Part shown: positions 1 to 64,000 of the stretch, one piece after another
How positions within the stretch are numbered: the first letter of the stretch is position 1
How the letters are laid out: the number at the start of each line of letters is the position of its first letter
From: Ignavibacteria bacterium
GTDB lineage: Bacteria; Bacteroidota; Ignavibacteria; UBA10030; SZUA-254
Direction of reading: 5' to 3'
Assembly: GCA_016178595.1 (NCBI GenBank)
Contig: JACOSY010000038.1
Span: 1 to 64,000, forward strand
DNA length: 64,000 bases
Made by a program: the position numbers and the translations under genes
The notes under the pieces: generated by a model
What the model saw: only the letters and a program-made list of their open reading frames with translations
The model's database searches: none
What the model was told of the DNA's origin: nothing

Positions 1-77
1 AATGAACAAACTCTACACGTAACGACATGGCAGACACTGCTTTCCAGGGCATGAGCAACCTCCGTTTGATTGTTGAT

Positions 78-140
78 CATGTCCAAATAAGTGTTTACCA
101 TGTCTCCGAACAAGTGTTACCCATGTCCCCGGTCTGTACA
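78..140. mobile_element. Terminal repeats of a decayed or edge-cut insertion sequence
   Basis: Three imperfect tandem units built on ATGTCyCC...AAGTGTTACCC follow each other and finish in GGTCTGTACA at 131-140. Repeated transposase-binding-like units ending in a TGTACA tip are what one expects at the end of IS481/IS21-type elements, and the string CATGTCCCCGGTCTGTACA looks familiar from such ends; that family assignment is from memory. The body would lie to the left, mostly outside the window. No transposase reading frame is visible at 1-78, so this may be only a relic. Confidence 0.4.
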
Positions 141-291
141 CTATTAGGAGAGGATGGGAGGTGAGGTCTCGTTGAAAAGTGCGAGACCCCATCTGTAATC
201 TTCCCCTAAGAGGGGAAGATGAAAAAACATCACCCATAATTTCATGCGACTACCATGAACACCCTCTCCCTCGGCGATGAAGCAGCCTTTT

Positions 292-313
292 CCCCTCCTT
301 TGTTAAGGAGGGG
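292..313. repeat. GC-rich perfect hairpin
   Basis: CCCCTCCTT (292-300), loop TGTT, AAGGAGGGG (305-313): a 9-bp perfect stem. It lies in the gene-free left end and has no T-tract, so it is more like a REP-type palindrome than a terminator. Confidence 0.6.
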
Positions 314-392
314 TCGTCACGATTCGAAGAAGCGGGACGGGGGAGGTCAAGCTTTGATCATGCACCCCCTGACCGCCGACACGTCGGTGGTC

Positions 393-414
393 GTCCCCCT
401 TAACGAAGGGGGAC
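393..414. repeat. GC-rich perfect hairpin
   Basis: GTCCCCCTT (393-401), loop AACG, AAGGGGGAC (406-414): a 9-bp perfect stem of the same style as the hairpin at 292-313, without a T-tract. A shorter palindrome, CCGAC-AC-GTCGG, lies just before it. Confidence 0.6.
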
Positions 415-881
415 AAGAAAACAATGAGGACTTCTTGACATGAACACACTCCGCCTCGCCGATTGCCTGTACGTGCTGTCGAAGAATATCCCAATTATAT
501 TTACACTCTTCACTGCTGGTTTTGCTGCTCGCATCGCTTCACTCAAAAACTGTTCGACAGAACGGGCGCGGGAAGAACAGATTTCCCTGTTGTCCTGCAA
601 GCAGACGTTCGCTTCGCTCACGTCGTAGAACAGCGGGAAGGTACGCCACAAACGCGAATTCAAGTGGGAGCGGCACGAGAGCGTCATCATGAAAGGTTTT
701 CCCGAAACGTTTACGCTTTGGTCGTTGATGAAGTAGTCGTCGAGGGGATACGTTAACAACCCGGGCCGCCTCGAACATCAAGACCGGCTCCTCCTTGTCT
801 GGCAACTCCTTCCGTTTTTTTGTATTTTGTTTCAGTTTCCTCCAACCAGTAACTGATAACCGTTAACCAATAACCGCACGC

Positions 882-2444
882 ATGCAGCACAGCGAACTCA
901 TCCTCGTCCTCGATTTTGGCTCTCAGTACACGCAGCTCATTGCCCGCCGTGTGAGAGAACTTGGAGTCTATTCTGAGATTCATCCCTTCAATCTGTCGAT
1001 TGAAAAGATTCGTAAGTTGAAGCCGAAAGGAATTGTTCTGTCCGGCGGACCGTCGAGCGTTTACGCCCCGGATGCCCCGCACTCGTCGCAGGAGCTATTC
1101 AGTCTTGGAATTCCGATACTCGGAATCTGTTATGGTCTTCAAATGATCGCGTACCAGCTCGGTGGACAGGTCGATACGTCTGCCAGGCATGAGTACGGCT
1201 TTGCCGAAGTGCTGATCGATAATACCTCGGACCTCTTTGCCGGATTGAATGGCCCGATGAAGGAAGGACGAATGACAATTCCCGTGTGGATGAGTCACGG
1301 TGATGCACTCACCAAACTTCCCAGGGGTTTCGAGCCGATTGCGCACACGAACAACTCACCCATCTGTGCCATTCGCAATGTCGAAAAGAAAATTTACGGC
1401 GTGCAATTCCATCCCGAAGTCGTGCATACGGTACAAGGAAAGGAAATCCTTCGCAACTTCGTCTTCACGATCTGCGGTTGTCGGGGAGAATGGAATGCCG
1501 GGTCCATCATCGATGAGAAGGTCGAGGAAATCCGAACGGCGGTTGGCAGCAATAACGTTATCTGTGCACTCAGTGGCGGCGTCGATTCATCCGTCCTTGC
1601 CGTGCTTCTTCACAAAGCCATCGATGATCGGCTGTTTTGCATCCATATCAACAACGGCTTGATGCGGAAGGATGAGAGCGAGAAGGTTGTGAGGCTTTAT
1701 CGCGATTCATATCACTTCAACTTAGACCATGTCGATGCAAGCGATCTCTTTCTCGACCGGCTGAAAGATATTATCGATCCTGAGCAGAAGCGGAAGATTA
1801 TCGGTAAAGCCTTCATCGACATCTTCGAACAGGAAGCTAAAAAAATGAGTACCGTGAAGTTTCTCGCGCAAGGCACGCTCTATCCCGACGTCATCGAGTC
1901 TGCCTCATCGAAAGGACCCTCGCACACCATCAAGACACATCACAACGTCGGAGGATTGCCGGAGAAGATGAATTTCAAGCTCATCGAGCCGTTCCGCGAG
2001 TTGTTTAAGGATGAAGTGCGTGCAGTGGGACGAGAGCTGGGATTGCCGGAAGAGTTCATCACGAGGCACCCGTTCCCCGGTCCCGGACTTGCCGTGCGCA
2101 TCATGAGCGACATCACCAAGGAAAAACTTCGGATCGTCCGTGAGGCAGACGAAATATTCACTGAAGAAATCCGGAAGGCAGGATTGTACGAATCGCTCTG
2201 GCAGGCGTTCGCCGTGCTGTTGCCTGTACAGACAGTTGGGGTAATGGGAGACCAGCGTACGTATGACAATGTCGTCGCGCTCCGCGCTGTCCGGAGTCTC
2301 GATGGCATGACTGCCGATTGGGCGCAGCTTCCGCACGAGCTGCTTGCGAGAACGTCGAGCAGGATCGTGAACGAGGTCCGCGGCGTGAACCGCGTGGTCT
2401 ACGATATCAGTTCGAAGCCGCCGAGCACGATTGAGTGGGAATAA
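882..2444 (+). CDS. guaA: GMP synthase (glutamine-hydrolysing)
   Basis: Makes GMP from XMP, ATP and glutamine in the cytoplasm, the last step of guanine nucleotide synthesis. The 520-residue protein has the usual full length. The N-terminal class I glutamine amidotransferase has the nucleophile elbow GICYGLQ (Cys83) and the His-Glu pair in [10 protein letters not shown]. The ATP-pyrophosphatase domain has the P-loop LSGGVDSSV. The C-terminal dimerisation domain carries [12 protein letters not shown] and ends in the typical PPSTIEWE. The ATG at 882 starts precisely at the conserved N-terminus. It stands alone: the next gene runs the other way. Confidence 0.98.
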
Positions 2445-2520
2445 AACCCTCACCTTCGTCTGAGGGGTAGCTGTGCTACCGACCCTCCATCTCCCCGCGC
2501 TAATGGTCGGGCAGCAATGT

Positions 2521-2585
2521 CTGGGAGGGAGCTTCGCTCCCGACCGGCTTGTCGCTAATGGTCGGGAGTGGGAACTCCCTCCCAG
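2521..2585. repeat. Two inverted copies of the GGTCGGNAGTNGAACTNCC palindrome family
   Basis: One copy (2521-2545) is the reverse complement of the other (2560-2585); each is itself palindromic around GAACT/AGTTC or GAAGC/GCTTC. Relatives occur at 40990-41014, 41209-41233 and 43254-43278. They fill the gap between the convergent guaA and alpha-2-macroglobulin genes. The phrase GCTAATGGTCGGG also occurs twice here, near 2499 and 2555. Confidence 0.65.
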
Positions 2586-2612
2586 TCGGGCAGGTACATC
2601 CGGCATCACGCA

Positions 2613-5600
2613 TCATCGTATCACCGTCACCTTTTCTCCTCCGCTCGCCGAGTAGTAATCCGCATTGTACATCGCTTCGGCAGCGACGGGCGCGTAGTTG
2701 AACTCGCCGGCAGTGACGGCACGAACCATGTAATAAAACGACTGTATCTGATTGGCGGAATAGAAGTTCGTGTAGAGATTGATCCTATCGTCACGAATGT
2801 CCATGTACATCGGCAAGGTGGGATTCTTAATGAAGGAATAGTTTGTTTGCTCGGTGAGCCTTGGGTTTTCAATCTCGAATCCGGCTGGAAGGAGATCGGT
2901 GATCGCAACATTGCTGATCTCATTCACACTCGATGTGAGTGAGAGCTTGACGATGATGAGATCATTTTGCTTCATCGTGCTGAGGTTGGCGGGCTGACCT
3001 GTTCGTGTGAAAAACTCCCGGCGAATCTTCAGATTCCTGTCTTCGACTTTGATCTTGCCGTCAGTTCGAATTCCTTCCGTCACGAGCGAGTAGTATACCC
3101 GTCCGTCCCCCGTCATCGAGATTGTCACTTTTTTCCCGAATGGATCGATGTCGATCTTCTGGTTACCGCCTTTATACGCATACTCTTTCGATCCGACCTG
3201 TATCGTTCCTTCAACCTTCGCATTCGAGGCACGCCGCGCCGCCTTCCCGAATGCGAGCAGCGTAAATGCATTATCCTGCGTGCTGTACCAGCGATAGCTG
3301 TGGTATGTCTTCGATAGGTATTCCATGTAGAGCGGGATGTTGGCGTTGTCGTAGTCGGTTTCGAGCAGCACGTTGAGAATGATGGCGTTGGCACGAATGG
3401 GAGAATCGAACGTGTTGCCCGATTCCCGAAGAGATTCTTCGGTGACGAACTGCGGCGGCAGGAGCTCGAGCGAAGTTTTTCGATCGCCGCTGAGGGCGAA
3501 TGCCCCGGAGAGAAGTACCTGCGTGTCCGTCGTCAGGAGTCCACGCTCGCTCCTGTAGAAATTCATCAGCGCCTTCTCCGGCTGGCCGGCAAGCGCGAGC
3601 ACGTAGAGCGCATAGATCGACGTCTTATCAGCGATGCGTTTGACCGTTACCTTTTGTCCGGGACCGTAGTAATAGTAGTCGACTGTTTTTTTGCTCCGTG
3701 CGATTGTCGTTATCGCGTTCAGCGCCGACTTGAGAACTCCTTCCGAAACTGCGTAACCGGCTTTCTTTGCCTCCAGCAAAAAGTGTGTTGCGTAGACGGT
3801 CGACCAGCCGTTCGCATAATCGCCGCCGGGCCAGTAGGAAAACCCTCCATCCGGCATCTGCATCGACGTAACTTTCATGATTGCTTCGTTCACGAAATAC
3901 GTTGGACTGCCGGAGTTCAGGATGGTTGGATCGAGGATTGCTGCAATATCCCGCAAGTAAATTTGCGGGAATGCTTTCGACGTCGTTTGTTCCAGACATC
4001 CGTGCGGGTAACCGACGAGATACTTCAACTCCTTGGCGAAGTTTGCAACCGGATAGGGACTCAGCGTGATATACGCTTTCCGTCCAAAGTTCAGGTAGGC
4101 ATTGGTGACGTCGTGTGAAACGGAATTGCCCGCGTCGATGAAGTCGCTGATGGCTTCAGCCTGGAAAGGTGAGGTAGGACGGATCGGCAGCTCAGTGATC
4201 GATTCCAGATTCTCACCAAACGCATTCGTCTTCACTTTCACAATCGCTTTCCCAATCTGGTTCGTCGAAGCAAGAGAGACGGCAGCGTAACGTTCCTGAT
4301 TCGCACCGACCTCAAGTGATGCCGTCTTTGCGAGCGCGACAACTCCGCCCTCCGTTTCAATGTCGAACGAGAGCTTCGTCGGTTTGTCCGTCGTGTTGAA
4401 AGCGGTGATCGGCATCGTGATCGTGTCGTTCGGACTCAGGAACCGTGGAAGAGCGGGGGTGATGACGATCGGATCGGCAACTTTCATCCCGCGCTGTGAC
4501 GACCCAAAGCGATCACCCTTATAAGCAAGCGCCATCAGGCGAAGCTCGCCGTTAAATTCCGGCACGTCGAGCGTGACATTTGCATTGCCGTTCGCATCCG
4601 ACTTCAGAATACCTGACCAGATCGCAAGCGGCTTGAAGCGCTGCACACCGAGCGGATTCGTGCGTTTCGCGATAGCTTCATCGCTTCCGCCCGTGCTGCT
4701 CTTCGCCGGTTCCGGCAACAGGTGCTTGAAGAAATCGAACGTTTCCGTCTCAAGCGCTTTCTTCTGGTAGAAGTAACCATACGGATCCGGTGTTCGGAAA
4801 TTCTTCACCTGGCAAATTCCTTCATCAACTGCTGCGAGCGTCACGAAGACATTCTGCTCTTGTCCAACATTTACGGTCACGACCTGCTTCGTCTTCGGTC
4901 GGATCTTCTCGGGCGCACTGATGTTCACCCCGATCTTGTTGGATGGCTTCTCGACAACTAACGGTGCGATGCCATGACCTGCCAGGAGCGGTATGTTCAA
5001 ATCGTTGATCTTCCTGAAGAGCACCGCAGTGACATACACATTCGGCAGGAATCTCTCTTCGACGGGAATATCCATCGAGGCGGAATTGTTCACAACGTCC
5101 ACGTAGCGATAACTGTAGACTTGGTTCCGCTCGACTGTCACAAGCATTTTTCCGCTGAATGGAGTTTGGAAAAGAATCTTCGCCGTTCTCCCGGGTGCAT
5201 AGACAGAATCGTCGAAGACAATCTGCACGCGCGCTTCCGGATCGACCTGGAAAGAGGTAATATCGGACGTTCCCCAACTGTAGGCATAGAAAAAGAATTG
5301 ATTGTATCCGCTGTCGTCAACTTTCGATACACGAACCACATATTCACCCGAGCGCGGAACGCTATAGGTATACGCAAGCGGCTGCGCGCCGAGTGTTACA
5401 ACTTCGCTCTTCTCCGTCATCTCCTGTCGTTCGGAGACGTAGCGCAGCGTATTATCGTTCCCATGCCGGCGCAGGATAGAGTGCCACTCGTAGCGGATGA
5501 TATCGACCTTCGCCTTGAATCCGATGATTGGCTTGTCCGATGGATCAACGGCAATCAGCTCGAGCTTTCGTGTGGAGTTCGGACTGATGTAGTAGTCGTT

Positions 5601-8057
5601 CTCGGTCTTGATGCCGATGAAGTAGTCTTTCGGATAGATGGTCGTCTGTGCGAGCTGGTACACTGGACGTCCTGACTCGTCGAAGACCGCCACACGGCCG
5701 CGTGCTCGAAGAAGTCCTGAAGAAGTCAGATCCTCGGGTAGCGGAAACTCGATCGTGGCTGTTCCTTCTGCATCTGTCTTTCCGTTCACGAGGTAGGGCG
5801 TGCCGGAATAGTTCTTCGCGCCTTCATCACTGAAACGGAAATTCGAAAAACTCTTCGACACGTATGGTATGATGTTGAACGATCCTTCGAACTCGTAATG
5901 ACGATTGGCTGCCGGCGGCCCGAAGAAGTTGAGTGCGAGCAGATGATACGTCAGCTTCTCGCCGGGCTTTGCAGTTGCCTGCGATGGCTTGAGATTGACC
6001 TTCAACCGATCGGGAACGAAGTCTTCGACGCTCACGCTGTTACTCGTCAAATAGAGATCATTGCCCGTGTAGAGTGTAATTTGATACGATCCCGTTTGTG
6101 CTGACGAAAGTGTTTGATAGCTTGTCTCGAAGGAGCCTTGTTCGTTCAGCGTGTGCTGTAATTCGTTTACAACAGTGCCGCGCGGATTCATGATCTTCAC
6201 CTTCACAGGCATTCCTGCCGGAAGCGGATTCGAGAGATTCCGAATAATACCGGAAATGTACATCTTCTCGCCCGGCCGATAGATGTTGCGATCGCCGTAG
6301 AGGAAGGAATCGTACATGTTGGGCGAATCATGTTTGCCGGAAGCATCGAAGCGAGATGTCTCAAGGCGATAGTCTTCCAAGTTGATGAAGTTGAAGTCGT
6401 TTCCTTGCTCGGCAGTTACGAGTTTGAGATCGAAATCATTCTGTACTTCCTGCCAATGACTGAAGCGAACGACGCCGTCGCCGTCTGATTTGCCGGCGGC
6501 AATAATCTGGTTGTTCGTTGATATCAGATTGATCGTGACGCCGGAGAGCGGCTCGGTTGTCTCCAGGCTCGTAGCGAAGACAAGAAGCTCGTCACTGCTC
6601 TGCTTTACGATCAGGCCGATGTTCGACATCGAAACAAGCTTTGCGGTGGAGCGCCACGGTTCCGCCGGGCTTGCGATCTCCACTACGAAGAAACCTTTGT
6701 AATCCGTTCTGATGTACGTAGACATATCCAGAAGCGTCGCGGCTTCCTGGTTGGCAACGTTCTTTACCGGGATTGAATCATAACTCAACTGGCGGCCGAA
6801 GTTACCAACGGAGTAACGAAACTTGCGTGTGTACCCGTGGCTATAGCCTTCTCCCTCATCTCCTCCTTCATCATTATACTCGTATGAATAGTCGTAGTGG
6901 CGTCCACTCTCAAGGAAGAAGACGAGATTGTTCTGGAAGATTTGACTCACGCGGACGGAAATCTTGTTGAGGTTGACGCTTTTCAGCTCGAGTTTCTTCT
7001 GTCCGGCTAAGAGCATGTATTGCCCCGACGAAGAGGCAAAGCGGAACGATGGCTTGATATTACCGATGATAATATCGGCTTCGTAATCGTTCTGCGTTTT
7101 TGCCTGGAGGACGCTCTCGAGTCCTTTCTTGATGAGAAGATGGAACGACATGCCCGGCTCAAACTTGCCGCGCAGTGTCAAACTTTGCCGGTCGCCTTCG
7201 AGCGTGTAGTTGCGCGAGGGTTGCAGCACGATGAATTGTCGTGCCGAAGCCGAATCAATCTCCTGCGACGTTTTGATGGTGATCCATCCGTTCGCGCCGT
7301 CGAGGCCGAAGTCGTGTCCATAGATCTTCAATTCTTCGATGCCCGGAAGCTTGAACTCGAAGGGACGATCGGTGCGGATGCGCGTGTTCGTCTGGGTGGA
7401 TGTAAGCTGCGCATCGAAATCGACTTTGATGACTTTCGCCTTTTCGGTCTGATCCACAGTGCCGATCTCAATCGGGATGACTCGATCTGCTTGCGATGAT
7501 ACTGTCGTAATCGTCTGCAGCTGGTTATCGATCGTTACTTTGATGAACTTCCCGACATCGGTGGGATTGACAGCGTACGTGAACTCTACGTTGCCCCTGA
7601 TGCCGATCTTTCGTTTCTCGCCCAGACGATCGTAAAAGAACTCCACGGTTTTCATGTAGAAGCTTTCCGTCGAAAACATGAATTCATCCTGCCCGGTAAA
7701 CGACTTTGCCCCGGACATCGTTTGCAGCAGCGTCGTATTGATCTTTCCCCTGATCTTCGCATCGCCAGGGAAACCTTCATCCGGACTGAACAAGAGTGTC
7801 GACGAATCCTGCCAGGAGAACTTGCCCGGGATTGGAGGAGTGAACTCGATGAACGGCGTCTCCGTCCAGAGGTTCACAGAATCCTGCTTGACAACGGCAC
7901 GCGAGAATTTCAGTACAATAACCGTGTCGGTCCGGATCGTGCCGGTGGGAAGGGAAGAGCTAATTTGCAGTGTGTCGGCTTCCCGTTTGCCGCAGGAAGA
8001 TAAGAACACAAGCGCAGCGAGCATGATGGTAATGATGAGCAAATGACGATCTACCAT
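2613..8057 (-). CDS. Bacterial alpha-2-macroglobulin lipoprotein (YfhM/MagD type)
   Basis: A very large (1814 residues) envelope protein that in this family traps attacking proteases through a reactive thioester. It starts with a lipoprotein signal ending LSSC (lipid Cys22). A long string of beta-sandwich MG domains follows, then the bait and thioester regions. The thioester motif is intact: GCLEQ with Cys1354. E. coli YfhM is somewhat shorter (about 1650). It lies 39 bp downstream of the penicillin-binding protein 1C gene on the same strand, the standard partnership for this type of macroglobulin, thought to guard the cell when the wall is breached. Family and pairing are clear; the actual proteases it meets are unknown. 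Confidence 0.95.
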   Translation of the reverse strand: MVDRHLLIITIMLAALVFLSSCGKREADTLQISSSLPTGTIRTDTVIVLKFSRAVVKQDSVNLWTETPFIEFTPPIPGKFSWQDSSTLLFSPDEGFPGDAKIRGKINTTLLQTMSGAKSFTGQDEFMFSTESFYMKTVEFFYDRLGEKRKIGIRGNVEFTYAVNPTDVGKFIKVTIDNQLQTITTVSSQADRVIPIEIGTVDQTEKAKVIKVDFDAQLTSTQTNTRIRTDRPFEFKLPGIEELKIYGHDFGLDGANGWITIKTSQEIDSASARQFIVLQPSRNYTLEGDRQSLTLRGKFEPGMSFHLLIKKGLESVLQAKTQNDYEADIIIGNIKPSFRFASSSGQYMLLAGQKKLELKSVNLNKISVRVSQIFQNNLVFFLESGRHYDYSYEYNDEGGDEGEGYSHGYTRKFRYSVGNFGRQLSYDSIPVKNVANQEAATLLDMSTYIRTDYKGFFVVEIASPAEPWRSTAKLVSMSNIGLIVKQSSDELLVFATSLETTEPLSGVTINLISTNNQIIAAGKSDGDGVVRFSHWQEVQNDFDLKLVTAEQGNDFNFINLEDYRLETSRFDASGKHDSPNMYDSFLYGDRNIYRPGEKMYISGIIRNLSNPLPAGMPVKVKIMNPRGTVVNELQHTLNEQGSFETSYQTLSSAQTGSYQITLYTGNDLYLTSNSVSVEDFVPDRLKVNLKPSQATAKPGEKLTYHLLALNFFGPPAANRHYEFEGSFNIIPYVSKSFSNFRFSDEGAKNYSGTPYLVNGKTDAEGTATIEFPLPEDLTSSGLLRARGRVAVFDESGRPVYQLAQTTIYPKDYFIGIKTENDYYISPNSTRKLELIAVDPSDKPIIGFKAKVDIIRYEWHSILRRHGNDNTLRYVSERQEMTEKSEVVTLGAQPLAYTYSVPRSGEYVVRVSKVDDSGYNQFFFYAYSWGTSDITSFQVDPEARVQIVFDDSVYAPGRTAKILFQTPFSGKMLVTVERNQVYSYRYVDVVNNSASMDIPVEERFLPNVYVTAVLFRKINDLNIPLLAGHGIAPLVVEKPSNKIGVNISAPEKIRPKTKQVVTVNVGQEQNVFVTLAAVDEGICQVKNFRTPDPYGYFYQKKALETETFDFFKHLLPEPAKSSTGGSDEAIAKRTNPLGVQRFKPLAIWSGILKSDANGNANVTLDVPEFNGELRLMALAYKGDRFGSSQRGMKVADPIVITPALPRFLSPNDTITMPITAFNTTDKPTKLSFDIETEGGVVALAKTASLEVGANQERYAAVSLASTNQIGKAIVKVKTNAFGENLESITELPIRPTSPFQAEAISDFIDAGNSVSHDVTNAYLNFGRKAYITLSPYPVANFAKELKYLVGYPHGCLEQTTSKAFPQIYLRDIAAILDPTILNSGSPTYFVNEAIMKVTSMQMPDGGFSYWPGGDYANGWSTVYATHFLLEAKKAGYAVSEGVLKSALNAITTIARSKKTVDYYYYGPGQKVTVKRIADKTSIYALYVLALAGQPEKALMNFYRSERGLLTTDTQVLLSGAFALSGDRKTSLELLPPQFVTEESLRESGNTFDSPIRANAIILNVLLETDYDNANIPLYMEYLSKTYHSYRWYSTQDNAFTLLAFGKAARRASNAKVEGTIQVGSKEYAYKGGNQKIDIDPFGKKVTISMTGDGRVYYSLVTEGIRTDGKIKVEDRNLKIRREFFTRTGQPANLSTMKQNDLIIVKLSLTSSVNEISNVAITDLLPAGFEIENPRLTEQTNYSFIKNPTLPMYMDIRDDRINLYTNFYSANQIQSFYYMVRAVTAGEFNYAPVAAEAMYNADYYSASGGEKVTVIR

Positions 8058-8096
8058 GAATGATTTTCCTTCCAGCAGTAAGAAATGGTTAAAGCG

Positions 8097-10490
8097 TTAC
8101 AAGGCATAGTTAATGTTGATTTTTACAGATGACGTCCTTCCCTTCTCATCCATGCAAGTAATTTTGTGCTCGCCCTTGTCGATCGGGATGAGAAGCTTTT
8201 GGTTTGCCTTCTCGCGTGTGAGGAAACGATCGTCAAGGTACCAGATGTGCTCATGTACGTCGAGCCCTGAGTTTGCTTGCAAACAAATTTTTTGTTCTGA
8301 TGAGACGAGGAAATACGTCATGTCCTGCGATGGGCTCATAATCTTCGGACCTTGTCCTGCAAAGACGCGGGTACATTGTACGTTATGCGGCGGCGCGGAG
8401 TGGTAGCTCCTGCCGATCGCATTCCAAAAGTTGAACAACTCCGGTGGATACTCTTGAAGCGTGACGATCTTGTACTCATGTCCTCCGAGGCACGAGGGAC
8501 AGTACTGCACCTTCCCGTCTCGTGAAACCGTGTACCCCCGGTCGATGTCGCAAAAGCGGTTGAGTGTGTGTCTTACTGAATAATAATCGTCGATGACATG
8601 GATACATCGTTCTGTAGGAACGAGTCCGCTATTGGCACACACCTCACGAATCAGTACATCGCCTGGCTGAGGAAGAATCGATTTCTGATTTCCTGTGGAG
8701 ATCGAGTTGAAAATGTCGATCAGCAGGGGAGCGGCAGCTTTCCCGCCGGTGACGTTTGGATTGCCGCGGTGCGTGACATTGCCAACCCACACGCCGACCG
8801 TATACTCCGACGAATAGCCGATCGCCCATGCGTCGCGTCGTCCATAACTCGTGCCGGTTTTGAATGCAACTTTGGGGAGATTCAGTGACGACTCGAAGTT
8901 GTTCGGCAAGTCCGGGCGATCGAGTCCGGAAAGGATATCGGTCACCATGTACGCTGCAGATGGACTGAAGACTTGTTTCAGGCGGAGCGTGTCGGTCGAC
9001 GATCGCTTCATAAAACTCGGCTCGATAAAGTTCCCGCTTGATGGAAAGGATGTGTACGCTGCGGTCAACTCCTCCAACGTTACTCCACATCCTCCGAGAA
9101 TTACGCTGAGGCCGAGCTTTTCCTTTTGCTGCTGGAGAGCATTGAATCCGGCATTCGAGATGAATGCAAGAAATGGCTGCACACCGGTCTCGCGAAGCAG
9201 CCGAACCATCGGCACGTTGAGAGATCGCCGGAGCGCTTCGTCGAGGTACACAAGCCCGGAGTATTTGCCGTCATAATTCTCTGCGGTGAATCCTTCGGCA
9301 TCATAAGGGACATCGAGGAGACGTGTCTTCGGTGTTAGCACGCCGTTGTCCATTTGCATCGCGACGAGGAAGGGCTTCAGCGTCGAGCCGGGCGAGCGAA
9401 GCGCTTTGACGGCATCGACCTGACCGCGGGCACTCACATCGTCGAAGTTTTCCGAACCGACATACGCGATAATTTCTTCGGTTCGATTGCTGATGACAAG
9501 CGCGGCGCTATTCTGCACGCCGTGGAATTTCCATTCTCGCAAGTTGTTCGAAAGCAGGGCTTCGACCGTTCGTTGTACCCGTAAATCAAGTGAGCCATGA
9601 ATCTCGTGTTCTTTCGGAAATTTCTCTTTGAGACGCAGGCAATAGTGTGGTGCTGCAATCGGTAGTGTTCTTCTGTTGGCTTGTGCCGATGTCTGCGCGA
9701 TGATCGCCGAATCCTGTCGGGTAAAAATTCCGGTCAGAATAAAAGGACGTGCTCGATGGAGGCGTTCTTCATAGAGTCTCGCAGCATTTCGATCGGGCCG
9801 TAAGTCGTTTGGATCGTTGGGGATAAGGATGAGGTCAAAGAGTTGGGCGATGTTCAATCGCTCAAGTGGAGTTTGGTAGTACAGAAGCGAAGCCGACTTC
9901 AGCCCTTCAACATTTCCTCCGAGAGGAACCATCGAGAGATACATTTCCAGAATTTCATTCTTTGAATATTTGCACTCGAGCTGAAATGCGCGAAAGATCT
10001 CCACGAGCTTATTGAAATATGTTCGCTCCTTGGGTTCCAGCATCCGGGCAACCTGCATTGTAATGGTCGACGCGCCGGATACTCTCTTGCCGCGAATGAT
10101 GTTCCGAGCAAGCGCCCGTGCGACGGAAAATGGATTGACGCCGGGATGATAGTAGAAATACTTGTCTTCCTTCTTGATAAGGATTCTTCGTAGCTTTTCG
10201 GGAATCTCATTCGGGGACGTTCTCAATCGCCAGATGTTGTCTATCGCAAGGTATGCGGTGAGCAGTTTACCATGCCGATCATAGATCACCATTGAGTACG
10301 GTTTCGACGGAGGAAGCGGGAAGAGGTGTGAGAGAATAACAAAACTCAGCACGATCGCGAGGAGCGAGCAAAGAAAAAACAGTGCGAGTGATCTCCCGTA
10401 TTTCATCAGCGCTGGTAGTATAGACTTTTTCGACGGAAATGTCAACTGCCCGATCGGTTTGGTACCACTCGTCAACCTCCTGATCGTCAT
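8097..10490 (-). CDS. pbpC: Penicillin-binding protein 1C (bifunctional peptidoglycan synthase)
   Basis: Polymerises and may cross-link peptidoglycan at the outer face of the inner membrane. One membrane anchor lies at about residues 33-57. The GT51 glycosyltransferase follows, with catalytic KKEDKYFYYHPG (Glu108) and the SGASTITMQVARM motif. The penicillin-binding transpeptidase domain has S369-TLK, SLN and the KTGTS box. The C-terminus carries the Cys-containing extension of the PBP1C family (biPBP_C). The start is uncertain: neither the ATG at 10490 nor the internal ATG at 10406, just before the hydrophobic segment, has a clear ribosome binding site. It sits between the transglutaminase-like gene (54 bp upstream) and the macroglobulin gene. 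Confidence 0.95.
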   Translation of the reverse strand: MTIRRLTSGTKPIGQLTFPSKKSILPALMKYGRSLALFFLCSLLAIVLSFVILSHLFPLPPSKPYSMVIYDRHGKLLTAYLAIDNIWRLRTSPNEIPEKLRRILIKKEDKYFYYHPGVNPFSVARALARNIIRGKRVSGASTITMQVARMLEPKERTYFNKLVEIFRAFQLECKYSKNEILEMYLSMVPLGGNVEGLKSASLLYYQTPLERLNIAQLFDLILIPNDPNDLRPDRNAARLYEERLHRARPFILTGIFTRQDSAIIAQTSAQANRRTLPIAAPHYCLRLKEKFPKEHEIHGSLDLRVQRTVEALLSNNLREWKFHGVQNSAALVISNRTEEIIAYVGSENFDDVSARGQVDAVKALRSPGSTLKPFLVAMQMDNGVLTPKTRLLDVPYDAEGFTAENYDGKYSGLVYLDEALRRSLNVPMVRLLRETGVQPFLAFISNAGFNALQQQKEKLGLSVILGGCGVTLEELTAAYTSFPSSGNFIEPSFMKRSSTDTLRLKQVFSPSAAYMVTDILSGLDRPDLPNNFESSLNLPKVAFKTGTSYGRRDAWAIGYSSEYTVGVWVGNVTHRGNPNVTGGKAAAPLLIDIFNSISTGNQKSILPQPGDVLIREVCANSGLVPTERCIHVIDDYYSVRHTLNRFCDIDRGYTVSRDGKVQYCPSCLGGHEYKIVTLQEYPPELFNFWNAIGRSYHSAPPHNVQCTRVFAGQGPKIMSPSQDMTYFLVSSEQKICLQANSGLDVHEHIWYLDDRFLTREKANQKLLIPIDKGEHKITCMDEKGRTSSVKININYAL

Positions 10491-10544
10491 CGGCTTGAGA
10501 CACTCTGGCGGGAGAAGGAAGAAAAACGAATGATTCGGAGAAGC

Positions 10545-12545
10545 TCAGTTCCGGGAAGTAAAAATCAGTTTTTCCGTTGACCTGCTTTTGACAGTTTCGA
10601 AGAGTTTGCGCACCTCGGCATATTTCTGAGCAGGGATATACGGTTGGCGAACCGAAAACGATTCTTCTTCGATGAGTTGGTGATCGCCGCCGGAGGAGAA
10701 GTCGTTCTTGTACACCATGTCGTCGTTCGAGAGCTGAATCTTCTCAGGAATATTCCTGACCATGAAGTTCTCCTGTGGGTAGTTGACTGCGATTCGCTTC
10801 TTTACCGTGAAAGGATACTCCAGATCAATTGGATAGATGCGCTTTTCCTTCGCAAGCCAGCTCATGTCGGTAAAGAGCTTGAAGGGATCGATGCTGAGAA
10901 AGTAGAGATCGCCTTGTTTGCGCAAAGCATCCGGTACTGTAAAGTCGAAGGACAGCGTCAGATCACACGAGAGCGAATCGAAATTGCTGAAGGAACAGGA
11001 CTTGACCGTGGCGTTCAAGTAGTCATCGACGATCAATTCCTTGCAGTAGTCTCGGAGTTCCTTCTCAGTGTAGTCACTGAACAGTGCGCGGCTTCGAAAG
11101 TTCTTCTCTCCCTTGTAGGTCATTTTCACTTTGAATGTCGTCTCGTGCAGCGGGTCGACGTTTACTGCGACCTCGATTGTTGTAACGTTCTGATCGCAGG
11201 ATGCATTCGGCGTGTGTTCGATCGAGGCAGTGCCGTTTTCGTTAAGGACAAGGACGTCGATTCCTTCGTCTTGCCATGGCAGCTCGCCCAGACCGCAGTA
11301 GTTCACCGTTGGATCGATCCAGTAGGTGTGGTGATCACGTCCTTCCGCCTTGACGATCATGTGGTTGAAATTCCATGTAGGAAATTCCGGATCGAGCACT
11401 CCTTCCGATGCTGTCAGGACAAGGATTGGCTTTGCCGTCACGCCGACACTTCTCAGCAGACTGATGAGAAGGATGGCCTTGTCCTTGCAATCCCCGTATT
11501 GTCGCATGAGCACAAGTTGTGGAACGGTGGGCTGGAGAGATCCCGCGCCAAGCTCAATGGCAACGTACCGAACTCCCTGGATATACTTGTAGATGTTCTG
11601 GATCTTTTCCGATTCCGAAATACTTCCCCCCGTCAGTCTCTCAGCGAGTGTCTTGATCTGATCGGTGATGATGAGCTGCGGGTCGAAGACACGGTTGTAG
11701 TACCATGCGGCGATGTTATCCCAGTTCGCCCATTCCGAGAGCGAGAACCTCACGTAGGCCATGTGAAGAGAGTGCGGAGGCATATTCACTTCTTCTTCGA
11801 ACGCCGGAATATCTTTCAACGACCAGGTGAATGAAACCTTGTCCCGCTTCGAGAGTTTTTCCAACACCCGTTCGTTCTTGACCGGTGATTGCACTGGCTG
11901 GGGCAGGTCGGGGTAATTGTAGCTCTTGTACCGCCATGTCCAGCCCAGCCCCCACTGCTTATCCATCAAGACAATCGGGACTGTGAGAACGTATTCGTTG
12001 CGGAGTGTCGGGAGGTAATTCTGGATGTACCACGTATCGTACCAGAACCCGCGCTGAGTCTTCTTCGTGTACCGATACTCGACGATACAGCCTTTTTCAA
12101 CCGAGGGAAATGTGAAACGGATCTTGCGGACGTCCGAATAGAGAACGGACCCTTTTCCTTCGCCGCTGATTGTGTAGAAGTCGTGGTCCCTCAAAATGAT
12201 GTTGGAGCCGTCAGGCTTGATCGTCCTGGCTTGGATGTCGGTAAGAGCTTCGCCATCGTATAAATTAATTTGGACGGAGGCATGTGCGTCGAGGTTCTTG
12301 AAGAGCTTTTGAATCTTGTGGACTTTGTTGAAGGTATAGAGATCGTTGTTGCCGTCGATCTCCATTTCCACATCCTGGCGATCAAGAAGAACCACACCAT
12401 CGGCATCGGGGTAATCGTCCTGCGTCGGCATCTTCACCAGGCCCAGTTCTTCTCTCAATGCTGTTGCGTCCATCAGGAGGGCGGTAGTGCATGAGAGCGA
12501 AAGGATCATACATGCCAGCGCAAGAGCCCAAACAATGTTCTTCAT
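10545..12545 (-). CDS. DUF3857/transglutaminase-like lipoprotein
   Basis: A 666-residue exported protein. The signal sequence ends LSLSC, predicting lipidation at Cys19. The N-terminal half is a DUF3857-type beta domain; the middle is a transglutaminase-like papain fold with Cys353 (in YGDCKDKA), His395 (in WNFNHM) and Asp411 (in YWIDPT), so the catalytic triad is present; the C-terminal part resembles DUF3858. Such proteins are common in Bacteroidota; substrates are unknown. It is the first gene of the minus-strand trio with pbpC and the macroglobulin, which suggests an envelope role such as cross-linking or peptidolysis. A promoter fits at 12592-12620. Confidence 0.9.
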   Translation of the reverse strand: MKNIVWALALACMILSLSCTTALLMDATALREELGLVKMPTQDDYPDADGVVLLDRQDVEMEIDGNNDLYTFNKVHKIQKLFKNLDAHASVQINLYDGEALTDIQARTIKPDGSNIILRDHDFYTISGEGKGSVLYSDVRKIRFTFPSVEKGCIVEYRYTKKTQRGFWYDTWYIQNYLPTLRNEYVLTVPIVLMDKQWGLGWTWRYKSYNYPDLPQPVQSPVKNERVLEKLSKRDKVSFTWSLKDIPAFEEEVNMPPHSLHMAYVRFSLSEWANWDNIAAWYYNRVFDPQLIITDQIKTLAERLTGGSISESEKIQNIYKYIQGVRYVAIELGAGSLQPTVPQLVLMRQYGDCKDKAILLISLLRSVGVTAKPILVLTASEGVLDPEFPTWNFNHMIVKAEGRDHHTYWIDPTVNYCGLGELPWQDEGIDVLVLNENGTASIEHTPNASCDQNVTTIEVAVNVDPLHETTFKVKMTYKGEKNFRSRALFSDYTEKELRDYCKELIVDDYLNATVKSCSFSNFDSLSCDLTLSFDFTVPDALRKQGDLYFLSIDPFKLFTDMSWLAKEKRIYPIDLEYPFTVKKRIAVNYPQENFMVRNIPEKIQLSNDDMVYKNDFSSGGDHQLIEEESFSVRQPYIPAQKYAEVRKLFETVKSRSTEKLIFTSRN

Positions 12546-12591
12546 TCTCAGGACTTTTTAGATATGGTGGTATCGCGCTTGGTACACTAAA

Positions 12592-12620
12592 AATGTACTA
12601 CAGTCATGCGTCATATTCAA
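12592..12620 (-). promoter_or_regulatory. Sigma70-like promoter for the envelope operon
   Basis: On the minus strand TTGAAT (12620-12615), a 17-base spacer and TACATT (12597-12592) lie about 45 bases before the start codon of the DUF3857 gene. Spacing is ideal and no other candidate stands out. Inferred from pattern only. Confidence 0.5.
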
Positions 12621-12902
12621 GCCCATGACGGAAAAACCCGCCCTTTTTCAATGCTCGGCTGAGAGAGCTTTCTTTCGTGAGGAATCGTTTTCAGGATTTC
12701 GAGAAGAATTATGCTCATACTTCACAGAATTGCCCTTTTTCTATTCTTCGTGAAGTAAAACGATAGGAAAATATATGACAGGCTTGAAGCTTAGAAGGGA
12801 TAATTGTTGCGCTGGCCGTTGGTCGAGGTTGTAACGATGATCGTAAAAGAAATTCCGACTATCTCTATCGCATAGCAACCGATTCCTTAACGTGCTTGTG
12901 TA
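12621..12902. other. Gap between two minus-strand genes, no feature seen
   Basis: About 280 bases between the promoter of the DUF3857 gene and the end of the small lipoprotein gene. I found no reading frame, strong hairpin or known RNA motif. It must contain the end of the lipoprotein transcript, but no classical terminator is visible. Confidence 0.5.
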
Positions 12903-13346
12903 TTACTGATGCTCAATCCGATTAATCTTCTTCTCATAGCTTACCTTCTGCATGTACATGATGATCTTGCCTCCTCCAGGTGCTTCTGCGCTCACGATTG
13001 CGCTCTCGACGCCTTTTGCGTCGACCTTCCAATTTCTGACGGTCGCGGGAGTCCAATTCCTCGTTTTGTAGAATGTGGCCATCCTCATGATAAGCGCTTT
13101 CTTAAATTGCGCTTTCTCATAGTCCGTCGTCAGTGTCATGTACGATGGACCGAGGTCGTTGCCCTCGAGTCGGAAGGTAGTCCAATCGAAGTTGTTGGCA
13201 ATTGTCTGGTCCCCTTTGCTGATTCCTTCAAAGGTCGATTTGGCAAGGTTGATCGATTCTCTTGAGTCCAGATCACAACCTGCGAGTGTCAGGAAGAAAA
13301 CAGTGCATACGACTATAACAACGATAGTGGATGTTCTAGAATTCAT
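12903..13346 (-). CDS. Small predicted lipoprotein, unknown function
   Basis: A 147-residue protein when started at the ATG at 13346, which has AAGGA a few bases upstream; an earlier in-frame start would put a polar stretch before the signal sequence. The signal peptide ends LAGC (lipid Cys24). The mature part is short, mixed helix and strand, with a basic C-terminus, and resembles no family I can name, though size and layout are like DUF4878/NTF2-like secreted proteins. It lies downstream of nrdJ but behind that gene's terminator, and has its own promoter-like sequence at 13379-13408. Confidence 0.75.
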   Translation of the reverse strand: MNSRTSTIVVIVVCTVFFLTLAGCDLDSRESINLAKSTFEGISKGDQTIANNFDWTTFRLEGNDLGPSYMTLTTDYEKAQFKKALIMRMATFYKTRNWTPATVRNWKVDAKGVESAIVSAEAPGGGKIIMYMQKVSYEKKINRIEHQ

Positions 13347-13378
13347 GGTGGATCCTTCTGCAGTAGATTTTTTGGTCA

Positions 13379-13408
13379 AAGATACAAAAAAATCGGCACG
13401 CCGCTCAA
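13379..13408 (-). promoter_or_regulatory. Promoter candidate embedded in the nrdJ terminator
   Basis: On the minus strand TTGAGC (13408-13403), an 18-base spacer and TATCTT (13384-13379), continuing as TATCTTTG. TATCTTTG is also the -10 region at 34986-34993 and fits the Bacteroidota TAnnTTTG consensus. It would transcribe the lipoprotein gene starting at 13346. Its -35 lies in the loop of the preceding terminator hairpin. Confidence 0.45.
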
Positions 13409-13421
13409 GTGCAACGTGCCG
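13386..13421 (-). terminator. Rho-independent terminator after nrdJ
   Basis: Read on the minus strand: CGGCACG (13421-13415), a 14-base loop, CGTGCCG (13400-13394), then a run of seven T (13392-13386). It lies 28 bases after the nrdJ stop codon. Stem and U-tract are both good. Confidence 0.85.
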
Positions 13422-13448
13422 GTTATCATTCTATCCTTCTTCTCATTG

Positions 13449-16196
13449 TTACGAGCAGCCTGAAGTTTCTCCACAATTCACGCATTTGTAACATGTGCCG
13501 CTGCGAACCATGATGCTGCCGCATGAGTGACAAGGCGGGGCATCGGCTTGTGCCTGGTAGACTGCCTTCTCGTTGTTTTCACGGGTTGGTGCTGTGGCGA
13601 TCTTCGCCTCCTTCAACGCACCGGCAACGGCCATATCGAGATTTTCTTCCATCGTCTTCGGGAGTTCATCCGCAGGGAGGAACTTCTTGCCAAGCCATCG
13701 GAAAATGTAATCAAGAATCGACTTCGCAATCGGGACGTCCTTGTTGTTCGTGAAGCCGCTCGGCTCGAAGCGCATGTGTGAAAATTTCTCGACAAGCACA
13801 CGGAGCGGAACCCCGTACTGAAACGCCATTGAGACAGAAGTCGCAAAAGCATCCATCAATCCGGAGATCGTCGAACCTTCCTTTGACATGGTGATGAAGA
13901 TTTCACCCGGCGTATTATCTTCGTACAAGCCGACGGTGATGTAGCCTTCATGCCCGGCGATCGAAAATTTATGTGTGATTGCCTGCCGCTCGTCGGGTAA
14001 GCGGCGACGCACCGCTTTCTGTTTCGCCTTAGTCGTAAGCTGGTCGAGGCTTGTATTGAGCGGTTGCGTGCGTTTGCAGCCGTCGCGGTAGATCGCGATT
14101 GCCTTCAGCCCAAGTCTCCACGCTTCGATATATGTGCTGGAAATATCGTCAGCCGTAACATCGGCTGGCATGTTGACGGTCTTTGAGATGGCGCCGGAGA
14201 TATACGGTTGAACAGCCGCCATCATCTTGACATGACCCATATAGTGGATTGTGCGCTCGCCTTTCGCCGGTTTGAATGCGCAGTCAAATATCGGGAGGTG
14301 CTCTTCCTTCAGGTGCGGCGAGCCTTCGATGGTATCGTTCTTATCGATGTACGCAAGGATGTGTTCGATTTGCTCATCAACGTAACCGAGTTTCTTCAAT
14401 GCGAGAGGAACTGTTTGGTTGACGATCTTGAGAAGTCCGCCACCGACGAGTTTTTTGTATTTCACGAGAGCGATATCCGGCTCGACACCTGTTGTGTCAC
14501 AATCCATCATGAAGCCGATTGTCCCGGTTGGAGCAAGGACGGTTGCTTGTGAATTGCGGAAGCCGTACTCCCGACCGATTGCATAGGCGTCATCCCACAC
14601 CTTGCGCGCTGCTGTAAGAAGATCACCGGGTACATAGCGATCTTCGATTCGGTCGGCGGCGAGGCCATGCATCTTCATAACTTTGAGCATGGGTTCTCGG
14701 TTTTTCTGGTAACCTCTGAAAGGCCCCATCTCTCTGGCGATGAGTGCCGACTGTTTGTACGCTTGACCGCACATGAGTGCAGTAATGGCCGAGGAGTAGG
14801 CGTGGCCTTCATGGCTGTCGTAGGGAAGGCCGCGCGCCATAAGCAAGGCTCCGAGATTGGCATAACCGAGCCCAAGGGGGCGGTACTCGTGACTGTTTTG
14901 TGCGATTTTCTGTGTCGGGTAACTTGCGTTATCGACTTCGATTTCTTGTGCGGTGATCGTGATGGTGACGGCGTGGCAGAACGATTCAATATCAAACTCG
15001 CCGTCCTCGGTGCGGAACTTCATCAAGTTGAGTGATGCGAGGTTGCAGGCCGTATCATCGAGGAACATGTATTCGCTGCACGGGTTCGAGGAATTGATCG
15101 GAGCAGTGTTTGTGCACGTATGCCAGTTATTAATCGTTGAGTGAAACTGCACTCCGGGATCGCCGCAGATCCATGCAGCCTCTGCCATTTCTTTCATGAG
15201 GTTGCGCGCACGATGTGTATCCATCGTGTGACCATCGCGAACGGCTTTCGTAATCCAGTGCTTATCATCCACCACGGCACGCATGAATTCATCGGAGACG
15301 CGCACGGAGTGATTCGCATTCTGATAGAAAACGGAATCGTACGCGCCACCCGGCACGTTGAAGCCGCCGTCGTATCCTGCCTCGATCAATGACCATGCTT
15401 TTTTTTCTTCCTCCGACTTGCAACGGATGAAGTCGAGGATGTCCGGATGCTCAGCATTCAAGATGACCATCTTTGCCGCACGACGAGTTTTTCCTCCTGA
15501 TTTGATCACGCCTGCGAACGCATCATACCCGCGCATGAACGAAACGGGACCTGATGCTGTGCCGCCGCCTGAAAGACTTTCTCTCGATGAGCGGAGAGTC
15601 GAGAGATTGGAGCCTGTCCCTGATCCCCATTTGAACAAAAGACCTTCTGTCTTGGCAAGGTCAAGGATGGAATCCATTGTGTCCTGAACGGAATTAATGA
15701 AACATGCCGAACACTGTGGTTTTTCTTCAATACCAACGTTAAACCACACGGGACTGTTGAATGCCATGTACTGGTTGACGAGCAAGAAGGTGAGCTCGGA
15801 GTAGAAGATATCCGCATCTGCTTCACTTGCGAAGTATCCGCCTTTCCGACCCCACTCAGTCATTGTGTGCGCGACGCGATCGACAAGTTGGCGTACGCTC
15901 GTTTCACGTTCCGGTGATCCGATCTTTCCGTGAAAGTATTTCGAGACAACTATATTTGTAGCTGTCATCGACCAGGACCTCGGCACTTCAACGTTTTTCT
16001 GTTCGAAGATTGTTTCTCCTCGCTCGTTGCTGATCACAGCACTCCGGAGTTCCCACTCGATGATGTCAAAGGGATGGATGCCGACCTTGGTGAAGTATCT
16101 TCGGAACGTTAATCCTCTCCGCTGCTGTACTGGTTCTGGTCGCTGGGATGCCGAAGCTTCGGTGCCGCCGAGCATCGTGATCTCAGGGTTGGCCAT
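13449..16196 (-). CDS. nrdJ: Adenosylcobalamin-dependent ribonucleotide reductase (class II)
   Basis: Reduces ribonucleotides to deoxyribonucleotides using a B12-generated radical, so it needs no oxygen and works anaerobically. The 915 residues include the first active-site Cys region (QCSACF, Cys162/165), the NPCSE signature (Asn371, Cys373, Glu375), GSGTGSN near 191 and PTGTIGF further on. The C-terminus is a zinc ribbon with CHSC and CYKCVNC, and a terminal Cys pair region for re-reduction. AAGGAGG stands seven bases before the ATG. No separate small subunit or activase gene is nearby, as expected for class II. I found no cobalamin riboswitch upstream. Confidence 0.96.
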   Translation of the reverse strand: MANPEITMLGGTEASASQRPEPVQQRRGLTFRRYFTKVGIHPFDIIEWELRSAVISNERGETIFEQKNVEVPRSWSMTATNIVVSKYFHGKIGSPERETSVRQLVDRVAHTMTEWGRKGGYFASEADADIFYSELTFLLVNQYMAFNSPVWFNVGIEEKPQCSACFINSVQDTMDSILDLAKTEGLLFKWGSGTGSNLSTLRSSRESLSGGGTASGPVSFMRGYDAFAGVIKSGGKTRRAAKMVILNAEHPDILDFIRCKSEEEKKAWSLIEAGYDGGFNVPGGAYDSVFYQNANHSVRVSDEFMRAVVDDKHWITKAVRDGHTMDTHRARNLMKEMAEAAWICGDPGVQFHSTINNWHTCTNTAPINSSNPCSEYMFLDDTACNLASLNLMKFRTEDGEFDIESFCHAVTITITAQEIEVDNASYPTQKIAQNSHEYRPLGLGYANLGALLMARGLPYDSHEGHAYSSAITALMCGQAYKQSALIAREMGPFRGYQKNREPMLKVMKMHGLAADRIEDRYVPGDLLTAARKVWDDAYAIGREYGFRNSQATVLAPTGTIGFMMDCDTTGVEPDIALVKYKKLVGGGLLKIVNQTVPLALKKLGYVDEQIEHILAYIDKNDTIEGSPHLKEEHLPIFDCAFKPAKGERTIHYMGHVKMMAAVQPYISGAISKTVNMPADVTADDISSTYIEAWRLGLKAIAIYRDGCKRTQPLNTSLDQLTTKAKQKAVRRRLPDERQAITHKFSIAGHEGYITVGLYEDNTPGEIFITMSKEGSTISGLMDAFATSVSMAFQYGVPLRVLVEKFSHMRFEPSGFTNNKDVPIAKSILDYIFRWLGKKFLPADELPKTMEENLDMAVAGALKEAKIATAPTRENNEKAVYQAQADAPPCHSCGSIMVRSGTCYKCVNCGETSGCS

Positions 16197-16378
16197 CTGA
16201 AAATCCTCCTTATGAATATAGGTTAAAAGTGGATGAAAAATTGTCTAGAATCTGATGCCGTAATGGACATAGTTCTTGACATTCTGTGAATTTTTGGGGA
16301 TCTCTGACGTTCAATGGGTTACGCATAATCAAAATCCAAAATCCTCTTTAGCACAAATAATTCGCAAGGTAGGAAAAT

Positions 16379-16415
16379 AATGTCGGCGAGATTGCACACT
16401 CAGCGTGCCGACATT
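16379..16415. repeat. Inverted repeat AATGTCGGC/GCCGACATT
   Basis: Nine-base arms at 16379-16387 and 16407-16415 are perfect complements separated by 19 bases. First of three inverted repeats in this gap. Confidence 0.6.
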
Positions 16416-16516
16416 GGTTCGAAATATATGGAGTTGTGGGTAAGAAGTCAAGTGAAAAATGAAAAAAAATTTATGACTACCGTATTTCCAACGTCAGATC
16501 ACAATCAAAAATGGGT

Positions 16517-16545
16517 AGCAAGGATAATCACTGATTATCCTTGCT
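16517..16545. repeat. 13-bp perfect hairpin
   Basis: AGCAAGGATAATC (16517-16529), loop ACT, GATTATCCTTGCT (16533-16545). The longest perfect stem in any intergenic region here apart from terminators. No T-run follows, so a simple terminator is unlikely. Confidence 0.7.
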
Positions 16546-16561
16546 TGGGCGATCATCTATA

Positions 16562-16582
16562 TGTACCAAGGTGTCAGGTACA
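16562..16582. repeat. Short hairpin TGTACC/GGTACA
   Basis: Six-base arms around the nine-base loop AAGGTGTCA, followed by CACTTTTT. The phrase GTGTCAGGTACAC resembles palindromes I associate with REP or IS ends, but no transposase is present. Confidence 0.4.
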
Positions 16583-16732
16583 CACTTTTTCATGTTTTAG
16601 AGCTGTTTAGATATACGAAAATCAATCAAAATTGAGGTTTTTTGGTGAATTCCTTGCATCTAAAAATTGCATGGCGTATTTTGTGCGGGTGTTTTTAAAG
16701 CCGTTCGGTGACTCTCACTCGTTCGTATCCTT

Positions 16733-18550
16733 ATGGGAACCATAGTAGAGTTCGGTACAATCGTCGAAATGTTCGACAAGCTGACGAAGAAGCTCGTGGA
16801 TGAGAAACGTCCCGTCTTGATGCACAAAGTGAGAGGTGAGTACCACGGCATCTCGTATCGCGAGCTACGGACAATGGTGGAACAAATTGTGTGTGGTCTT
16901 GCCGCGCTCGGAGTTCAGCGCGGTGCTCGGGTTGCGCTCATTTCAGAGAACAGGCCTGAGTGGGTTGTCACCGACATCGCGATGATGTACCTTGGAGCCG
17001 TCAACGTTTCGATCTATCCAACACTCACGCCGAAACAAATCGAACACATCTTGCTTAATGCAGATTGTTCGTACGCGATTGTTTCGAATACGTTGCAGCT
17101 CAAAAAAGTGCTCTCAATTCTTCCGCAGCTTCCCGGTCTCAAGAAGATTGTCCTTCTTTCCGAGAATGACGCGAAACCGAATCTTCCCGTCCTTACGTAT
17201 GCACAAGTCTCGGAGATGGGCAAGCGCTTCCTTGCCGACCATCCCGACTTTGTAGAGAAGGCAAAATGGCAAGTGAATCCCGATGATCTCATGACGCTCA
17301 TCTACACAAGTGGAACGACAGGGAACCCCAAGGGAGTCATGCTCACTCACAATAATCTCGTGAGCAACATCCGTGCCTCTGCAGAGTGCATCCCGTTCAC
17401 CGAAACTGATCGTGTGCTCTCGTTCCTTCCTCTCTGCCATTCGTACGAGCGGATGGCAGGGTATTACACTGCACTTGCCTGCGGAGCGACGATCGCCTAT
17501 GCGGAAAGCATCGAGACCGTCCGCGATAATTTGCTCGAAGTGAAACCTACCGTCGTTACAACTGTTCCCCGTTTTTTTGAGCGAATCCATAATAGAATTA
17601 TCAAACAGATTTCGGATGGGCCTGCGCTTCAGAAGGCGATCTTTCACTGGGCAGTGCGCGCCGGGAAAAGATACAAGCGTGCGCAGAAAAACGGAGCCCC
17701 GCATCCATTCTTGTTATTGCAATACCGGTTTGCGGACGCACTGGTCTTCAAAAAGATCCGCAGGCGCACCGGCGGTCGAATTAAATTCTTCGCCTCCGGC
17801 GGCGCTGCCTTATCACGGGAGCTGGGAGAGTTCTTCGAAGCTGCGGGAATACAGGTCATTGAAGGCTATGGCATGACCGAATCATCTCCAGTCATTAGCG
17901 TCAACCGGCTGGATGATTATAAGTTCGGTACTGTCGGGAAACCGATTTCCAACGTCGAAGTGAAGATCGCAAATGACGGTGAGATTCTTGTTCGTGGTCC
18001 CAACATCATGAAAGGCTACTGGAATGATACACAAGCCACTCTCGAAGCGATCGATGAAGAAGGATGGCTGCACACGGGCGATATCGGTACCTTTGATGAA
18101 AACGACTTCCTGGTTATTACCGACAGGAAGAAACACCTGTTTGTGAATTCGGGAGGAAAGAATATCGCACCGCAGCATATTGAAAATCTTTTCCTCCAAA
18201 GTAATCTCATCGATCAATTTGTATTGATCGGGGACGGGCGCATGTTCCTCACCGCGATCATCGTACCCGACTTCGACGTCCTCAACGATGTCGCGAAGCA
18301 GATTCGCGTCTCTTCTTCATCGACGAAGGATTTGGTTGAAAATGAAACTATCCGTCAATTTTTCGAAAAAGAAATCGCGGGCATACAAAAAGACCTTGCG
18401 AGTTACGAGCGTGTTCGCAAGTTTGTACTGCTCGATCATCCACTCACCGTCGAACAGGGCGAGATCACACCGACGATGAAAGTCAAACGCAAGATTGTTG
18501 AAGAGCGATATCGAGATCTCATCGAAAAAATGTATCAGGGGATCAAGTAA
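16733..18550 (+). CDS. Long-chain fatty acid-CoA ligase (AMP-forming)
   Basis: Activates fatty acids to acyl-CoA through an acyl-AMP intermediate; a 605-residue FadD15/FAA1-like enzyme probably at the membrane face. The AMP-binding P-loop TSGTTGNPKGVMLTHNN lies near residue 190, the EGYGMTE motif near 378 and GWLHTGDIG near 443, all intact. The N-terminus repeats GTIVE twice (MGTIVEFGTIVEM), so the true start could also be the ATG at 16769; a TATCCT at 16726 would make 16733 nearly leaderless. It precedes the membrane protein gene at 18651, which has its own promoter. Confidence 0.92.
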   Translation: MGTIVEFGTIVEMFDKLTKKLVDEKRPVLMHKVRGEYHGISYRELRTMVEQIVCGLAALGVQRGARVALISENRPEWVVTDIAMMYLGAVNVSIYPTLTPKQIEHILLNADCSYAIVSNTLQLKKVLSILPQLPGLKKIVLLSENDAKPNLPVLTYAQVSEMGKRFLADHPDFVEKAKWQVNPDDLMTLIYTSGTTGNPKGVMLTHNNLVSNIRASAECIPFTETDRVLSFLPLCHSYERMAGYYTALACGATIAYAESIETVRDNLLEVKPTVVTTVPRFFERIHNRIIKQISDGPALQKAIFHWAVRAGKRYKRAQKNGAPHPFLLLQYRFADALVFKKIRRRTGGRIKFFASGGAALSRELGEFFEAAGIQVIEGYGMTESSPVISVNRLDDYKFGTVGKPISNVEVKIANDGEILVRGPNIMKGYWNDTQATLEAIDEEGWLHTGDIGTFDENDFLVITDRKKHLFVNSGGKNIAPQHIENLFLQSNLIDQFVLIGDGRMFLTAIIVPDFDVLNDVAKQIRVSSSSTKDLVENETIRQFFEKEIAGIQKDLASYERVRKFVLLDHPLTVEQGEITPTMKVKRKIVEERYRDLIEKMYQGIK

Positions 18551-18556
18551 AATTTC

Positions 18557-18605
18557 TTGACAATTGTGGAGAAAATGGGTATTTTGGGGAAAGTTTTCTC
18601 TCACA
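18557..18605 (+). promoter_or_regulatory. Strong sigma70-like promoter with an overlapping dyad
   Basis: TTGACA (18557-18562), a 17-base spacer and TATTTT (18580-18585) lie 65 bases before the ATG at 18651. Arms TGTGGAGAAAA (18565-18575) and TTTTCTCTCACA (18594-18605) form an imperfect inverted repeat centred on the -10 element, where a repressor would sit. The dyad is seen; the operator role is inferred. Confidence 0.6.
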
Positions 18606-18650
18606 AGTCTTCATGAAAAACCCGTTCATAATAAATATCAGGAGGCGCCA

Positions 18651-19775
18651 ATGAACTCAACGTATTCACTTGCAGTTGATTCGCGCGCCAGCATTGTTTC
18701 TGATGGGCTTTGGCTTCGCAGCAAGGCATGGGATCTCACGTTCATCAGCTTGAGTGCGACTCTTGTTGCGATTCCATTTCTTACCTATTATTTTGCCAAC
18801 GAGGCGAGCCCATTTATCAACAAGATCATCGCAGCGCTGGGGGTTCACTTTACGTGGGACGAGGATGCGAGCCGCAACCTCGTCAACGGTGTCATCGCAT
18901 TGTTCATCGGTGGACCGCACATGTACGCAACGTATACGCGGACTGCGCTTGACAAAAATTTTTCACGCAAGCATAAAGCGTTACTCTCGTTCTCGCTCCT
19001 CATCCCGGTCGGGGTCGTCTATCTCGGTGTGAATCACTTCCAGCTTCTCATCACGTTTTTCTTTTTCTGGGCATCGATTCACATCCTCCATCAAGCCGCG
19101 TTTATCGTCGAATGTTACAATCGAAAATCCACCCACGCTCTTTCCTGGTCTTCCCGGATGATCGATTATGGCGTACTGTTTACGGCGCTCTACCCTGTGG
19201 CGACATACAAATTTATCCACGACGAATTTTTCATCGGTTCGAATAATATCCTTTTCCCGGAGTTCTTGAAGAACGAGTATATATTCTATCTTGTCACCGC
19301 TGTCTTCGCTGCGTCGGTTATCCTTTTCGTCTGGAAAACGGTGTACGAGATTCGTTCTGGCACAGCTCATTACCCAAAGATTCTTCTCATCTCGCTCACG
19401 GCAGGAATTGCATTCATCATCCCGGCATTCCGCAATTTGGATGTAGCGTTCCAGGGTTTTAATACATGGCACTCGTTCCAATATCTTGGTCTTACGTATT
19501 ATATCAACCGGTTGCGACACGAGCGAGGAGAAATCGGGACAAAATTCATAGATAAAATGTCGGAAGACGGCAAGACGTGGTCTTATTATTTCTTCACTGT
19601 CGGGCTTACGGTCGGTGCAGTGGGGGTGATCGCTTTATTGATCTACTTTAGTCCGGTTCTTGGACTCACGTTCGACCAGTGCTACTACATCGTCGTTCTG
19701 TCATTCTTGCTTACACATTATTTGCACGATCATCTCCTTTTTACCAAACCGGAAGAGATTCTGTTGAACACGTAA
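18651..19775 (+). CDS. Polytopic membrane protein with histidine motifs, unknown function
   Basis: A 374-residue protein with roughly eight to ten membrane segments and no signal peptide. The ATG at 18651 follows CAGGAGGCGCCA, a strong ribosome binding site. Histidines are placed in or beside membrane segments: GGPHMYATYTR (His90), VNHF (His129), HILHQ (His144, His147), NTWHSF (His274) and HYLHDH (His356, 359, 361). This spacing recalls membrane metal or haem enzymes such as desaturase-like or Brp/Blh-like proteins, but I cannot assign a family. It has its own strong promoter and a clean terminator, so it is a single-gene unit. Confidence 0.85.
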   Translation: MNSTYSLAVDSRASIVSDGLWLRSKAWDLTFISLSATLVAIPFLTYYFANEASPFINKIIAALGVHFTWDEDASRNLVNGVIALFIGGPHMYATYTRTALDKNFSRKHKALLSFSLLIPVGVVYLGVNHFQLLITFFFFWASIHILHQAAFIVECYNRKSTHALSWSSRMIDYGVLFTALYPVATYKFIHDEFFIGSNNILFPEFLKNEYIFYLVTAVFAASVILFVWKTVYEIRSGTAHYPKILLISLTAGIAFIIPAFRNLDVAFQGFNTWHSFQYLGLTYYINRLRHERGEIGTKFIDKMSEDGKTWSYYFFTVGLTVGAVGVIALLIYFSPVLGLTFDQCYYIVVLSFLLTHYLHDHLLFTKPEEILLNT

Positions 19776-19802
19776 GGAATTCGATCATAACCGAACAAAG
19801 AC

Positions 19803-19828
19803 CCCGACGGTGTGCCGTCGGGTTTTTT
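19803..19828 (+). terminator. Rho-independent terminator
   Basis: CCCGACGG, loop TGTG, CCGTCGGG, then six T: an 8-bp GC-rich perfect stem with a U-tract, 27 bases after the stop codon of the membrane protein gene. Confidence 0.95.
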
Positions 19829-19829
19829 G

Positions 19830-19858
19830 TTGTGATTGGAACTTCTCCTGAGTATATT
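19830..19858 (+). promoter_or_regulatory. Sigma70-like promoter for the pseudouridine synthase gene
   Basis: TTGTGA (19830-19835), 17 bases, TATATT (19853-19858), directly after the upstream terminator. Transcription would begin near 19865, which favours the ATG at 19873 over the in-frame TTG at 19861. Confidence 0.6.
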
Positions 19859-19872
19859 CATTGGCGTTGAAA

Positions 19873-20622
19873 ATGACAATTCCCCGATTGCCGAAAGGAA
19901 AAGTCAGTCTTGCCCGAGCACTCTCCAAGCTCGGTTACTGCTCGCGAGCCGAGGCTGAGCGACTCATTCTTGCAGGAGAAGTACAAGTCGAGAACCGAGT
20001 TGTACGAACCCCATCCGTTCGTGTTACTCCGGAAAACGTCAGGATCACTGTGAATGGAAAAGTGATAACGAAGAAGGAGTACATCTATATCCTCCTCAAC
20101 AAACCAGAAGACGTCGTCACAACACGATCGGATGAGCGGGGACGGAAAACTGTGTATGATGTGTTGGGAGATGTCGGTCAGTGGATATTTCCTGTCGGAA
20201 GATTGGACAAAGATACTTCGGGTCTATTACTTCTTACGAACGATACCCAGCTTGGTGAGCAATTGACGAACCCTGGAGCAAAAGTTTCAAAAACGTATCG
20301 TGTTACGCTGGAGAAAAAACTTTCGACTGGTGACAAACGGACGATCGAGCAGGGGATGCTCCTCGATGGCGAACGATTGAAACCCGCTGTTGTGCGGCGG
20401 CTCGAAGGAACAACGTACGAACTGACGATTATCGAAGGAAAGAACCGGCAAATTCGACGCATGTGCGCATCGCTCGGGTATCGCGTTCAGAAGCTCGTTC
20501 GTATTCGTATCGGAAGTCTCGGATTGAATGAACTCGAAGCAGGTGAGTGGAAACATCTCATCGCGAAAGATATTGGACTGCTCGTTCGCGACCCATTCCC
20601 AATTCCAAAATCTAAAATCTAA
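19873..20622 (+). CDS. RsuA/RluB-family pseudouridine synthase
   Basis: Converts a uridine of ribosomal RNA to pseudouridine. From the ATG at 19873 it has 249 residues: an N-terminal S4 RNA-binding domain ([20 protein letters not shown]), then the catalytic domain with the motif [16 protein letters not shown], whose Asp is the nucleophile, and the C-terminal GKNRQIRRM motif. The family member (RsuA, RluB, RluE or RluF type) cannot be told by eye; RluB-like is most likely. A paralogue lies at 40182-40946. The last codons (PKSKI) lie in an A/T-rich simple repeat, AAAATCTAAAATCTAAAAT. The Nudix gene begins 10 bases later. Confidence 0.92.
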
Positions 20623-20632
20623 AATTCTCAAG

Positions 20633-21097
20633 ATGTCCTACATTGCCTGTACACTCATCGAAGTCTGTGTATTCAAATTCGAAGACGACCGACCGATGTA
20701 TCTTCTCCTGAAAAGACGGAAGGACGAGAATCTTTATCCCGGCATCTGGCAGTACGTCACAGGTTCTATCGAAGGAAAGGAAAAGGCGGTCGATGCCGCG
20801 CTTCGTGAGTTACAGGAAGAAACCGGTCTCGTGCCGCAGCACTTCTGGGTCGTGCCGTTTGTGAATTCCTTCTACGATCCAAACTACGATAGCCTGAACC
20901 TGATGTCTGTCTTTGCGGCTCAGGTTCAACCGGGCGATAGTCCGATTCTTTCATCCGAACACGAGAAATTTATATGGCTTCCATTCGACGAAGCGCGACG
21001 GAAGCTCGTCTGGCCCGGCCAGTGCGAAGGTCTTCGCATCATCCACGAATATATTGTTCGGGGCGAGGAAGCGGCAAAACTCAACCAGATTCGCTAA
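20633..21097 (+). CDS. Nudix hydrolase
   Basis: A 154-residue enzyme that cleaves nucleoside diphosphate derivatives, possibly dihydroneopterin triphosphate (NudB-like) given its size and the Trp-rich strand before the box. The Nudix box is complete: GSIEGKEKAVDAALRELQEE followed by TGL, giving G-x5-E-x7-REL-x-EE-x-GL. I chose the ATG at 20633 (MSYIACTLIEVCV) because it opens directly into the first strand; an upstream frame would overlap the preceding gene. It is likely co-transcribed with the pseudouridine synthase. Substrate is not determinable from sequence. Confidence 0.9.
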   Translation: MSYIACTLIEVCVFKFEDDRPMYLLLKRRKDENLYPGIWQYVTGSIEGKEKAVDAALRELQEETGLVPQHFWVVPFVNSFYDPNYDSLNLMSVFAAQVQPGDSPILSSEHEKFIWLPFDEARRKLVWPGQCEGLRIIHEYIVRGEEAAKLNQIR

Positions 21098-21219
21098 ATA
21101 CATTCCGTATGAGTTCCTTAAGATTTTTCCGTAAACTTGTCAACCTTTTTAACGTATATCTGGTCTAACTGATAAATCGAAAAGTGATTCCCCAAAATGT
21201 TATGTGAGGAGAGTTTGCC

Positions 21220-22263
21220 ATGACGTCCCGCATTCTATCTGTCGTATTCCTTGTCGGCGTATTCTTCCTGGCCTGTTCGTATTCCCGCGCCCAGCATGTT
21301 ACCCGAACGTATATCTTCGATCACCAGCGCGAGCACGGCCATCTCGGCGTTAATGTCGACGATGTCACGCCGAAACTGAAGGAGAGAAAAAACCTTTCGG
21401 TGGATGCAGGCGCTTACGTGAAGGATGTGGTGGAAGATAGTCCGGCTGAGAAGGCTGGAGTAAAGGAAGGCGATGTGATCGTCAAGTTGAACGACCGGAC
21501 GATCGAAGATAGCGACGATCTCATCCGTGCAATTCAACGGACGAAGCCGAAGTCCGACGTGAAAATTGAAGTTGTCAGGAGCAAAGAGCACAAGACACTT
21601 ACCGCGACGCTTGAGCGCGAGCGGGCGCCACGCGCGTTTGCATACGGTTTTGGTGATGGCGATATCCACCTGCCAAAACTTCCGAGGATGCCGCATTCTC
21701 CGAAGATGCCGCAGCACTTTGAGATTTTTTCAAGCGATCGTCTCGGTGGCCTCACTGTTCAGGAACTCACCAAACAACTCGCCGAATACTTCCAGGTCCC
21801 TGATCGTCGCGGTCTGTTGGTGACGGAAGTGGAGAAGGAGAGCGATGCAGAGAAGGCGGGCTTCAAGGCAGGGGATGTTATTACCAAAGTCAACAAGAAT
21901 TCCGTTCGTGACGTCGATGATCTTCGACAGGAAATGGAGGACTCGGACGGTAAAGATTTGCCGGTTGAAGTTGTGAGGAGTGGAAAAGCGGTTTCACTGA
22001 AGCTCCATATCGAAAGTGAGGATGCTGACGACGACGACGATATGTCATTCAATGCGTCTCCCGATCAGTGCTATCCACACAAATCCTGTGTGAGGATTCG
22101 AAGCTCTGAGCTCAAGCAAAATATTCTTGATCGCGTGATGGAATCCCTGGATCGAATCAAGATGCAAATCGAAAATCGAATCAACTCTGTCGCGGAACAG
22201 ATCAAATCGACGTTCGTCTCGCTTTCCTCCGGCGGAGACCAGGCTGCGGTTGCACATAGCTAA
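21220..22263 (+). CDS. Secreted protein with two PDZ domains and no protease domain
   Basis: A 347-residue exported protein. A signal peptide occupies about residues 1-24. Two PDZ domains follow: about 35-135 (GAYVKDVVEDSPAEKAGVKE, GDVIVKLND) and about 175-270 (RGLLVTEVEKESDAEKAGFK, GDVITKVNK). Between them is a Pro/His/Met-rich linker (HLPKLPRMPHSPKMPQH) and after them a run of Asp, then an amphipathic helical tail. There is no trypsin or other peptidase fold. AGGAGA precedes the ATG. It could be a periplasmic adaptor that presents substrates to a protease such as the HtrA at 30441; this is inference. Confidence 0.88.
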   Translation: MTSRILSVVFLVGVFFLACSYSRAQHVTRTYIFDHQREHGHLGVNVDDVTPKLKERKNLSVDAGAYVKDVVEDSPAEKAGVKEGDVIVKLNDRTIEDSDDLIRAIQRTKPKSDVKIEVVRSKEHKTLTATLERERAPRAFAYGFGDGDIHLPKLPRMPHSPKMPQHFEIFSSDRLGGLTVQELTKQLAEYFQVPDRRGLLVTEVEKESDAEKAGFKAGDVITKVNKNSVRDVDDLRQEMEDSDGKDLPVEVVRSGKAVSLKLHIESEDADDDDDMSFNASPDQCYPHKSCVRIRSSELKQNILDRVMESLDRIKMQIENRINSVAEQIKSTFVSLSSGGDQAAVAHS

Positions 22264-22311
22264 CTTCCTCGGTTCTACGGCCCTCTGAATACCTACCGCC
22301 GACTTCCCGAG

Positions 22312-22339
22312 TTGAAGTTGGCGAATTATTTCGTATATT
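22312..22339 (+). promoter_or_regulatory. Sigma70-like promoter for the first M28 peptidase
   Basis: TTGAAG, 16 bases, TATATT, with TTCG immediately before the -10. The same hexamers, spacer length and TTCG occur at 44769-44796. Confidence 0.6.
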
Positions 22340-22446
22340 CCCACTTCGTCATCCCATAATCAATTCTTCCATAGCAAGTATGTGACCTCTCAGTTCGCCA
22401 CTTGGTGAAAAGAGGGGTATTATTCGACTTCATGAGGTTTATCTCT

Positions 22447-23844
22447 ATGCAGAAATTGCTCACAGCATTTGTGCTGATCGGTAGTATCCTCTTCTCTATT
22501 CATTCCACCCTCGGCCAGGTTGCAGACACAACGAAGGAAAAGCCTTACGAGAATGTAGCGCGCGACATCATCGCACGTGGATTGCTCTCGTGCAAGGCGT
22601 ATGACTTCCTGAAAGAACTCACAACGCGTGTCGGCGCCCGGCTCAGCGGCTCGCCTCAAGCCGAGAAAGCCGTGCAATGGGGCAAGAAGACAATGGAGGA
22701 TAATGGCTTCGACAACGTGCGACTGGAACCCGTAACGGTTCCTCATTGGGTTCGTGGACCGGTTGAAGAAGCATCCATCATCCTTTCCGACTCAAAGCAA
22801 ATTCCGATTACGATCTGTGCACTTGGTGGAAGTATCGCAACGGCGGAAGACGGCATCACGGCTGAAATCGTCGAAGTGAAATCGTTTGATGAGTTGAAAA
22901 AAATGGGTGATGCCGCAAAAGGGAAGATCATCTTTTTCAATCGGCCATTCGACCGCACGAAGTTCAATACCTTCGAAGCTTACAGTGGTGCGGTCGATCA
23001 GCGTGGACAGGGTGCGGTCGAAGCGGCAAAGGCGGCAGGAGTTGCGGCACTCGTTCGTTCCATGACCTCGCGGCTCGATGATGTTCCACACACCGGAGCG
23101 ATGCGCTATGTCGATACGATTCCCAAAGTACCGGCTGCTGCTGTCAGCGCAATCGGTGCGAATGTACTCGACAGTCTCATCCGGAAAGACGATCATGTGA
23201 AGGTTCGATTGAAACTCTCGTGTCAGAAGTTGCCGGACGTGGAATCCGCAAATGTTGTCGGTGAGTTGACCGGAACAGAGCATCCGAACGAAGTCATTGT
23301 TATCGGCGGACACCTTGATAGCTGGGATAAAGGACAAGGTGCGCACGATGATGGCGCCGGCGTGACGGAGTCGATTGAAGCTTTGCGTCTGTTGAAGGAA
23401 CTCGGCTTCAAGCCGAAGCGAACGATCCGTGCGGTGCTCTTCATCAACGAAGAAAACGGCCTGGCGGGTGGTAAAGCGTATGCTGCGAAGGATCGTCCCG
23501 GTGAGAAACACATCGCTGCAATCGAGACGGATGCAGGTGGTTTCTCTCCACGGGGATTTAGCGTACAGGCAGATTCATTGATGATTGAAAAAATCGCGCG
23601 CTGGTCGTACCTCCTGCGTCCCATCGATGCCGACCGGATTCAGAAGGGCGCAGGCGGCGCGGACATTTCCGAGCTTGGGAAGAAGGGCGTGCCGCAAGTC
23701 GGTCTTCGTCCGGATGGGCAGCGCTACTTCGATTACCACCACTCGGACAATGACACGATCGACAAGGTGAACGAGCGCGAGCTTGAGCTTGGTGCTATCG
23801 CACTTGCGATTCTTGCCTACGCGATTGCACAAGAAGGATTATAA
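22447..23844 (+). CDS. Secreted M28-family zinc aminopeptidase
   Basis: An exported peptidase that removes N-terminal amino acids or dipeptides outside the cytoplasm. A signal peptide (LLTAFVLIGSILFSIHSTLG) is followed by a pro-region, a PA-like insert (about 120-240) and the M28 catalytic core. Zinc ligands and catalytic residues are visible: GGHLDSWDKGQGAHDDGAG (His, Asp), INEENGL (Glu-Glu), ETDAGGF (Asp) and YHHSDNDTID (His). The ATG at 22447 has GAGG nine bases upstream; the ATG at 22432 is an alternative with a longer spacing. A second M28 gene follows 42 bases later, so the two probably form one operon. Confidence 0.93.
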   Translation: MQKLLTAFVLIGSILFSIHSTLGQVADTTKEKPYENVARDIIARGLLSCKAYDFLKELTTRVGARLSGSPQAEKAVQWGKKTMEDNGFDNVRLEPVTVPHWVRGPVEEASIILSDSKQIPITICALGGSIATAEDGITAEIVEVKSFDELKKMGDAAKGKIIFFNRPFDRTKFNTFEAYSGAVDQRGQGAVEAAKAAGVAALVRSMTSRLDDVPHTGAMRYVDTIPKVPAAAVSAIGANVLDSLIRKDDHVKVRLKLSCQKLPDVESANVVGELTGTEHPNEVIVIGGHLDSWDKGQGAHDDGAGVTESIEALRLLKELGFKPKRTIRAVLFINEENGLAGGKAYAAKDRPGEKHIAAIETDAGGFSPRGFSVQADSLMIEKIARWSYLLRPIDADRIQKGAGGADISELGKKGVPQVGLRPDGQRYFDYHHSDNDTIDKVNERELELGAIALAILAYAIAQEGL

Positions 23845-23886
23845 TTCATTGTTGACTCACTATCATCCACTAACGGGAGCCTTATC

Positions 23887-25500
23887 ATGAAAAAACTTGT
23901 AAACGTTTTATTCCTTCTCCTCTGTGCGATTTCATTCGGGATCGCACAAGAGAAAATTGATACAGCCGCCATCTCACGCATGAAAGGTGAGGGGATGAAC
24001 AATTCACAGGTGATGGAGATACTCAGTTACCTGAGCGATGTCTATGGTCCTCGCCTCACCGGCTCGCCCGCGTTTGTACGTGCCGCCAACTGGGCGCGCG
24101 GCAAGCTCGAATCGATGGGCCTGGAGAACGCACACCTCGAAGCGTGGGGACCGTTCGGACGCGGCTGGATTCTGAAGCACTATTCCGCCAACGTCATAGG
24201 CTACCAGGTTTTTCCGCTCATTTCCTATCCGAAGGCGTGGTCTCCCGGCACGGATGGACCGACGACCCGCGATCTTATTTATCTCGATGCAAAGACCGAC
24301 AGCGCACTCCAAACATACAATGGAAAACTCAAAGGGAAATTCGTTCTGTTCAGTGATCCTCGAGAGATCAAGGCACACTTCGATCCGGAAGCCACACGAG
24401 AAGCCGACTCCTCATTGTTAAAACTTGCCAATGCAGAGCCGACCGAACCGCGCCGGCGGCAACGCTCCGAGATGACCCCTGATCAGAAGGCGCAAGCTCT
24501 GGTTGAATTTCACAAGTGGCAGTTATGCCAGAAGGAAGGCGCTGCAGGCGTGCTGACGATCAGTCGCGGTGATGGTGGAAATGTTTTCGTTCAGCAAGCC
24601 ACGGTGCCTGTCCATCCCGATACGCCGTTTGTCCGGCGCATCGGCGCATATAATCCAAAGGCCCCGAAGATTCTTCCGCAAATTGCCGTCGGTGCAGAGC
24701 ACTACAACCGACTTGTCCGCATGATGCAGAAGGGTGAACATCCAAAGCTTGAGTTGGACCTGGATGTTGAGTTCACGAAGGAAGATTCTTGCTACAACAT
24801 CATTGCCGAGATTCCCGGAACGGACTTGAAGGATGAAGTCGTCATGATCGGCGGGCACTTCGATTCGTGGCATGGTGGTACCGGCGCGACCGATGATGGA
24901 ACAGGTTCGGCCGTTTGTATGGAAGCGATGCGCATTCTGAAGACGCTTGACTTGAAACCGCGCCGCACGATCCGCATCGGATTGTGGGGTGGAGAAGAAC
25001 AAGGACTACTCGGCTCGAAGGCGTACGTCGCGCGGCATTTCGGCGAGAAAGATCCGTCGATGCCTGATAGCGTCGCACCGGTACTGTACAAGCCCGAGGC
25101 GGAAAAGTTCTGCTCGTACTTCAATAATGACAATGGAAGCGGTAAGGTTCGCGGCGTGTACATGCAGGGCAACGAAGCAAGCCGACCGATCTTCCGGAAG
25201 TGGCTCGCACCGTTCAAAGATGTCGGTGCATCCACACTGACGCTCTCCAATACCGGCGGCACGGATCATCTCTCGTTCGACGCCATCGGTTTGCCCGGAT
25301 TCCAGTTCATCCAGGATGTGATCGAATACGATACGCGGACGCACCACTCGACGATGGACGTGTGGGATCGTGCCCAGCCGGAAGACTTGAAGCAAGCCTC
25401 GGTTATCATGGCGGCGTTTGCCTACGACGCAGCGATGCGCGATGCAAAGTTTCCGCGGAAGCCGTTGCCGCAGCCGCAGCGCGCGGCGGGGAGCCAGTGA
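23887..25500 (+). CDS. Secreted M28-family zinc peptidase (second copy)
   Basis: A 537-residue exported M28 peptidase, distantly related to its upstream neighbour. A signal peptide (MKKLVNVLFLLLCAISFGIA) opens the protein. Zinc-site motifs are GGHFDSWHGGTGATDDGTG, WGGEEQGLLGSKAY, FNNDNGSG and THHSTMDVWD, all in family order. A basic insert (EPRRRQRSE, near residue 195) is particular to this copy. GGGAG lies eight bases before the ATG. The C-terminus (KPLPQPQRAAGSQ) is Pro/Gln-rich and looks unstructured. The two copies probably differ in substrate preference. Confidence 0.93.
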   Translation: MKKLVNVLFLLLCAISFGIAQEKIDTAAISRMKGEGMNNSQVMEILSYLSDVYGPRLTGSPAFVRAANWARGKLESMGLENAHLEAWGPFGRGWILKHYSANVIGYQVFPLISYPKAWSPGTDGPTTRDLIYLDAKTDSALQTYNGKLKGKFVLFSDPREIKAHFDPEATREADSSLLKLANAEPTEPRRRQRSEMTPDQKAQALVEFHKWQLCQKEGAAGVLTISRGDGGNVFVQQATVPVHPDTPFVRRIGAYNPKAPKILPQIAVGAEHYNRLVRMMQKGEHPKLELDLDVEFTKEDSCYNIIAEIPGTDLKDEVVMIGGHFDSWHGGTGATDDGTGSAVCMEAMRILKTLDLKPRRTIRIGLWGGEEQGLLGSKAYVARHFGEKDPSMPDSVAPVLYKPEAEKFCSYFNNDNGSGKVRGVYMQGNEASRPIFRKWLAPFKDVGASTLTLSNTGGTDHLSFDAIGLPGFQFIQDVIEYDTRTHHSTMDVWDRAQPEDLKQASVIMAAFAYDAAMRDAKFPRKPLPQPQRAAGSQ

Positions 25501-25524
25501 TTGATAATTGATTCACTTTAAGGG

Positions 25525-25601
25525 GGGGCTGGTATTTTTTATTTGAGGGAGTAACGTAATTACAGTGGGATTTCGACGGGGTTGAGTACCAGCCCCGTCG
25601 A
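25525..25601 (+). promoter_or_regulatory. Leader with two mutually exclusive hairpins
   Basis: GGGGCTGGTA (25525-25534) pairs perfectly with TACCAGCCCC (25587-25596). The same CCCC also belongs to a second perfect stem, TCGACGGGG (25573-25581) with CCCCGTCGA (25593-25601). Both cannot form at once. It lies between the second M28 gene and the ATG at 25626, with 24 bases after the last arm. The pairing is seen directly; a switching role is inference. It may instead end the M28 transcript. Confidence 0.45.
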
Positions 25602-25625
25602 TGCAGTCATCCGCTCATATCACCT

Positions 25626-27182
25626 ATGGCTCATAAACTTCATATCATTTTTCTTCTTGCGGGGATGATTGTGCTCGGTTCTATTGGCACGAGTGCGGTC
25701 GCATCCGACAAATCAGCCAAGCTCCTCGATCTTGCCACAAAGGAGTTTGGAAGCCTAAGCAAGGCTGAGCAAAAATTCTTCCGGGCACAGACAAATGGTA
25801 CGATGGCCGACTACACGACAGGGGATGATCAAAAAGACAGTGTCGATAATGCTGAGTGGTGGGATACGACTCGCGTTCTCAGGGCCACGCGCATCGCATG
25901 GCTCTGCAGGGATCCACAAGCATCAATCTTGGTGTCAGATAAAGGCATCCAAGTCAGAGGCGTACGCATCGACGAAGGATTCGATGTTGAAGAATCAAAA
26001 ATCACATTTCTGCTCTACTTCGAAAAATGCTCCTTCAAGGATAAGATCAATCTCAGGAATGCGGAAATCAAATCGTTGTACCTGATTGGCACACATACCG
26101 CTTCGATCCAGGCGAACGGGTTAATAGTTGAGAAAGATTGTTTTCTACGTGATGGCTTCAAGGCGGAGGGTGAAGTGAGTCTTCTCAGAGCGAAGATTGG
26201 TGGGGACCTCGATTGCAGTAGTGGACAATTCATCGATTCTGCGGCGACAGCTCTTTCTGGCGATGGGCTCAAGGTTGAAGGAGCCGTGTTTCTTTATAAT
26301 GGCTTTAACGCAGAGGGTGAAGTGAGTCTGCGTTTTGCGAATATCGGATTGAACCTTGAGTGCGACAACGGTGTGTTCATCAATAAAGGTGGGACAGCTA
26401 TTGATTGTGAAGGATCGACGGTAAAAGGAGATGTTTTTCTTCGCGATGATATTAAGGTGGAAGGTAAGATGGATTTTTTTGCTGCAACAGTGGATGGGTA
26501 TTTCCATTGGAGAAACGTATCTGATTCCAGCAAAGCGTCATTAGATCTTCGATCAGCAAAATTAGCCTCGCTGTTGGATGACCAAAGGAGCTGGCCTGAA
26601 ACCGGAAAGTTGTACTTAGATGGGCTCATGTACAACGAGATTTCAGAATATGCACCAATGGAGTATCATCAACGCATCGATTGGCTACACCGGCAACCCG
26701 ATTCACCTTTTCATCCGCAACCTTATGAGCAACTTGCCACAGTGCTTCGCAAGTCCGGTCACGATGACGACGCGACGGAGATACTCATCCAAATGCAAAA
26801 GGATCGCGGCCGTCTCGCAAACCCCGTTTGGTACCAATGGCCATGGTATCATATCTTCGGACCAGTGATCGCATTTGGCTATCGCCCATGGCGATCGTTT
26901 TGGTACGCGATCGGGTTTATTTCACTCGGTTCTATTTTCTTTGGGATTGGTTATCGAAAAGGTTTGGTTGTTGCGGCACGGGAGAAGTCGGAGGGCTACC
27001 CGAAGTTCAATGCACTCGTCTATTCACTCGATGTTTTTGCGCCACTCATCGATCTTTACCAGGCAGACTATTATTTGCCGCAGGGTAAGTTTCTCCGTTT
27101 CTATCATTGGTTTCAAATTATCGCCGGCTGGGTACTCACAACGTTGCTTGCCGTAGGTCTCTCCGGGTTGGTAGTTAGTTAA
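25626..27182 (+). CDS. Exported beta-helix-like repeat protein with membrane C-terminus, unknown function
   Basis: A 518-residue protein. A signal peptide (1-27) is followed by a helical segment, then about 220 residues of degenerate repeats of the kind GLKVEGDVFLRDGFKAEGEV and SLLRAKIGGDLDCSSGQF, which suggest a right-handed beta-helix. After a helical linker come two or three membrane segments (about 407-510) with a conserved-looking NALVYSLDVFAPLIDL and a final WFQIIAGWVL helix. Similar proteins are sometimes labelled membrane-associated oxidoreductase without support. The ATG at 25626 has no good ribosome binding site. Its TAA stop is part of the target duplication of the MITE that follows. 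Confidence 0.8.
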   Translation: MAHKLHIIFLLAGMIVLGSIGTSAVASDKSAKLLDLATKEFGSLSKAEQKFFRAQTNGTMADYTTGDDQKDSVDNAEWWDTTRVLRATRIAWLCRDPQASILVSDKGIQVRGVRIDEGFDVEESKITFLLYFEKCSFKDKINLRNAEIKSLYLIGTHTASIQANGLIVEKDCFLRDGFKAEGEVSLLRAKIGGDLDCSSGQFIDSAATALSGDGLKVEGAVFLYNGFNAEGEVSLRFANIGLNLECDNGVFINKGGTAIDCEGSTVKGDVFLRDDIKVEGKMDFFAATVDGYFHWRNVSDSSKASLDLRSAKLASLLDDQRSWPETGKLYLDGLMYNEISEYAPMEYHQRIDWLHRQPDSPFHPQPYEQLATVLRKSGHDDDATEILIQMQKDRGRLANPVWYQWPWYHIFGPVIAFGYRPWRSFWYAIGFISLGSIFFGIGYRKGLVVAAREKSEGYPKFNALVYSLDVFAPLIDLYQADYYLPQGKFLRFYHWFQIIAGWVLTTLLAVGLSGLVVS

Positions 27183-27427
27183 CTGACGTTACGCAAAGTA
27201 GAGGTAGCGGCGGAATCGGCCATTGGAACTCACCCTGTGGTCCCTCTCTTTGAAAAGAGAGGGATGTTAAGCGCTCCCCTTCTCTTGTTTAAGTCGGAGA
27301 TCCCGCCTTCTCTGGCGGGGAGAAGGGGCCGGTCTACGACTCTATCGAGTCGAAGACTCGTAGAGGGGATGAGTTCGGATGATGGAGCGAGAACAACTTT
27401 TTTCTTCCCCTTCTTGCGTAACATCAG
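27183..27427. mobile_element. 245-bp non-autonomous transposon (MITE) with 8-bp target duplication
   Basis: Terminal inverted repeats CTGACGTTACGCAA (27183-27196) and TTGCGTAACATCAG (27414-27427) match at 13 of 14 positions. TTAGTTAA stands immediately outside both ends (27175-27182 and 27428-27435), a perfect 8-bp target duplication. Inside are several palindromes, including TCCCTCTCTT-TGAA-AAGAGAGGGA at 27241-27264, but no transposase. It must have been moved by a related element elsewhere. The insertion is directly after the stop codon of the preceding gene. Confidence 0.85.
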
Positions 27428-27489
27428 TTAGTTAATACTATTCCGGTCTCGGTGGTGTTTCGTTTGGAAAATGAGGAGGTTATTTGTTT

Positions 27490-27518
27490 TTGCACTTCGT
27501 CTTCCCGTTTCGTACATT
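27490..27518 (+). promoter_or_regulatory. Sigma70-like promoter for the sugar kinase operon
   Basis: TTGCAC, 17 bases, TACATT, with TTTCG just before the -10, 39 bases upstream of the ATG at 27558. It lies outside the MITE, so the insertion left it intact. Confidence 0.55.
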
Positions 27519-27557
27519 AACCCGGCATCACGTCGATTTTTTTCTTCAAAGGAATTC

Positions 27558-28481
27558 ATGAGTTTACTTGTCGTCGGTTCACTCGGCATCGATACGATTG
27601 AAACGCCGTTCGGCCGTGTCGAGAACGTCCTCGGTGGTTCTGCAACCTACATCTCGACTGCCGCGAGTTATTTTGTCACGCCGATTCGTTTGGTCGGTGT
27701 TGTCGGCAGCGACTTCCCGAAAGAATACATCGAGTTCCTTGAGAACCGGGAAATCGATCTCGAAGGCTTGCAGATCGTGCAGGGAGGAAAAACCTTTCGA
27801 TGGGGCGGCCGCTACCAGTACGACATGAACAGCCGCGACACGCTCTTTACCGAGCTGAACGTCTTCGAGCATTTCGATCCGATCATTCCATCATCGTACA
27901 AAAAAACGACGTACGTATGCCTCGGGAACATCGATCCCATCTTGCAGCGACGAGTGTTGGAACAGATCGAGAAGCCCCGCCTTGTCGTTGGTGACACGAT
28001 GAATTTTTGGATCAAAGGAAAGCATGCCGAGCTGATGAAGACGTTCAAGCTCGTCGATGTTCTCATCATCAATGAAGCGGAGGCACGCCAGCTTACGAAC
28101 GAACCGAATCTCATTAAAGCCGCTAAGCTGATCATCAAGCTCGGTCCCAACGTCGTGATCATCAAGAAAGGCGAGCATGGCGCTCTGTTGGTGACCGAGC
28201 GGACGATTTTCTTTGCTCCTGCCTATCCGCTCGAAACCATCAACGACCCGACTGGCGCCGGCGATGCGTTTGCGGGTGGATTTGTCGGATGGATCGCGCG
28301 CACCGACGATCTTTCGGAAGAAAATTTCAAGCGCGGCGTCATCTACGGCAGCGCGCTTGCGTCGTTCTGTGTCGAGCGCTTCAGCCTTGAGCGCCTGAAA
28401 GATATTTCGTACCTTGAAATACAGGATCGCTTCCGTGAGTTTAGGGAGCTGTCGAAGTTCGAAGTCGAGGTTCTGGCGTAA
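27558..28481 (+). CDS. PfkB-family sugar or nucleoside kinase
   Basis: A 307-residue ribokinase-fold kinase. The N-terminal signature VLGGSATYISTAASYF and the C-terminal DPTGAGDAFAGGF (with catalytic Asp) are intact. The ATG at 27558 has AAAGGAA upstream and opens directly into the first beta strand (MSLLVVGSLGIDTIE); an earlier frame start would add an unrelated basic peptide. Substrate cannot be told: adenosine, ribose and other furanosides are all possible. The next gene, 22 bases on, is a methylthioribose-1-phosphate isomerase homologue, so a role in methylthioadenosine or nucleoside salvage is plausible. Confidence 0.92.
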   Translation: MSLLVVGSLGIDTIETPFGRVENVLGGSATYISTAASYFVTPIRLVGVVGSDFPKEYIEFLENREIDLEGLQIVQGGKTFRWGGRYQYDMNSRDTLFTELNVFEHFDPIIPSSYKKTTYVCLGNIDPILQRRVLEQIEKPRLVVGDTMNFWIKGKHAELMKTFKLVDVLIINEAEARQLTNEPNLIKAAKLIIKLGPNVVIIKKGEHGALLVTERTIFFAPAYPLETINDPTGAGDAFAGGFVGWIARTDDLSEENFKRGVIYGSALASFCVERFSLERLKDISYLEIQDRFREFRELSKFEVEVLA

Positions 28482-28503
28482 GCCCTCACTGCGGTATGAA
28501 ATC

Positions 28504-29511
28504 GTGAAATCGATTGAGTGGTTGGGAAATCGCCTTCGATTCATCGATCAAACAAAACTCCCCCTCGAAGAAGTCTGCATCGAAACGGATCAGTACACAC
28601 TCCTCGCTGATGCTATCCGTTCGCTCGGTATTCGCGGCGCGCCGTTGATTGGCGTTGCCGCAGCGTACGGCGTCGCACTTGCCGGACTCCGAACCGATGA
28701 ATCGAATCTCCAATCTTTTCGCAACGAGATTGAATACGCCATCGGCGAGCTTGCGTCTACACGTCCGACTGCCGTCAATCTTTCTTGGGCGCTTGAACGA
28801 ATGAGGAAAAATTTGAACGCGAGTCTATCAATCGAAGCTGCGAGAGTAGTGCTTGTGAGGGAAGCGATCGTAATTCATGAAGAAGATGAAGAAATGTGCA
28901 GACGAATCGGTGAATGTGGATCGCAGCTTATTCCTGATCGTGCAACGATACTGACGCACTGTAATGCCGGTGCATTAGCGACTGGAGGAGAAGGAACTGC
29001 GCTCAACATCATCACGACAGCGCACAGAATGGGAAAGTCGATCAACGTCTATGTGAGTGAAACTCGTCCATTGCTTCAGGGCGCTCGATTGACGACGTGG
29101 GAGCTTATGAAAGCAGGAGTTGACGTTACGCTGATTATCGACAGTGCGGCTGCATCGCTCATGCAGCAGAAGAAAATCGATTGTGTCGTTGTTGGCGCTG
29201 ATCGGATCGCGCGGAACGGCGATGCGGCGAATAAAGTCGGCACGTACATGCACGCTGTCACTGCACATTATCATGGCATTCCATTCTACGTTGCAGCTCC
29301 ATCGTCGAGCATCGATCCACCGCTTGAGGATGGAAACAACATTCCAATCGAGGAACGAAACGCATCTGAAATAACGGAAGGATTCGGGAAACGCATTGCA
29401 CCCGAAGGAACTAACGTGTACGCGCCTGCGTTCGATAGTACGCCCGCTCGATTGATCACTGCAATCGTGACCGAGAAGGGAATCCATCGTCCCCCATTCC
29501 ATTTCCAATGA
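28504..29511 (+). CDS. mtnA: S-methyl-5-thioribose-1-phosphate isomerase
   Basis: Interconverts methylthioribose-1-phosphate and methylthioribulose-1-phosphate in the methionine salvage pathway. The 335 residues contain GIRGAPLIGVAAAYG, the Cys region THCNAGALATGGEGTAL and the Asp region GADRIARNGDAANKVGTY, so both catalytic residues are present. I chose the GTG at 28504, giving the family-like start VKSIEW; it has no clear ribosome binding site, and a TTG at 28414 would overlap the kinase gene. Homologues can act on ribose-1,5-bisphosphate or 5-deoxyribose phosphate, so the exact substrate is not certain. Confidence 0.93.
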   Translation: MKSIEWLGNRLRFIDQTKLPLEEVCIETDQYTLLADAIRSLGIRGAPLIGVAAAYGVALAGLRTDESNLQSFRNEIEYAIGELASTRPTAVNLSWALERMRKNLNASLSIEAARVVLVREAIVIHEEDEEMCRRIGECGSQLIPDRATILTHCNAGALATGGEGTALNIITTAHRMGKSINVYVSETRPLLQGARLTTWELMKAGVDVTLIIDSAAASLMQQKKIDCVVVGADRIARNGDAANKVGTYMHAVTAHYHGIPFYVAAPSSSIDPPLEDGNNIPIEERNASEITEGFGKRIAPEGTNVYAPAFDSTPARLITAIVTEKGIHRPPFHFQ

Positions 29512-29512
29512 G

Positions 29513-30301
29513 ATGAGCGAGATCATCAAGACAGAAGCCATCGTGCTGAAGTCGATGAAGTACCGCGAGACGAGCAAGATCGTAACGCTCTACACGCGCG
29601 AGTTCGGCAAGGTGAGCACGATCGTGAAAGGTGCACGGCGGGCGAAGAGCACATTTGGATCGTCGCTCGAGCCGATGTCTTATGTGTCGGTTGTTTTCTA
29701 CAAGAAGCAGGGACGGGAGCTGCAAACACTTGCGCAGTGCGATGTCATCACTCCTTTTCGGAAACTGGCAGAGGATTTGGAGAAAATGTCGGTTGGTGTG
29801 ACGATCATCGAGCTTGTGAGTGCGGTCGCCCATGAAGAAGAAAGGAACGTGGCGCTCTTCAACCTCGTCGCTACAAGTCTTACGACACTCAACGACGTGG
29901 GGAAGAATTCACTCAATCTCCTCTATGCTTTCGAAGTTCACCTCGCACGGATTCTCGGCTTCCAGCCGACATTCGGTCGATGTATATCGTGCGGTCGTCC
30001 GCTCAGTTCTCAGCTCTCTCCTGACGATGAAATAGTATTTCATCTTGACCGCGGTGGTCCGCTCTGCGGCAATTGCGCAAATACCGGTGGCCAGGCATTC
30101 CTTTTATCGAGAGGAAGTCTCATCAACTTGCAGCGGATTGCCTCTGCGGAACACCTAGTAGACGTTTCGTCCGTCGACATCAGCAAGGAATCGAAAGCAG
30201 AAATCGGCAACTTCCTCTGGAGCTACCTGCGGTATCATGTTTCGGGAATCAGGACGCTTCGATCAGAGAAAGTTTTCGCGAAAATTTTGACCGTCTCCTG
30301 A
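29513..30301 (+). CDS. recO: DNA repair protein RecO
   Basis: Helps load RecA on single-stranded DNA coated with SSB during gap repair (RecFOR pathway). The 262-residue protein has the N-terminal OB fold (TEAIVLKSMKYRETSKIVTL, YTREFGKVS) and, in the helical C-terminal part, a zinc-binding site CISCGRPL...CGNCA. The ATG lies one base after the mtnA stop, so the kinase, mtnA and recO genes are probably one transcript. recF and recR are not in the window. Confidence 0.94.
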   Translation: MSEIIKTEAIVLKSMKYRETSKIVTLYTREFGKVSTIVKGARRAKSTFGSSLEPMSYVSVVFYKKQGRELQTLAQCDVITPFRKLAEDLEKMSVGVTIIELVSAVAHEEERNVALFNLVATSLTTLNDVGKNSLNLLYAFEVHLARILGFQPTFGRCISCGRPLSSQLSPDDEIVFHLDRGGPLCGNCANTGGQAFLLSRGSLINLQRIASAEHLVDVSSVDISKESKAEIGNFLWSYLRYHVSGIRTLRSEKVFAKILTVS

Positions 30302-30399
30302 AAATTCATTAATTTTTTCATTATTGTGTTTGTGTATCCATTTGCGTTCATTGAAAGCATCAAAGCGTAACAAACTTACCGATAATCGTGTATAAGGGA

Positions 30400-30426
30400 T
30401 TGTGACCAACCATATTTTCGTATACA
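30400..30426 (+). promoter_or_regulatory. Possible promoter of the HtrA gene
   Basis: TTGTGA, 15 bases, TATACA, with TTTTCG before the -10. The spacer is short, so this is a weak call, but the TTCGTATA core matches two other promoters in the window. Confidence 0.35.
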
Positions 30427-30440
30427 TCAAGGAGTAATGT

Positions 30441-31982
30441 ATGTCCAAAAAGTCTGTTCTTGCAGCACTATTCTTGATTTTTGTCGGAATCGTTTTCGGA
30501 GTCGTGCTCGTCTCGAGCTTCCGAGGCGGCATTGAACCCGGTTTTGCCGGCGATCAGCAAGTGAAACTCGGCGCGCCGACGCCGATCAAAAATCCCGACT
30601 ACGATCCGAAGGCTCTCAGCAAAGCGTTTATCGAAGTGAGCAAAGTCGTCTCTCCGACCGTTGTCTCGATCACCGTGACGACAAAAGCGAAGAAGCATTC
30701 GAGCGATATGAACGACTTCTTCCACTTCTTCGGTCCGGACTTCAAGGCTCCGGATCCTGAGCCAACACAAGGTGCAGGATCGGGCGTTATCATCACTCCT
30801 GAAGGCTACATCCTCACCAACAACCATGTCGTCGATGATGCAGATGAAGACCACGTGGAAGTCACGACGAACAGTCATCATAACATGAAAGCAAAAATTA
30901 TTGGAACCGATCCCTCGACCGATCTGGCAATCATCAAAGTCGATGGCAAAGATTTGCCCACAGCAGCACTTGGCAATTCTGACGCGTTGGAAGTCGGGGA
31001 GTGGGTCGTCGCCGTCGGTAATCCACTTGGATTACAAGGGACTGTCACTGCCGGTATCGTCAGCGCCATTGGTCGTGCGGGTCTTGGCATCATTCGTGAC
31101 GAACAGGGGTACGGCATTGAGAATTTCATCCAGACGGATGCAGCGATTAATCCGGGCAACAGCGGTGGGCCACTTGTCAATCTCAAAGGAGAAGTTATCG
31201 GGATCAACGCTGCCATCGCAACCACGAACGCTCGCTATCAGGGTTATGGTTTCGCAATTCCGATTAATCTTGCACAAGCCGTCGCCGAGGATCTTATCAA
31301 ACATGGAAAAGTCTACCGAGCTTGGCTTGGTGTAAGCTTGGGTCCCGTCGATGAGACGACCGCGAAGGCGTTGAAACTCGATCAAGCAGGCGGCGTGATG
31401 GTGCAAACTGTCGTCGAAGGGGGTGCTGCGAAAGATGCCGGATTAAAGGAAGGCGATGTGATTCTCTCCGTCGACGATAAGCAATTGAGTACGCCAAGCG
31501 ATCTGCAGACATATATCGCGCGAAAACATCCTGCCGATGTCGTGACATTGAAATTGTATCGTGATGGCAAGGCATTCGAAAAGAAGGTGACGCTCAAGCG
31601 GCGAACAGATGATAAGGTTGCTGCTCGTAACAATAATGGCAATGATAACGAAGACCAAAACACGGAGCCTGAGTCTCATTCAAAATCGCTGACGTTTGAC
31701 AAACTCGGCATGAGTGTCCGGGCGTTGACCTCCGGTGAGAAACGGGAGTCGAGTATTGACAAAGGAATTGTCATCACGGATGTGACGCGATTTGGAGAGG
31801 CGTTCAATCGCGGGCTTGGACGTGGAGATGTCATTCTTGAAGCAGACAAGAAAGAGATCGCCTCACCCGGTGACTTGAAAGCTCTCCTCGAACGCCGCCA
31901 GCCGGGAGATGCGCTACTCCTCCGCGTGAAGAGAGGAAATGGACAGATGGCCTACATCGCCGTACAGATTCCAAACTCTTAA
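30441..31982 (+). CDS. HtrA/DegP-type periplasmic serine protease
   Basis: Degrades or refolds damaged envelope proteins. The 513 residues start with an N-terminal membrane anchor or signal (about 6-26), then the trypsin-like domain with His129 (LTNNHVV), Asp161 (DPSTDLAII) and Ser241 (NPGNSGGPL), followed by PDZ1 (about 290-385) and PDZ2 (about 415-510), the DegP/DegQ layout. A poly-Asn/Asp linker separates the PDZ domains. AAGGAG precedes the ATG. It is probably monocistronic: a hairpin lies at 32007-32037. The PDZ-only protein at 21220 may work with it. Confidence 0.95.
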   Translation: MSKKSVLAALFLIFVGIVFGVVLVSSFRGGIEPGFAGDQQVKLGAPTPIKNPDYDPKALSKAFIEVSKVVSPTVVSITVTTKAKKHSSDMNDFFHFFGPDFKAPDPEPTQGAGSGVIITPEGYILTNNHVVDDADEDHVEVTTNSHHNMKAKIIGTDPSTDLAIIKVDGKDLPTAALGNSDALEVGEWVVAVGNPLGLQGTVTAGIVSAIGRAGLGIIRDEQGYGIENFIQTDAAINPGNSGGPLVNLKGEVIGINAAIATTNARYQGYGFAIPINLAQAVAEDLIKHGKVYRAWLGVSLGPVDETTAKALKLDQAGGVMVQTVVEGGAAKDAGLKEGDVILSVDDKQLSTPSDLQTYIARKHPADVVTLKLYRDGKAFEKKVTLKRRTDDKVAARNNNGNDNEDQNTEPESHSKSLTFDKLGMSVRALTSGEKRESSIDKGIVITDVTRFGEAFNRGLGRGDVILEADKKEIASPGDLKALLERRQPGDALLLRVKRGNGQMAYIAVQIPNS

Positions 31983-32006
31983 ACGAAACGAGTTTTTCGT
32001 ATAGTT

Positions 32007-32037
32007 GCCCCGTCTCGAAAGTATTTCGGAATGGGGC
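32007..32037 (+). terminator. Hairpin after the HtrA gene, probable terminator
   Basis: GCCCC (32007-32011) pairs with GGGGC (32033-32037), and the inner part CTCGAAA pairs with TTTCGGA with one mismatch and a G-U pair. Only a weak T-rich stretch follows. Confidence 0.5.
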
Positions 32038-32059
32038 ACTGTATTTATGACCAGCCTGT

Positions 32060-32088
32060 TTGCATGTGAGCGTCACATTCCGTAGATT
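32060..32088 (+). promoter_or_regulatory. Promoter candidate for the M16 pair
   Basis: TTGCAT, 17 bases, TAGATT, with TTCCG before the -10, about 37 bases before the ATG at 32125. Confidence 0.4.
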
Positions 32089-32124
32089 CAGAGCACTCGC
32101 ATATTCCATAGAAGGGTTGAGAAC

Positions 32125-33474
32125 ATGTACCACATGTCGAAATTTCTCCCGTTCATTCTTGTTATGGTGAATAGTATGTCCTTCACCCAGACCAACGTTT
32201 CGTTTGATCAGTATCGGCTTGATAACGGGCTGACGGTCATTGTACACGAAGATCACTCTGCGCCCGTTGCAGCAGTCGTGGCGATGTATCACGTCGGTTC
32301 CAAGAATGAAAAAGTGAAACGCACAGGCTTCGCCCATCTCTTCGAACACGTGATGTTCAAAGGCTCGGAGCATGTGGCTGATGGAGAGCACTTCAAACTC
32401 CTGCAGGAAATCGGAGCCAATATTAACGGCTTCACGACGGAGGATGGTACGACATATTTCGAGGTCGTACCGAGCAACTATGTCGAGCTTGCGCTCTACC
32501 TTGAATCCGACAGGATGGGTTTCCTGCTGCCGGCCGTTACGCAGGAGAAGCTCGACAACCAGCGCGATGTCGTGAAGAACGAGCGCCGTCAACGCGTGGA
32601 TAATGTTCCGTACGGAACCGCTGATGAACGGATTGCCAAGGCGCTGTTTCCGGAAACGCATCCCTACAATTGGCCCGTCATCGGTTACATGGAAGATCTG
32701 AGCGCGGCCTCGCTTTCCGACGTCCATGATTTTTTGAAAACATATTACGCTCCCAACAATGCCTGCCTCGTTGTGGCAGGCGATTTCAATCCTTCGGAAG
32801 TGAAATCCTGGATCGAGAAATACTTCGGCTCAATCCCACGCGGAAAGGATTTCGAGCGTCCTGCGCAAGTACCGCTCTCGCTCAACGGATCGAAGCAAAT
32901 AGTCCTTGAGGATAAGGTGCAGCTTCCGCGTTTATTCTTGACCTGGCATACTGCACCGAATTATTCACGCGAACATGCGGTCATGAGTGTTCTTGCAAAC
33001 ATCCTGACCCGCGGAAAGAACTCTCGCCTCTACAAACCATTGGTGTATGAGAATCAGATTGCCCAGTCGATCAGTGCCGCTCAGGAAGGCCTCGAGATTG
33101 CCGGTTATTTCCAGATCGATGTCACTGCCAAGCCCGGACGGAATTTGACCGAGATGCAAACGGTCATTGATTCCGTCCTTCAGTATTTGTTGAAGAACGG
33201 CGTCACTGCTGCTGAAGTGGAGAAGGCACTAACCGCTGCAGAGGTGTCATCCGTGAATGGACTCTCGACGGTTCTCGGCAAGGCAACCAACCTCGCGTTC
33301 TATTACTCCTACACCGGAGACCCGACCTGGATCAATCGCCAAATGAAGCTCTACGAGGGTATTACTCCGGATGAAGTACTCGCTGCCGCCCGGAAATATC
33401 TCATGCAACCAAGTGTCTCGTTGAGCGTCGTGCCTGTTGGCAAACCTGAACTCGCAGCCAAGAAGGGAGAGTAA
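32125..33474 (+). CDS. M16-family zinc peptidase, catalytic subunit type
   Basis: A 449-residue secreted pitrilysin-like peptidase. A signal peptide (about 1-22) is followed by the inverted zinc motif HLFEH (His71, Glu74, His75) and the distal ligand Glu153 in KNERRQ, so the active site is complete. The second half is the usual inactive M16_C fold. AAGGG precedes the ATG at 32125; an ATG three codons on is an alternative. The gene is followed seven bases later by an M16 partner without the zinc motif, the standard two-subunit arrangement seen in bacterial and mitochondrial processing peptidases. Confidence 0.94.
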   Translation: MYHMSKFLPFILVMVNSMSFTQTNVSFDQYRLDNGLTVIVHEDHSAPVAAVVAMYHVGSKNEKVKRTGFAHLFEHVMFKGSEHVADGEHFKLLQEIGANINGFTTEDGTTYFEVVPSNYVELALYLESDRMGFLLPAVTQEKLDNQRDVVKNERRQRVDNVPYGTADERIAKALFPETHPYNWPVIGYMEDLSAASLSDVHDFLKTYYAPNNACLVVAGDFNPSEVKSWIEKYFGSIPRGKDFERPAQVPLSLNGSKQIVLEDKVQLPRLFLTWHTAPNYSREHAVMSVLANILTRGKNSRLYKPLVYENQIAQSISAAQEGLEIAGYFQIDVTAKPGRNLTEMQTVIDSVLQYLLKNGVTAAEVEKALTAAEVSSVNGLSTVLGKATNLAFYYSYTGDPTWINRQMKLYEGITPDEVLAAARKYLMQPSVSLSVVPVGKPELAAKKGE

Positions 33475-33481
33475 TCAAGCG

Positions 33482-34930
33482 ATGAAAACACGTATCGAAA
33501 AAGTCATATTCGGATTATTACTTATGATCGCAACGATGCAAACTGTTTCGGCAGATGATAAGATTGATCGGACGCAGCGCCCAACCGGCAAACCGGCGCC
33601 GAAGATTCATCTGCCCGAGATTCAGAAAGCAACCCTCAAGAATGGACTTATGGTGTGGCTTGTGGAAGATCATGAGCTTCCCACGGTTGCATTCAATCTT
33701 GTCATGAACGCCGGAGCCGATCACGATCCCCTTGCACAACCCGGACTTGCGTCGATAACCGCAGATATGATGGATGAGGGAACAAAGGCACGCTCAGCAT
33801 TGCAAATCTCCGAGGAGCTTGACGCCGTCGGCGCATCGCTCGGCACTTCATCCAATCTCGACGGATCATACGTCACTCTCAACACGCTGTCGAAGTATCT
33901 CCCGAAGTCCCTCGACGTTTTTGCCGATGTGGTTGCTCATCCGACATTTCCGGACAAAGAATTCCAACGAATTCGGAAACAACGCCTGGCGACACTTCTT
34001 CAGCAAAAAGATCAACCGCCGGCGATTGCAACGAACGCATACTACTATCTCCTCTATGGATCGAATCATCCGTATGGAAATAATCCCAGCGGTTCAGAGG
34101 CATCGTTGAATGTTATGGCAACGAGTGATCTCGTCGCATTCTATCAGAAGTACTTGCGGCCGAATAACGCCATACTGATTGTCGTGGGAGATACAAAACT
34201 TGCCGAGATCACATCACGGTTGGAAAGTGCGCTTGCAGATTGGCAGCCTGGAGACGTCGCGAGCCTTACAGTGCCACCACCGCCTGTTCAGGATAAGATG
34301 CATGTCTACTTGATCGATAAACCCGGTGCGCCGCAATCCGAAGTGCGCATCGGATATCCATCCTTGCCGCGCAGTACGCCGGACTTCTTCCCGGTGACAG
34401 TCATGAACCGCATCCTTGGCGGGCAGTTTTCGAGCCGGATCAATATGAACCTTCGCGAACGCCATGGCTATACGTACGGCGCAGGTACGAGCTTCCGATT
34501 CTTGAAAGGCATCGGCCCGTTTACTGCTTCGGGTGGAATCGTCACGGAGAAGACGGATAGCTCGCTCATCGAGTTCATGCACGAGATCAACACCATGTGG
34601 GAGAAGGGCATGTCGTCGGAGGAGCTTTCTTTTGCCAAGAAAGGATTGCTGGGAAACTTCGCACTCGCATTTGAAACGCCGGCGCAAATTGCAGGCGCTC
34701 TGCAGAACGTCATCCTCTATGGTTTGCCGGAGAACTATTTCAACACGTACCTTCAAAACATCGATGCAGTTTCACTCGATGATGTCCAGCGAGTTGCGAA
34801 AAAGTATCTGGATGCATCGAAGATGGCGGTTGTTGTCGTCGGGGATTTGGCCAGGATCAAGGAGGGAGTTGCGGCATTAAAGCTTGGGGATATCGTATTG
34901 TGTGATATCGATGGGCATCCGATCCCATAA
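33482..34930 (+). CDS. M16-family partner subunit lacking the zinc site
   Basis: A 482-residue secreted M16 homologue. A signal peptide (MKTRIEKVIFGLLLMIATMQ) is clear; the ATG at 33482 is the natural start. At the place of HxxEH the protein reads GLASITADMMDEG, so no zinc can be bound; this is typical of the non-catalytic subunit that closes the peptide chamber. It keeps the glycine-rich loop region (LGGQFSSRINMNLRERHGYT). It is probably translated with the catalytic subunit, with which it should form a heterodimer. Confidence 0.92.
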   Translation: MKTRIEKVIFGLLLMIATMQTVSADDKIDRTQRPTGKPAPKIHLPEIQKATLKNGLMVWLVEDHELPTVAFNLVMNAGADHDPLAQPGLASITADMMDEGTKARSALQISEELDAVGASLGTSSNLDGSYVTLNTLSKYLPKSLDVFADVVAHPTFPDKEFQRIRKQRLATLLQQKDQPPAIATNAYYYLLYGSNHPYGNNPSGSEASLNVMATSDLVAFYQKYLRPNNAILIVVGDTKLAEITSRLESALADWQPGDVASLTVPPPPVQDKMHVYLIDKPGAPQSEVRIGYPSLPRSTPDFFPVTVMNRILGGQFSSRINMNLRERHGYTYGAGTSFRFLKGIGPFTASGGIVTEKTDSSLIEFMHEINTMWEKGMSSEELSFAKKGLLGNFALAFETPAQIAGALQNVILYGLPENYFNTYLQNIDAVSLDDVQRVAKKYLDASKMAVVVVGDLARIKEGVAALKLGDIVLCDIDGHPIP

Positions 34931-34963
34931 TCGGTCTGCAAGGTTGAATGAAAGGCGTACCCC

Positions 34964-34993
34964 TTGACAAAAAATATAAATTTGTTATCTTTG
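34964..34993 (+). promoter_or_regulatory. Promoter for the HNH endonuclease gene
   Basis: TTGACA (34964-34969), 16 bases, TATCTT (34986-34991), continuing as TATCTTTG. It satisfies both the sigma70 pattern and the Bacteroidota TTG-N19-TAnnTTTG pattern. Confidence 0.65.
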
Positions 34994-35091
34994 AGAATAA
35001 GAATCATGATAATGTTAAATAATTTTTTCTGACGGTATAAGGAGGTAACAGGGTCTTCAGTTCACACTACGTACCACATACGAACGGAAAG

Positions 35092-35595
35092 TTGAGCAGC
35101 AAAGTGCTCATCCTCAATCAAAACTACGAGCCGATGAGCGTTTGCAACGTGAAGAAAGCTATCGTCCTCTTATTCCTCGGTAAGGCGGAACTCATCGAAG
35201 CTTATGGGGATAGGCGCATCCATGCGGTCTCGATGTCGATGCCGTTTCCGAGTATTGTTCGCCTGGGCGTCTACATTCACGTCCCGTACAAGAAAATCAT
35301 CCTCTCCCGCAAGAACATTCTCCGTCGCGACGGGCATCGGTGTCAGTACTGCGGCCGGACTGACGCCTCGTTGACGGTTGACCACATCATGCCGAAGGCG
35401 AAGTTGGGCGAAGACACGTGGGAGAATCTCGTCACAGCCTGCGTCAACTGCAATAACAAGAAGGGTAATCGTACGCCCGAAGATGCGCACATGAAACTCT
35501 TACGGAAACCGATGAAGCCGAACCATGTCACCTTCATCCGGCACTTCGTCGGCACGATCGACGATCGTTGGAAGCCGTACCTGTTCATGAACTGA
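35092..35595 (+). CDS. HNH endonuclease family protein
   Basis: A 167-residue protein of a family common in Bacteroidota and other phyla. The N-terminal half (VLILNQNYEPMSVCNVKKAI) is characteristic. The C-terminal half is the HNH domain, with zinc pairs CQYC and CVNC, the catalytic stretch LTVDHIMPKAKLGEDTWENL and NKKGNRT. It probably nicks or cuts DNA; the biological role of this family is not established. The start is a TTG at 35092, needed to keep the conserved N-terminus; there is no ATG. A strong AAGGAGG lies 47 bases upstream with no start codon behind it. Confidence 0.88.
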   Translation: MSSKVLILNQNYEPMSVCNVKKAIVLLFLGKAELIEAYGDRRIHAVSMSMPFPSIVRLGVYIHVPYKKIILSRKNILRRDGHRCQYCGRTDASLTVDHIMPKAKLGEDTWENLVTACVNCNNKKGNRTPEDAHMKLLRKPMKPNHVTFIRHFVGTIDDRWKPYLFMN

Positions 35596-35665
35596 ATCCC
35601 GCTTCAGACGGAACGAAGGATCTCATCCACAATCCCGAAGAACCGATCATCACCAACTATTTCAC

Positions 35666-36649
35666 TTGCCCACGAAGAAAAGAATCTTAAGCGGCATGCG
35701 TCCCACCGGGAAACTCCATCTCGGTCACCTCGTCGGCGCGCTGGAAAATTGGGTTGCACTCCAGCGTGAATTCCAAAACTATCACCTCATTGCCGACTAC
35801 CACGCACTCACGACGAATCCCGATTCATCGGACATTTACAAGAACTCGATCGACATGCTGATCGACTGGCTTGCCGCCGGCATCGACCCGACGATCAGTC
35901 CCGTCTTCCGCCAGTCGCAGATCAAAGAGCATACCGAGCTTCACCTGATTTTTTCCATGCTCATTACGACGGCACGACTCGAACGCAATCCCACGGTGAA
36001 AGAGCAGGTGCGCGACCTGAACATCGAGAATGTTATCTACGGGCATCTCGGTTATCCGGTGCTGCAGGCCGCGGATATTCTTCTGTACAAAGGAGATGTC
36101 GTTCCAGTGGGAGAGGACCAGGTTCCGCACGTCGAGATCACAAGAGAGATTGCACGCAAGTTCAACGATCAGTATGGAAATGTTTTCCCCGAGCCAGAGG
36201 CAAAGCTGACGAAGTTCGCCCGCCTGCCCGGACTCGATGGCAGCATGAAGATGAGCAAGTCGGCGGGGAACACGATTCTTCTTTCCGATTCTCCGGACGA
36301 GATCAAAGCGAGGATGAAGAAAGCCGTCACCGATCCGCTCAAGATTCGAAAAGGCGATCCCGGCAGACCTGAAATCTGCCTTGTCTATACCTATCATCAG
36401 AAATTCAATCCCACGGAAGTTCCGGAGATCGCGGCTGGTTGTCGCAGCGGTGCATTAGGTTGTGTTGACTGTAAATTGAATTGTGCAAACCACATCATTG
36501 AAGTGTTAGCGCCGATCCGTGAGAAGCGCGCTTACTACGAATCGCATCCGAAAGAAGTCACAGACATCCTTCTTGACGGCGAAGCCCGTGCGAAGAAAGT
36601 CGCACAAGCCACGATGACGGAAGTGCGCGAGGCGATGAAGCTTGGGTGA
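35666..36649 (+). CDS. trpS: Tryptophanyl-tRNA synthetase
   Basis: Charges tRNA-Trp. The 327-residue class I synthetase has the HIGH-like motif HLGH in PTGKLHLGHLVGAL and the KMSKS loop in GSMKMSKSAGNT. The start must be the TTG at 35666: the conserved KRILSGMRPTG precedes the first ATG. A four-cysteine cluster (CRSGALGCVDCKLNC) near residue 265 is seen in a subset of TrpRS and may bind zinc or an iron-sulfur cluster. It lies 70 bases after the HNH gene. Confidence 0.97.
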   Translation: MPTKKRILSGMRPTGKLHLGHLVGALENWVALQREFQNYHLIADYHALTTNPDSSDIYKNSIDMLIDWLAAGIDPTISPVFRQSQIKEHTELHLIFSMLITTARLERNPTVKEQVRDLNIENVIYGHLGYPVLQAADILLYKGDVVPVGEDQVPHVEITREIARKFNDQYGNVFPEPEAKLTKFARLPGLDGSMKMSKSAGNTILLSDSPDEIKARMKKAVTDPLKIRKGDPGRPEICLVYTYHQKFNPTEVPEIAAGCRSGALGCVDCKLNCANHIIEVLAPIREKRAYYESHPKEVTDILLDGEARAKKVAQATMTEVREAMKLG

Positions 36650-36657
36650 GATGGATT

Positions 36658-36750
36658 AATTCACAGCAGATTAAGGGATGAAAAGGATTCTCGACGGAGA
36701 TGGTTCACAACGGAAAGAATTCACAGCAGATTAAACTGATGAAACGGATA
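36658..36750. repeat. Two direct repeats of about 33 bases
   Basis: AATTCACAGCAGATTAA occurs at 36658-36674 and again at 36718-36734; the following GATGAAA...GGAT is also shared, with 60-base periodicity. It lies just after trpS. Only two copies exist, so it is not an array. Confidence 0.5.
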
Positions 36751-36878
36751 TAGCCAGAGTACATCAGAAGATTCTTGAGCTAGAACTGTACAGGGCAGAT
36801 GACGCCTAAAGTCTTGATTGTTGCATCAATATCTCTTAATTTTAAGGCAATAACTTAGTACAATATGATGGAGCGTCC

Positions 36879-37190
36879 ATGAAAACGGAACTGGGATGGC
36901 TTACAAAACCAGAAGCACTGAAGATGGTGCGAAACAACTTTCCCAATCTTAGAGATTATAGTGACGATGATGTCGTTGCTACTCTGATGGGTATGGGAAT
37001 CACGCCACAAGTTGATCCAAACGCCCCAATCGGGGAAACAATATCTTTCCGATTCTATTCTTTCAAAGAATTTGTTCGCGAAAAACAAACAGCGCTTGGC
37101 CGACATCCAGATGCTATCAAACAGGTGGTTGAGAATGTTCAAGAATGGGACGAGATACTAAGAAGTCAACCACTGAAAAGAAAACCATAA
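36879..37190 (+). CDS. Small protein of unknown function
   Basis: A 103-residue acidic-to-neutral, soluble protein without signal or membrane segment. It has the composition of a real protein, GGAG five bases before the ATG, and a TACAAT at 36859-36864 that could be its -10. I recognise no family; the sequence suggests three or four helices (LTKPEALKMVRNNF, FKEFVREKQTAL, IKQVVENVQEWDEIL). It may be an isolated accessory gene inserted between trpS and scpA. Confidence 0.6.
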   Translation: MKTELGWLTKPEALKMVRNNFPNLRDYSDDDVVATLMGMGITPQVDPNAPIGETISFRFYSFKEFVREKQTALGRHPDAIKQVVENVQEWDEILRSQPLKRKP

Positions 37191-37323
37191 TTAGCCAGAA
37201 GTTGGATTCAAATTGGACTCCTTAAATCAAGCTATTTCAGTACACAGGTATGTCTCGGTCAGATATTTAATGCAGAAATTCTTCTCTTACTTTTTAATTT
37301 TTACTTTTGACTTTTGAATTGAC

Positions 37324-38070
37324 TTGTCCTACATAGTAAAACTCCAGGAATTCGAAGGTCCGCTCGACCTTCTCCTCTTCTTCATCAAGAGAGACGAGCT
37401 GGATATCTACGACATTCCCATCTCGAAAATCACAAAAGAATTCCTCGAGTATCTCCATTACATGCAGGAACTCGATCTCGAAGTCGCGGGTGACTTCATC
37501 GTGATGGCGGCGGAGCTGATGCAGATCAAAGTGAAAATGCTTCTGCCCAAAGCGCCCGGTGAGGAAGAAGAGGAAGACCCGCGCGCCGAGCTCGTTCGCC
37601 GTCTGTTGGAATACAAGCGCTACAAAGAAGCCAGCGCCGTTCTTGGCGTTCTCGAAGATGAATCGGTCAAACTCTACTACCGGCAGGCTTTCCATCAAGA
37701 TCCCAAAAAAGTGACGCTCGAAGACCAGGAAGAAAGCCTCAAGAGCATCACGATGTACAACCTGATTGCGGCTTTCAAGAAAGTCCTCGACGCTGTTCCG
37801 ACGAAGATTTACCACGACGTCGAGCTGATGAATGTGAGCATCGACGAACAGATGAGTTACATTGCCGATGTTTTCCGTTTCCGTGAAGAGGCGACATTTT
37901 TTGAGCTTGTCTCGCACATGACGGAAAAAATTCGTATCATTGTAACCGTCATTGCCATACTGGAAATGGCGAAAAACCGGCTCGTGGGCTTGCGGCCCAC
38001 ACAGTTTGAGGATGACTTTATTGTCTACAAAATGAAACCTGAAAATGACGGAACCGATTTCAGAGAGTAA
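37324..38070 (+). CDS. scpA: Segregation and condensation protein A (kleisin)
   Basis: Bridges the heads of the SMC dimer with ScpB in chromosome condensation. The 248-residue protein opens with YIVKLQEFEGPLDLLLFFIK, followed by DELDIYDIPISKIT, the hallmark of ScpA, then the acidic linker (EEEEEDPRAELV) and the C-terminal winged helix (EMAKNRLVGLRPTQFEDD). The start is a TTG at 37324, since no ATG precedes the conserved N-terminus. It overlaps scpB by 26 bases, indicating coupled translation. Confidence 0.95.
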   Translation: MSYIVKLQEFEGPLDLLLFFIKRDELDIYDIPISKITKEFLEYLHYMQELDLEVAGDFIVMAAELMQIKVKMLLPKAPGEEEEEDPRAELVRRLLEYKRYKEASAVLGVLEDESVKLYYRQAFHQDPKKVTLEDQEESLKSITMYNLIAAFKKVLDAVPTKIYHDVELMNVSIDEQMSYIADVFRFREEATFFELVSHMTEKIRIIVTVIAILEMAKNRLVGLRPTQFEDDFIVYKMKPENDGTDFRE

Positions 38071-38791
38071 ACGACATATTATTGAGGCACTGCTTTTCGC
38101 ATCCGATGAGCCGCTCTCAGTCGCCCAAATCATCGACATCCTCAAGTCGGCGGAGAACTCCGGCCCACGAATTCGGATGAAGGAAGATGAAGTAGTGAAT
38201 ACCATCCGTGAGCTGAATGGAGAATACGTTCAAGCCGGCCGGTCGTTCCGCATCATTCAAGTTGCAGGCGGATTCCAGTTCGCGACGATGCCGGAGTTTG
38301 CCGAGTGGCTCGGTCGGATGGTGAAGGAAAAAGCCAGGCGCAAGCTTTCGCAAGCCGTTATCGAAACACTCTCCGTCATTGCGTACAAACAGCCCATCAC
38401 GAAGCCGGAGATCGAAGCGATCCGCGGCGTCAATGCCGACTACGCGATCCAGAGATTGATGGAGCGCGGACTTGTTACGATCGTCGGGCGATCTGCCACA
38501 GCCGGTCGACCACTTCTCTACGGCACGACGTCGGATTTTCTCAAACATTTCGGCCTCAACGATTTGTCGGATCTTCCGAAGCCGCGCGAGATCGAAGAGA
38601 TCATGGCCGATCAGGGATTTGAGATGGAGAAAGAAATCCTTAAGCGCATGGGAAAGACTGACGAAGAGATCGAAGAGCAGCTTGGAAAAACAGTTGTCGG
38701 AGCGGATGGTGAACTGAGAGAGTTGCCGCCTGACGAACCGCCTCCTTCTACACCGAGTGCGTCGGAGGATAATGAGAACCCGCCGCAATAA
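38045..38791 (+). CDS. scpB: Segregation and condensation protein B
   Basis: Partner of ScpA and SMC. The 248-residue protein has the two winged-helix domains (HIIEALLFASDEPLSVAQII at the N-terminus; VIETLSVIAYKQPITKPEIE in the middle) and the signature GRPLLYGTTSDFLKHFGL. The acidic, Pro-rich C-terminal tail after about residue 195 is longer than in most and looks disordered. The ATG lies inside the end of scpA. smc itself is not in the window. Confidence 0.96.
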   Translation: MTEPISESKRHIIEALLFASDEPLSVAQIIDILKSAENSGPRIRMKEDEVVNTIRELNGEYVQAGRSFRIIQVAGGFQFATMPEFAEWLGRMVKEKARRKLSQAVIETLSVIAYKQPITKPEIEAIRGVNADYAIQRLMERGLVTIVGRSATAGRPLLYGTTSDFLKHFGLNDLSDLPKPREIEEIMADQGFEMEKEILKRMGKTDEEIEEQLGKTVVGADGELRELPPDEPPPSTPSASEDNENPPQ

Positions 38792-38921
38792 ATCACACAA
38801 TCTGACTCGTAGCCTGCCTGATAGACCTGATAGAATAGAGTTGTAAGATTGTGCCAAACCCAACCTCAGTTTTCCACGTTCCAGCAGAACGTAACTTCGG
38901 CATTGCCATATTGTGTATGTC

Positions 38922-40178
38922 ATGAGTAAACCTCAGACCCAGTTCAACAAAAACCTCATCTCGCTTCTCTTTACGGTCTTCATCGACTTTGTCGGCTTCG
39001 GCATAGTCTTGCCAATCATGGCGCCGGTGCTGCTCGATGCGGCGCATGGCGTTCTCTCGCCTGAGACTTCACTCGCAACGCGAGAGTTTATCCTCGGACT
39101 CAACATCGCTGCGTTCCCCATGGCACAATTCTTCGCAGCGCCCGTGTTAGGGGTGCTCTCCGACAAATATGGTCGGAAGGTCATGCTGCTTCTATTGATC
39201 TTCGGGACATCGGTGAGTCTCGCACTCTTCGCCATCGGTATTCTGCGGCGGAGTCTCTTTCTCTTATTCTTCAGCCGCATTCTCAACGGCATCACCGGCG
39301 GGAATGTTTCCATCGCACAATCTGCGATGGCGGATATGAGCGACCCCGCTTCGAGGGCACGGAACTTTGGCTTGATCGGTATGGCGTTCGGGCTTGGCTT
39401 CATACTCGGTCCGTTCTTCGGCGGTAAGCTCGCCGATCCGCAGACAGTCAGTTGGTTCAATTACGCGACGCCATTTTGGTTTGCCGCAATCCTGTCGTTC
39501 GTCAATGTCCTCTTGATCTGGTTTTGGTTTCGGGAGACGCTCACAACACGGAATCTGGAAGCAAAGATCAATCCGGTTGCCGGCTTCCAGCATATCGCGA
39601 AGGCGTTCTCACACTCAAGCCTTCGAACGATTTTTGCCGTCGTCTTTCTGTCGATGTTCGGGTTCACCTTCTTTACACAGTTCTTTCAAGTGTACCTGAT
39701 CGAGAAATTCAGCTTTACCCAGTCGCAGATTGGCGTGCTGTATGCCTACATCGGACTCTGGATTGCATTCACACAAGGCGGCGTCACACGCATTCTCTCC
39801 CGTCGAGTTCCGCCGAACATGGTCTTGCGCGTGAGTCTCCTCACGCTGAGCATCGGATTGATTTCGCTTCTGTTGCCTCAGCAGTCATCTCTTCTCTATT
39901 TCGTTTTGCCATTTATCGCACTCTCTCAGGGAACGACCATGCCGAATGCTACGGCACTTGTTTCAAACTCCGTCAGCATGCAGGATCAAGGAGAGATCCT
40001 TGGCATCAATCAATCGGTGCAGTCGGTTGCGTTCGCCATTCCCCCCATCATTGCAGGAATTGTTTCTTCGATCGATGTGCGGTTGCCGCTTATCCTCGCG
40101 TCAACGTTTGCGTTTCTCGCCTGGATCACCTATATCATATTCTATAAGCCACAAACCATCATGAACCGTCAAGGATAA
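38922..40178 (+). CDS. Major facilitator superfamily transporter, drug-efflux type
   Basis: A 418-residue inner-membrane protein with 12 predicted segments. It opens with LISLLFTVFIDFVGFGIVLP and has MFS motif A, GVLSDKYGRKVML, after the second segment, both usual in TetA-like antiporters (DHA1 family). The first half also has ARNFGLIGMAFGLGFILGP, the motif C-like antiporter region. The ATG at 38922 is preferred over a GTG three codons earlier. Substrate is unknown. It is three bases ahead of the pseudouridine synthase gene, so they are likely co-transcribed. Confidence 0.9.
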   Translation: MSKPQTQFNKNLISLLFTVFIDFVGFGIVLPIMAPVLLDAAHGVLSPETSLATREFILGLNIAAFPMAQFFAAPVLGVLSDKYGRKVMLLLLIFGTSVSLALFAIGILRRSLFLLFFSRILNGITGGNVSIAQSAMADMSDPASRARNFGLIGMAFGLGFILGPFFGGKLADPQTVSWFNYATPFWFAAILSFVNVLLIWFWFRETLTTRNLEAKINPVAGFQHIAKAFSHSSLRTIFAVVFLSMFGFTFFTQFFQVYLIEKFSFTQSQIGVLYAYIGLWIAFTQGGVTRILSRRVPPNMVLRVSLLTLSIGLISLLLPQQSSLLYFVLPFIALSQGTTMPNATALVSNSVSMQDQGEILGINQSVQSVAFAIPPIIAGIVSSIDVRLPLILASTFAFLAWITYIIFYKPQTIMNRQG

Positions 40179-40181
40179 TCA

Positions 40182-40946
40182 ATGCCTCGTCGACCCAAAT
40201 CGAATGTCGATACAGGTCTTGTACGACTGAATAAATTCCTTTCGATGGCTGGTGCGAGCTCGCGCCGGAAAGCGGATGAGCTGATGCAGGAGGGGAGAGT
40301 ACGCGTCAATGGAACGGTGGTGACGAGTCTCGGCACGAAGATCGATCCTGCTAGGGACACAGTCTTCGTGAACGAGAAGCAGGTGGTGATGCTCGATGAG
40401 CCTGTCTATATCGTCTTCAACAAGCCGAAGGACGCGATCACGACGGCAAAGGATGAGCGAGGGCGGGCAACGATCATGGATTACGTGCACGTGCGGGAGC
40501 GTGTCTATCCCATCGGTCGATTGGATCGGAAGACGACCGGTGTTCTCTTGTTGACGAACGACGGTGAGTTTGCGAACCGCCTCATGCACCCGCGCCACGA
40601 AGTCAAGAAAGCCTACACCGTCACGCTCGACAAGCCGCTCGAACCGAAGGACGTCAAGCACCTCGCCGGCGGAATTCGCCTCTCGGATGGAAAGACGAAA
40701 CCGGCGGAGGTCCACTTGATTCCGACCGGGAAGAACAAAGTTGTCGGTATCGTCATCCATGAAGGACGCAACCGTCAGATCCATCGGATGTTCGAGGCGC
40801 TCGGATATGTTGTCGAGAAGCTTGATCGCGTCGCCTATGCCGACGTCACGTATGAGGGATTGTCCCGCGGGCGATGGAGGTTCTTATCCAAAAGTGAAGT
40901 GAGGAGGTTGAAGGAAGTGGCAGGGATGGAAGAGCAGAGAGCTTAG
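40182..40946 (+). CDS. RluB/RsuA-family pseudouridine synthase (second copy)
   Basis: A 254-residue rRNA pseudouridine synthase. The S4 domain (LNKFLSMAGASSRRKADELM) is followed by the catalytic motif GRLDRKTTGVLLLTND with the nucleophilic Asp and by EGRNRQIHRMFEALGY. It is a paralogue of the protein at 19873; probably one is RluB-like (23S) and the other RsuA- or RluE-like, but I cannot tell which. The C-terminus (EEQRA) runs into a purine-rich stretch of GGAGCGGAGAGC-like units just after the stop. Confidence 0.93.
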   Translation: MPRRPKSNVDTGLVRLNKFLSMAGASSRRKADELMQEGRVRVNGTVVTSLGTKIDPARDTVFVNEKQVVMLDEPVYIVFNKPKDAITTAKDERGRATIMDYVHVRERVYPIGRLDRKTTGVLLLTNDGEFANRLMHPRHEVKKAYTVTLDKPLEPKDVKHLAGGIRLSDGKTKPAEVHLIPTGKNKVVGIVIHEGRNRQIHRMFEALGYVVEKLDRVAYADVTYEGLSRGRWRFLSKSEVRRLKEVAGMEEQRA

Positions 40947-40989
40947 AGCGTGGAGCGGAGAGCAAAGAGCACGGAGCGGTGAGCGTTGG

Positions 40990-41014
40990 CTGGGAGGCAG
41001 TTCTACTGCCGACC
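40990..41014. repeat. Copy of the GGTCGGNAGTNGAACTNCC palindrome family
   Basis: Reverse-strand copy reading CTGGGAGGCAGTTCTACTGC then CGACC; identical to the copy at 41209-41233 over 25 bases. Confidence 0.65.
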
Positions 41015-41072
41015 TTTCTCTGGCAGGTTGGAGATCAAACCTCCTCCCAGATTATAGTTCCCTCTCCACTCG

Positions 41073-41176
41073 TCACCCTGAGCGCGGTCCCGACCGACTC
41101 TTCGACTTCTTCTTCGACTCGCTCCGCTCGCTCAGAATGCGCTCAGAGCGACGGTCGGGACGAAGTCGAAGGGTTT
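41073..41176. repeat. GTCACCCTGAGC repeat element
   Basis: Starts GTCACCCTGAGCG, and has long internal inverted arms: GGTCCCGACCG near 41088 with CGGTCGGGACG near 41153, and CTTCGACTTC with GAAGTCGAAG. Related elements are at 42581-42692 and 43063-43117. With the flanking palindromes it fills the 372-base gap after the pseudouridine synthase gene; I see no gene there. Confidence 0.6.
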
Positions 41177-41208
41177 CACGGATAGAGGATTGAGATTCAT
41201 TCATTGGC

Positions 41209-41233
41209 TGGGAGGCAGTTCTACTGCCGACCT
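41209..41233. repeat. Copy of the GGTCGGNAGTNGAACTNCC palindrome family
   Basis: Identical over 25 bases to 40990-41014, in the same orientation, so the two copies flank the GTCACCCTGAGC element as direct repeats. Confidence 0.65.
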
Positions 41234-41318
41234 TTCCCGTTGTTGACCGAGAGTTCAACTTCGGACAACGGAGGATAAAGCACTGTGCGCCGTTTTACTC
41301 CCCTTGTTCTTGATGGGA

Positions 41319-41906
41319 TCAATTCTTAACACCATCAGAACAGAACTTTTCCCACTTCTTTAGCATTTGCTTGAAAACCGATGGAGCTTTTCGAGCAGGG
41401 TCTTCAGAAAAAATTCCAGATGCGCCTTCATCTTGACCTGATACCGTCCATACCACTTCCCCCGAAGCCAAGTCGTATATTGTAAACGATGCAGCAATCT
41501 GAGTGTTACTATTCGTTCCGAAAGGAAAGCTGCCCACGGAACCTTTGACCCATATAGATACTCCCCCAGTCAGCAGGTACTTGGTCGGGATTACATTTTT
41601 AAGTGATTTGATAAAATCACTTGTGATCCTCCTGGGAATCGTGATATTATGCTTTGATAAAATGCTATCAACGATACGAGCTTCAATAAAATCATTCTTA
41701 TTGCACTTTCTCAGTTCACTCTCTAACACCTCAGTTGCTTTGTTTGAGACAGTCACATCTGGATGGTCAAGGTATGAAACTGCGAGATCATGCCCTTGTG
41801 GGATTTCGTGCCCGGGTGTAAGAGTAGACTTATAGACACCAGAACAACCAAACAAGAATGTCGTCACGATCGAAAAAATGAGAAATTTTCTGAGGTGGGT
41901 TTTCAT
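41319..41906 (-). CDS. Predicted lipoprotein, unknown function
   Basis: A 195-residue exported protein. GGAGGG precedes the ATG and the signal peptide ends LFGCSG (lipid Cys21). The mature part (DFIEARIVDSILSKHNITIP, then a beta-rich C-terminal half with FTIYDLASGEVVWTVSG) resembles CsgG- or LpoB-like lipoproteins that sense or bind envelope components, but the match is by general layout only. It follows another unknown gene on the same strand within the repeat-rich patch, 34 bases from it. Confidence 0.75.
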   Translation of the reverse strand: MKTHLRKFLIFSIVTTFLFGCSGVYKSTLTPGHEIPQGHDLAVSYLDHPDVTVSNKATEVLESELRKCNKNDFIEARIVDSILSKHNITIPRRITSDFIKSLKNVIPTKYLLTGGVSIWVKGSVGSFPFGTNSNTQIAASFTIYDLASGEVVWTVSGQDEGASGIFSEDPARKAPSVFKQMLKKWEKFCSDGVKN

Positions 41907-41940
41907 TTATTCCCTCCATAGATGACTAAAAACCGACGGC

Positions 41941-42390
41941 CTACTCCAGCCATGGATTCCTGAAAACACAGGAGACGAACGGAGTGTTGTCTGAGTTGTG
42001 GATTTCGAGGGTTCCGTAGGCATCGGGAATATAGTGTAGTGTTGGGGGATAATACCGACTCTTCTGATTACTAAGATTATTGATAGTGACGACTTGCACA
42101 GATGTCTGCGGTTTGCCATTCATCAGAGACGGACCTTGTTGATCGAACGTTAACCGATTCGTAATCTCAGCAATCAAGTTTCCACTGATCTCATAGATAA
42201 GGAAGCCAGCACTCCCAGTAGTGAAGAATCGTTTATTTGCCATTTGTAGCGAGTCGGGGTTCCCGACATAGCTACCAATTCTATAAACCTGACTCTCGTC
42301 TAAGCCAACTTCTCGCAAACAACTCCCTATATTAACCTTGCCAAAGTACCCCGTTCCGATGGAAGTCGAAACACTGATCTTATATTCCAT
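41941..42390 (-). CDS. Hypothetical beta-rich protein, unknown function
   Basis: A 149-residue protein when begun at the ATG at 42390 (MEYKISVSTSIG). No signal peptide or membrane segment; it is predicted almost entirely beta-strand, with aromatic-rich ends (YYPPTLHYIPDAYG, VFRNPWLE). I recognise no family. It is likely co-transcribed with the lipoprotein gene downstream. No neighbours suggest a role. Confidence 0.6.
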   Translation of the reverse strand: MEYKISVSTSIGTGYFGKVNIGSCLREVGLDESQVYRIGSYVGNPDSLQMANKRFFTTGSAGFLIYEISGNLIAEITNRLTFDQQGPSLMNGKPQTSVQVVTINNLSNQKSRYYPPTLHYIPDAYGTLEIHNSDNTPFVSCVFRNPWLE

Positions 42391-42580
42391 GTTCAATTGA
42401 AATTCCTTTAGACCTTAAATGAATGTGTTCAAACAAATATAGTGAAAGGAAACACCTCGCATTGCAGATATCTACAAAAGAAATTACTGCTACTCTTTGG
42501 TTTACTTTCGTTTGCCAATCTGTCAAAGATACTTGATAGCCTCGCCAATGTCAAAAGCATCCCAAAATTCTTCTAAACCA

Positions 42581-42692
42581 GTCACCCTGAGCGAAGTCGA
42601 AGGGTAGAGCGTCAACGAGTGATCGCTCTTTGCTGCGTAAGCGCTTCGACTTCGTCCCGACACAAATCGTCGGGACTGTGCTCAGCGTGACC
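42581..42692. repeat. GTCACCCTGAGC repeat element, about 112 bp
   Basis: Begins GTCACCCTGAGCGAAGTCGA and ends with an imperfect inverted copy, GTGCTCAGCGTGAC. Inside, GTCCCGAC (42655) pairs with GTCGGGAC (42669). The right end supplies the last codons and stop of the GIY-YIG gene. Confidence 0.6.
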
Positions 42693-43020
42693 TGGAAGGA
42701 GTTTGGTTCAAACCACCTTTTCTACGGCGGCGGTTACGTACTTCCGTAGACTGAGCGAGCTCGTGGAGCAGATCGAATCGGCCTGCGATCAGAGCTTCTT
42801 TCTTTGCGCGTGACCAACCTTTGATCTGTCGCTCCGCCCGGAAAGCGTCAAAGAGATCGGCGAATTCTTGGGACCAGCGTAGAGTTACGGGTCGTCTGCT
42901 TGCCGTATATCCTCCCAATGAACCCAATTGGTGTTGTGACAGTCGCTGGATTGGCTTGGTCGAACAACCTGTATAATACGATTGATCAGCGCACTCAAGA
43001 ATATATACCCAGGCATGCAT
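42682..43020 (-). CDS. GIY-YIG nuclease domain protein (YhbQ-like)
   Basis: A 112-residue single-domain protein of the UvrC-like nuclease superfamily. VYILECADQSYYTGCS holds the GIY and YIG strands with the Tyr residues, followed by RLSQH, GGYTASRRPVTLRW and the Glu region AERQIKGWSRAKKEALI. GGGGGGAG precedes the ATG. Small members of this family are widespread; their function is uncertain (DNA repair or mobile-element maintenance). The C-terminal tail (RRRRKGGLNQTPSRSR) is basic and its final codons lie in a dispersed repeat, so the gene may have been trimmed or extended by that insertion. Confidence 0.88.
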   Translation of the reverse strand: MHAWVYILECADQSYYTGCSTKPIQRLSQHQLGSLGGYTASRRPVTLRWSQEFADLFDAFRAERQIKGWSRAKKEALIAGRFDLLHELAQSTEVRNRRRRKGGLNQTPSRSR

Positions 43021-43062
43021 AAAAAACTCCCCCCAGTATGAAGTGTTTCAACAACTAATAAG

Positions 43063-43117
43063 GTCAGTCTGAGCGTAGCGAGTCCGACGAATGTCGGCGA
43101 GCGAAGTCGAAGACGGG
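43063..43117. repeat. GTCAGTCTGAGCG repeat element, short copy
   Basis: A diverged relative of the elements at 41073 and 42581, with the inner hairpin TCCGAC-GAAT-GTCGGC and the shared GCGAAGTCGAAG. Confidence 0.5.
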
Positions 43118-43159
43118 CCACCACTATTCGGGCCACGCTTCTCCCGAAGGGACCCCTTC

Positions 43160-43278
43160 GGAGGAACTCCCTCCCAGTTCGAAAAAAATCAAAAGTAAAA
43201 ATCCCATATCCTACATCGCACATCCCGTATCTCGAATCTCTCTCGCCACAGCAGGTCGGGAGTGGAACTCCCTCCCAG
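43160..43278. repeat. Partial and full copies of the GGTCGGNAGTNGAACTNCC palindrome
   Basis: A full copy lies at 43254-43278 and a partial one at 43160-43176; between and after them are runs of TCAAAAGTAAAAATCC-like simple sequence. The 320 bases from 43021 to 43340 hold only repeats, no gene. Confidence 0.55.
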
Positions 43279-43340
43279 TCTGAAAAAAGTAAAAAGTAAA
43301 AATTCAAAAGTAAAAAATCTAAAATCTAAAATCCCACACC

Positions 43341-44588
43341 TCACCATCTCCTCGGCACATTCTTTACCGTCCTCACCGTGTCTCTTGCGATCAACAGTTC
43401 TTCATTCGTGGGGATGACGAAGGCTTTCAGGCGGGAGTTTGCCGTTGAGATTTCACCTTCCTTGCCCCCGACCATTGCTGTGTTGCGGCTCTTGTCCAAT
43501 TCCAATCCCATCCACGCAAGCCCCGTGCAAATGCGCTCGCGGATGATAGCGCTGTTCTCACCGATTCCTCCGGCGAAACAAATTGCATCTGCACCGGCGA
43601 GTTCTGCAAGGTATGCACCGATGTATTTGCGAGCGCGGTGACAGAAGATGTTAATGGCGAGACTCGCACGCCGGTCCTGATTCTCGGCTTCTTCGTCGAG
43701 CAGCTCACGCATGTCGTTGGTGAGGCCGGAGATGCCGAGAAGTCCCGATTGTTTGTTGAGCATCGTATCGATCTCGCGGACAGACATTCCTTCCTTGTTG
43801 CGGATGAATTCGATGAGGGAAGGATCCATGTCGCCGCCGCGTGTGCCCATCACCAATCCTTCAAGCGGAGTGAATCCCATCGAGGTATCGACCGACTGGC
43901 CGTTCTTGATCGCACAAACAGAGCAGCCGTTACCGAGGTGGAGCGTGATGATGTTCACCTCTTCACGCTTGATGCCTTTCAGCTGTCGATAGCGGTAGGC
44001 GATATAGCGGTGGGATGTTCCATGAAAGCCGTACCGCCGGATGCGATGCCGGCGATAAAGTTGATAAGGGATGGCGTAGAGGTACGAGGTGTCGGGCATC
44101 GTCGAATGAAACGCCGTATCGAAGACGGCAACCTGTGGAACGCCAGGCCCGAGGAGTTCGCGTGCGGCCATGATCCCCTTGAGGTTCGCCGGATTGTGCA
44201 GCGGCGCCAGCTCGATGTTGTCTTCGATCTGTTCGATCACCGCATCATCGATGAGGACGGACTTGGTAAACTTCTCACCGCCGTGCACTACGCGATGCCC
44301 GACCGCGTGAATGTCTGCCAGTGAATTGATGTTGTTGATCTTCGACTCCGGCGAGATGATCCATCGGAGAACGCAATCGATTGCGTCGCGATGATCGCGA
44401 AGAGGCTCGGCACGGCGCACTTTCGCCTGGCCTTCAGCCTGCAAGGTGATCAGCGCCTGACCGATGACGCGCTCAAGCAGCCCGCTTGCCAATCGCCGGT
44501 CTGCGTTTTTTTCGATCAGATCGAGATCGGTTTCGATGATTTGGAATTTGACGGATGATGAACCGCAATTGAGGACGAGGATGTTCAT
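43341..44588 (-). CDS. ackA: Acetate kinase
   Basis: Interconverts acetyl phosphate plus ADP and acetate plus ATP, giving ATP during acetate production. From the ATG at 44588 it has 415 residues, close to the usual 400. Motifs [56 protein letters not shown] and FAGGIGENS are all present. The usual partner phosphotransacetylase is not nearby. Both flanks hold A/T-rich simple repeats (AAAATCTAAAATC type), and there is no obvious ribosome binding site. Confidence 0.96.
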
Positions 44589-44625
44589 GGGGATTTTGGA
44601 TTTTAGACTTAGGATTTTTGATTCG

Positions 44626-44723
44626 ACCCTCACCCCTATGATCCCCTCTCCCAAATTGTCCCGAAGGTCCGAAGGACTCCTTCGGAGGGAGAGGGGATGT
44701 CACGGAGTGACAGGGGAGAGGGT
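44626..44723. repeat. 98-bp nested palindromic element
   Basis: ACCCTCACCCCT (44626-44637) is matched by AGGGGAGAGGGT (44712-44723); inside, ATCCCCTCTCCC pairs perfectly with GGGAGAGGGGAT, and TCCGAAGG-ACT-CCTTCGGA forms the core hairpin, with TGTCACGGAGTGACA as a side hairpin. It lies between the divergent ackA and PspC-domain genes. Confidence 0.65.
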
Positions 44724-44768
44724 AAGACATATATCTTAAAAGATACAAAAATCTCGTCTTGTATGCGA

Positions 44769-44796
44769 TTTGAAGTTCGATGCAATGTTCGTATAT
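44769..44796 (+). promoter_or_regulatory. Sigma70-like promoter for the PspC-domain gene
   Basis: TTGAAG, 16 bases, TATATT, with TTCG before the -10: the same layout as at 22312-22339. It ends 27 bases before the ATG at 44824. Confidence 0.6.
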
Positions 44797-44823
44797 TCAA
44801 GCAACAATCCTTGAGGTTCAGCC

Positions 44824-45042
44824 ATGACTCGTCTGTACCGATCCGAAACAAACAAAAAAATAGCCGGCATCTGTGGCGGCATTGGTGAGATGCTCAATGC
44901 TGATCCTACTATTGTCCGGCTCATCGCTGTTCTGCTCCTGTTTATTACAGGCATCATTCCGCTCCTGGTTACCTACCTCATCGCGTGGTGGATCGTTCCT
45001 CTAAAGAAGGAAGGAACAAACGGGGCACATCAAAATATCTGA
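44824..45042 (+). CDS. PspC-domain membrane protein
   Basis: A 72-residue stress-response-type protein. TRLYRSETNKKIAGICGGIG is the PspC signature, followed by one long membrane segment (about 30-60, LIAVLLLFITGIIPLLVTYL). Small PspC proteins of this form sit in the inner membrane and are linked to phage-shock-like envelope stress or act as toxin/antitoxin-like partners; which applies is unknown. TTGAGG lies before the ATG. The next gene starts 75 bases later. Confidence 0.88.
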   Translation: MTRLYRSETNKKIAGICGGIGEMLNADPTIVRLIAVLLLFITGIIPLLVTYLIAWWIVPLKKEGTNGAHQNI

Positions 45043-45116
45043 TCGAAGGATTGAGATATCCCGTCGTGATTGTTTCTCAATGTTTCTTCCCGGCCATAAC
45101 AATTCTTAAAAATTCT

Positions 45117-46898
45117 ATGATAAAAATTGCCATCCTGCTGATCGTTATTGCATCGTCGACATTCTCTCAGACGATTCCTGAAAAATGGAAAACCCCTTAC
45201 GAGAAGAGCGGCTTCACGAAAACTCCGCGCTATGCTGAAACGATGGAATATTGCCGGAGATTGGAAAAAGCTTCGCCGTGGATCAAGGTAACGAGCTTTG
45301 GGAAAAGTCCTGAGGGACGAGATCTACCGCTGGTGATCGTATCGAAAGATCGAGCATTCGCTCCTTCAGCGGCGGCAAAGACCGGAAAAGCAATTCTCCT
45401 GATTCAAAATGGAATTCATGCCGGTGAGATTGATGGAAAAGATGCCTGCCTGATGCTGCTTCGGAATATGGTCATTACGAAAACAAAGGCGTCACTTCTC
45501 GATCATGTTATCATTCTCATTATCCCAATCTACAACGTCGATGGACACGAGCGGTTCGGGCCGTTTAATCGTATCAATCAGAATGGTCCGGAGGAAATGG
45601 GCTGGCGCGTGACGTCGCAAAATCTCAACCTCAACCGCGATTACGTGAAAGCCGACGCACCCGAGACGCAGGCGTGGCTGAAACTCTTCAATGCGTGGCT
45701 GCCCGATTTCTTTGTCGATACGCACGTGACCGATGGCGCCGACTACCAGTACGTGGCGACGTATGGCATAGAAGCAGGAGATAATGTCGCCGGGCCGGTT
45801 CAGGATTGGATCAATAATAAGTTCTTGCCGATCATCTCGCGTCTCGAAACAAATGACGGCGTGCCCGTCGGTCCCCTGATCTTTCTGCGAGATGATCTCG
45901 ATCCGAAGAAGGGACTCCAAGGAACTTCCGGAACGGCGCCACCACGATTTTCAACTGTCTACACGACTCTTCAGAACAGACCGGGTATGCTCATCGAGAT
46001 GCACATGCTGAAGGATTACCGGACTCGCGTCGACGCTATCGACGAAATGCTGGAAGCTACCATCCGGCGAATGAACGACGAGTATCAGTCGCTGAGACAA
46101 GCCGTCCGTTTGGCAGATGAGGAGATGGTGAAAGGTGTCTACAAATCCATTGCACTCGAATATGCGCCTGATTCCGTATCGAGCGGAACGCTGCATTACC
46201 ATGGCGTGAGGCAACATAATGTACAAAGCGATATATCCGGCGCTACTCGCCGGATATATATCCATACGCCATTAGAGGCCGACATCCCGGTGTATGAACG
46301 AATCTATCCGACGAAAGTCGTTAATGTTCCCGTAGCGTACCTTATCCCTCCCCAGTGGGGAGATGTCATCGAACGGCTAAAGCTGCATGGACTAAAACTC
46401 GAGCGGCTCAAAGTACCGGCGACAATGCAAGTCGAGCGCTACCGTTTTACGAATGCTCAATGGCAGAAGGAGCCCTTCGAAGGACGGCTTCAAGTTCAAT
46501 ACAAGGTAGAGAGAAGAATGGAGGAAAGCACGTTCCCCGCGGGTACAGTTGTCGTTCGACTGAAGCAACGTGCGGCAAAAGTTGCGATCCACTGTCTCGA
46601 GCCTGAAGCGCCCGATGCGTTTGTGCAATGGGGGTTCTTCAATGCCATCTTCGAACAGAAAGAATATGCTGAGGATTACGTCATGGAGAAATATGCACGA
46701 GAAATGCTTGCCGGCGATCCTAAGCTCAGGGAAGAGTTCGAGACGCGAGTGCAGACCGACACTGCTTTTGCCAAAAGCCCGAGTGCGAGGCTCCACTTTT
46801 TCTATGAGCGTTCACCATATTGGGACAAGCAAGTGAATCTGTATCCCGTTGCCCGCTTGCTCACTGAAGTTTCACTGCGGACAGAGATATTGAAGTAA
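45117..46898 (+). CDS. Secreted M14-family zinc carboxypeptidase
   Basis: A 593-residue exported peptidase that trims C-terminal residues or cell-wall peptides. A signal peptide (MIKIAILLIVIASSTFS) starts at the ATG at 45117. Zinc ligands are in NGIHAGEIDGKDA (His and Glu) and the His of VDTHVTDGADYQ; NLNLNRDY and the catalytic Glu in GMLIEMHMLKDYRTRV are present. The C-terminal 250 residues form a beta-rich extra domain. No strong ribosome binding site is visible. It lies 185 bases before the S9 peptidase gene and may be co-transcribed. Confidence 0.9.
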   Translation: MIKIAILLIVIASSTFSQTIPEKWKTPYEKSGFTKTPRYAETMEYCRRLEKASPWIKVTSFGKSPEGRDLPLVIVSKDRAFAPSAAAKTGKAILLIQNGIHAGEIDGKDACLMLLRNMVITKTKASLLDHVIILIIPIYNVDGHERFGPFNRINQNGPEEMGWRVTSQNLNLNRDYVKADAPETQAWLKLFNAWLPDFFVDTHVTDGADYQYVATYGIEAGDNVAGPVQDWINNKFLPIISRLETNDGVPVGPLIFLRDDLDPKKGLQGTSGTAPPRFSTVYTTLQNRPGMLIEMHMLKDYRTRVDAIDEMLEATIRRMNDEYQSLRQAVRLADEEMVKGVYKSIALEYAPDSVSSGTLHYHGVRQHNVQSDISGATRRIYIHTPLEADIPVYERIYPTKVVNVPVAYLIPPQWGDVIERLKLHGLKLERLKVPATMQVERYRFTNAQWQKEPFEGRLQVQYKVERRMEESTFPAGTVVVRLKQRAAKVAIHCLEPEAPDAFVQWGFFNAIFEQKEYAEDYVMEKYAREMLAGDPKLREEFETRVQTDTAFAKSPSARLHFFYERSPYWDKQVNLYPVARLLTEVSLRTEILK

Positions 46899-47083
46899 GT
46901 AAGAGATGAAGCTTCCCTCACTATTGGACGTTGCAGCGCAGGCATCGAGGACGGGTAATCGCTTTCCTCAACCGTACGATTCGCCGACCTCAAGCGGCTT
47001 CGAGGCGGATGTGTACATCGGCAGAAAGTAGGAAAGACATTTTGAAGAACTACAAATATCCACCAATGAACTGGAGTACCAAC

Positions 47084-49288
47084 ATGAGGCGACTTTACAT
47101 TTTCACATTATATGTCTTCATCCTGTGTATCGTTTCGATGCGATGTGTCGTTTCAGCACAGGAACGTAACAAAGAGTTTACTCTTGAAGATATCTTCACA
47201 AGTTCGAAATTCAACGGCAAGGAGATCAACGGTTTCCAGTGGTACGATGGAGGGAAATCGTTCACGTATATCGAGATGGATACGGCAACCAAACAAACGG
47301 ATATATGGATATATGATGTTGTCTCCGGCAAACGATCGAAGTTTGTCAATGCAGGAGATCTCGTTTTGCAGAAAGGTGAGACACCATTCTCGATCGGTAA
47401 TTACACATGGTCTCCGGATAAGGAAAAAATCCTTTTCACCGGTACGCTGGCCGCGCGAAGATTGAAGTCCGGCGGGAACTTTTTTCTCTACGATCTCAAG
47501 AAGAAGCATTTCATACAGCTTACCCGGAGCGAGCTGGAACAGATGAACACCAAGTTCTCGCCTGATGGCAAGCTCATTGGGTTCGTTCGCGAAAATAATC
47601 TCTTCACGCTTAACGTAGAGGATGGAACCGAAACCCAGCTCACCTTCGATGGGGCACAGCACATTCTCAACGGTCACTTCGATTGGGTGTATGAAGAGGA
47701 ATTTTCCATTATCGATGGCTGGCAATGGTCGCCGGACGGGAAATACATTGCCTACTGGCAGATCGATGAGAACCGCGAGCCTTCGTTCCCGGTCATAAAT
47801 TTCCTCCCACTCTACCAGGACATTACGTACCAACGGTATCCCAAAGCTGGTGAAAGGAATGCCATTATTCGGATCGGCATACTCTCACTCGAAACGAAGA
47901 AAACGGCATGGGCGGACATCGGCGCGCCACTCGATTCCACACAAGACACCTACATCCCTCGCATACGCTGGACGAATAAACCGGGATTGCTTGCAGTCGA
48001 GCGGCTGAATCGTCACCAGAATAAACTCGATCTTACGTTTGTCGATGCAACTTCAGGTATAGCGAGAATCATTCTTACGGAAACATCCGATACGTGGCTG
48101 GATCTTCGGGATGATCTTACGTTCCTCAAAAAATCCGATGAATTCATCTGGTCATCCGATCGTGATGGATTCCTGCATCTCTATCGCTACAAAACCGATG
48201 GAACACTTATCAATCAAGTTACGCAGGGTCGCTGGGACATCGATCATCTCATCGGGGTTGATGAGCGATCCGGAACAGTCTACTTCCAGGCGGGAATCAC
48301 TTCTCCGATCAATCGTGAAGTGTATTCCGTCGGCCTTGATGGGAAACACTTCCGACGAATAACAAAGGAAGAGGGAACAAACGACGCCTCATTCTCGCCG
48401 GATTACTCCGTCTTTCTCCACACGTTTTCCGATGTCAACACGCCGAGCCGGATGAGTCTTCGCAAAAATGATGGATCGCTCCTTCACGTTGCAGAAACGG
48501 GAACAATTGTCGCACTTGACGACTATACGATACGTCCGAAAATATTCTTTACGTTCAAGACCTCCGATGGCGTCGAGTTGAACGGTTGGATGATCAAGCC
48601 GGCCAATCTCGATCCTGCGAAGAAGTATCCGGTGCTGATGCACGTCTACGGCGGGCCGGGTTCACAGGAGGTGCGAAACTCGTGGGGCGGAACGAGATTC
48701 TTATGGCATCAGCTTCTTGTACAGAAAGGATACATCATTGCCTGTGTTGATAATCGAGGAACGGGCGCGCGCGGCAAGGAATTCCTAACAGTGACGTACA
48801 AACATCTCGGGAAATGGGAGACGCACGATCAGATCGAAGGAGCGAAGTATCTTGCCTCGCTCCCGTACGTGGATCCGTTGCGCATCGGCATTACGGGCGG
48901 GAGCTACGGCGGCTACATGACGTTGCTTTGCCTCCTGCAAGGAAATGACGTCTTCAAAGCCGGCATCGCTTCTTCCTCGGTGACGCACTGGAAGTTCTAT
49001 GATACCATTTACACCGAGCGTTACATGCTGACTCCGAAAGAAAACCCGGAAGGATACGAAGAAAGCGCGCCGCTTTCGTACGCGAAGCAATTGAAAGGAA
49101 AGCTGCTGATCGTTCATGGCACCGACGATGACAACGTACACATGCAGAATTCCATCACGATGATCAATGAGCTGGTGAAGGAAAAGAAACTTTTTCAGAC
49201 GTCGTTGTACCCCGGAAGCAAACACGGCATTCGGCAGCGGCTCCAGTACTACATGACGATGACCGACTTTCTCTTGTACAACCTGTAA
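47084..49288 (+). CDS. Secreted S9 dipeptidyl peptidase (DPP IV-like)
   Basis: Removes dipeptides, usually after proline, from peptide N-termini. From the ATG at 47084 (GGAG seven bases upstream) it has 734 residues: a signal peptide with LYIFTLYVFILCIVSM, an eight-bladed beta-propeller domain (DPPIV_N) and the alpha/beta-hydrolase. The catalytic triad is Ser607 (GGSYGGY), Asp682 (GTDDDNVH) and His714 (SKHGIR). The double-Glu motif of DPP IV is present in the propeller (YEEEF). An upstream in-frame start would add a basic, unrelated peptide. Confidence 0.94.
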   Translation: MRRLYIFTLYVFILCIVSMRCVVSAQERNKEFTLEDIFTSSKFNGKEINGFQWYDGGKSFTYIEMDTATKQTDIWIYDVVSGKRSKFVNAGDLVLQKGETPFSIGNYTWSPDKEKILFTGTLAARRLKSGGNFFLYDLKKKHFIQLTRSELEQMNTKFSPDGKLIGFVRENNLFTLNVEDGTETQLTFDGAQHILNGHFDWVYEEEFSIIDGWQWSPDGKYIAYWQIDENREPSFPVINFLPLYQDITYQRYPKAGERNAIIRIGILSLETKKTAWADIGAPLDSTQDTYIPRIRWTNKPGLLAVERLNRHQNKLDLTFVDATSGIARIILTETSDTWLDLRDDLTFLKKSDEFIWSSDRDGFLHLYRYKTDGTLINQVTQGRWDIDHLIGVDERSGTVYFQAGITSPINREVYSVGLDGKHFRRITKEEGTNDASFSPDYSVFLHTFSDVNTPSRMSLRKNDGSLLHVAETGTIVALDDYTIRPKIFFTFKTSDGVELNGWMIKPANLDPAKKYPVLMHVYGGPGSQEVRNSWGGTRFLWHQLLVQKGYIIACVDNRGTGARGKEFLTVTYKHLGKWETHDQIEGAKYLASLPYVDPLRIGITGGSYGGYMTLLCLLQGNDVFKAGIASSSVTHWKFYDTIYTERYMLTPKENPEGYEESAPLSYAKQLKGKLLIVHGTDDDNVHMQNSITMINELVKEKKLFQTSLYPGSKHGIRQRLQYYMTMTDFLLYNL

Positions 49289-49404
49289 TCGCACGAACGA
49301 GTCAGAACAAATCAACTTGACTATGATGCAGAAGTTTTTTATGATTCTCACTCCCGAATCTACGATGACCCGGACGTTTTTGTACTATCGAGTATGACGC
49401 GAGT

Positions 49405-51546
49405 ATGACGAGCATAAAATTTATTGTTGCTTTTACCTGTGCCGCTGTATTACCATTGGTTGCCGTTGCGCAACAACCCCTGACGTGGCGGGATCTCACC
49501 GGTCCGCAGGGATTCAACACCATCCGAAAAGGCACTGATGGAACTTTTTTTGCGACGAATGGACGCGGAGTCGTTTATGAATCGACCGACGAAGGAAACT
49601 CCTGGTCAGGCATCCTCGCCTATCCTTCGATCACTCCGATCGATGAACTTGTCGTCAATGGCTCGCACGTTGTCGTACACCTGGTCGATTTTTCATCCCG
49701 GAATCCGAGACAGATTTTTGTTTGGAATAATTCACCTCATAGCTGGACTCGTATCTTTGCCAGCGCACTTCAAGACTACAGTTCTCTCATGGTCGACGAT
49801 CTTGGCGTAATCTTTGGCGTCGACCTGGATGCCGGAAGAGTGTTCCGATATACGCAGCAAACAGGCTGGACGGCTTTGGGCATCTCGCAGGGATTCCTGA
49901 CGGTGAACTTCTTTAGTTCCCTTCTACCATCATTCATCTCTACTATTGACCATTCTGATCGAATCTTCATAGGATCGTCTCGCGGCGGGCTTTTTATCTC
50001 CGAAGACACAGCCAAGAGTTGGCGATCGACGCTGGAGAAGTATTATATTAGTGCGATCGATGTATCGCAACCGGATAGGATAATCGCTGGTGCGAGTCCG
50101 AGTCTCGACCTCCATACGAACGGCGGTGCTTTTGTTTCTACAGATTCAGGGAGAACATGGACGGCGCTCGGTCTTGAGGGGAAAAATATTTCTACGCTCA
50201 CATCCGATCAGGATGGGAATCTTCTGGCTCTCGCCGAGGGTGATGTTTATAAATACGATTCGACCGTCAAGACCTGGGTAATTTCCGACCACCTCCCGAA
50301 TCCATTTACGACGCTCCTCAATGGAGGAGGATATTTCATCGCTTCGAATGAAGTCACCGGATTCACTCGCTCGTCTGATGGCGGGAGTGGCTGGGTCGGC
50401 GGTCTGTTTCGTGGACGAGACGTGTTCTCGTTAACTGTTACCGATGGAGGGAATGTACTGGTCGGCACGCTGGGCAGCGGCGTGTATTATTCGCAACTGG
50501 GTAGTTCATACTGGACTGCAACACCATCCGGTGAGATAAGCGATTACGTCTATGACTTTGTAAAGACGAATGGAACGGTGGTGGCCGGTACAGATAATGG
50601 TGTGTATCGCGCGACTGACGATGGCCGTAGTTGGATGAAAACGAATGACTCATCATTAATAGGACCGGCGTATGCAGTCGATGCGCTCGGCGACGGTACG
50701 TTGTTTGCCGGCACTCTCTTTGGCGTCTTTCGTTCCGACGATGAAGGACATCATTGGCAACGAGCGGGAAATTTGTCGTCAACGATATTCTTCATGGACA
50801 TCTCAACTGCTGGAGATATCGTCGCAGCGACCATTGGTACGGGAGTTTTCCTCTCATCGGATCGTGGCGAGACATGGACGTCGTTGGGGCTTTCGAGGAA
50901 TGATATTCAAACAGTGAAGTTCACCCCGTCCGGTGGATTAATGGTTGGCGCGTTTGGCGGAATCTTCCAATCGACGAATCGTGGAGTCTCATGGGACTAT
51001 CATAGCTTCGCCACGACGTACGCTTACACTCTCGCGTTCGCTGGAAACCAGACGGTGTATGCAGGTACATATCAAGGCGTGTTTGCGTCTTCCGATGGCG
51101 GCACAAACTGGGTTGCCGCCGGTGACAGCGGACTTTCGACGAAGGTTGTGCTTTCGCTTGATGTTGCATCTGATGGTTCACTGCTTGCAGGAACATACCG
51201 CGGTGGTGTCTACCAAACGAGACAAGTTGTTGTTCCGCCGATCGTTGAAGACGTTGCATCCGATGCCAACGTCCCGACCGCGCTCTCGCTTTCACAAAAT
51301 TATCCCAATCCTTTCAATCCGAATACAACCATTCGTTATGCTCTGCCTGCTGGTGGAAATCGACCTGTCTCGCTTAAGGTCTTTGACCTTCTCGGCCGCG
51401 AAGTGACGACACTCGTCAGCGGCGAGCAAGGTGCGGGAAATTACGGTGTCACGTGGGATGCAAGTAGAAGAGCAAGCGGGATCTACTTCTATCGGTTACT
51501 GGCTGGCGGTTCCAGCGTCGTCAGGAAGATGGTGATCATGAAGTGA
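49405..51546 (+). CDS. BNR-repeat secreted protein with T9SS sorting tail
   Basis: A 713-residue protein exported through the type IX system. A signal peptide (about 1-22) is followed by a run of sialidase/sortilin-like BNR repeats (STDEGNSW, STDSGRTWT, SSDGGTNW, SSDRGETWT), predicting a beta-propeller. The C-terminal 80 residues are the Por sorting domain: NYPNPFNPNTTIRYALP, then LKVFDLLGREVTTL and GIYFYRLLAGG. The catalytic residues of true sialidases are not evident, so it may be a photosynthesis-assembly-like or adhesive propeller. Two ATGs 11 bases apart exist; 49405 is in frame. Confidence 0.9.
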   Translation: MTSIKFIVAFTCAAVLPLVAVAQQPLTWRDLTGPQGFNTIRKGTDGTFFATNGRGVVYESTDEGNSWSGILAYPSITPIDELVVNGSHVVVHLVDFSSRNPRQIFVWNNSPHSWTRIFASALQDYSSLMVDDLGVIFGVDLDAGRVFRYTQQTGWTALGISQGFLTVNFFSSLLPSFISTIDHSDRIFIGSSRGGLFISEDTAKSWRSTLEKYYISAIDVSQPDRIIAGASPSLDLHTNGGAFVSTDSGRTWTALGLEGKNISTLTSDQDGNLLALAEGDVYKYDSTVKTWVISDHLPNPFTTLLNGGGYFIASNEVTGFTRSSDGGSGWVGGLFRGRDVFSLTVTDGGNVLVGTLGSGVYYSQLGSSYWTATPSGEISDYVYDFVKTNGTVVAGTDNGVYRATDDGRSWMKTNDSSLIGPAYAVDALGDGTLFAGTLFGVFRSDDEGHHWQRAGNLSSTIFFMDISTAGDIVAATIGTGVFLSSDRGETWTSLGLSRNDIQTVKFTPSGGLMVGAFGGIFQSTNRGVSWDYHSFATTYAYTLAFAGNQTVYAGTYQGVFASSDGGTNWVAAGDSGLSTKVVLSLDVASDGSLLAGTYRGGVYQTRQVVVPPIVEDVASDANVPTALSLSQNYPNPFNPNTTIRYALPAGGNRPVSLKVFDLLGREVTTLVSGEQGAGNYGVTWDASRRASGIYFYRLLAGGSSVVRKMVIMK

Positions 51547-51568
51547 GACCGAAAAACCGTTTCAATCC

Positions 51569-51597
51569 TTGCAAGTGGCGCACAATTTTGCTATAAT
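51569..51597 (+). promoter_or_regulatory. Sigma70-like promoter of lysS
   Basis: TTGCAA, 17 bases, TATAAT: a near-perfect consensus 51 bases before the GTG start at 51648. The best promoter in the window by eye. Confidence 0.75.
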
Positions 51598-51647
51598 TCC
51601 TACGCTCACAGCATCTCTGTAATTCCCAAAGTTTAGACGGTTTTTGC

Positions 51648-53180
51648 GTGGACGATCAGCAGCAGCCCTCGGTTGATAAATCTCTTTATGAAGACCTCAA
51701 TGAGTTGATGCGACGGCGGCGCGACGAGCTCGACGAGCTCAAGCGCCACGGCATTAACCCGTATCCCTATAGCTTCGATCGCGCAGACCTTTCCGCCGAC
51801 ATTATCCGGAATCACAACGATGGTGCACCGCAGCAACATGTCAGCGTTGCGGGACGCATCATGTCCATTCGTCGAATGGGTAAAGCTTCCTTCTGCCATG
51901 TTCAAGACTCGCTGGGAAGAATCCAGGTGTACTTGAGGCGCGATGATGTGGGCGAAGCCTACGACGCATTCAAGCTTCTGGATATCGGCGACATCATTGG
52001 CGTTGAGGGATTTATCTTCCGGACGAAAACAGGGGAAGTGTCGATTCATGCGAGACGCTTCGAGTTGCTGGCAAAATCCCTCCGGCCGCTTCCGGTCGTG
52101 AAAGAAAAAGTTGACGAGCAGGGGAACAAGATCACCTACGATCCGTTCGCCGATAAGGAACTGCGGTACCGCCAGCGTTACGTTGATTTGGTTGTGAACC
52201 CGGCAGTGCAGCAAGTCTTCATCAAACGTGCGAAGATCATTTCGACGATGCGGCAGTTCTTCGATGCTCGTGGATTCGTGGAAGTCGAGACCCCAATCCT
52301 CCAGCCGATCTATGGTGGCGCATTTGCTCGGCCGTTTATGACACATCATAACGCTCTCGATATCGACTTGTATCTTCGCATTGCCGATGAACTCTATTTG
52401 AAGCGTCTCATCGTCGGCGGCTTCGATGGCGTCTATGAATTTGCCAAGGATTTCAGGAACGAGGGAATGGATAAATCCCACAATCCGGAATTCACGATGC
52501 TCGAATTATATGTCGCATACAAGGATTACATCTGGATGATGGAACTTGTCGAGCAGCTTGTGAGTACAATCGCAAAGTCCGTGAACGGTACAATGACGAT
52601 AACGATCGGTGAGAGGGAGATTGACTTCACTCCGCCATGGAAGCGACTCACGATGTTCGATGCCATTCACGAACACACCGGCAAAAGTCTTCGTGGAAAA
52701 TCGGAAGCGGAGTTACGGGCAGTTGCAAAAGAGCTTCATGTCGAAGTTGAGCCCGGTGCCGGCAACGGCGCCATGATCGACGAAATCTTCGGTGAGCTGG
52801 TGGAGCCGAAGCTCATCAATCCGACATTCATCACAGATTATCCGGTCGAGATGTCTCCCCTGGCAAAAAAACACCGTCGCGAGGCAGGACTTGTCGAACG
52901 CTTCGAAGTGATTGCCAACGGGCGGGAGTTGTGCAATGCATTCAGCGAGCTGAACGATCCTATCGATCAGCGCCAGCGCTTCGAAGAGCAGATGACGCTT
53001 CGCGCCCGTGGCGATGAAGAGGCGCAGGTGCTCGATGAAGACTTCCTCCGAGCGCTCGAATACGGGATGCCTCCCACGGCAGGCCTCGGTATCGGCATCG
53101 ATCGATTGACGATGCTGCTGACGAATCAAGATTCGATTCGCGACGTCATTTTATTCCCACAAATGAAACCCGAGCACTGA
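51648..53180 (+). CDS. lysS: Lysyl-tRNA synthetase (class II)
   Basis: Charges tRNA-Lys. The 510-residue protein has the N-terminal OB anticodon-binding domain ([20 protein letters not shown]) and the class II core with motif 1 ([20 protein letters not shown]), motif 2 ([18 protein letters not shown]) and motif 3 ([11 protein letters not shown]). The start is a GTG at 51648, with the usual acidic N-terminal helix. The TonB receptor gene begins two bases after the stop, an unusual partner that may share the promoter. Confidence 0.97.
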
Positions 53181-53182
53181 TC

Positions 53183-55708
53183 ATGTTGCGCAATTGTATT
53201 TTCGTTTTTGCCGTTGTACTATCAGCGTCACCACTCATTGCAGGTACGACCGGTATCCTGGAAGGAAAGGTCGTCGATAAAGAGACGAAGGAACCGCTGA
53301 TCGGTGTGAGCGTCGCCATCGTCGGCACCCCCACAGGTGCTGCGACCAATGAGGTTGGCTTTTTCCAGATTAATAACCTGCAGGCAGGAACCTATGACGT
53401 TCGCTTCTCCAATATTGGTTACCAAACGCTCGTCTGCAAAAACGTTGACGTCCATCCTGACCTCCGAACAAAAATCAGCATTGAGCTTGGGCAGTCGGCC
53501 GTGCAACTCGGCGAGATCGAAGTGACGGCCGAGCGACCGCTCATCGAGAAGGACATCACGAGCACGAACTTCTCTGTGAATGCTGCCCAGGTTGATCGGC
53601 TCCCAATCCGAAATGTACAGGATATTCTCGCACTGTTTCCAAGTGTCACCGCCGAAGGAAACGTGCGTGGCGGAAAAACGTCCGAGGTTGTTTACCTGGT
53701 CGATGGGCTTCCCTTGCAGGATGTGATCGGCGGGGGAATTGGAACACCGCTTCCAAAGAGTTCCATCACGGAATTTTCGATTCAGTCGGGAGGATTTGAG
53801 GCGGAGTTTGGCAACGCACTGTCGGGTATCGTGAACATAGTCACTCGTCGCGGCAGCGACAAGCACTCGATCACGGTCAGGATGGAAAAAGACGATTGGA
53901 TTGCCGGCAGCGTGAATCGCCAGCACAATCGCTTCACCGAAACCGAGCTTACACTTTCCGGTCCGCTCGTGCATGGGAAGCTCTACTACTTCAGCGCAAA
54001 CACGTTTCAACTTACCGACACACGGTGGTGGCAGGACTTCGACAACTTCTTCGCTTCGCCCATCTCACGTGAGTTCAGCGGCTTTGGAAAACTCGACTTC
54101 GTGGTCTCATCACGAATGAGAATCACCGGGCAAAGCGTCTACTCGCTGCATGACTGGCACGACTATGAATATAGCTGGAGATTCAATCTCGACGGATTGC
54201 CGAAACGTAATCGCTCATCCTACCGGACAACGGCAATTCTCTCACACACTGTCACGGACAACATTTATTACGCGCTGAGCCTGAGTCACTACTACCTCCA
54301 CTCGATGATCGGTGAGGATGATAAGAGCTCGATTCCTCTAACGCCGTATGAGTATGATTTCTTCCTTGAGTACGTTGTGAAGGGGAGCCGCGCCTGGTGG
54401 TCGGATACGAAGCAGAAAGTTTATACGGGCAAAGGTGATCTCACGATCCAGCCGAATCCACGCAACGTGTTGAAGTTCGGTTTCGAAGTAAACCAATACG
54501 ATATCTTCAATGATCTTGTCAAGTACGAGCCGCAGAGAACATACTTCGGCAAGATTTTGCCTGACGAGCCGCTGCTCAATTACAGTTCTTCCTACCACTA
54601 CTATCCGCGAAGCGGAAGTGTCTATCTTCAGGACAAGCTGGAAGTCGAGGCCGACGGCGCAGTCGTCAATCTCGGGTTCCGCTGGGATTTTCTTGATCCA
54701 CGAAGCGAGCGGCCTGTCGTCGAGTACGTCACACCCGACAGTTCCTCAGGTCAGTACCAATCACAAGTGACACGCTTCGTGCCCGCATCGCTGAAACAGC
54801 AGATCAGTCCGCGCATGGGATTGTCGTTTCCGCTGATGTGGAATATGGTGCTGGTAATGAATTACGGTCACTACTTCCAGTTCCCGTTGTTCGATTACCT
54901 GTACTCGGGGACGAATCCTCAGCAGATCCGAAGCGGCGTCAACGTGCTTGTTGGAAATCCCGATCTGAAACCTGAGCGCACGCACGCATGGGAAGTAGGA
55001 GTGAAGTATGGGTTGGACGAGAAGACCGCACTTCACGTTACCTATTTTAAGAAGGAATTCATCGACGAGATCGATTCTAAAACGTTTCTTCCATCGAAAG
55101 CGCGCGTTGCCGGCGACTATGGCTTCGCTGAATATGTGAATAATGCATTTGCAAATGCGGAAGGACTGGAATTCATCGTCTCGCGGAATCGCGACGAGAG
55201 ATTCTCCGGCTCCATCTCCTATTCACTCATGCGGACGGAAGGCGTGAGCGACTACGTGAACCAGGGAATCAATCTTCAACAGTGGGGATTTCCCGTCCTT
55301 AACGAACCGTATCCATTGAGCTGGGATCAGCTCCACACGCTCAAGATATCCGTTGATGCACGCCTGCCGTGGGATCTTGTATGTAACGCGGTATGGACAT
55401 ACAGCTCAGGTAAGCCGTACACATACTTCCCGACTCGCGATGGCTTTACTGCCGATGACACGACGCGTGCATTTCTCCCCAATAACGCGCGGCTGCCATC
55501 GAACAATACGCTCAATGTCAAGGCCTCGAAAAAATTTTTGCTTGGCGGACTTGCATCCTTCTCAGTGTATGCGGATGCACGGAATCTTTTTAATACGCTG
55601 AATCCACGATGGGCTGATGCCAACGGACGGATAGGAGGGCAGCTCGCCGATCCATCGGCATACTACGATCCGCGTCGTGTTTCTTTCGGAGTACGATATG
55701 ACATGTAA
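53183..55708 (+). CDS. TonB-dependent outer-membrane receptor
   Basis: An 841-residue outer-membrane importer energised by TonB. A signal peptide (about 1-20) is followed by a carboxypeptidase-regulatory-like beta-sandwich (GKVVDKETKEPLIGVSVAIV, about 25-105), the plug (IRNVQDILALFPSV, YLVDGLPLQDV, near 145-250) and the 22-strand barrel. This layout is typical of the Bacteroidota CarboxypepD_reg-like receptors. The substrate is unknown; no SusD-like lipoprotein is adjacent. The following small secreted protein overlaps its last 11 bases. Confidence 0.94.
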   Translation: MLRNCIFVFAVVLSASPLIAGTTGILEGKVVDKETKEPLIGVSVAIVGTPTGAATNEVGFFQINNLQAGTYDVRFSNIGYQTLVCKNVDVHPDLRTKISIELGQSAVQLGEIEVTAERPLIEKDITSTNFSVNAAQVDRLPIRNVQDILALFPSVTAEGNVRGGKTSEVVYLVDGLPLQDVIGGGIGTPLPKSSITEFSIQSGGFEAEFGNALSGIVNIVTRRGSDKHSITVRMEKDDWIAGSVNRQHNRFTETELTLSGPLVHGKLYYFSANTFQLTDTRWWQDFDNFFASPISREFSGFGKLDFVVSSRMRITGQSVYSLHDWHDYEYSWRFNLDGLPKRNRSSYRTTAILSHTVTDNIYYALSLSHYYLHSMIGEDDKSSIPLTPYEYDFFLEYVVKGSRAWWSDTKQKVYTGKGDLTIQPNPRNVLKFGFEVNQYDIFNDLVKYEPQRTYFGKILPDEPLLNYSSSYHYYPRSGSVYLQDKLEVEADGAVVNLGFRWDFLDPRSERPVVEYVTPDSSSGQYQSQVTRFVPASLKQQISPRMGLSFPLMWNMVLVMNYGHYFQFPLFDYLYSGTNPQQIRSGVNVLVGNPDLKPERTHAWEVGVKYGLDEKTALHVTYFKKEFIDEIDSKTFLPSKARVAGDYGFAEYVNNAFANAEGLEFIVSRNRDERFSGSISYSLMRTEGVSDYVNQGINLQQWGFPVLNEPYPLSWDQLHTLKISVDARLPWDLVCNAVWTYSSGKPYTYFPTRDGFTADDTTRAFLPNNARLPSNNTLNVKASKKFLLGGLASFSVYADARNLFNTLNPRWADANGRIGGQLADPSAYYDPRRVSFGVRYDM

Positions 55709-56345
55709 TCTACCGTTGAAGCGAATCGCAGAGTATCTTGTGCTCGGTCTCTGTGCGGTTTTTTCGATCACCTGCAACGAGTCGCTCCCGACGTACGTCT
55801 TTCCGCAGAATGTCCTTGCGATGAACGTCACGCTGGTTGAACAATTGAGCAACCGCCTTGCCCGTCCCGGTCACCAGATGGTCCACCTGGTGCTCACGGG
55901 GAAGAATATATTCGACGAGGTGTTCTACGATAGTGCGAGCATCAAAGGCACGGTCAGAATTTGGTGGAGGCGGAAGCCCTCGCAGTACACGACGCTCTAC
56001 CTTACGAAAAAAAACCTGACCAATCCCAGCCTCATACAAAATGGAAAGATTCTGCTGTTGCCGGAACAGCAGTTCTCGATGAGTGTCTATTGGAATGTGA
56101 AGAGCCACGATAGTCTGTACCTGCCGGATTTGATGGACTTCACCTATGCCTCGAATCGGCGCGGCTGCGACTACAATGTCATCTGTGCCGATCCGGAAGA
56201 ATTTGTCATCGAAGTGTCACTCCAAATTTATGACAAGATCGGCTACGTCTCCGCTCCAGCACGCGAATTCATTTTTGTTGCAACCTCATGCAAGAACTGT
56301 GGCGCCGGTCCCTACTGTCCACCACCTCCTAACGGATGCGGTTGA
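55698..56345 (+). CDS. Cys-rich exported protein overlapping the TonB receptor gene
   Basis: A 215-residue protein starting at the ATG at 55698 inside the end of the receptor gene, which indicates translational coupling. It has an N-terminal hydrophobic export segment (about 12-26) with Cys19 and Cys26; neither gives a canonical lipobox. The rest looks beta-rich. The tail is dense in cysteine (GCDYNVIC, SCKNCGAGPYCPPPPNGCG). I recognise no family. By position it is likely a partner of the receptor in the envelope, perhaps a substrate-binding or capping protein in place of SusD. Confidence 0.75.
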   Translation: MTCNLPLKRIAEYLVLGLCAVFSITCNESLPTYVFPQNVLAMNVTLVEQLSNRLARPGHQMVHLVLTGKNIFDEVFYDSASIKGTVRIWWRRKPSQYTTLYLTKKNLTNPSLIQNGKILLLPEQQFSMSVYWNVKSHDSLYLPDLMDFTYASNRRGCDYNVICADPEEFVIEVSLQIYDKIGYVSAPAREFIFVATSCKNCGAGPYCPPPPNGCG

Positions 56346-56387
56346 TGCCTGAGAGTCGCTTGATAGGAGGCTGTTGCGCATGATTGG

Positions 56388-57158
56388 TTGGAGTATCTGC
56401 GCGTGAAGGACGCCGCCGCTTCAACGGTCTCACACCGTATCAGCGTTATTATCCCGACGCTACAGGAAGAGTCGTGCATTGCGCGCACGCTGCGCCAGTT
56501 CAAACGCGAGTTACGGCAGAAGTACGCACTTGAAATCATCGTCAGTGACGGCGGCAGTACCGACCGAACAATCGAGATTGCACGATCGTTTGCCGATTGC
56601 GTTGTCGAACGGGATCCGAAAGCCCGTGAAAATATTTCCCTTGGTCGTAACCACGGCGCACGTGTCGCTCACGGCGACATCCTTGTCTTCATCAATGCCG
56701 ATGTCATCATCGAGCGCCCTGACGAATTCTTTTCCACCATCATCACGACTGTCGCTCAGGAAAATGTCGCTGCCGCAACGTGCAACGTGCTCATCTATCC
56801 TGAGGAAGAGAATGGTATCGATCGCGTCTTCCACAGATTCTTCAATTGGTACTTCCGGCTGCTGAATGTTTTCGGGATGGGGATGGGAAGAGGAGAATGC
56901 CATGTGATGCGGCGCGAAATCTTCGAGCGCGTGGGAGGATACAATGAAGTACTCGCAGCGGGTGAGGACTACGAGCTGTATCATCGCCTTCACCAAAAGG
57001 GAGAAATTGCCTTCCTTCGTTCGATCAAAGTCTTCGAATCGCCACGCCGGTACCGCAGGTTCGGTTACTTCTATATTACCTTCCTCTGGTTTCTCAACGG
57101 CATTTGGGTCTTGCTCTTCAAGCGATCGTTTGTTGAAGAGTGGAAACCCGTGCGGTGA
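56388..57158 (+). CDS. Family 2 glycosyltransferase
   Basis: A 256-residue GT-A enzyme that transfers a sugar from a nucleotide donor. ISVIIPTLQEESCIARTL, IVSDGGSTDRT and ILVFINADVII (DXD-like Asp) are visible, and FGMGMGRGECHVMRREIFER with the catalytic Asp region GEDYELYHRL follows. It ends in a hydrophobic helix (FYITFLWFLNGIWVLLF) that may dock it on the membrane. The start is a TTG at 56388; a GTG at 56403 is possible. Acceptors are unknown; lipid-linked sugars are usual for this form. Confidence 0.88.
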   Translation: MEYLRVKDAAASTVSHRISVIIPTLQEESCIARTLRQFKRELRQKYALEIIVSDGGSTDRTIEIARSFADCVVERDPKARENISLGRNHGARVAHGDILVFINADVIIERPDEFFSTIITTVAQENVAAATCNVLIYPEEENGIDRVFHRFFNWYFRLLNVFGMGMGRGECHVMRREIFERVGGYNEVLAAGEDYELYHRLHQKGEIAFLRSIKVFESPRRYRRFGYFYITFLWFLNGIWVLLFKRSFVEEWKPVR

Positions 57159-57256
57159 GGGTTGATTCCTTATGGTAAGAAGAACGGTCAGCTCAGCGAA
57201 GTCAGGTAAGACGATTTATTCTTATATTTGAATCCTTAACGATTGGTTCGTGGTTC

Positions 57257-57640
57257 ATGGTGAATTCCAAGAATATCGGTCGTACTTTTGAAACTCACCG
57301 CTACACATTATGGCGCGGCCTCGTAGAGCGCGATGACGGCATCTTCATCGCCGATACTATGGTCATCTCCATGGGTGAGCACGGGGCGATGCATGCAAGT
57401 CCGGTAAGTGACCGGACGGAAAAACCCGGGGTCTCAGAATCCGGGGACAGGCTGAAGGACCTTGCCGGGCATAATGTTGCAGAAATACGGCGGGCGATGG
57501 AAGAAGGCAGGAAGTGGGAAATGAGACTGAGGGAGTCTCCGCTCGGGAAGACTCAGCAGGACTTTGTTGCGTACTACGCCGAGGTCATCGCGGTCTTTAC
57601 AGAATGGTACACCGCCCATGGAATACCGCTTCCCCATTAA
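57257..57640 (+). CDS. Hypothetical protein, unknown function
   Basis: A 127-residue soluble protein, no signal or membrane segment. An N-terminal beta-rich part (RYTLWRGLVERDDGIFIADT) precedes a charged helical stretch (HNVAEIRRAMEEGRKWEMRL) and a C-terminal helix. The composition is protein-like, but I know no family. It ends 11 bases before the Mug-like gene, and the two are probably co-transcribed. Confidence 0.6.
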   Translation: MVNSKNIGRTFETHRYTLWRGLVERDDGIFIADTMVISMGEHGAMHASPVSDRTEKPGVSESGDRLKDLAGHNVAEIRRAMEEGRKWEMRLRESPLGKTQQDFVAYYAEVIAVFTEWYTAHGIPLPH

Positions 57641-57651
57641 AGGAATTAATT

Positions 57652-58245
57652 ATGCTGCCAGAGATTTTAATGCAAAACTTGCGTGTTGTATTTGTTGGAA
57701 CAACTATTTCAGAGACGTCGGACGAGCTCGGGTTCTATTATTTGGGTCCGAATAATCGGTTCTGGTTTTTACTTGAATATGCCGGTATCACACCAACGTC
57801 CGTAGTCTCCCCCTCGGAACGCAAAGTGTTATTTGACGCTAAAAAAGATAGAGTGCTCAATGAGATGTATAAGAAACTCTTCTTCGAGAAGAAAGAGACA
57901 GAATTATTGAAGCATCGGATCGGTTTGACCGACCTCAATCGACGACGGGTAATCAGCAATGACGACGATCCGGCGGCAGAACCCACAATGGACGATATTC
58001 AAAAGTTTGTTCGAAAAGTGGAAAAGTACCGACCAAAGCTCGTTGCATTTGTAACAAGCATGGAAATTTTCGAGAACTGTTTTAAGCGCTTATATCCATC
58101 GGTTAATCGACAAAGAGGAAAACAAGACTTCTTGATCGGTCATTCAGAGGTCTGGCTTCTCGGCAGCACCGGTGGGCGTGTCAAAGATACTGAAGGACTA
58201 GAGCAAGTGTTCGAAGACCTTGCCACTCGCCTCGGCGGTTTTTAG
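57652..58245 (+). CDS. Mug/TDG-fold protein with altered catalytic motifs
   Basis: A 197-residue member of the uracil-DNA glycosylase superfamily, closest by eye to mismatch-specific (Mug/TDG) enzymes. The first motif region is GTTISETSDELGFYYLGPNN then RFW; E. coli Mug has GINPG there, so the key Asn is Thr (Thr18). The second motif is LLGSTGGRVKD where Mug has LPNPSGLSR. The rest of the fold (HRIGLTDLNRR, IGHSEVWLL) matches in order and size, with an acidic insert near residue 105. AAAGGA precedes the ATG. The protein may bind damage without cutting, or use other residues. Confidence 0.82.
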   Translation: MLPEILMQNLRVVFVGTTISETSDELGFYYLGPNNRFWFLLEYAGITPTSVVSPSERKVLFDAKKDRVLNEMYKKLFFEKKETELLKHRIGLTDLNRRRVISNDDDPAAEPTMDDIQKFVRKVEKYRPKLVAFVTSMEIFENCFKRLYPSVNRQRGKQDFLIGHSEVWLLGSTGGRVKDTEGLEQVFEDLATRLGGF

Positions 58246-58400
58246 ATATCTGAACCAGGATTTATGGGATTATCCCAGTGGGATCACTTCGTGAAAGGAT
58301 GACCATCATAATCCTGATAATCTCATCATCGTGTGAATCGAGGTTCAGAGAGCAGAGAGAAGAATTCAACTCGTTCGCCATACACAACAGGAGATCTACC

Positions 58401-61400
58401 ATGAAATCAATTCGTCTTGCTATGCTTGTCGCGCTCATTCTCGCGTGCGGAGTTCCTTCTCTTCTGCCTGCGCAGGTTAGCGATACGACACTCTTTCGTC
58501 ATCTTCGCTGGCGGATGATTGGTCCTCACCGGGGTGGCAGAACCGTCGGCGTTGCCGGCATCCCCGATCAACCGAACGTCTTCTACATTGGCGTAAACAA
58601 CGGCGGTGTCTGGCGCACCAACGATTACGGTCGTACATGGAAACCGATCTTCGACGATCAATCCACCGGCTCGATCGGCGCTCTCGCTGTCGCACCATCG
58701 AATCCCGATATCCTCTACGTTGGAAGCGGAGAAGGGCTCCAACGACCCGACTTGTCGGTAGGGGACGGGATGTTCAAGTCGACCGATGGCGGAAATACCT
58801 GGCACCATGTCGGATTGAGCGACGCGCAGCAGATCGGAGCAGTGATCGTCGATCCTCGCGACCCAAACCGCGTCTTTGTCGCAGTCCTCGGTCACCCGTA
58901 CGGGGCAAACGAAGAGCGCGGCGTCTTCCGCTCGACAGACGGCAGCGGATCGTGGCAGAAGGTTTTGTACAAAGATGAAAACACCGGCGCTATTGCTCTC
59001 GCATTCGATCCGACGAACCCTGACATCCTATTTGCCGATCTCTGGTCGGCGCGTCAAGCTCCGTGGGAGAACGGTTCATGGCAAGGGAAGACGAGCGGAC
59101 TCTACAAGTCCACAGACGGCGGTACAACCTGGCGGCAACTAACGAACGGACTTCCGACCGGCGAGCAGGGCTTGGGACGTATTGGTTTTGCAATTGCCCC
59201 GAGCGATCCCTCGCGCATGTTTGCCATGGTCGATGCGCCCGACCTTGGCGGCATGTATCGATCGGACGATGCGGGAGAACACTGGGCACGCGTCAATGCT
59301 GAAGGCAGAGTCTGGGGACGCGGTAGCGACTTCGCCGAAGTGAAAGTGGATCCGAAGAATACAGATGTCATCTATGTCGCGAACACACAAACATATCGCT
59401 CGACTGATGGCGGTAAGACGTTTACAGGGTTCAAGGGCGCTCCGGGTGGAGACGATTATCATACGATCTGGATCAACCCCATCCATCCGGAGATCATGCT
59501 GTTCGCAAGCGATCAAGGGGCGGTTGTTACCGTCAACGGCGGAGAAACGTGGGGCTCGTGGTACAACCAGCCGACTGCACAGTTCTATCACGTCATTACC
59601 GATAATGAATTTCCCTACAATGTTTACGGCGGACAACAGGAGAGCGGTTCGGTGGGAATCGCCAGCCGCGGCAACGACGGGCAGATCACCTTTCGCGAAT
59701 GGCACCCTGTCGGCACCGATGAATACGGTTACATCGCTCCGGACCCGCTGCATCCGAATATCATTTATGGTGGAAGAGTCACTCGATACAACCGAACAAC
59801 AAGTGAAGTGCAGAATATTGCACCGGAAGCGGTTCGCTCCGGTAAGTACAGAAATTTGCGCACGGCACCTTTACTCTTCTCACCCGTTGATCAACACGCA
59901 CTCTATTATGCCACGAACGTGCTGTTCAGGACGACGAACGGCGGACATAGTTGGGATGTCGTGAGCCCCGATCTTTCGCGAGAAACACCCGACGTTCCGG
60001 CAAGCATCGGTATGTTCCGCACGCCGGAGCTGGCGAAGCAAGCACGCCGGGGAGTTGTCTATGCCGTATCACTCTCGCCGCGTGATGCAAAACTCATCTG
60101 GGCGGGAACGGACGACGGATTTATCCACGTCACGCACGATGGCGGTGAACAATGGAAGAACGTCACCCCGCCGCCACTGACTGCCTGGAGTAAAGTAGCG
60201 GGGATCGAGGCAAGTCACTTCGATACGAAAACTGCATACGCTGCGGTGAACCGCATAAAATTAGACGACATGCATCCGTACATTTACCGGACACATGACG
60301 ACGGTACGACATGGCAGGAGGTCGTAACCGGGCTGCCTGAGAACGGACCGGTAAACGTTATACGGGAAGACCCCGTGAGAAAAGGGTTGCTCTTCGCCGG
60401 AACCGAACGAGCCGTTTATGTTTCATTCGACGACGGCGATCATTGGCTTTCGCTCCGGAACAATATGCCTGCGACGTCGATCAGGGATCTCGTCATCCAC
60501 AATGCTGATATTGTTGTCGGAACCCACGGTCGTTCATTCTGGATACTCGATGACATCACCTCGCTCCGGCAAATGAACGAAGAGGTTCTTCGTTCCGATG
60601 CACATCTCTTTGCACCCGACACTGCGTATCGCGTACGATGGAACCTGAACACCGACACGCCGATTCCACCGGATGAACCGGCGGGAGAAAATCCTCCTGA
60701 CGGTGCGATCATCGATTACTATCTCCCACGTGAGGCAAAGGGAGTCACGCTCGAAATTTCCGATGGATCGCACAACGTGGTGCGGAAATATTCCAGCATA
60801 GATGTCCCCGAATCGGTCGATGAACGAGAACTGACATTTCCCACGTATTGGCTTCGTCCAAAAATTTCGCTCTCAACAATGGAAGGGATGCACCGATTCG
60901 TTTGGAATCTGCACTATGCGCCGCCGAAAAGTTTGCCTCGTTCCTTCCCGATCGCAGCGGTTGTCCGCAACACGGCGAGCCAACCGCATGGGCCGTTCGT
61001 GCTGCCTGGAGAGTACACAGTGACACTCTCAGTAGACGGTCAAAGCTTCCGGCACCCGCTTACGATAACGATGGACCCGCGCATCCCGGCTTCGCAGGCG
61101 ATTCTCAAAGAGCAGTTCGATCTTTCGATGATGTGTTATCGCGGGCTGGATCAGGTTCAACATCTCATCCACGAGATTCACGCACTGCGGGCACAAATCC
61201 GTATGCTCGTTCCTGCAGTGAAAGATACAGTATTAGCGGATTCTTTGTCTTCTCTTGATACGAAGATCAGCGCTTTTGAAGGAAATGGTCCGCCGAAGGA
61301 TGTCGATATCATTTACTTTACGGTGCAGGATGGGAACACCGTGAAGGAGACGCTGAATGGATTGCAAACGAAGTTGCTGTACGTGATGATGCTACTGCAA

Positions 61401-61574
61401 GGCGCCGATGCACAACCGACAGAAGCACAGACAACTGCCGCACGTAATGAAGAGCAAATGCTGCGTGCGATGCTTAATCGGTGGGAAACGTATCGGGGAA
61501 CCGCACTGCGTGAAGTGAACCGAATACTCAAGGAACATCATCTTGAAATCCTGAACGTTGAGGGGGGCGGTTGA
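58401..61574 (+). CDS. Large sortilin/BNR-type secreted protein
   Basis: A 1057-residue exported protein starting at the ATG at 58401, with AGGAG 9-10 bases upstream and a signal peptide (MKSIRLAMLVALILACGVPS). The first 700 residues are BNR or VPS10-like propeller repeats (KSTDGGNTWHH, RSTDGSGSWQK, KSTDGGTTWRQ, VTHDGGEQWKN). Then come a beta-sandwich domain and a helical C-terminus (DLSMMCYRGLDQVQHLIHEI). Homologues in Bacteroidota are labelled glycosyl hydrolase, but no catalytic acid pair is evident; a protein-interaction or protease-like role is possible. No T9SS tail is present. Confidence 0.85.
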   Translation: MKSIRLAMLVALILACGVPSLLPAQVSDTTLFRHLRWRMIGPHRGGRTVGVAGIPDQPNVFYIGVNNGGVWRTNDYGRTWKPIFDDQSTGSIGALAVAPSNPDILYVGSGEGLQRPDLSVGDGMFKSTDGGNTWHHVGLSDAQQIGAVIVDPRDPNRVFVAVLGHPYGANEERGVFRSTDGSGSWQKVLYKDENTGAIALAFDPTNPDILFADLWSARQAPWENGSWQGKTSGLYKSTDGGTTWRQLTNGLPTGEQGLGRIGFAIAPSDPSRMFAMVDAPDLGGMYRSDDAGEHWARVNAEGRVWGRGSDFAEVKVDPKNTDVIYVANTQTYRSTDGGKTFTGFKGAPGGDDYHTIWINPIHPEIMLFASDQGAVVTVNGGETWGSWYNQPTAQFYHVITDNEFPYNVYGGQQESGSVGIASRGNDGQITFREWHPVGTDEYGYIAPDPLHPNIIYGGRVTRYNRTTSEVQNIAPEAVRSGKYRNLRTAPLLFSPVDQHALYYATNVLFRTTNGGHSWDVVSPDLSRETPDVPASIGMFRTPELAKQARRGVVYAVSLSPRDAKLIWAGTDDGFIHVTHDGGEQWKNVTPPPLTAWSKVAGIEASHFDTKTAYAAVNRIKLDDMHPYIYRTHDDGTTWQEVVTGLPENGPVNVIREDPVRKGLLFAGTERAVYVSFDDGDHWLSLRNNMPATSIRDLVIHNADIVVGTHGRSFWILDDITSLRQMNEEVLRSDAHLFAPDTAYRVRWNLNTDTPIPPDEPAGENPPDGAIIDYYLPREAKGVTLEISDGSHNVVRKYSSIDVPESVDERELTFPTYWLRPKISLSTMEGMHRFVWNLHYAPPKSLPRSFPIAAVVRNTASQPHGPFVLPGEYTVTLSVDGQSFRHPLTITMDPRIPASQAILKEQFDLSMMCYRGLDQVQHLIHEIHALRAQIRMLVPAVKDTVLADSLSSLDTKISAFEGNGPPKDVDIIYFTVQDGNTVKETLNGLQTKLLYVMMLLQGADAQPTEAQTTAARNEEQMLRAMLNRWETYRGTALREVNRILKEHHLEILNVEGGG

Positions 61575-61595
61575 GAAGCAGCGTAGATAGATATT

Positions 61596-62318
61596 CTATT
61601 GAAGTGAGCAACGCACGATGTTTTGCAACGCATCTCTTTTCGTATCAACGCAAATCTTCTTACAGCCCCCGAGGTGAAGCGGCGAATCGTTCTTCAGGAA
61701 AGGGTTTGGCGCAGACGAAGAAACCGCTGCTGGTGAAGTAAGTGACGCAAAGTTCGGTCGAGTGACCCTTCCCTCGAGCGAGTGAAGCCTCGGGCATCCT
61801 CCGTACGTGTAGATGTAGATCTTCTGGAATCCATCCTCGTTCGTCAGTCTTACAAAATTTGATTTGAACATGTCGATCTTCCTCACAGTATCCCCCCGGA
61901 TAACGAGGAACATGCTGTCGGCCTCTGCACGCAGTTCATCCTCCTTCTGCCATTCGATAACCCATGATGCGGGGTTTTTATCCGGCTGTGAGATCAAAAG
62001 GATGAATGTATCCTTACGCTCCTCATTGATCGGGCATGGAATGAAGTCTCGATTGAGTAAACCCAGTCCATACGAAATATCCTTCCGCCGGCTGAACCAT
62101 CGCACGTCCAGCCCGGGGCTGAGTGGCGGTCCCTCACATTCGCCCAAGTCGTTATCGATTCCGTATGTCGCACGGTTATTATTGCCAAAGTACATCATGA
62201 TTGCTGCGCCCTGATTGTCTGAGACGCTGACCCACAGCGTCTGCGCTTGGGCATCACAGCGTATTGCGCACAGAGGCAGCAGAAGTGCAAAGATCGGCAT
62301 GATTTTTTTTCCTGCCAT
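61596..62318 (-). CDS. Hypothetical exported protein, unknown function
   Basis: A 240-residue protein with a signal peptide (MAGKKIMPIFALLLPLCAIR). An internal ATG at 62300 has AGGA nine bases upstream and could be the start. The mature part is beta-rich in the middle (DTFILLISQPD, SWVIEWQKED, DTVRKIDMF) and has cysteines in GECEG, IPCPI, GGCPR and GGCKKICVD. I recognise no family. It is divergent from the M49-like gene; its start codon abuts the -35 of that gene's promoter. Confidence 0.7.
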   Translation of the reverse strand: MAGKKIMPIFALLLPLCAIRCDAQAQTLWVSVSDNQGAAIMMYFGNNNRATYGIDNDLGECEGPPLSPGLDVRWFSRRKDISYGLGLLNRDFIPCPINEERKDTFILLISQPDKNPASWVIEWQKEDELRAEADSMFLVIRGDTVRKIDMFKSNFVRLTNEDGFQKIYIYTYGGCPRLHSLEGRVTRPNFASLTSPAAVSSSAPNPFLKNDSPLHLGGCKKICVDTKRDALQNIVRCSLQ

Positions 62319-62347
62319 TTGTCAATTCATGTTGAGTTTAGTATAAT
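62319..62347 (+). promoter_or_regulatory. Sigma70-like promoter of the M49-like peptidase gene
   Basis: TTGTCA, 17 bases, TATAAT, 28 bases before the ATG at 62376. Its -35 adjoins the start codon of the divergent gene. Confidence 0.7.
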
Positions 62348-62375
62348 GAACATAACCATAATATCGGAGATTTGC

Positions 62376-64000
62376 ATGAAAGCCCTCTATGTTCTTGTAC
62401 TACCAGTACTGGCCATGATGTTCCCAAATCAAATACCGACAACTTCTCCCGATGTCATCGATAAGTACCTAGCGCAATACTCGCCGTATGAGATGAAATT
62501 TGATGCGAGCGGATTTAGCGATAAAGAGAAGACCCTTTTGAAAAAGCTCCTTCAGGCGTCCGAATATCTCGATACGATCTACTGGCTTCAGACGTCGACG
62601 TATGGAATGCACCTCCGTGACAGTCTGGAAAATAGTGAACAAGCGACGAAGCTGCTTACACTCGTCAAGCGAAACGGCGGACCCTTCGAACTCCTAAACG
62701 AGTACGCGACATTCATCGGAACACAGAAATATTATCCGGGAGACGAATTCTATCCACGAGGGATGACCGTGGAGCAGTTCGACTCCTTTGTGAATGACTT
62801 GCCGGAGGTAGAGAAGCAGCGGTTCATGTCGCCGTACTCGGTGATTCGGGACGATGGAAAAGGCGGATATAAAGCCATTCCATTTCATGAAGAATATAAA
62901 CAATACATCGGACCAATTGCACAGCTCCTGAACGATGCTGCCGATCTTTCTGAGAACGAATCGTTTGCAAAATTCCTCCGGTTGAAAGCGAAGGCTCTTC
63001 AGACCGATGATTATTATGATGCGGATGTCGCATGGATCGATATGGAAGGAAGCAAGTTCGATATCGTCTTTGGTCCGTTCGAGACCTACGCCGACGGTAT
63101 CAAAGGTGTGAAGGCAAAGTACGAGGCAAGCATCGAAGTAGTCGATCAAGAGGAATCAAAGAAGCTTGAAGTGTACAAAAGCTACCTCAAGGATATGGAA
63201 GAGAATCTTCCCATCCCTCCGGAGTACAAGTCGGAAGTGAAGGGATTGACGGCAAAGTTTGTTATCGTGCGCGATATCATGAGGAAGGGAGAAGCGATTG
63301 TCGGTTACCAGGCTGTCGCGACGAATCTTCCGAACGATCCTGCGGTGCACGAGAAGAAAGGAACGAAGAAGACGTTTTGGAAGAATATGTTTGCGGCGCG
63401 ATTCAATACAATCATCAAGCCGGTGAGCGTGCGATTGATCGATCCCTCGCAGCAGCAGTATCTCTCTGACGAGGGGTTCTTTCAAGTTGTGCTCATGCAC
63501 GAGATTTGCCATGCAGTCGGACCACGCGTTGTCAAAGTTGGTCCGAAAAAGGGTACGGCAGCGAACGCTGCCATCGGACCGAATTACAGTCCGCTAGAAG
63601 AGGAGAAGGCCGACATCGCCGGACTTCACTCGCTCGCCATGCTTATCGACAAAGGCGTCATCGATAAGAACCGGGAGCGCGAGTTCTACACTTCCTACCT
63701 TGGAAGCTTGTTCAGATCGATCCGATTCGGATTGAACGAAGCTCACGGCAAAGCAGCCGCCATCGAATTGAATTATCTCGTGAAGCAAGGCTCGATCATG
63801 TACGCTCAGAGCACCAGGCGCTGGTCGATTGATTTTTCCAAGATTCGTGATGGAGTAAAAACTCTGGCGAATGAAATCTTGATTTTAGAAGGAAACGGCG
63901 ACGGCCAGAAGGTGCAGGAGTTCTTCGATCGCTGGACGATGATGACGCCGGAATTGCAAACAAGTCTCGACGCTGTCAAGGATATCGCCATCGATGTGCT
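62376..64000 (+). CDS. Dipeptidyl peptidase III-like (M49) metallopeptidase, partial
   Basis: Runs off the right edge with 541 codons read and no stop. The ATG at 62376 has CGGAGA upstream and a promoter behind it. The N-terminus looks like a signal peptide (MKALYVLVLPVLAMMF), so it is probably exported, unlike cytosolic DPP III. DMEGSKFDIVFGPFETYADG is the family core. The zinc site is HEICH (His375, Glu376, His379) with EEEKAD (Glu408-Asp413), a five-residue HExxH rather than the six-residue HELLGH of eukaryotic DPP III. It should remove dipeptides from oligopeptides. The missing part is probably small. Confidence 0.88.
   Translation, partial: MKALYVLVLPVLAMMFPNQIPTTSPDVIDKYLAQYSPYEMKFDASGFSDKEKTLLKKLLQASEYLDTIYWLQTSTYGMHLRDSLENSEQATKLLTLVKRNGGPFELLNEYATFIGTQKYYPGDEFYPRGMTVEQFDSFVNDLPEVEKQRFMSPYSVIRDDGKGGYKAIPFHEEYKQYIGPIAQLLNDAADLSENESFAKFLRLKAKALQTDDYYDADVAWIDMEGSKFDIVFGPFETYADGIKGVKAKYEASIEVVDQEESKKLEVYKSYLKDMEENLPIPPEYKSEVKGLTAKFVIVRDIMRKGEAIVGYQAVATNLPNDPAVHEKKGTKKTFWKNMFAARFNTIIKPVSVRLIDPSQQQYLSDEGFFQVVLMHEICHAVGPRVVKVGPKKGTAANAAIGPNYSPLEEEKADIAGLHSLAMLIDKGVIDKNREREFYTSYLGSLFRSIRFGLNEAHGKAAAIELNYLVKQGSIMYAQSTRRWSIDFSKIRDGVKTLANEILILEGNGDGQKVQEFFDRWTMMTPELQTSLDAVKDIAIDV

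Follow-up and report, generated by a model that had tools for sequence, protein, structure and literature searches.

A diverged branch of Mug-fold proteins in Ignavibacteria-type Bacteroidota with an unconserved base-excision pocket

Background

A gene in a 64,000-nucleotide stretch of DNA from an Ignavibacteria bacterium (hereafter the window) encodes a Mug-fold protein which, with a probability that we put at about 0.5, has been repurposed and probably excises no bases. The usual catalytic residues are lost and the pocket is unconserved; the protein therefore probably has another, possibly non-cutting, DNA-related job. Repurposing is the best explanation for a gene that is maintained, with a conserved fold, an unconserved pocket and new invariant residues.

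If the protein does not excise, it would offer a natural test case for the passage from a base-flipping repair enzyme to a binding protein. If it still does, it would show how far the pocket of a uracil-DNA glycosylase (UDG) can drift when catalysis rests on an acid of motif 3. In either case Pfam and NCBIfam would label the branch as ordinary Mug, or miss it. No published account of this branch was found in the open-access literature.

The gene, its fold and its family

The open reading frame (ORF) that starts with the ATG at 57652 is a genuine coding sequence (Table 1). Its product matches the Pfam family UDG (E=1e-7), E. coli Mug (E=1e-11) and Deinococcus MUG (E=5e-10). The AlphaFold (AF2) models of the family were built on shallow alignments; that of the window protein has a pLDDT of 85, and its best PDB matches by Foldseek are 1mug, 1mtl, 2c2p and TDG (E about 1e-10). 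The model of a member from a second taxonomic family has a pLDDT of 88, and Mug and Deinococcus MUG are again its best matches. Pfam, the alignment with E. coli Mug and the model matches thus confirm the Mug fold called in an earlier, sequence-only reading of this DNA, and the structure prediction which that reading had proposed matches Mug, TDG and Deinococcus MUG.

Table 1. Features of the Mug-fold gene and the preceding ORF, in window positions
Feature	Position	Strand	Basis or remark
CDS, Mug-fold protein, 197 aa (P0001)	57652..58245	+	Pfam UDG; AF2/Foldseek; dN/dS
Shine-Dalgarno-like AAGGA, 7 nt 5' of ATG	57640..57644	+	sequence
Motif 1 GTTIS, residues 16-20; Thr18 at the Mug Asn18 site	57697..57711	+	gapless alignment
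Glu21	57712..57714	+	18/19 in the window-type Mug-fold family
NRFW, residues 35-38; RFW invariant	57754..57765	+	family alignment
Family-specific insert, residues about 60-83	57829..57900	+	alignment; helix 71-87 predicted
Invariant F77, K80, K81 (FxxKK) within the insert	57880-57894	+	family alignment
Start of motif 3, GLTDLNRR, residues 91-98	57922..57945	+	N96 invariant; D94 at the Mug K68 site
Acidic motif-3 loop NDDD, residues 103-106	57958..57969	+	region of Deinococcus MUG Asp93
Motif 2 GSTGGR, residues 171-176	58162..58179	+	family alignment
Preceding ORF, 127 aa (P0002), function unknown	57257..57640	+	11 nt upstream of the Mug-fold CDS

Fold and sequence homology place the protein in family 2 (MUG/TDG) of the UDG superfamily. 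The GINPG motif of this family with its catalytic Asn is absent, as is the motif-2 pattern P-[NS]-x-S-[GA], in which the Pro is replaced by Gly171 in all 19 full-length members and the x-S-G part is variable. The NCBIfam Mug equivalog PRK10201 gave 66 bits, below its cut-off of 144. The model for HDG (UDG family 6, DNA-deoxyinosine glycosylase), TIGR04274, gave 20.8 bits against a cut-off of 80, and motif 1 of the window protein is without the Pro of that family.

Homologues of the window type, recognised by a 24-residue insert, occur in 10 of the 15 genomes of the window's own taxonomic family (f1) and in 11 of 21 genomes of a second family of the same order (f5), fragments counted, and in none of the remaining 62 genomes searched of that order. 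In the tree the 19 full-length members group together with support of 100/100, set apart by a branch of 1.2 changes per site, in agreement with one of the earlier suggestions, a new branch of the superfamily. They are a new, strongly diverged MUG/TDG branch, so far seen in two families of one order of Ignavibacteria-type Bacteroidota. Profile comparison brought them nearest to MUG2 (score 168), ahead of MUG1 (131) and HDG (93), and tree tests rejected neither a clade with MUG2 (p=0.39) nor one with MUG1 (p=0.088), although the tree gave the MUG2 clade no positive support either. The dN/dS ratio is 0.07-0.20 across the family and 0.07-0.13 against relatives of the same taxonomic family; the genes are therefore maintained, and the earlier opinion that this is not random decay holds under purifying selection.

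Fragmentary, frameshifted or extra partial copies were observed at G028:C15:18942-19157, G349:C167, G352:C18:432-707 and G004:C119. The sequence nearest to the window's family in the tree, with weak support, is L057:1123-1989 (G361, family f5), in which a MUG2-type domain is fused to an N-terminal part of ~120 aa without a Pfam match.

Conservation of the pocket and of other segments

Since GTTIS aligns with GINPG without gaps, Thr18 occupies the position of Mug Asn18, and in the alignments STGG lies opposite NPSG, so that both replacements described by the sequence-only reading are real. That reading had named homologues restoring Asn18 as evidence against it; position 18 is neither Asn nor Asp in any of the 19 full-length homologues (T8/A8/V2/I1). 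It had also looked to strict conservation of GTTIS and GSTGG as the sign of a distinct function, and here it failed, both motifs being ordinary to variable across the 19 homologues (position 174, for instance, is S8/T3/G2/I2/A2/Q/D). Nor is there support for taking the two motifs as marks of new chemistry: they vary within the family, and Deinococcus MUG is already known to have lost the motif-1 Asn. Motifs 1 and 2 read GTAPS and PSTSP in Deinococcus MUG and GTAVG and PSTSG in Bacteroidota MUG2, and motif 2 of TDG reads PSSSA; set against these sequences, the missing Asn18 and the Ser172-Thr173 pair look normal. All the Mug, MUG2, TDG and HDG sequences in the comparison have the motif-2 Pro that is replaced throughout the window's family. 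R176 has its counterpart in the Arg of TDG SSSAR in the alignment. Of the flanking residues described as kept, RFW is indeed invariant, but IGLTDL corresponds to GVTKLV and WLLG to WVLP in E. coli Mug.

For motifs 1 and 2, conservation was expressed as P, the chance of random columns being equally conserved, over the 19 full-length sequences. Motif 1 (P=0.89) and motif 2 (P=0.55) are of average conservation or worse. In the control family UDGa, taken from the same order, motifs 1, 2 and 3 are invariant or nearly so, and in HDG, whose divergence is equal (mean pair identity 0.52 vs 0.53), motif 1 (P=0.011) and motif 2 (P=0.002) are strongly conserved. Compared with these controls, the family lacks a hallmark of active glycosylases, in which pocket motifs are among the most conserved positions.

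The two taxonomic families differ in this respect. In f5 the pocket columns (16-20, 94 and 173-176, picked after the alignment had been seen, a choice mitigated by the controls) vary more than any other part of the protein (P=5e-5); 5/9 members have lost Gly16, 6/9 carry His at the stacking position 30, and residue 94, equivalent to the base-recognition site K68 of Mug (PMC10776899), is D, E, H, V, Y or N. The model of the f5 member predicts extended strands (12-20 and 90-101) running through the loops of motifs 1 and 3, and these would change the pocket or occupy it. In f1 the pocket varies to an average degree; Gly16, Ser172 and Arg176 are retained, and Asp94 is present in 9/10 members, with V in the other.

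Selection acts elsewhere, on segments that the sequence-only reading missed, except for the RFW it had listed. RFW, LNRR and FxxKK show almost no variation or none, and the 24-residue insert, which is absent from Mug, TDG, MUG2 and HDG, the acidic loop (D/E104, D106) and Gly171 are under selection as well. Asn96 is invariant in the family, with Val or Ala in its place in other Mug-type families. Glu21, present in 18/19 members, is replaced by Leu, Lys or Met in Mug and by Leu in TDG, and is shared with the MUG2-like L057. The GK of the FNGK/LGK segment is lost.

Relation to known glycosylases

E. coli Mug (UDG family 2, MUG1) shares with the window protein the fold, the N-terminal segment, NRFW, GKQ and W168, but has no insert, and its Asn18, Pro19, Gly20, NPSG and Lys68 are all changed in the window protein. 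Human TDG has the same fold, the motif-2 Ser and an Arg at the position of R176; unlike the window protein, it requires its motif-1 Asn140, carries Asn at residue 94 and has no insert. HDG resembles the window protein in having no motif-1 Asn, an Asp opening motif 3 and a motif 2 of the PSTSP type, whereas its G-x-x-P-G motif 1 and its motif 2 are nearly invariant and it is more distant by profile.

The closest parallel is MUG of Deinococcus radiodurans (DR_0715, PDB 2c2p/2c2q), which has the same fold, a motif 1 without Asn, GLTD at the opening of motif 3, the motif-2 Ser-Thr and an acid in the motif-3 loop. The window protein differs from it, at about 26% identity, by the FxxKK insert, by LNRR in place of V-A-K-R, by the exchange of the motif-2 Pro for Gly, by the missing GK segment and by a pocket that is unconserved across its family. 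The catalytic residue of Deinococcus MUG, which has been classed as MUG2, is reported as Asp93 (PMC5128194); loss of the motif-1 Asn is thus not in itself new. The PDB entries 2c2p and 2c2q differ at residue 93 of the chain (D in the former, A in the latter), which lies in the loop that follows motif 3, and the title of 2c2q describes an inactive mutant. Identity of Asp93 with the D of GLTD was rejected, as the difference falls in the SGVDAAL loop.

UDGa and UDGb (families 4 and 5) also rely on motif 3: in family 4 the Asn that positions the water lies in that motif (N89) and not in motif 1, and its family-5 counterpart is N120 (PMC5387724). Both have motifs of their own (GEAPG/HPA), and each is encoded separately in the window's genome; the Mug-fold protein therefore need not supply uracil excision. 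A possible complementary distribution of family-5 UDG and the Mug-fold gene was seen in f1, where four genomes with the gene (G001, G002, G005 and G008) lack family 5 and all five without it (G003, G009, G010, G011 and G014) have family 5. These genomes are too few for significance, and the pattern gives a weak hint of overlapping function.

Possible functions

The course of events that we favour would begin with a MUG2-like ancestor, already without the motif-1 Asn, from which a lineage-specific MUG/TDG branch arose. Afterwards the base-excision pocket (motif 1, residue 94 and motif 2) would have been freed from selection, and strict selection would have shifted to RFW, LNRR, the inserted FxxKK helix, the acidic motif-3 loop and Gly171. 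The Mug-type fold and probably the DNA face would have been retained, and the excision pocket would no longer be needed. The protein may now work mainly by binding, with no base excised, and its target would most simply be DNA, perhaps mismatched or damaged, or else a repair partner. More specifically, and only tentatively, it could be a pseudo-glycosylase, no longer able to excise bases and specialised in binding DNA or mismatches, whose gene has become stably fixed in a single bacterial lineage. A putative role as a damage-binding protein, as proposed by the sequence-only reading, is compatible with the drift of the pocket. Two observations argue against repurposing: D/E104 (19/19) and D106 are conserved where Deinococcus MUG has its catalytic Asp93, as would be expected of an enzyme, and the pocket of f1 is average, not decayed, and could have been loosened by a broad or unusual substrate. 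The distribution of family-5 UDG in f1 is a further, weak pointer in this direction.

The same acids are the core of the strongest alternative, an active MUG2-like glycosylase, which we consider possible but somewhat doubtful. Here D104 or D106 would activate water like Asp93, D94 would recognise the base and R176 would plug the helix like the Arg of TDG SSSAR. Residue 106 of the NDDD loop is Asp in 18/19 members, the MUG2 sequences L036, L063 and L057 have an Asp in the same loop, and Asp93 itself falls within NDDD in three alignments, although its partner is ambiguous by 1-3 residues, being N103 in the gapless alignment, D104 with MAFFT and D106 with HHalign. The proximity of the MUG2 profile and the joint clade that was not rejected also speak for such an enzyme. 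Against it stand pocket motifs that are unconserved, unlike those of the control glycosylases, the replacement of residue 94 by H, V, Y, E or N in relatives (by V even within f1), and the loss of the near-universal motif-2 Pro and of the GK of the FNGK/LGK segment. Moreover, an acid at 106 is common to Mug, TDG and HDG, and may therefore be structural. With Gly16, Asp94, Ser172, Arg176 and the acidic loop kept, f1 fits this alternative better than f5 does, and it is in f1 that residual excision is most plausible.

It is unlikely that a new active site has arisen elsewhere on the fold, formed by E21, N96, R97, R98 and the FxxKK helix and serving another reaction or acting on another substrate. 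All of these positions show little or no variation within the family, and no other Mug-type family compared has N96 or the insert, but the same residues could equally be needed for contacts with DNA or a partner, or for folding. Decay of an ordinary Mug gene is very improbable: fragments or frameshifted copies do occur in a few relatives (G028, G349 and G352), but the low dN/dS and 19 intact members over two taxonomic families, with many invariant positions, argue against it, and for the window's own gene the selection test refutes it.

Genomic neighbourhood and related genes

No conserved operon was found around the Mug-fold gene, synteny being limited to close relatives. No family member was found in viral contigs, the phage and plasmid matches being ordinary Mug, and PADLOC gave no match for the protein. 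The preceding ORF, already noted as a protein of unknown function, has no Pfam family above cut-off. A relative with 52-56% identity was found in 1/39 related genomes (G007), the two sharing the conserved segment SPLGKTQQDFVAYY; it lies in the same neighbourhood, some 6-7 kb from the Mug-fold gene of G007. A role of this ORF as a functional partner was rejected, as it occurs in one other genome only and is not adjacent there. Further upstream, 56388-57158 encodes a GT2 glycosyltransferase resembling TIGR04283 (arsenosugar-type; 121 bits, below the cut-off of 182).

Two MUG2-type genes of another Bacteroidota family, L146:4692-6082 (G175) and L147:4878-6411 (G380), are 59% identical, and each overlaps the start of a nuclease-like gene, by 4 nt with a NucS_C/PD-(D/E)XK protein in L146 and by 14 nt with a CoiA_N-domain protein in L147. 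A CoiA-like gene adjoins the L146 pair and a type I HsdM gene follows the L147 pair; integrase, helicase, P-loop ATPase and QueC-like genes were recognised by eye near the former. The arrangement suggests defence islands in which a glycosylase is paired with a nuclease.
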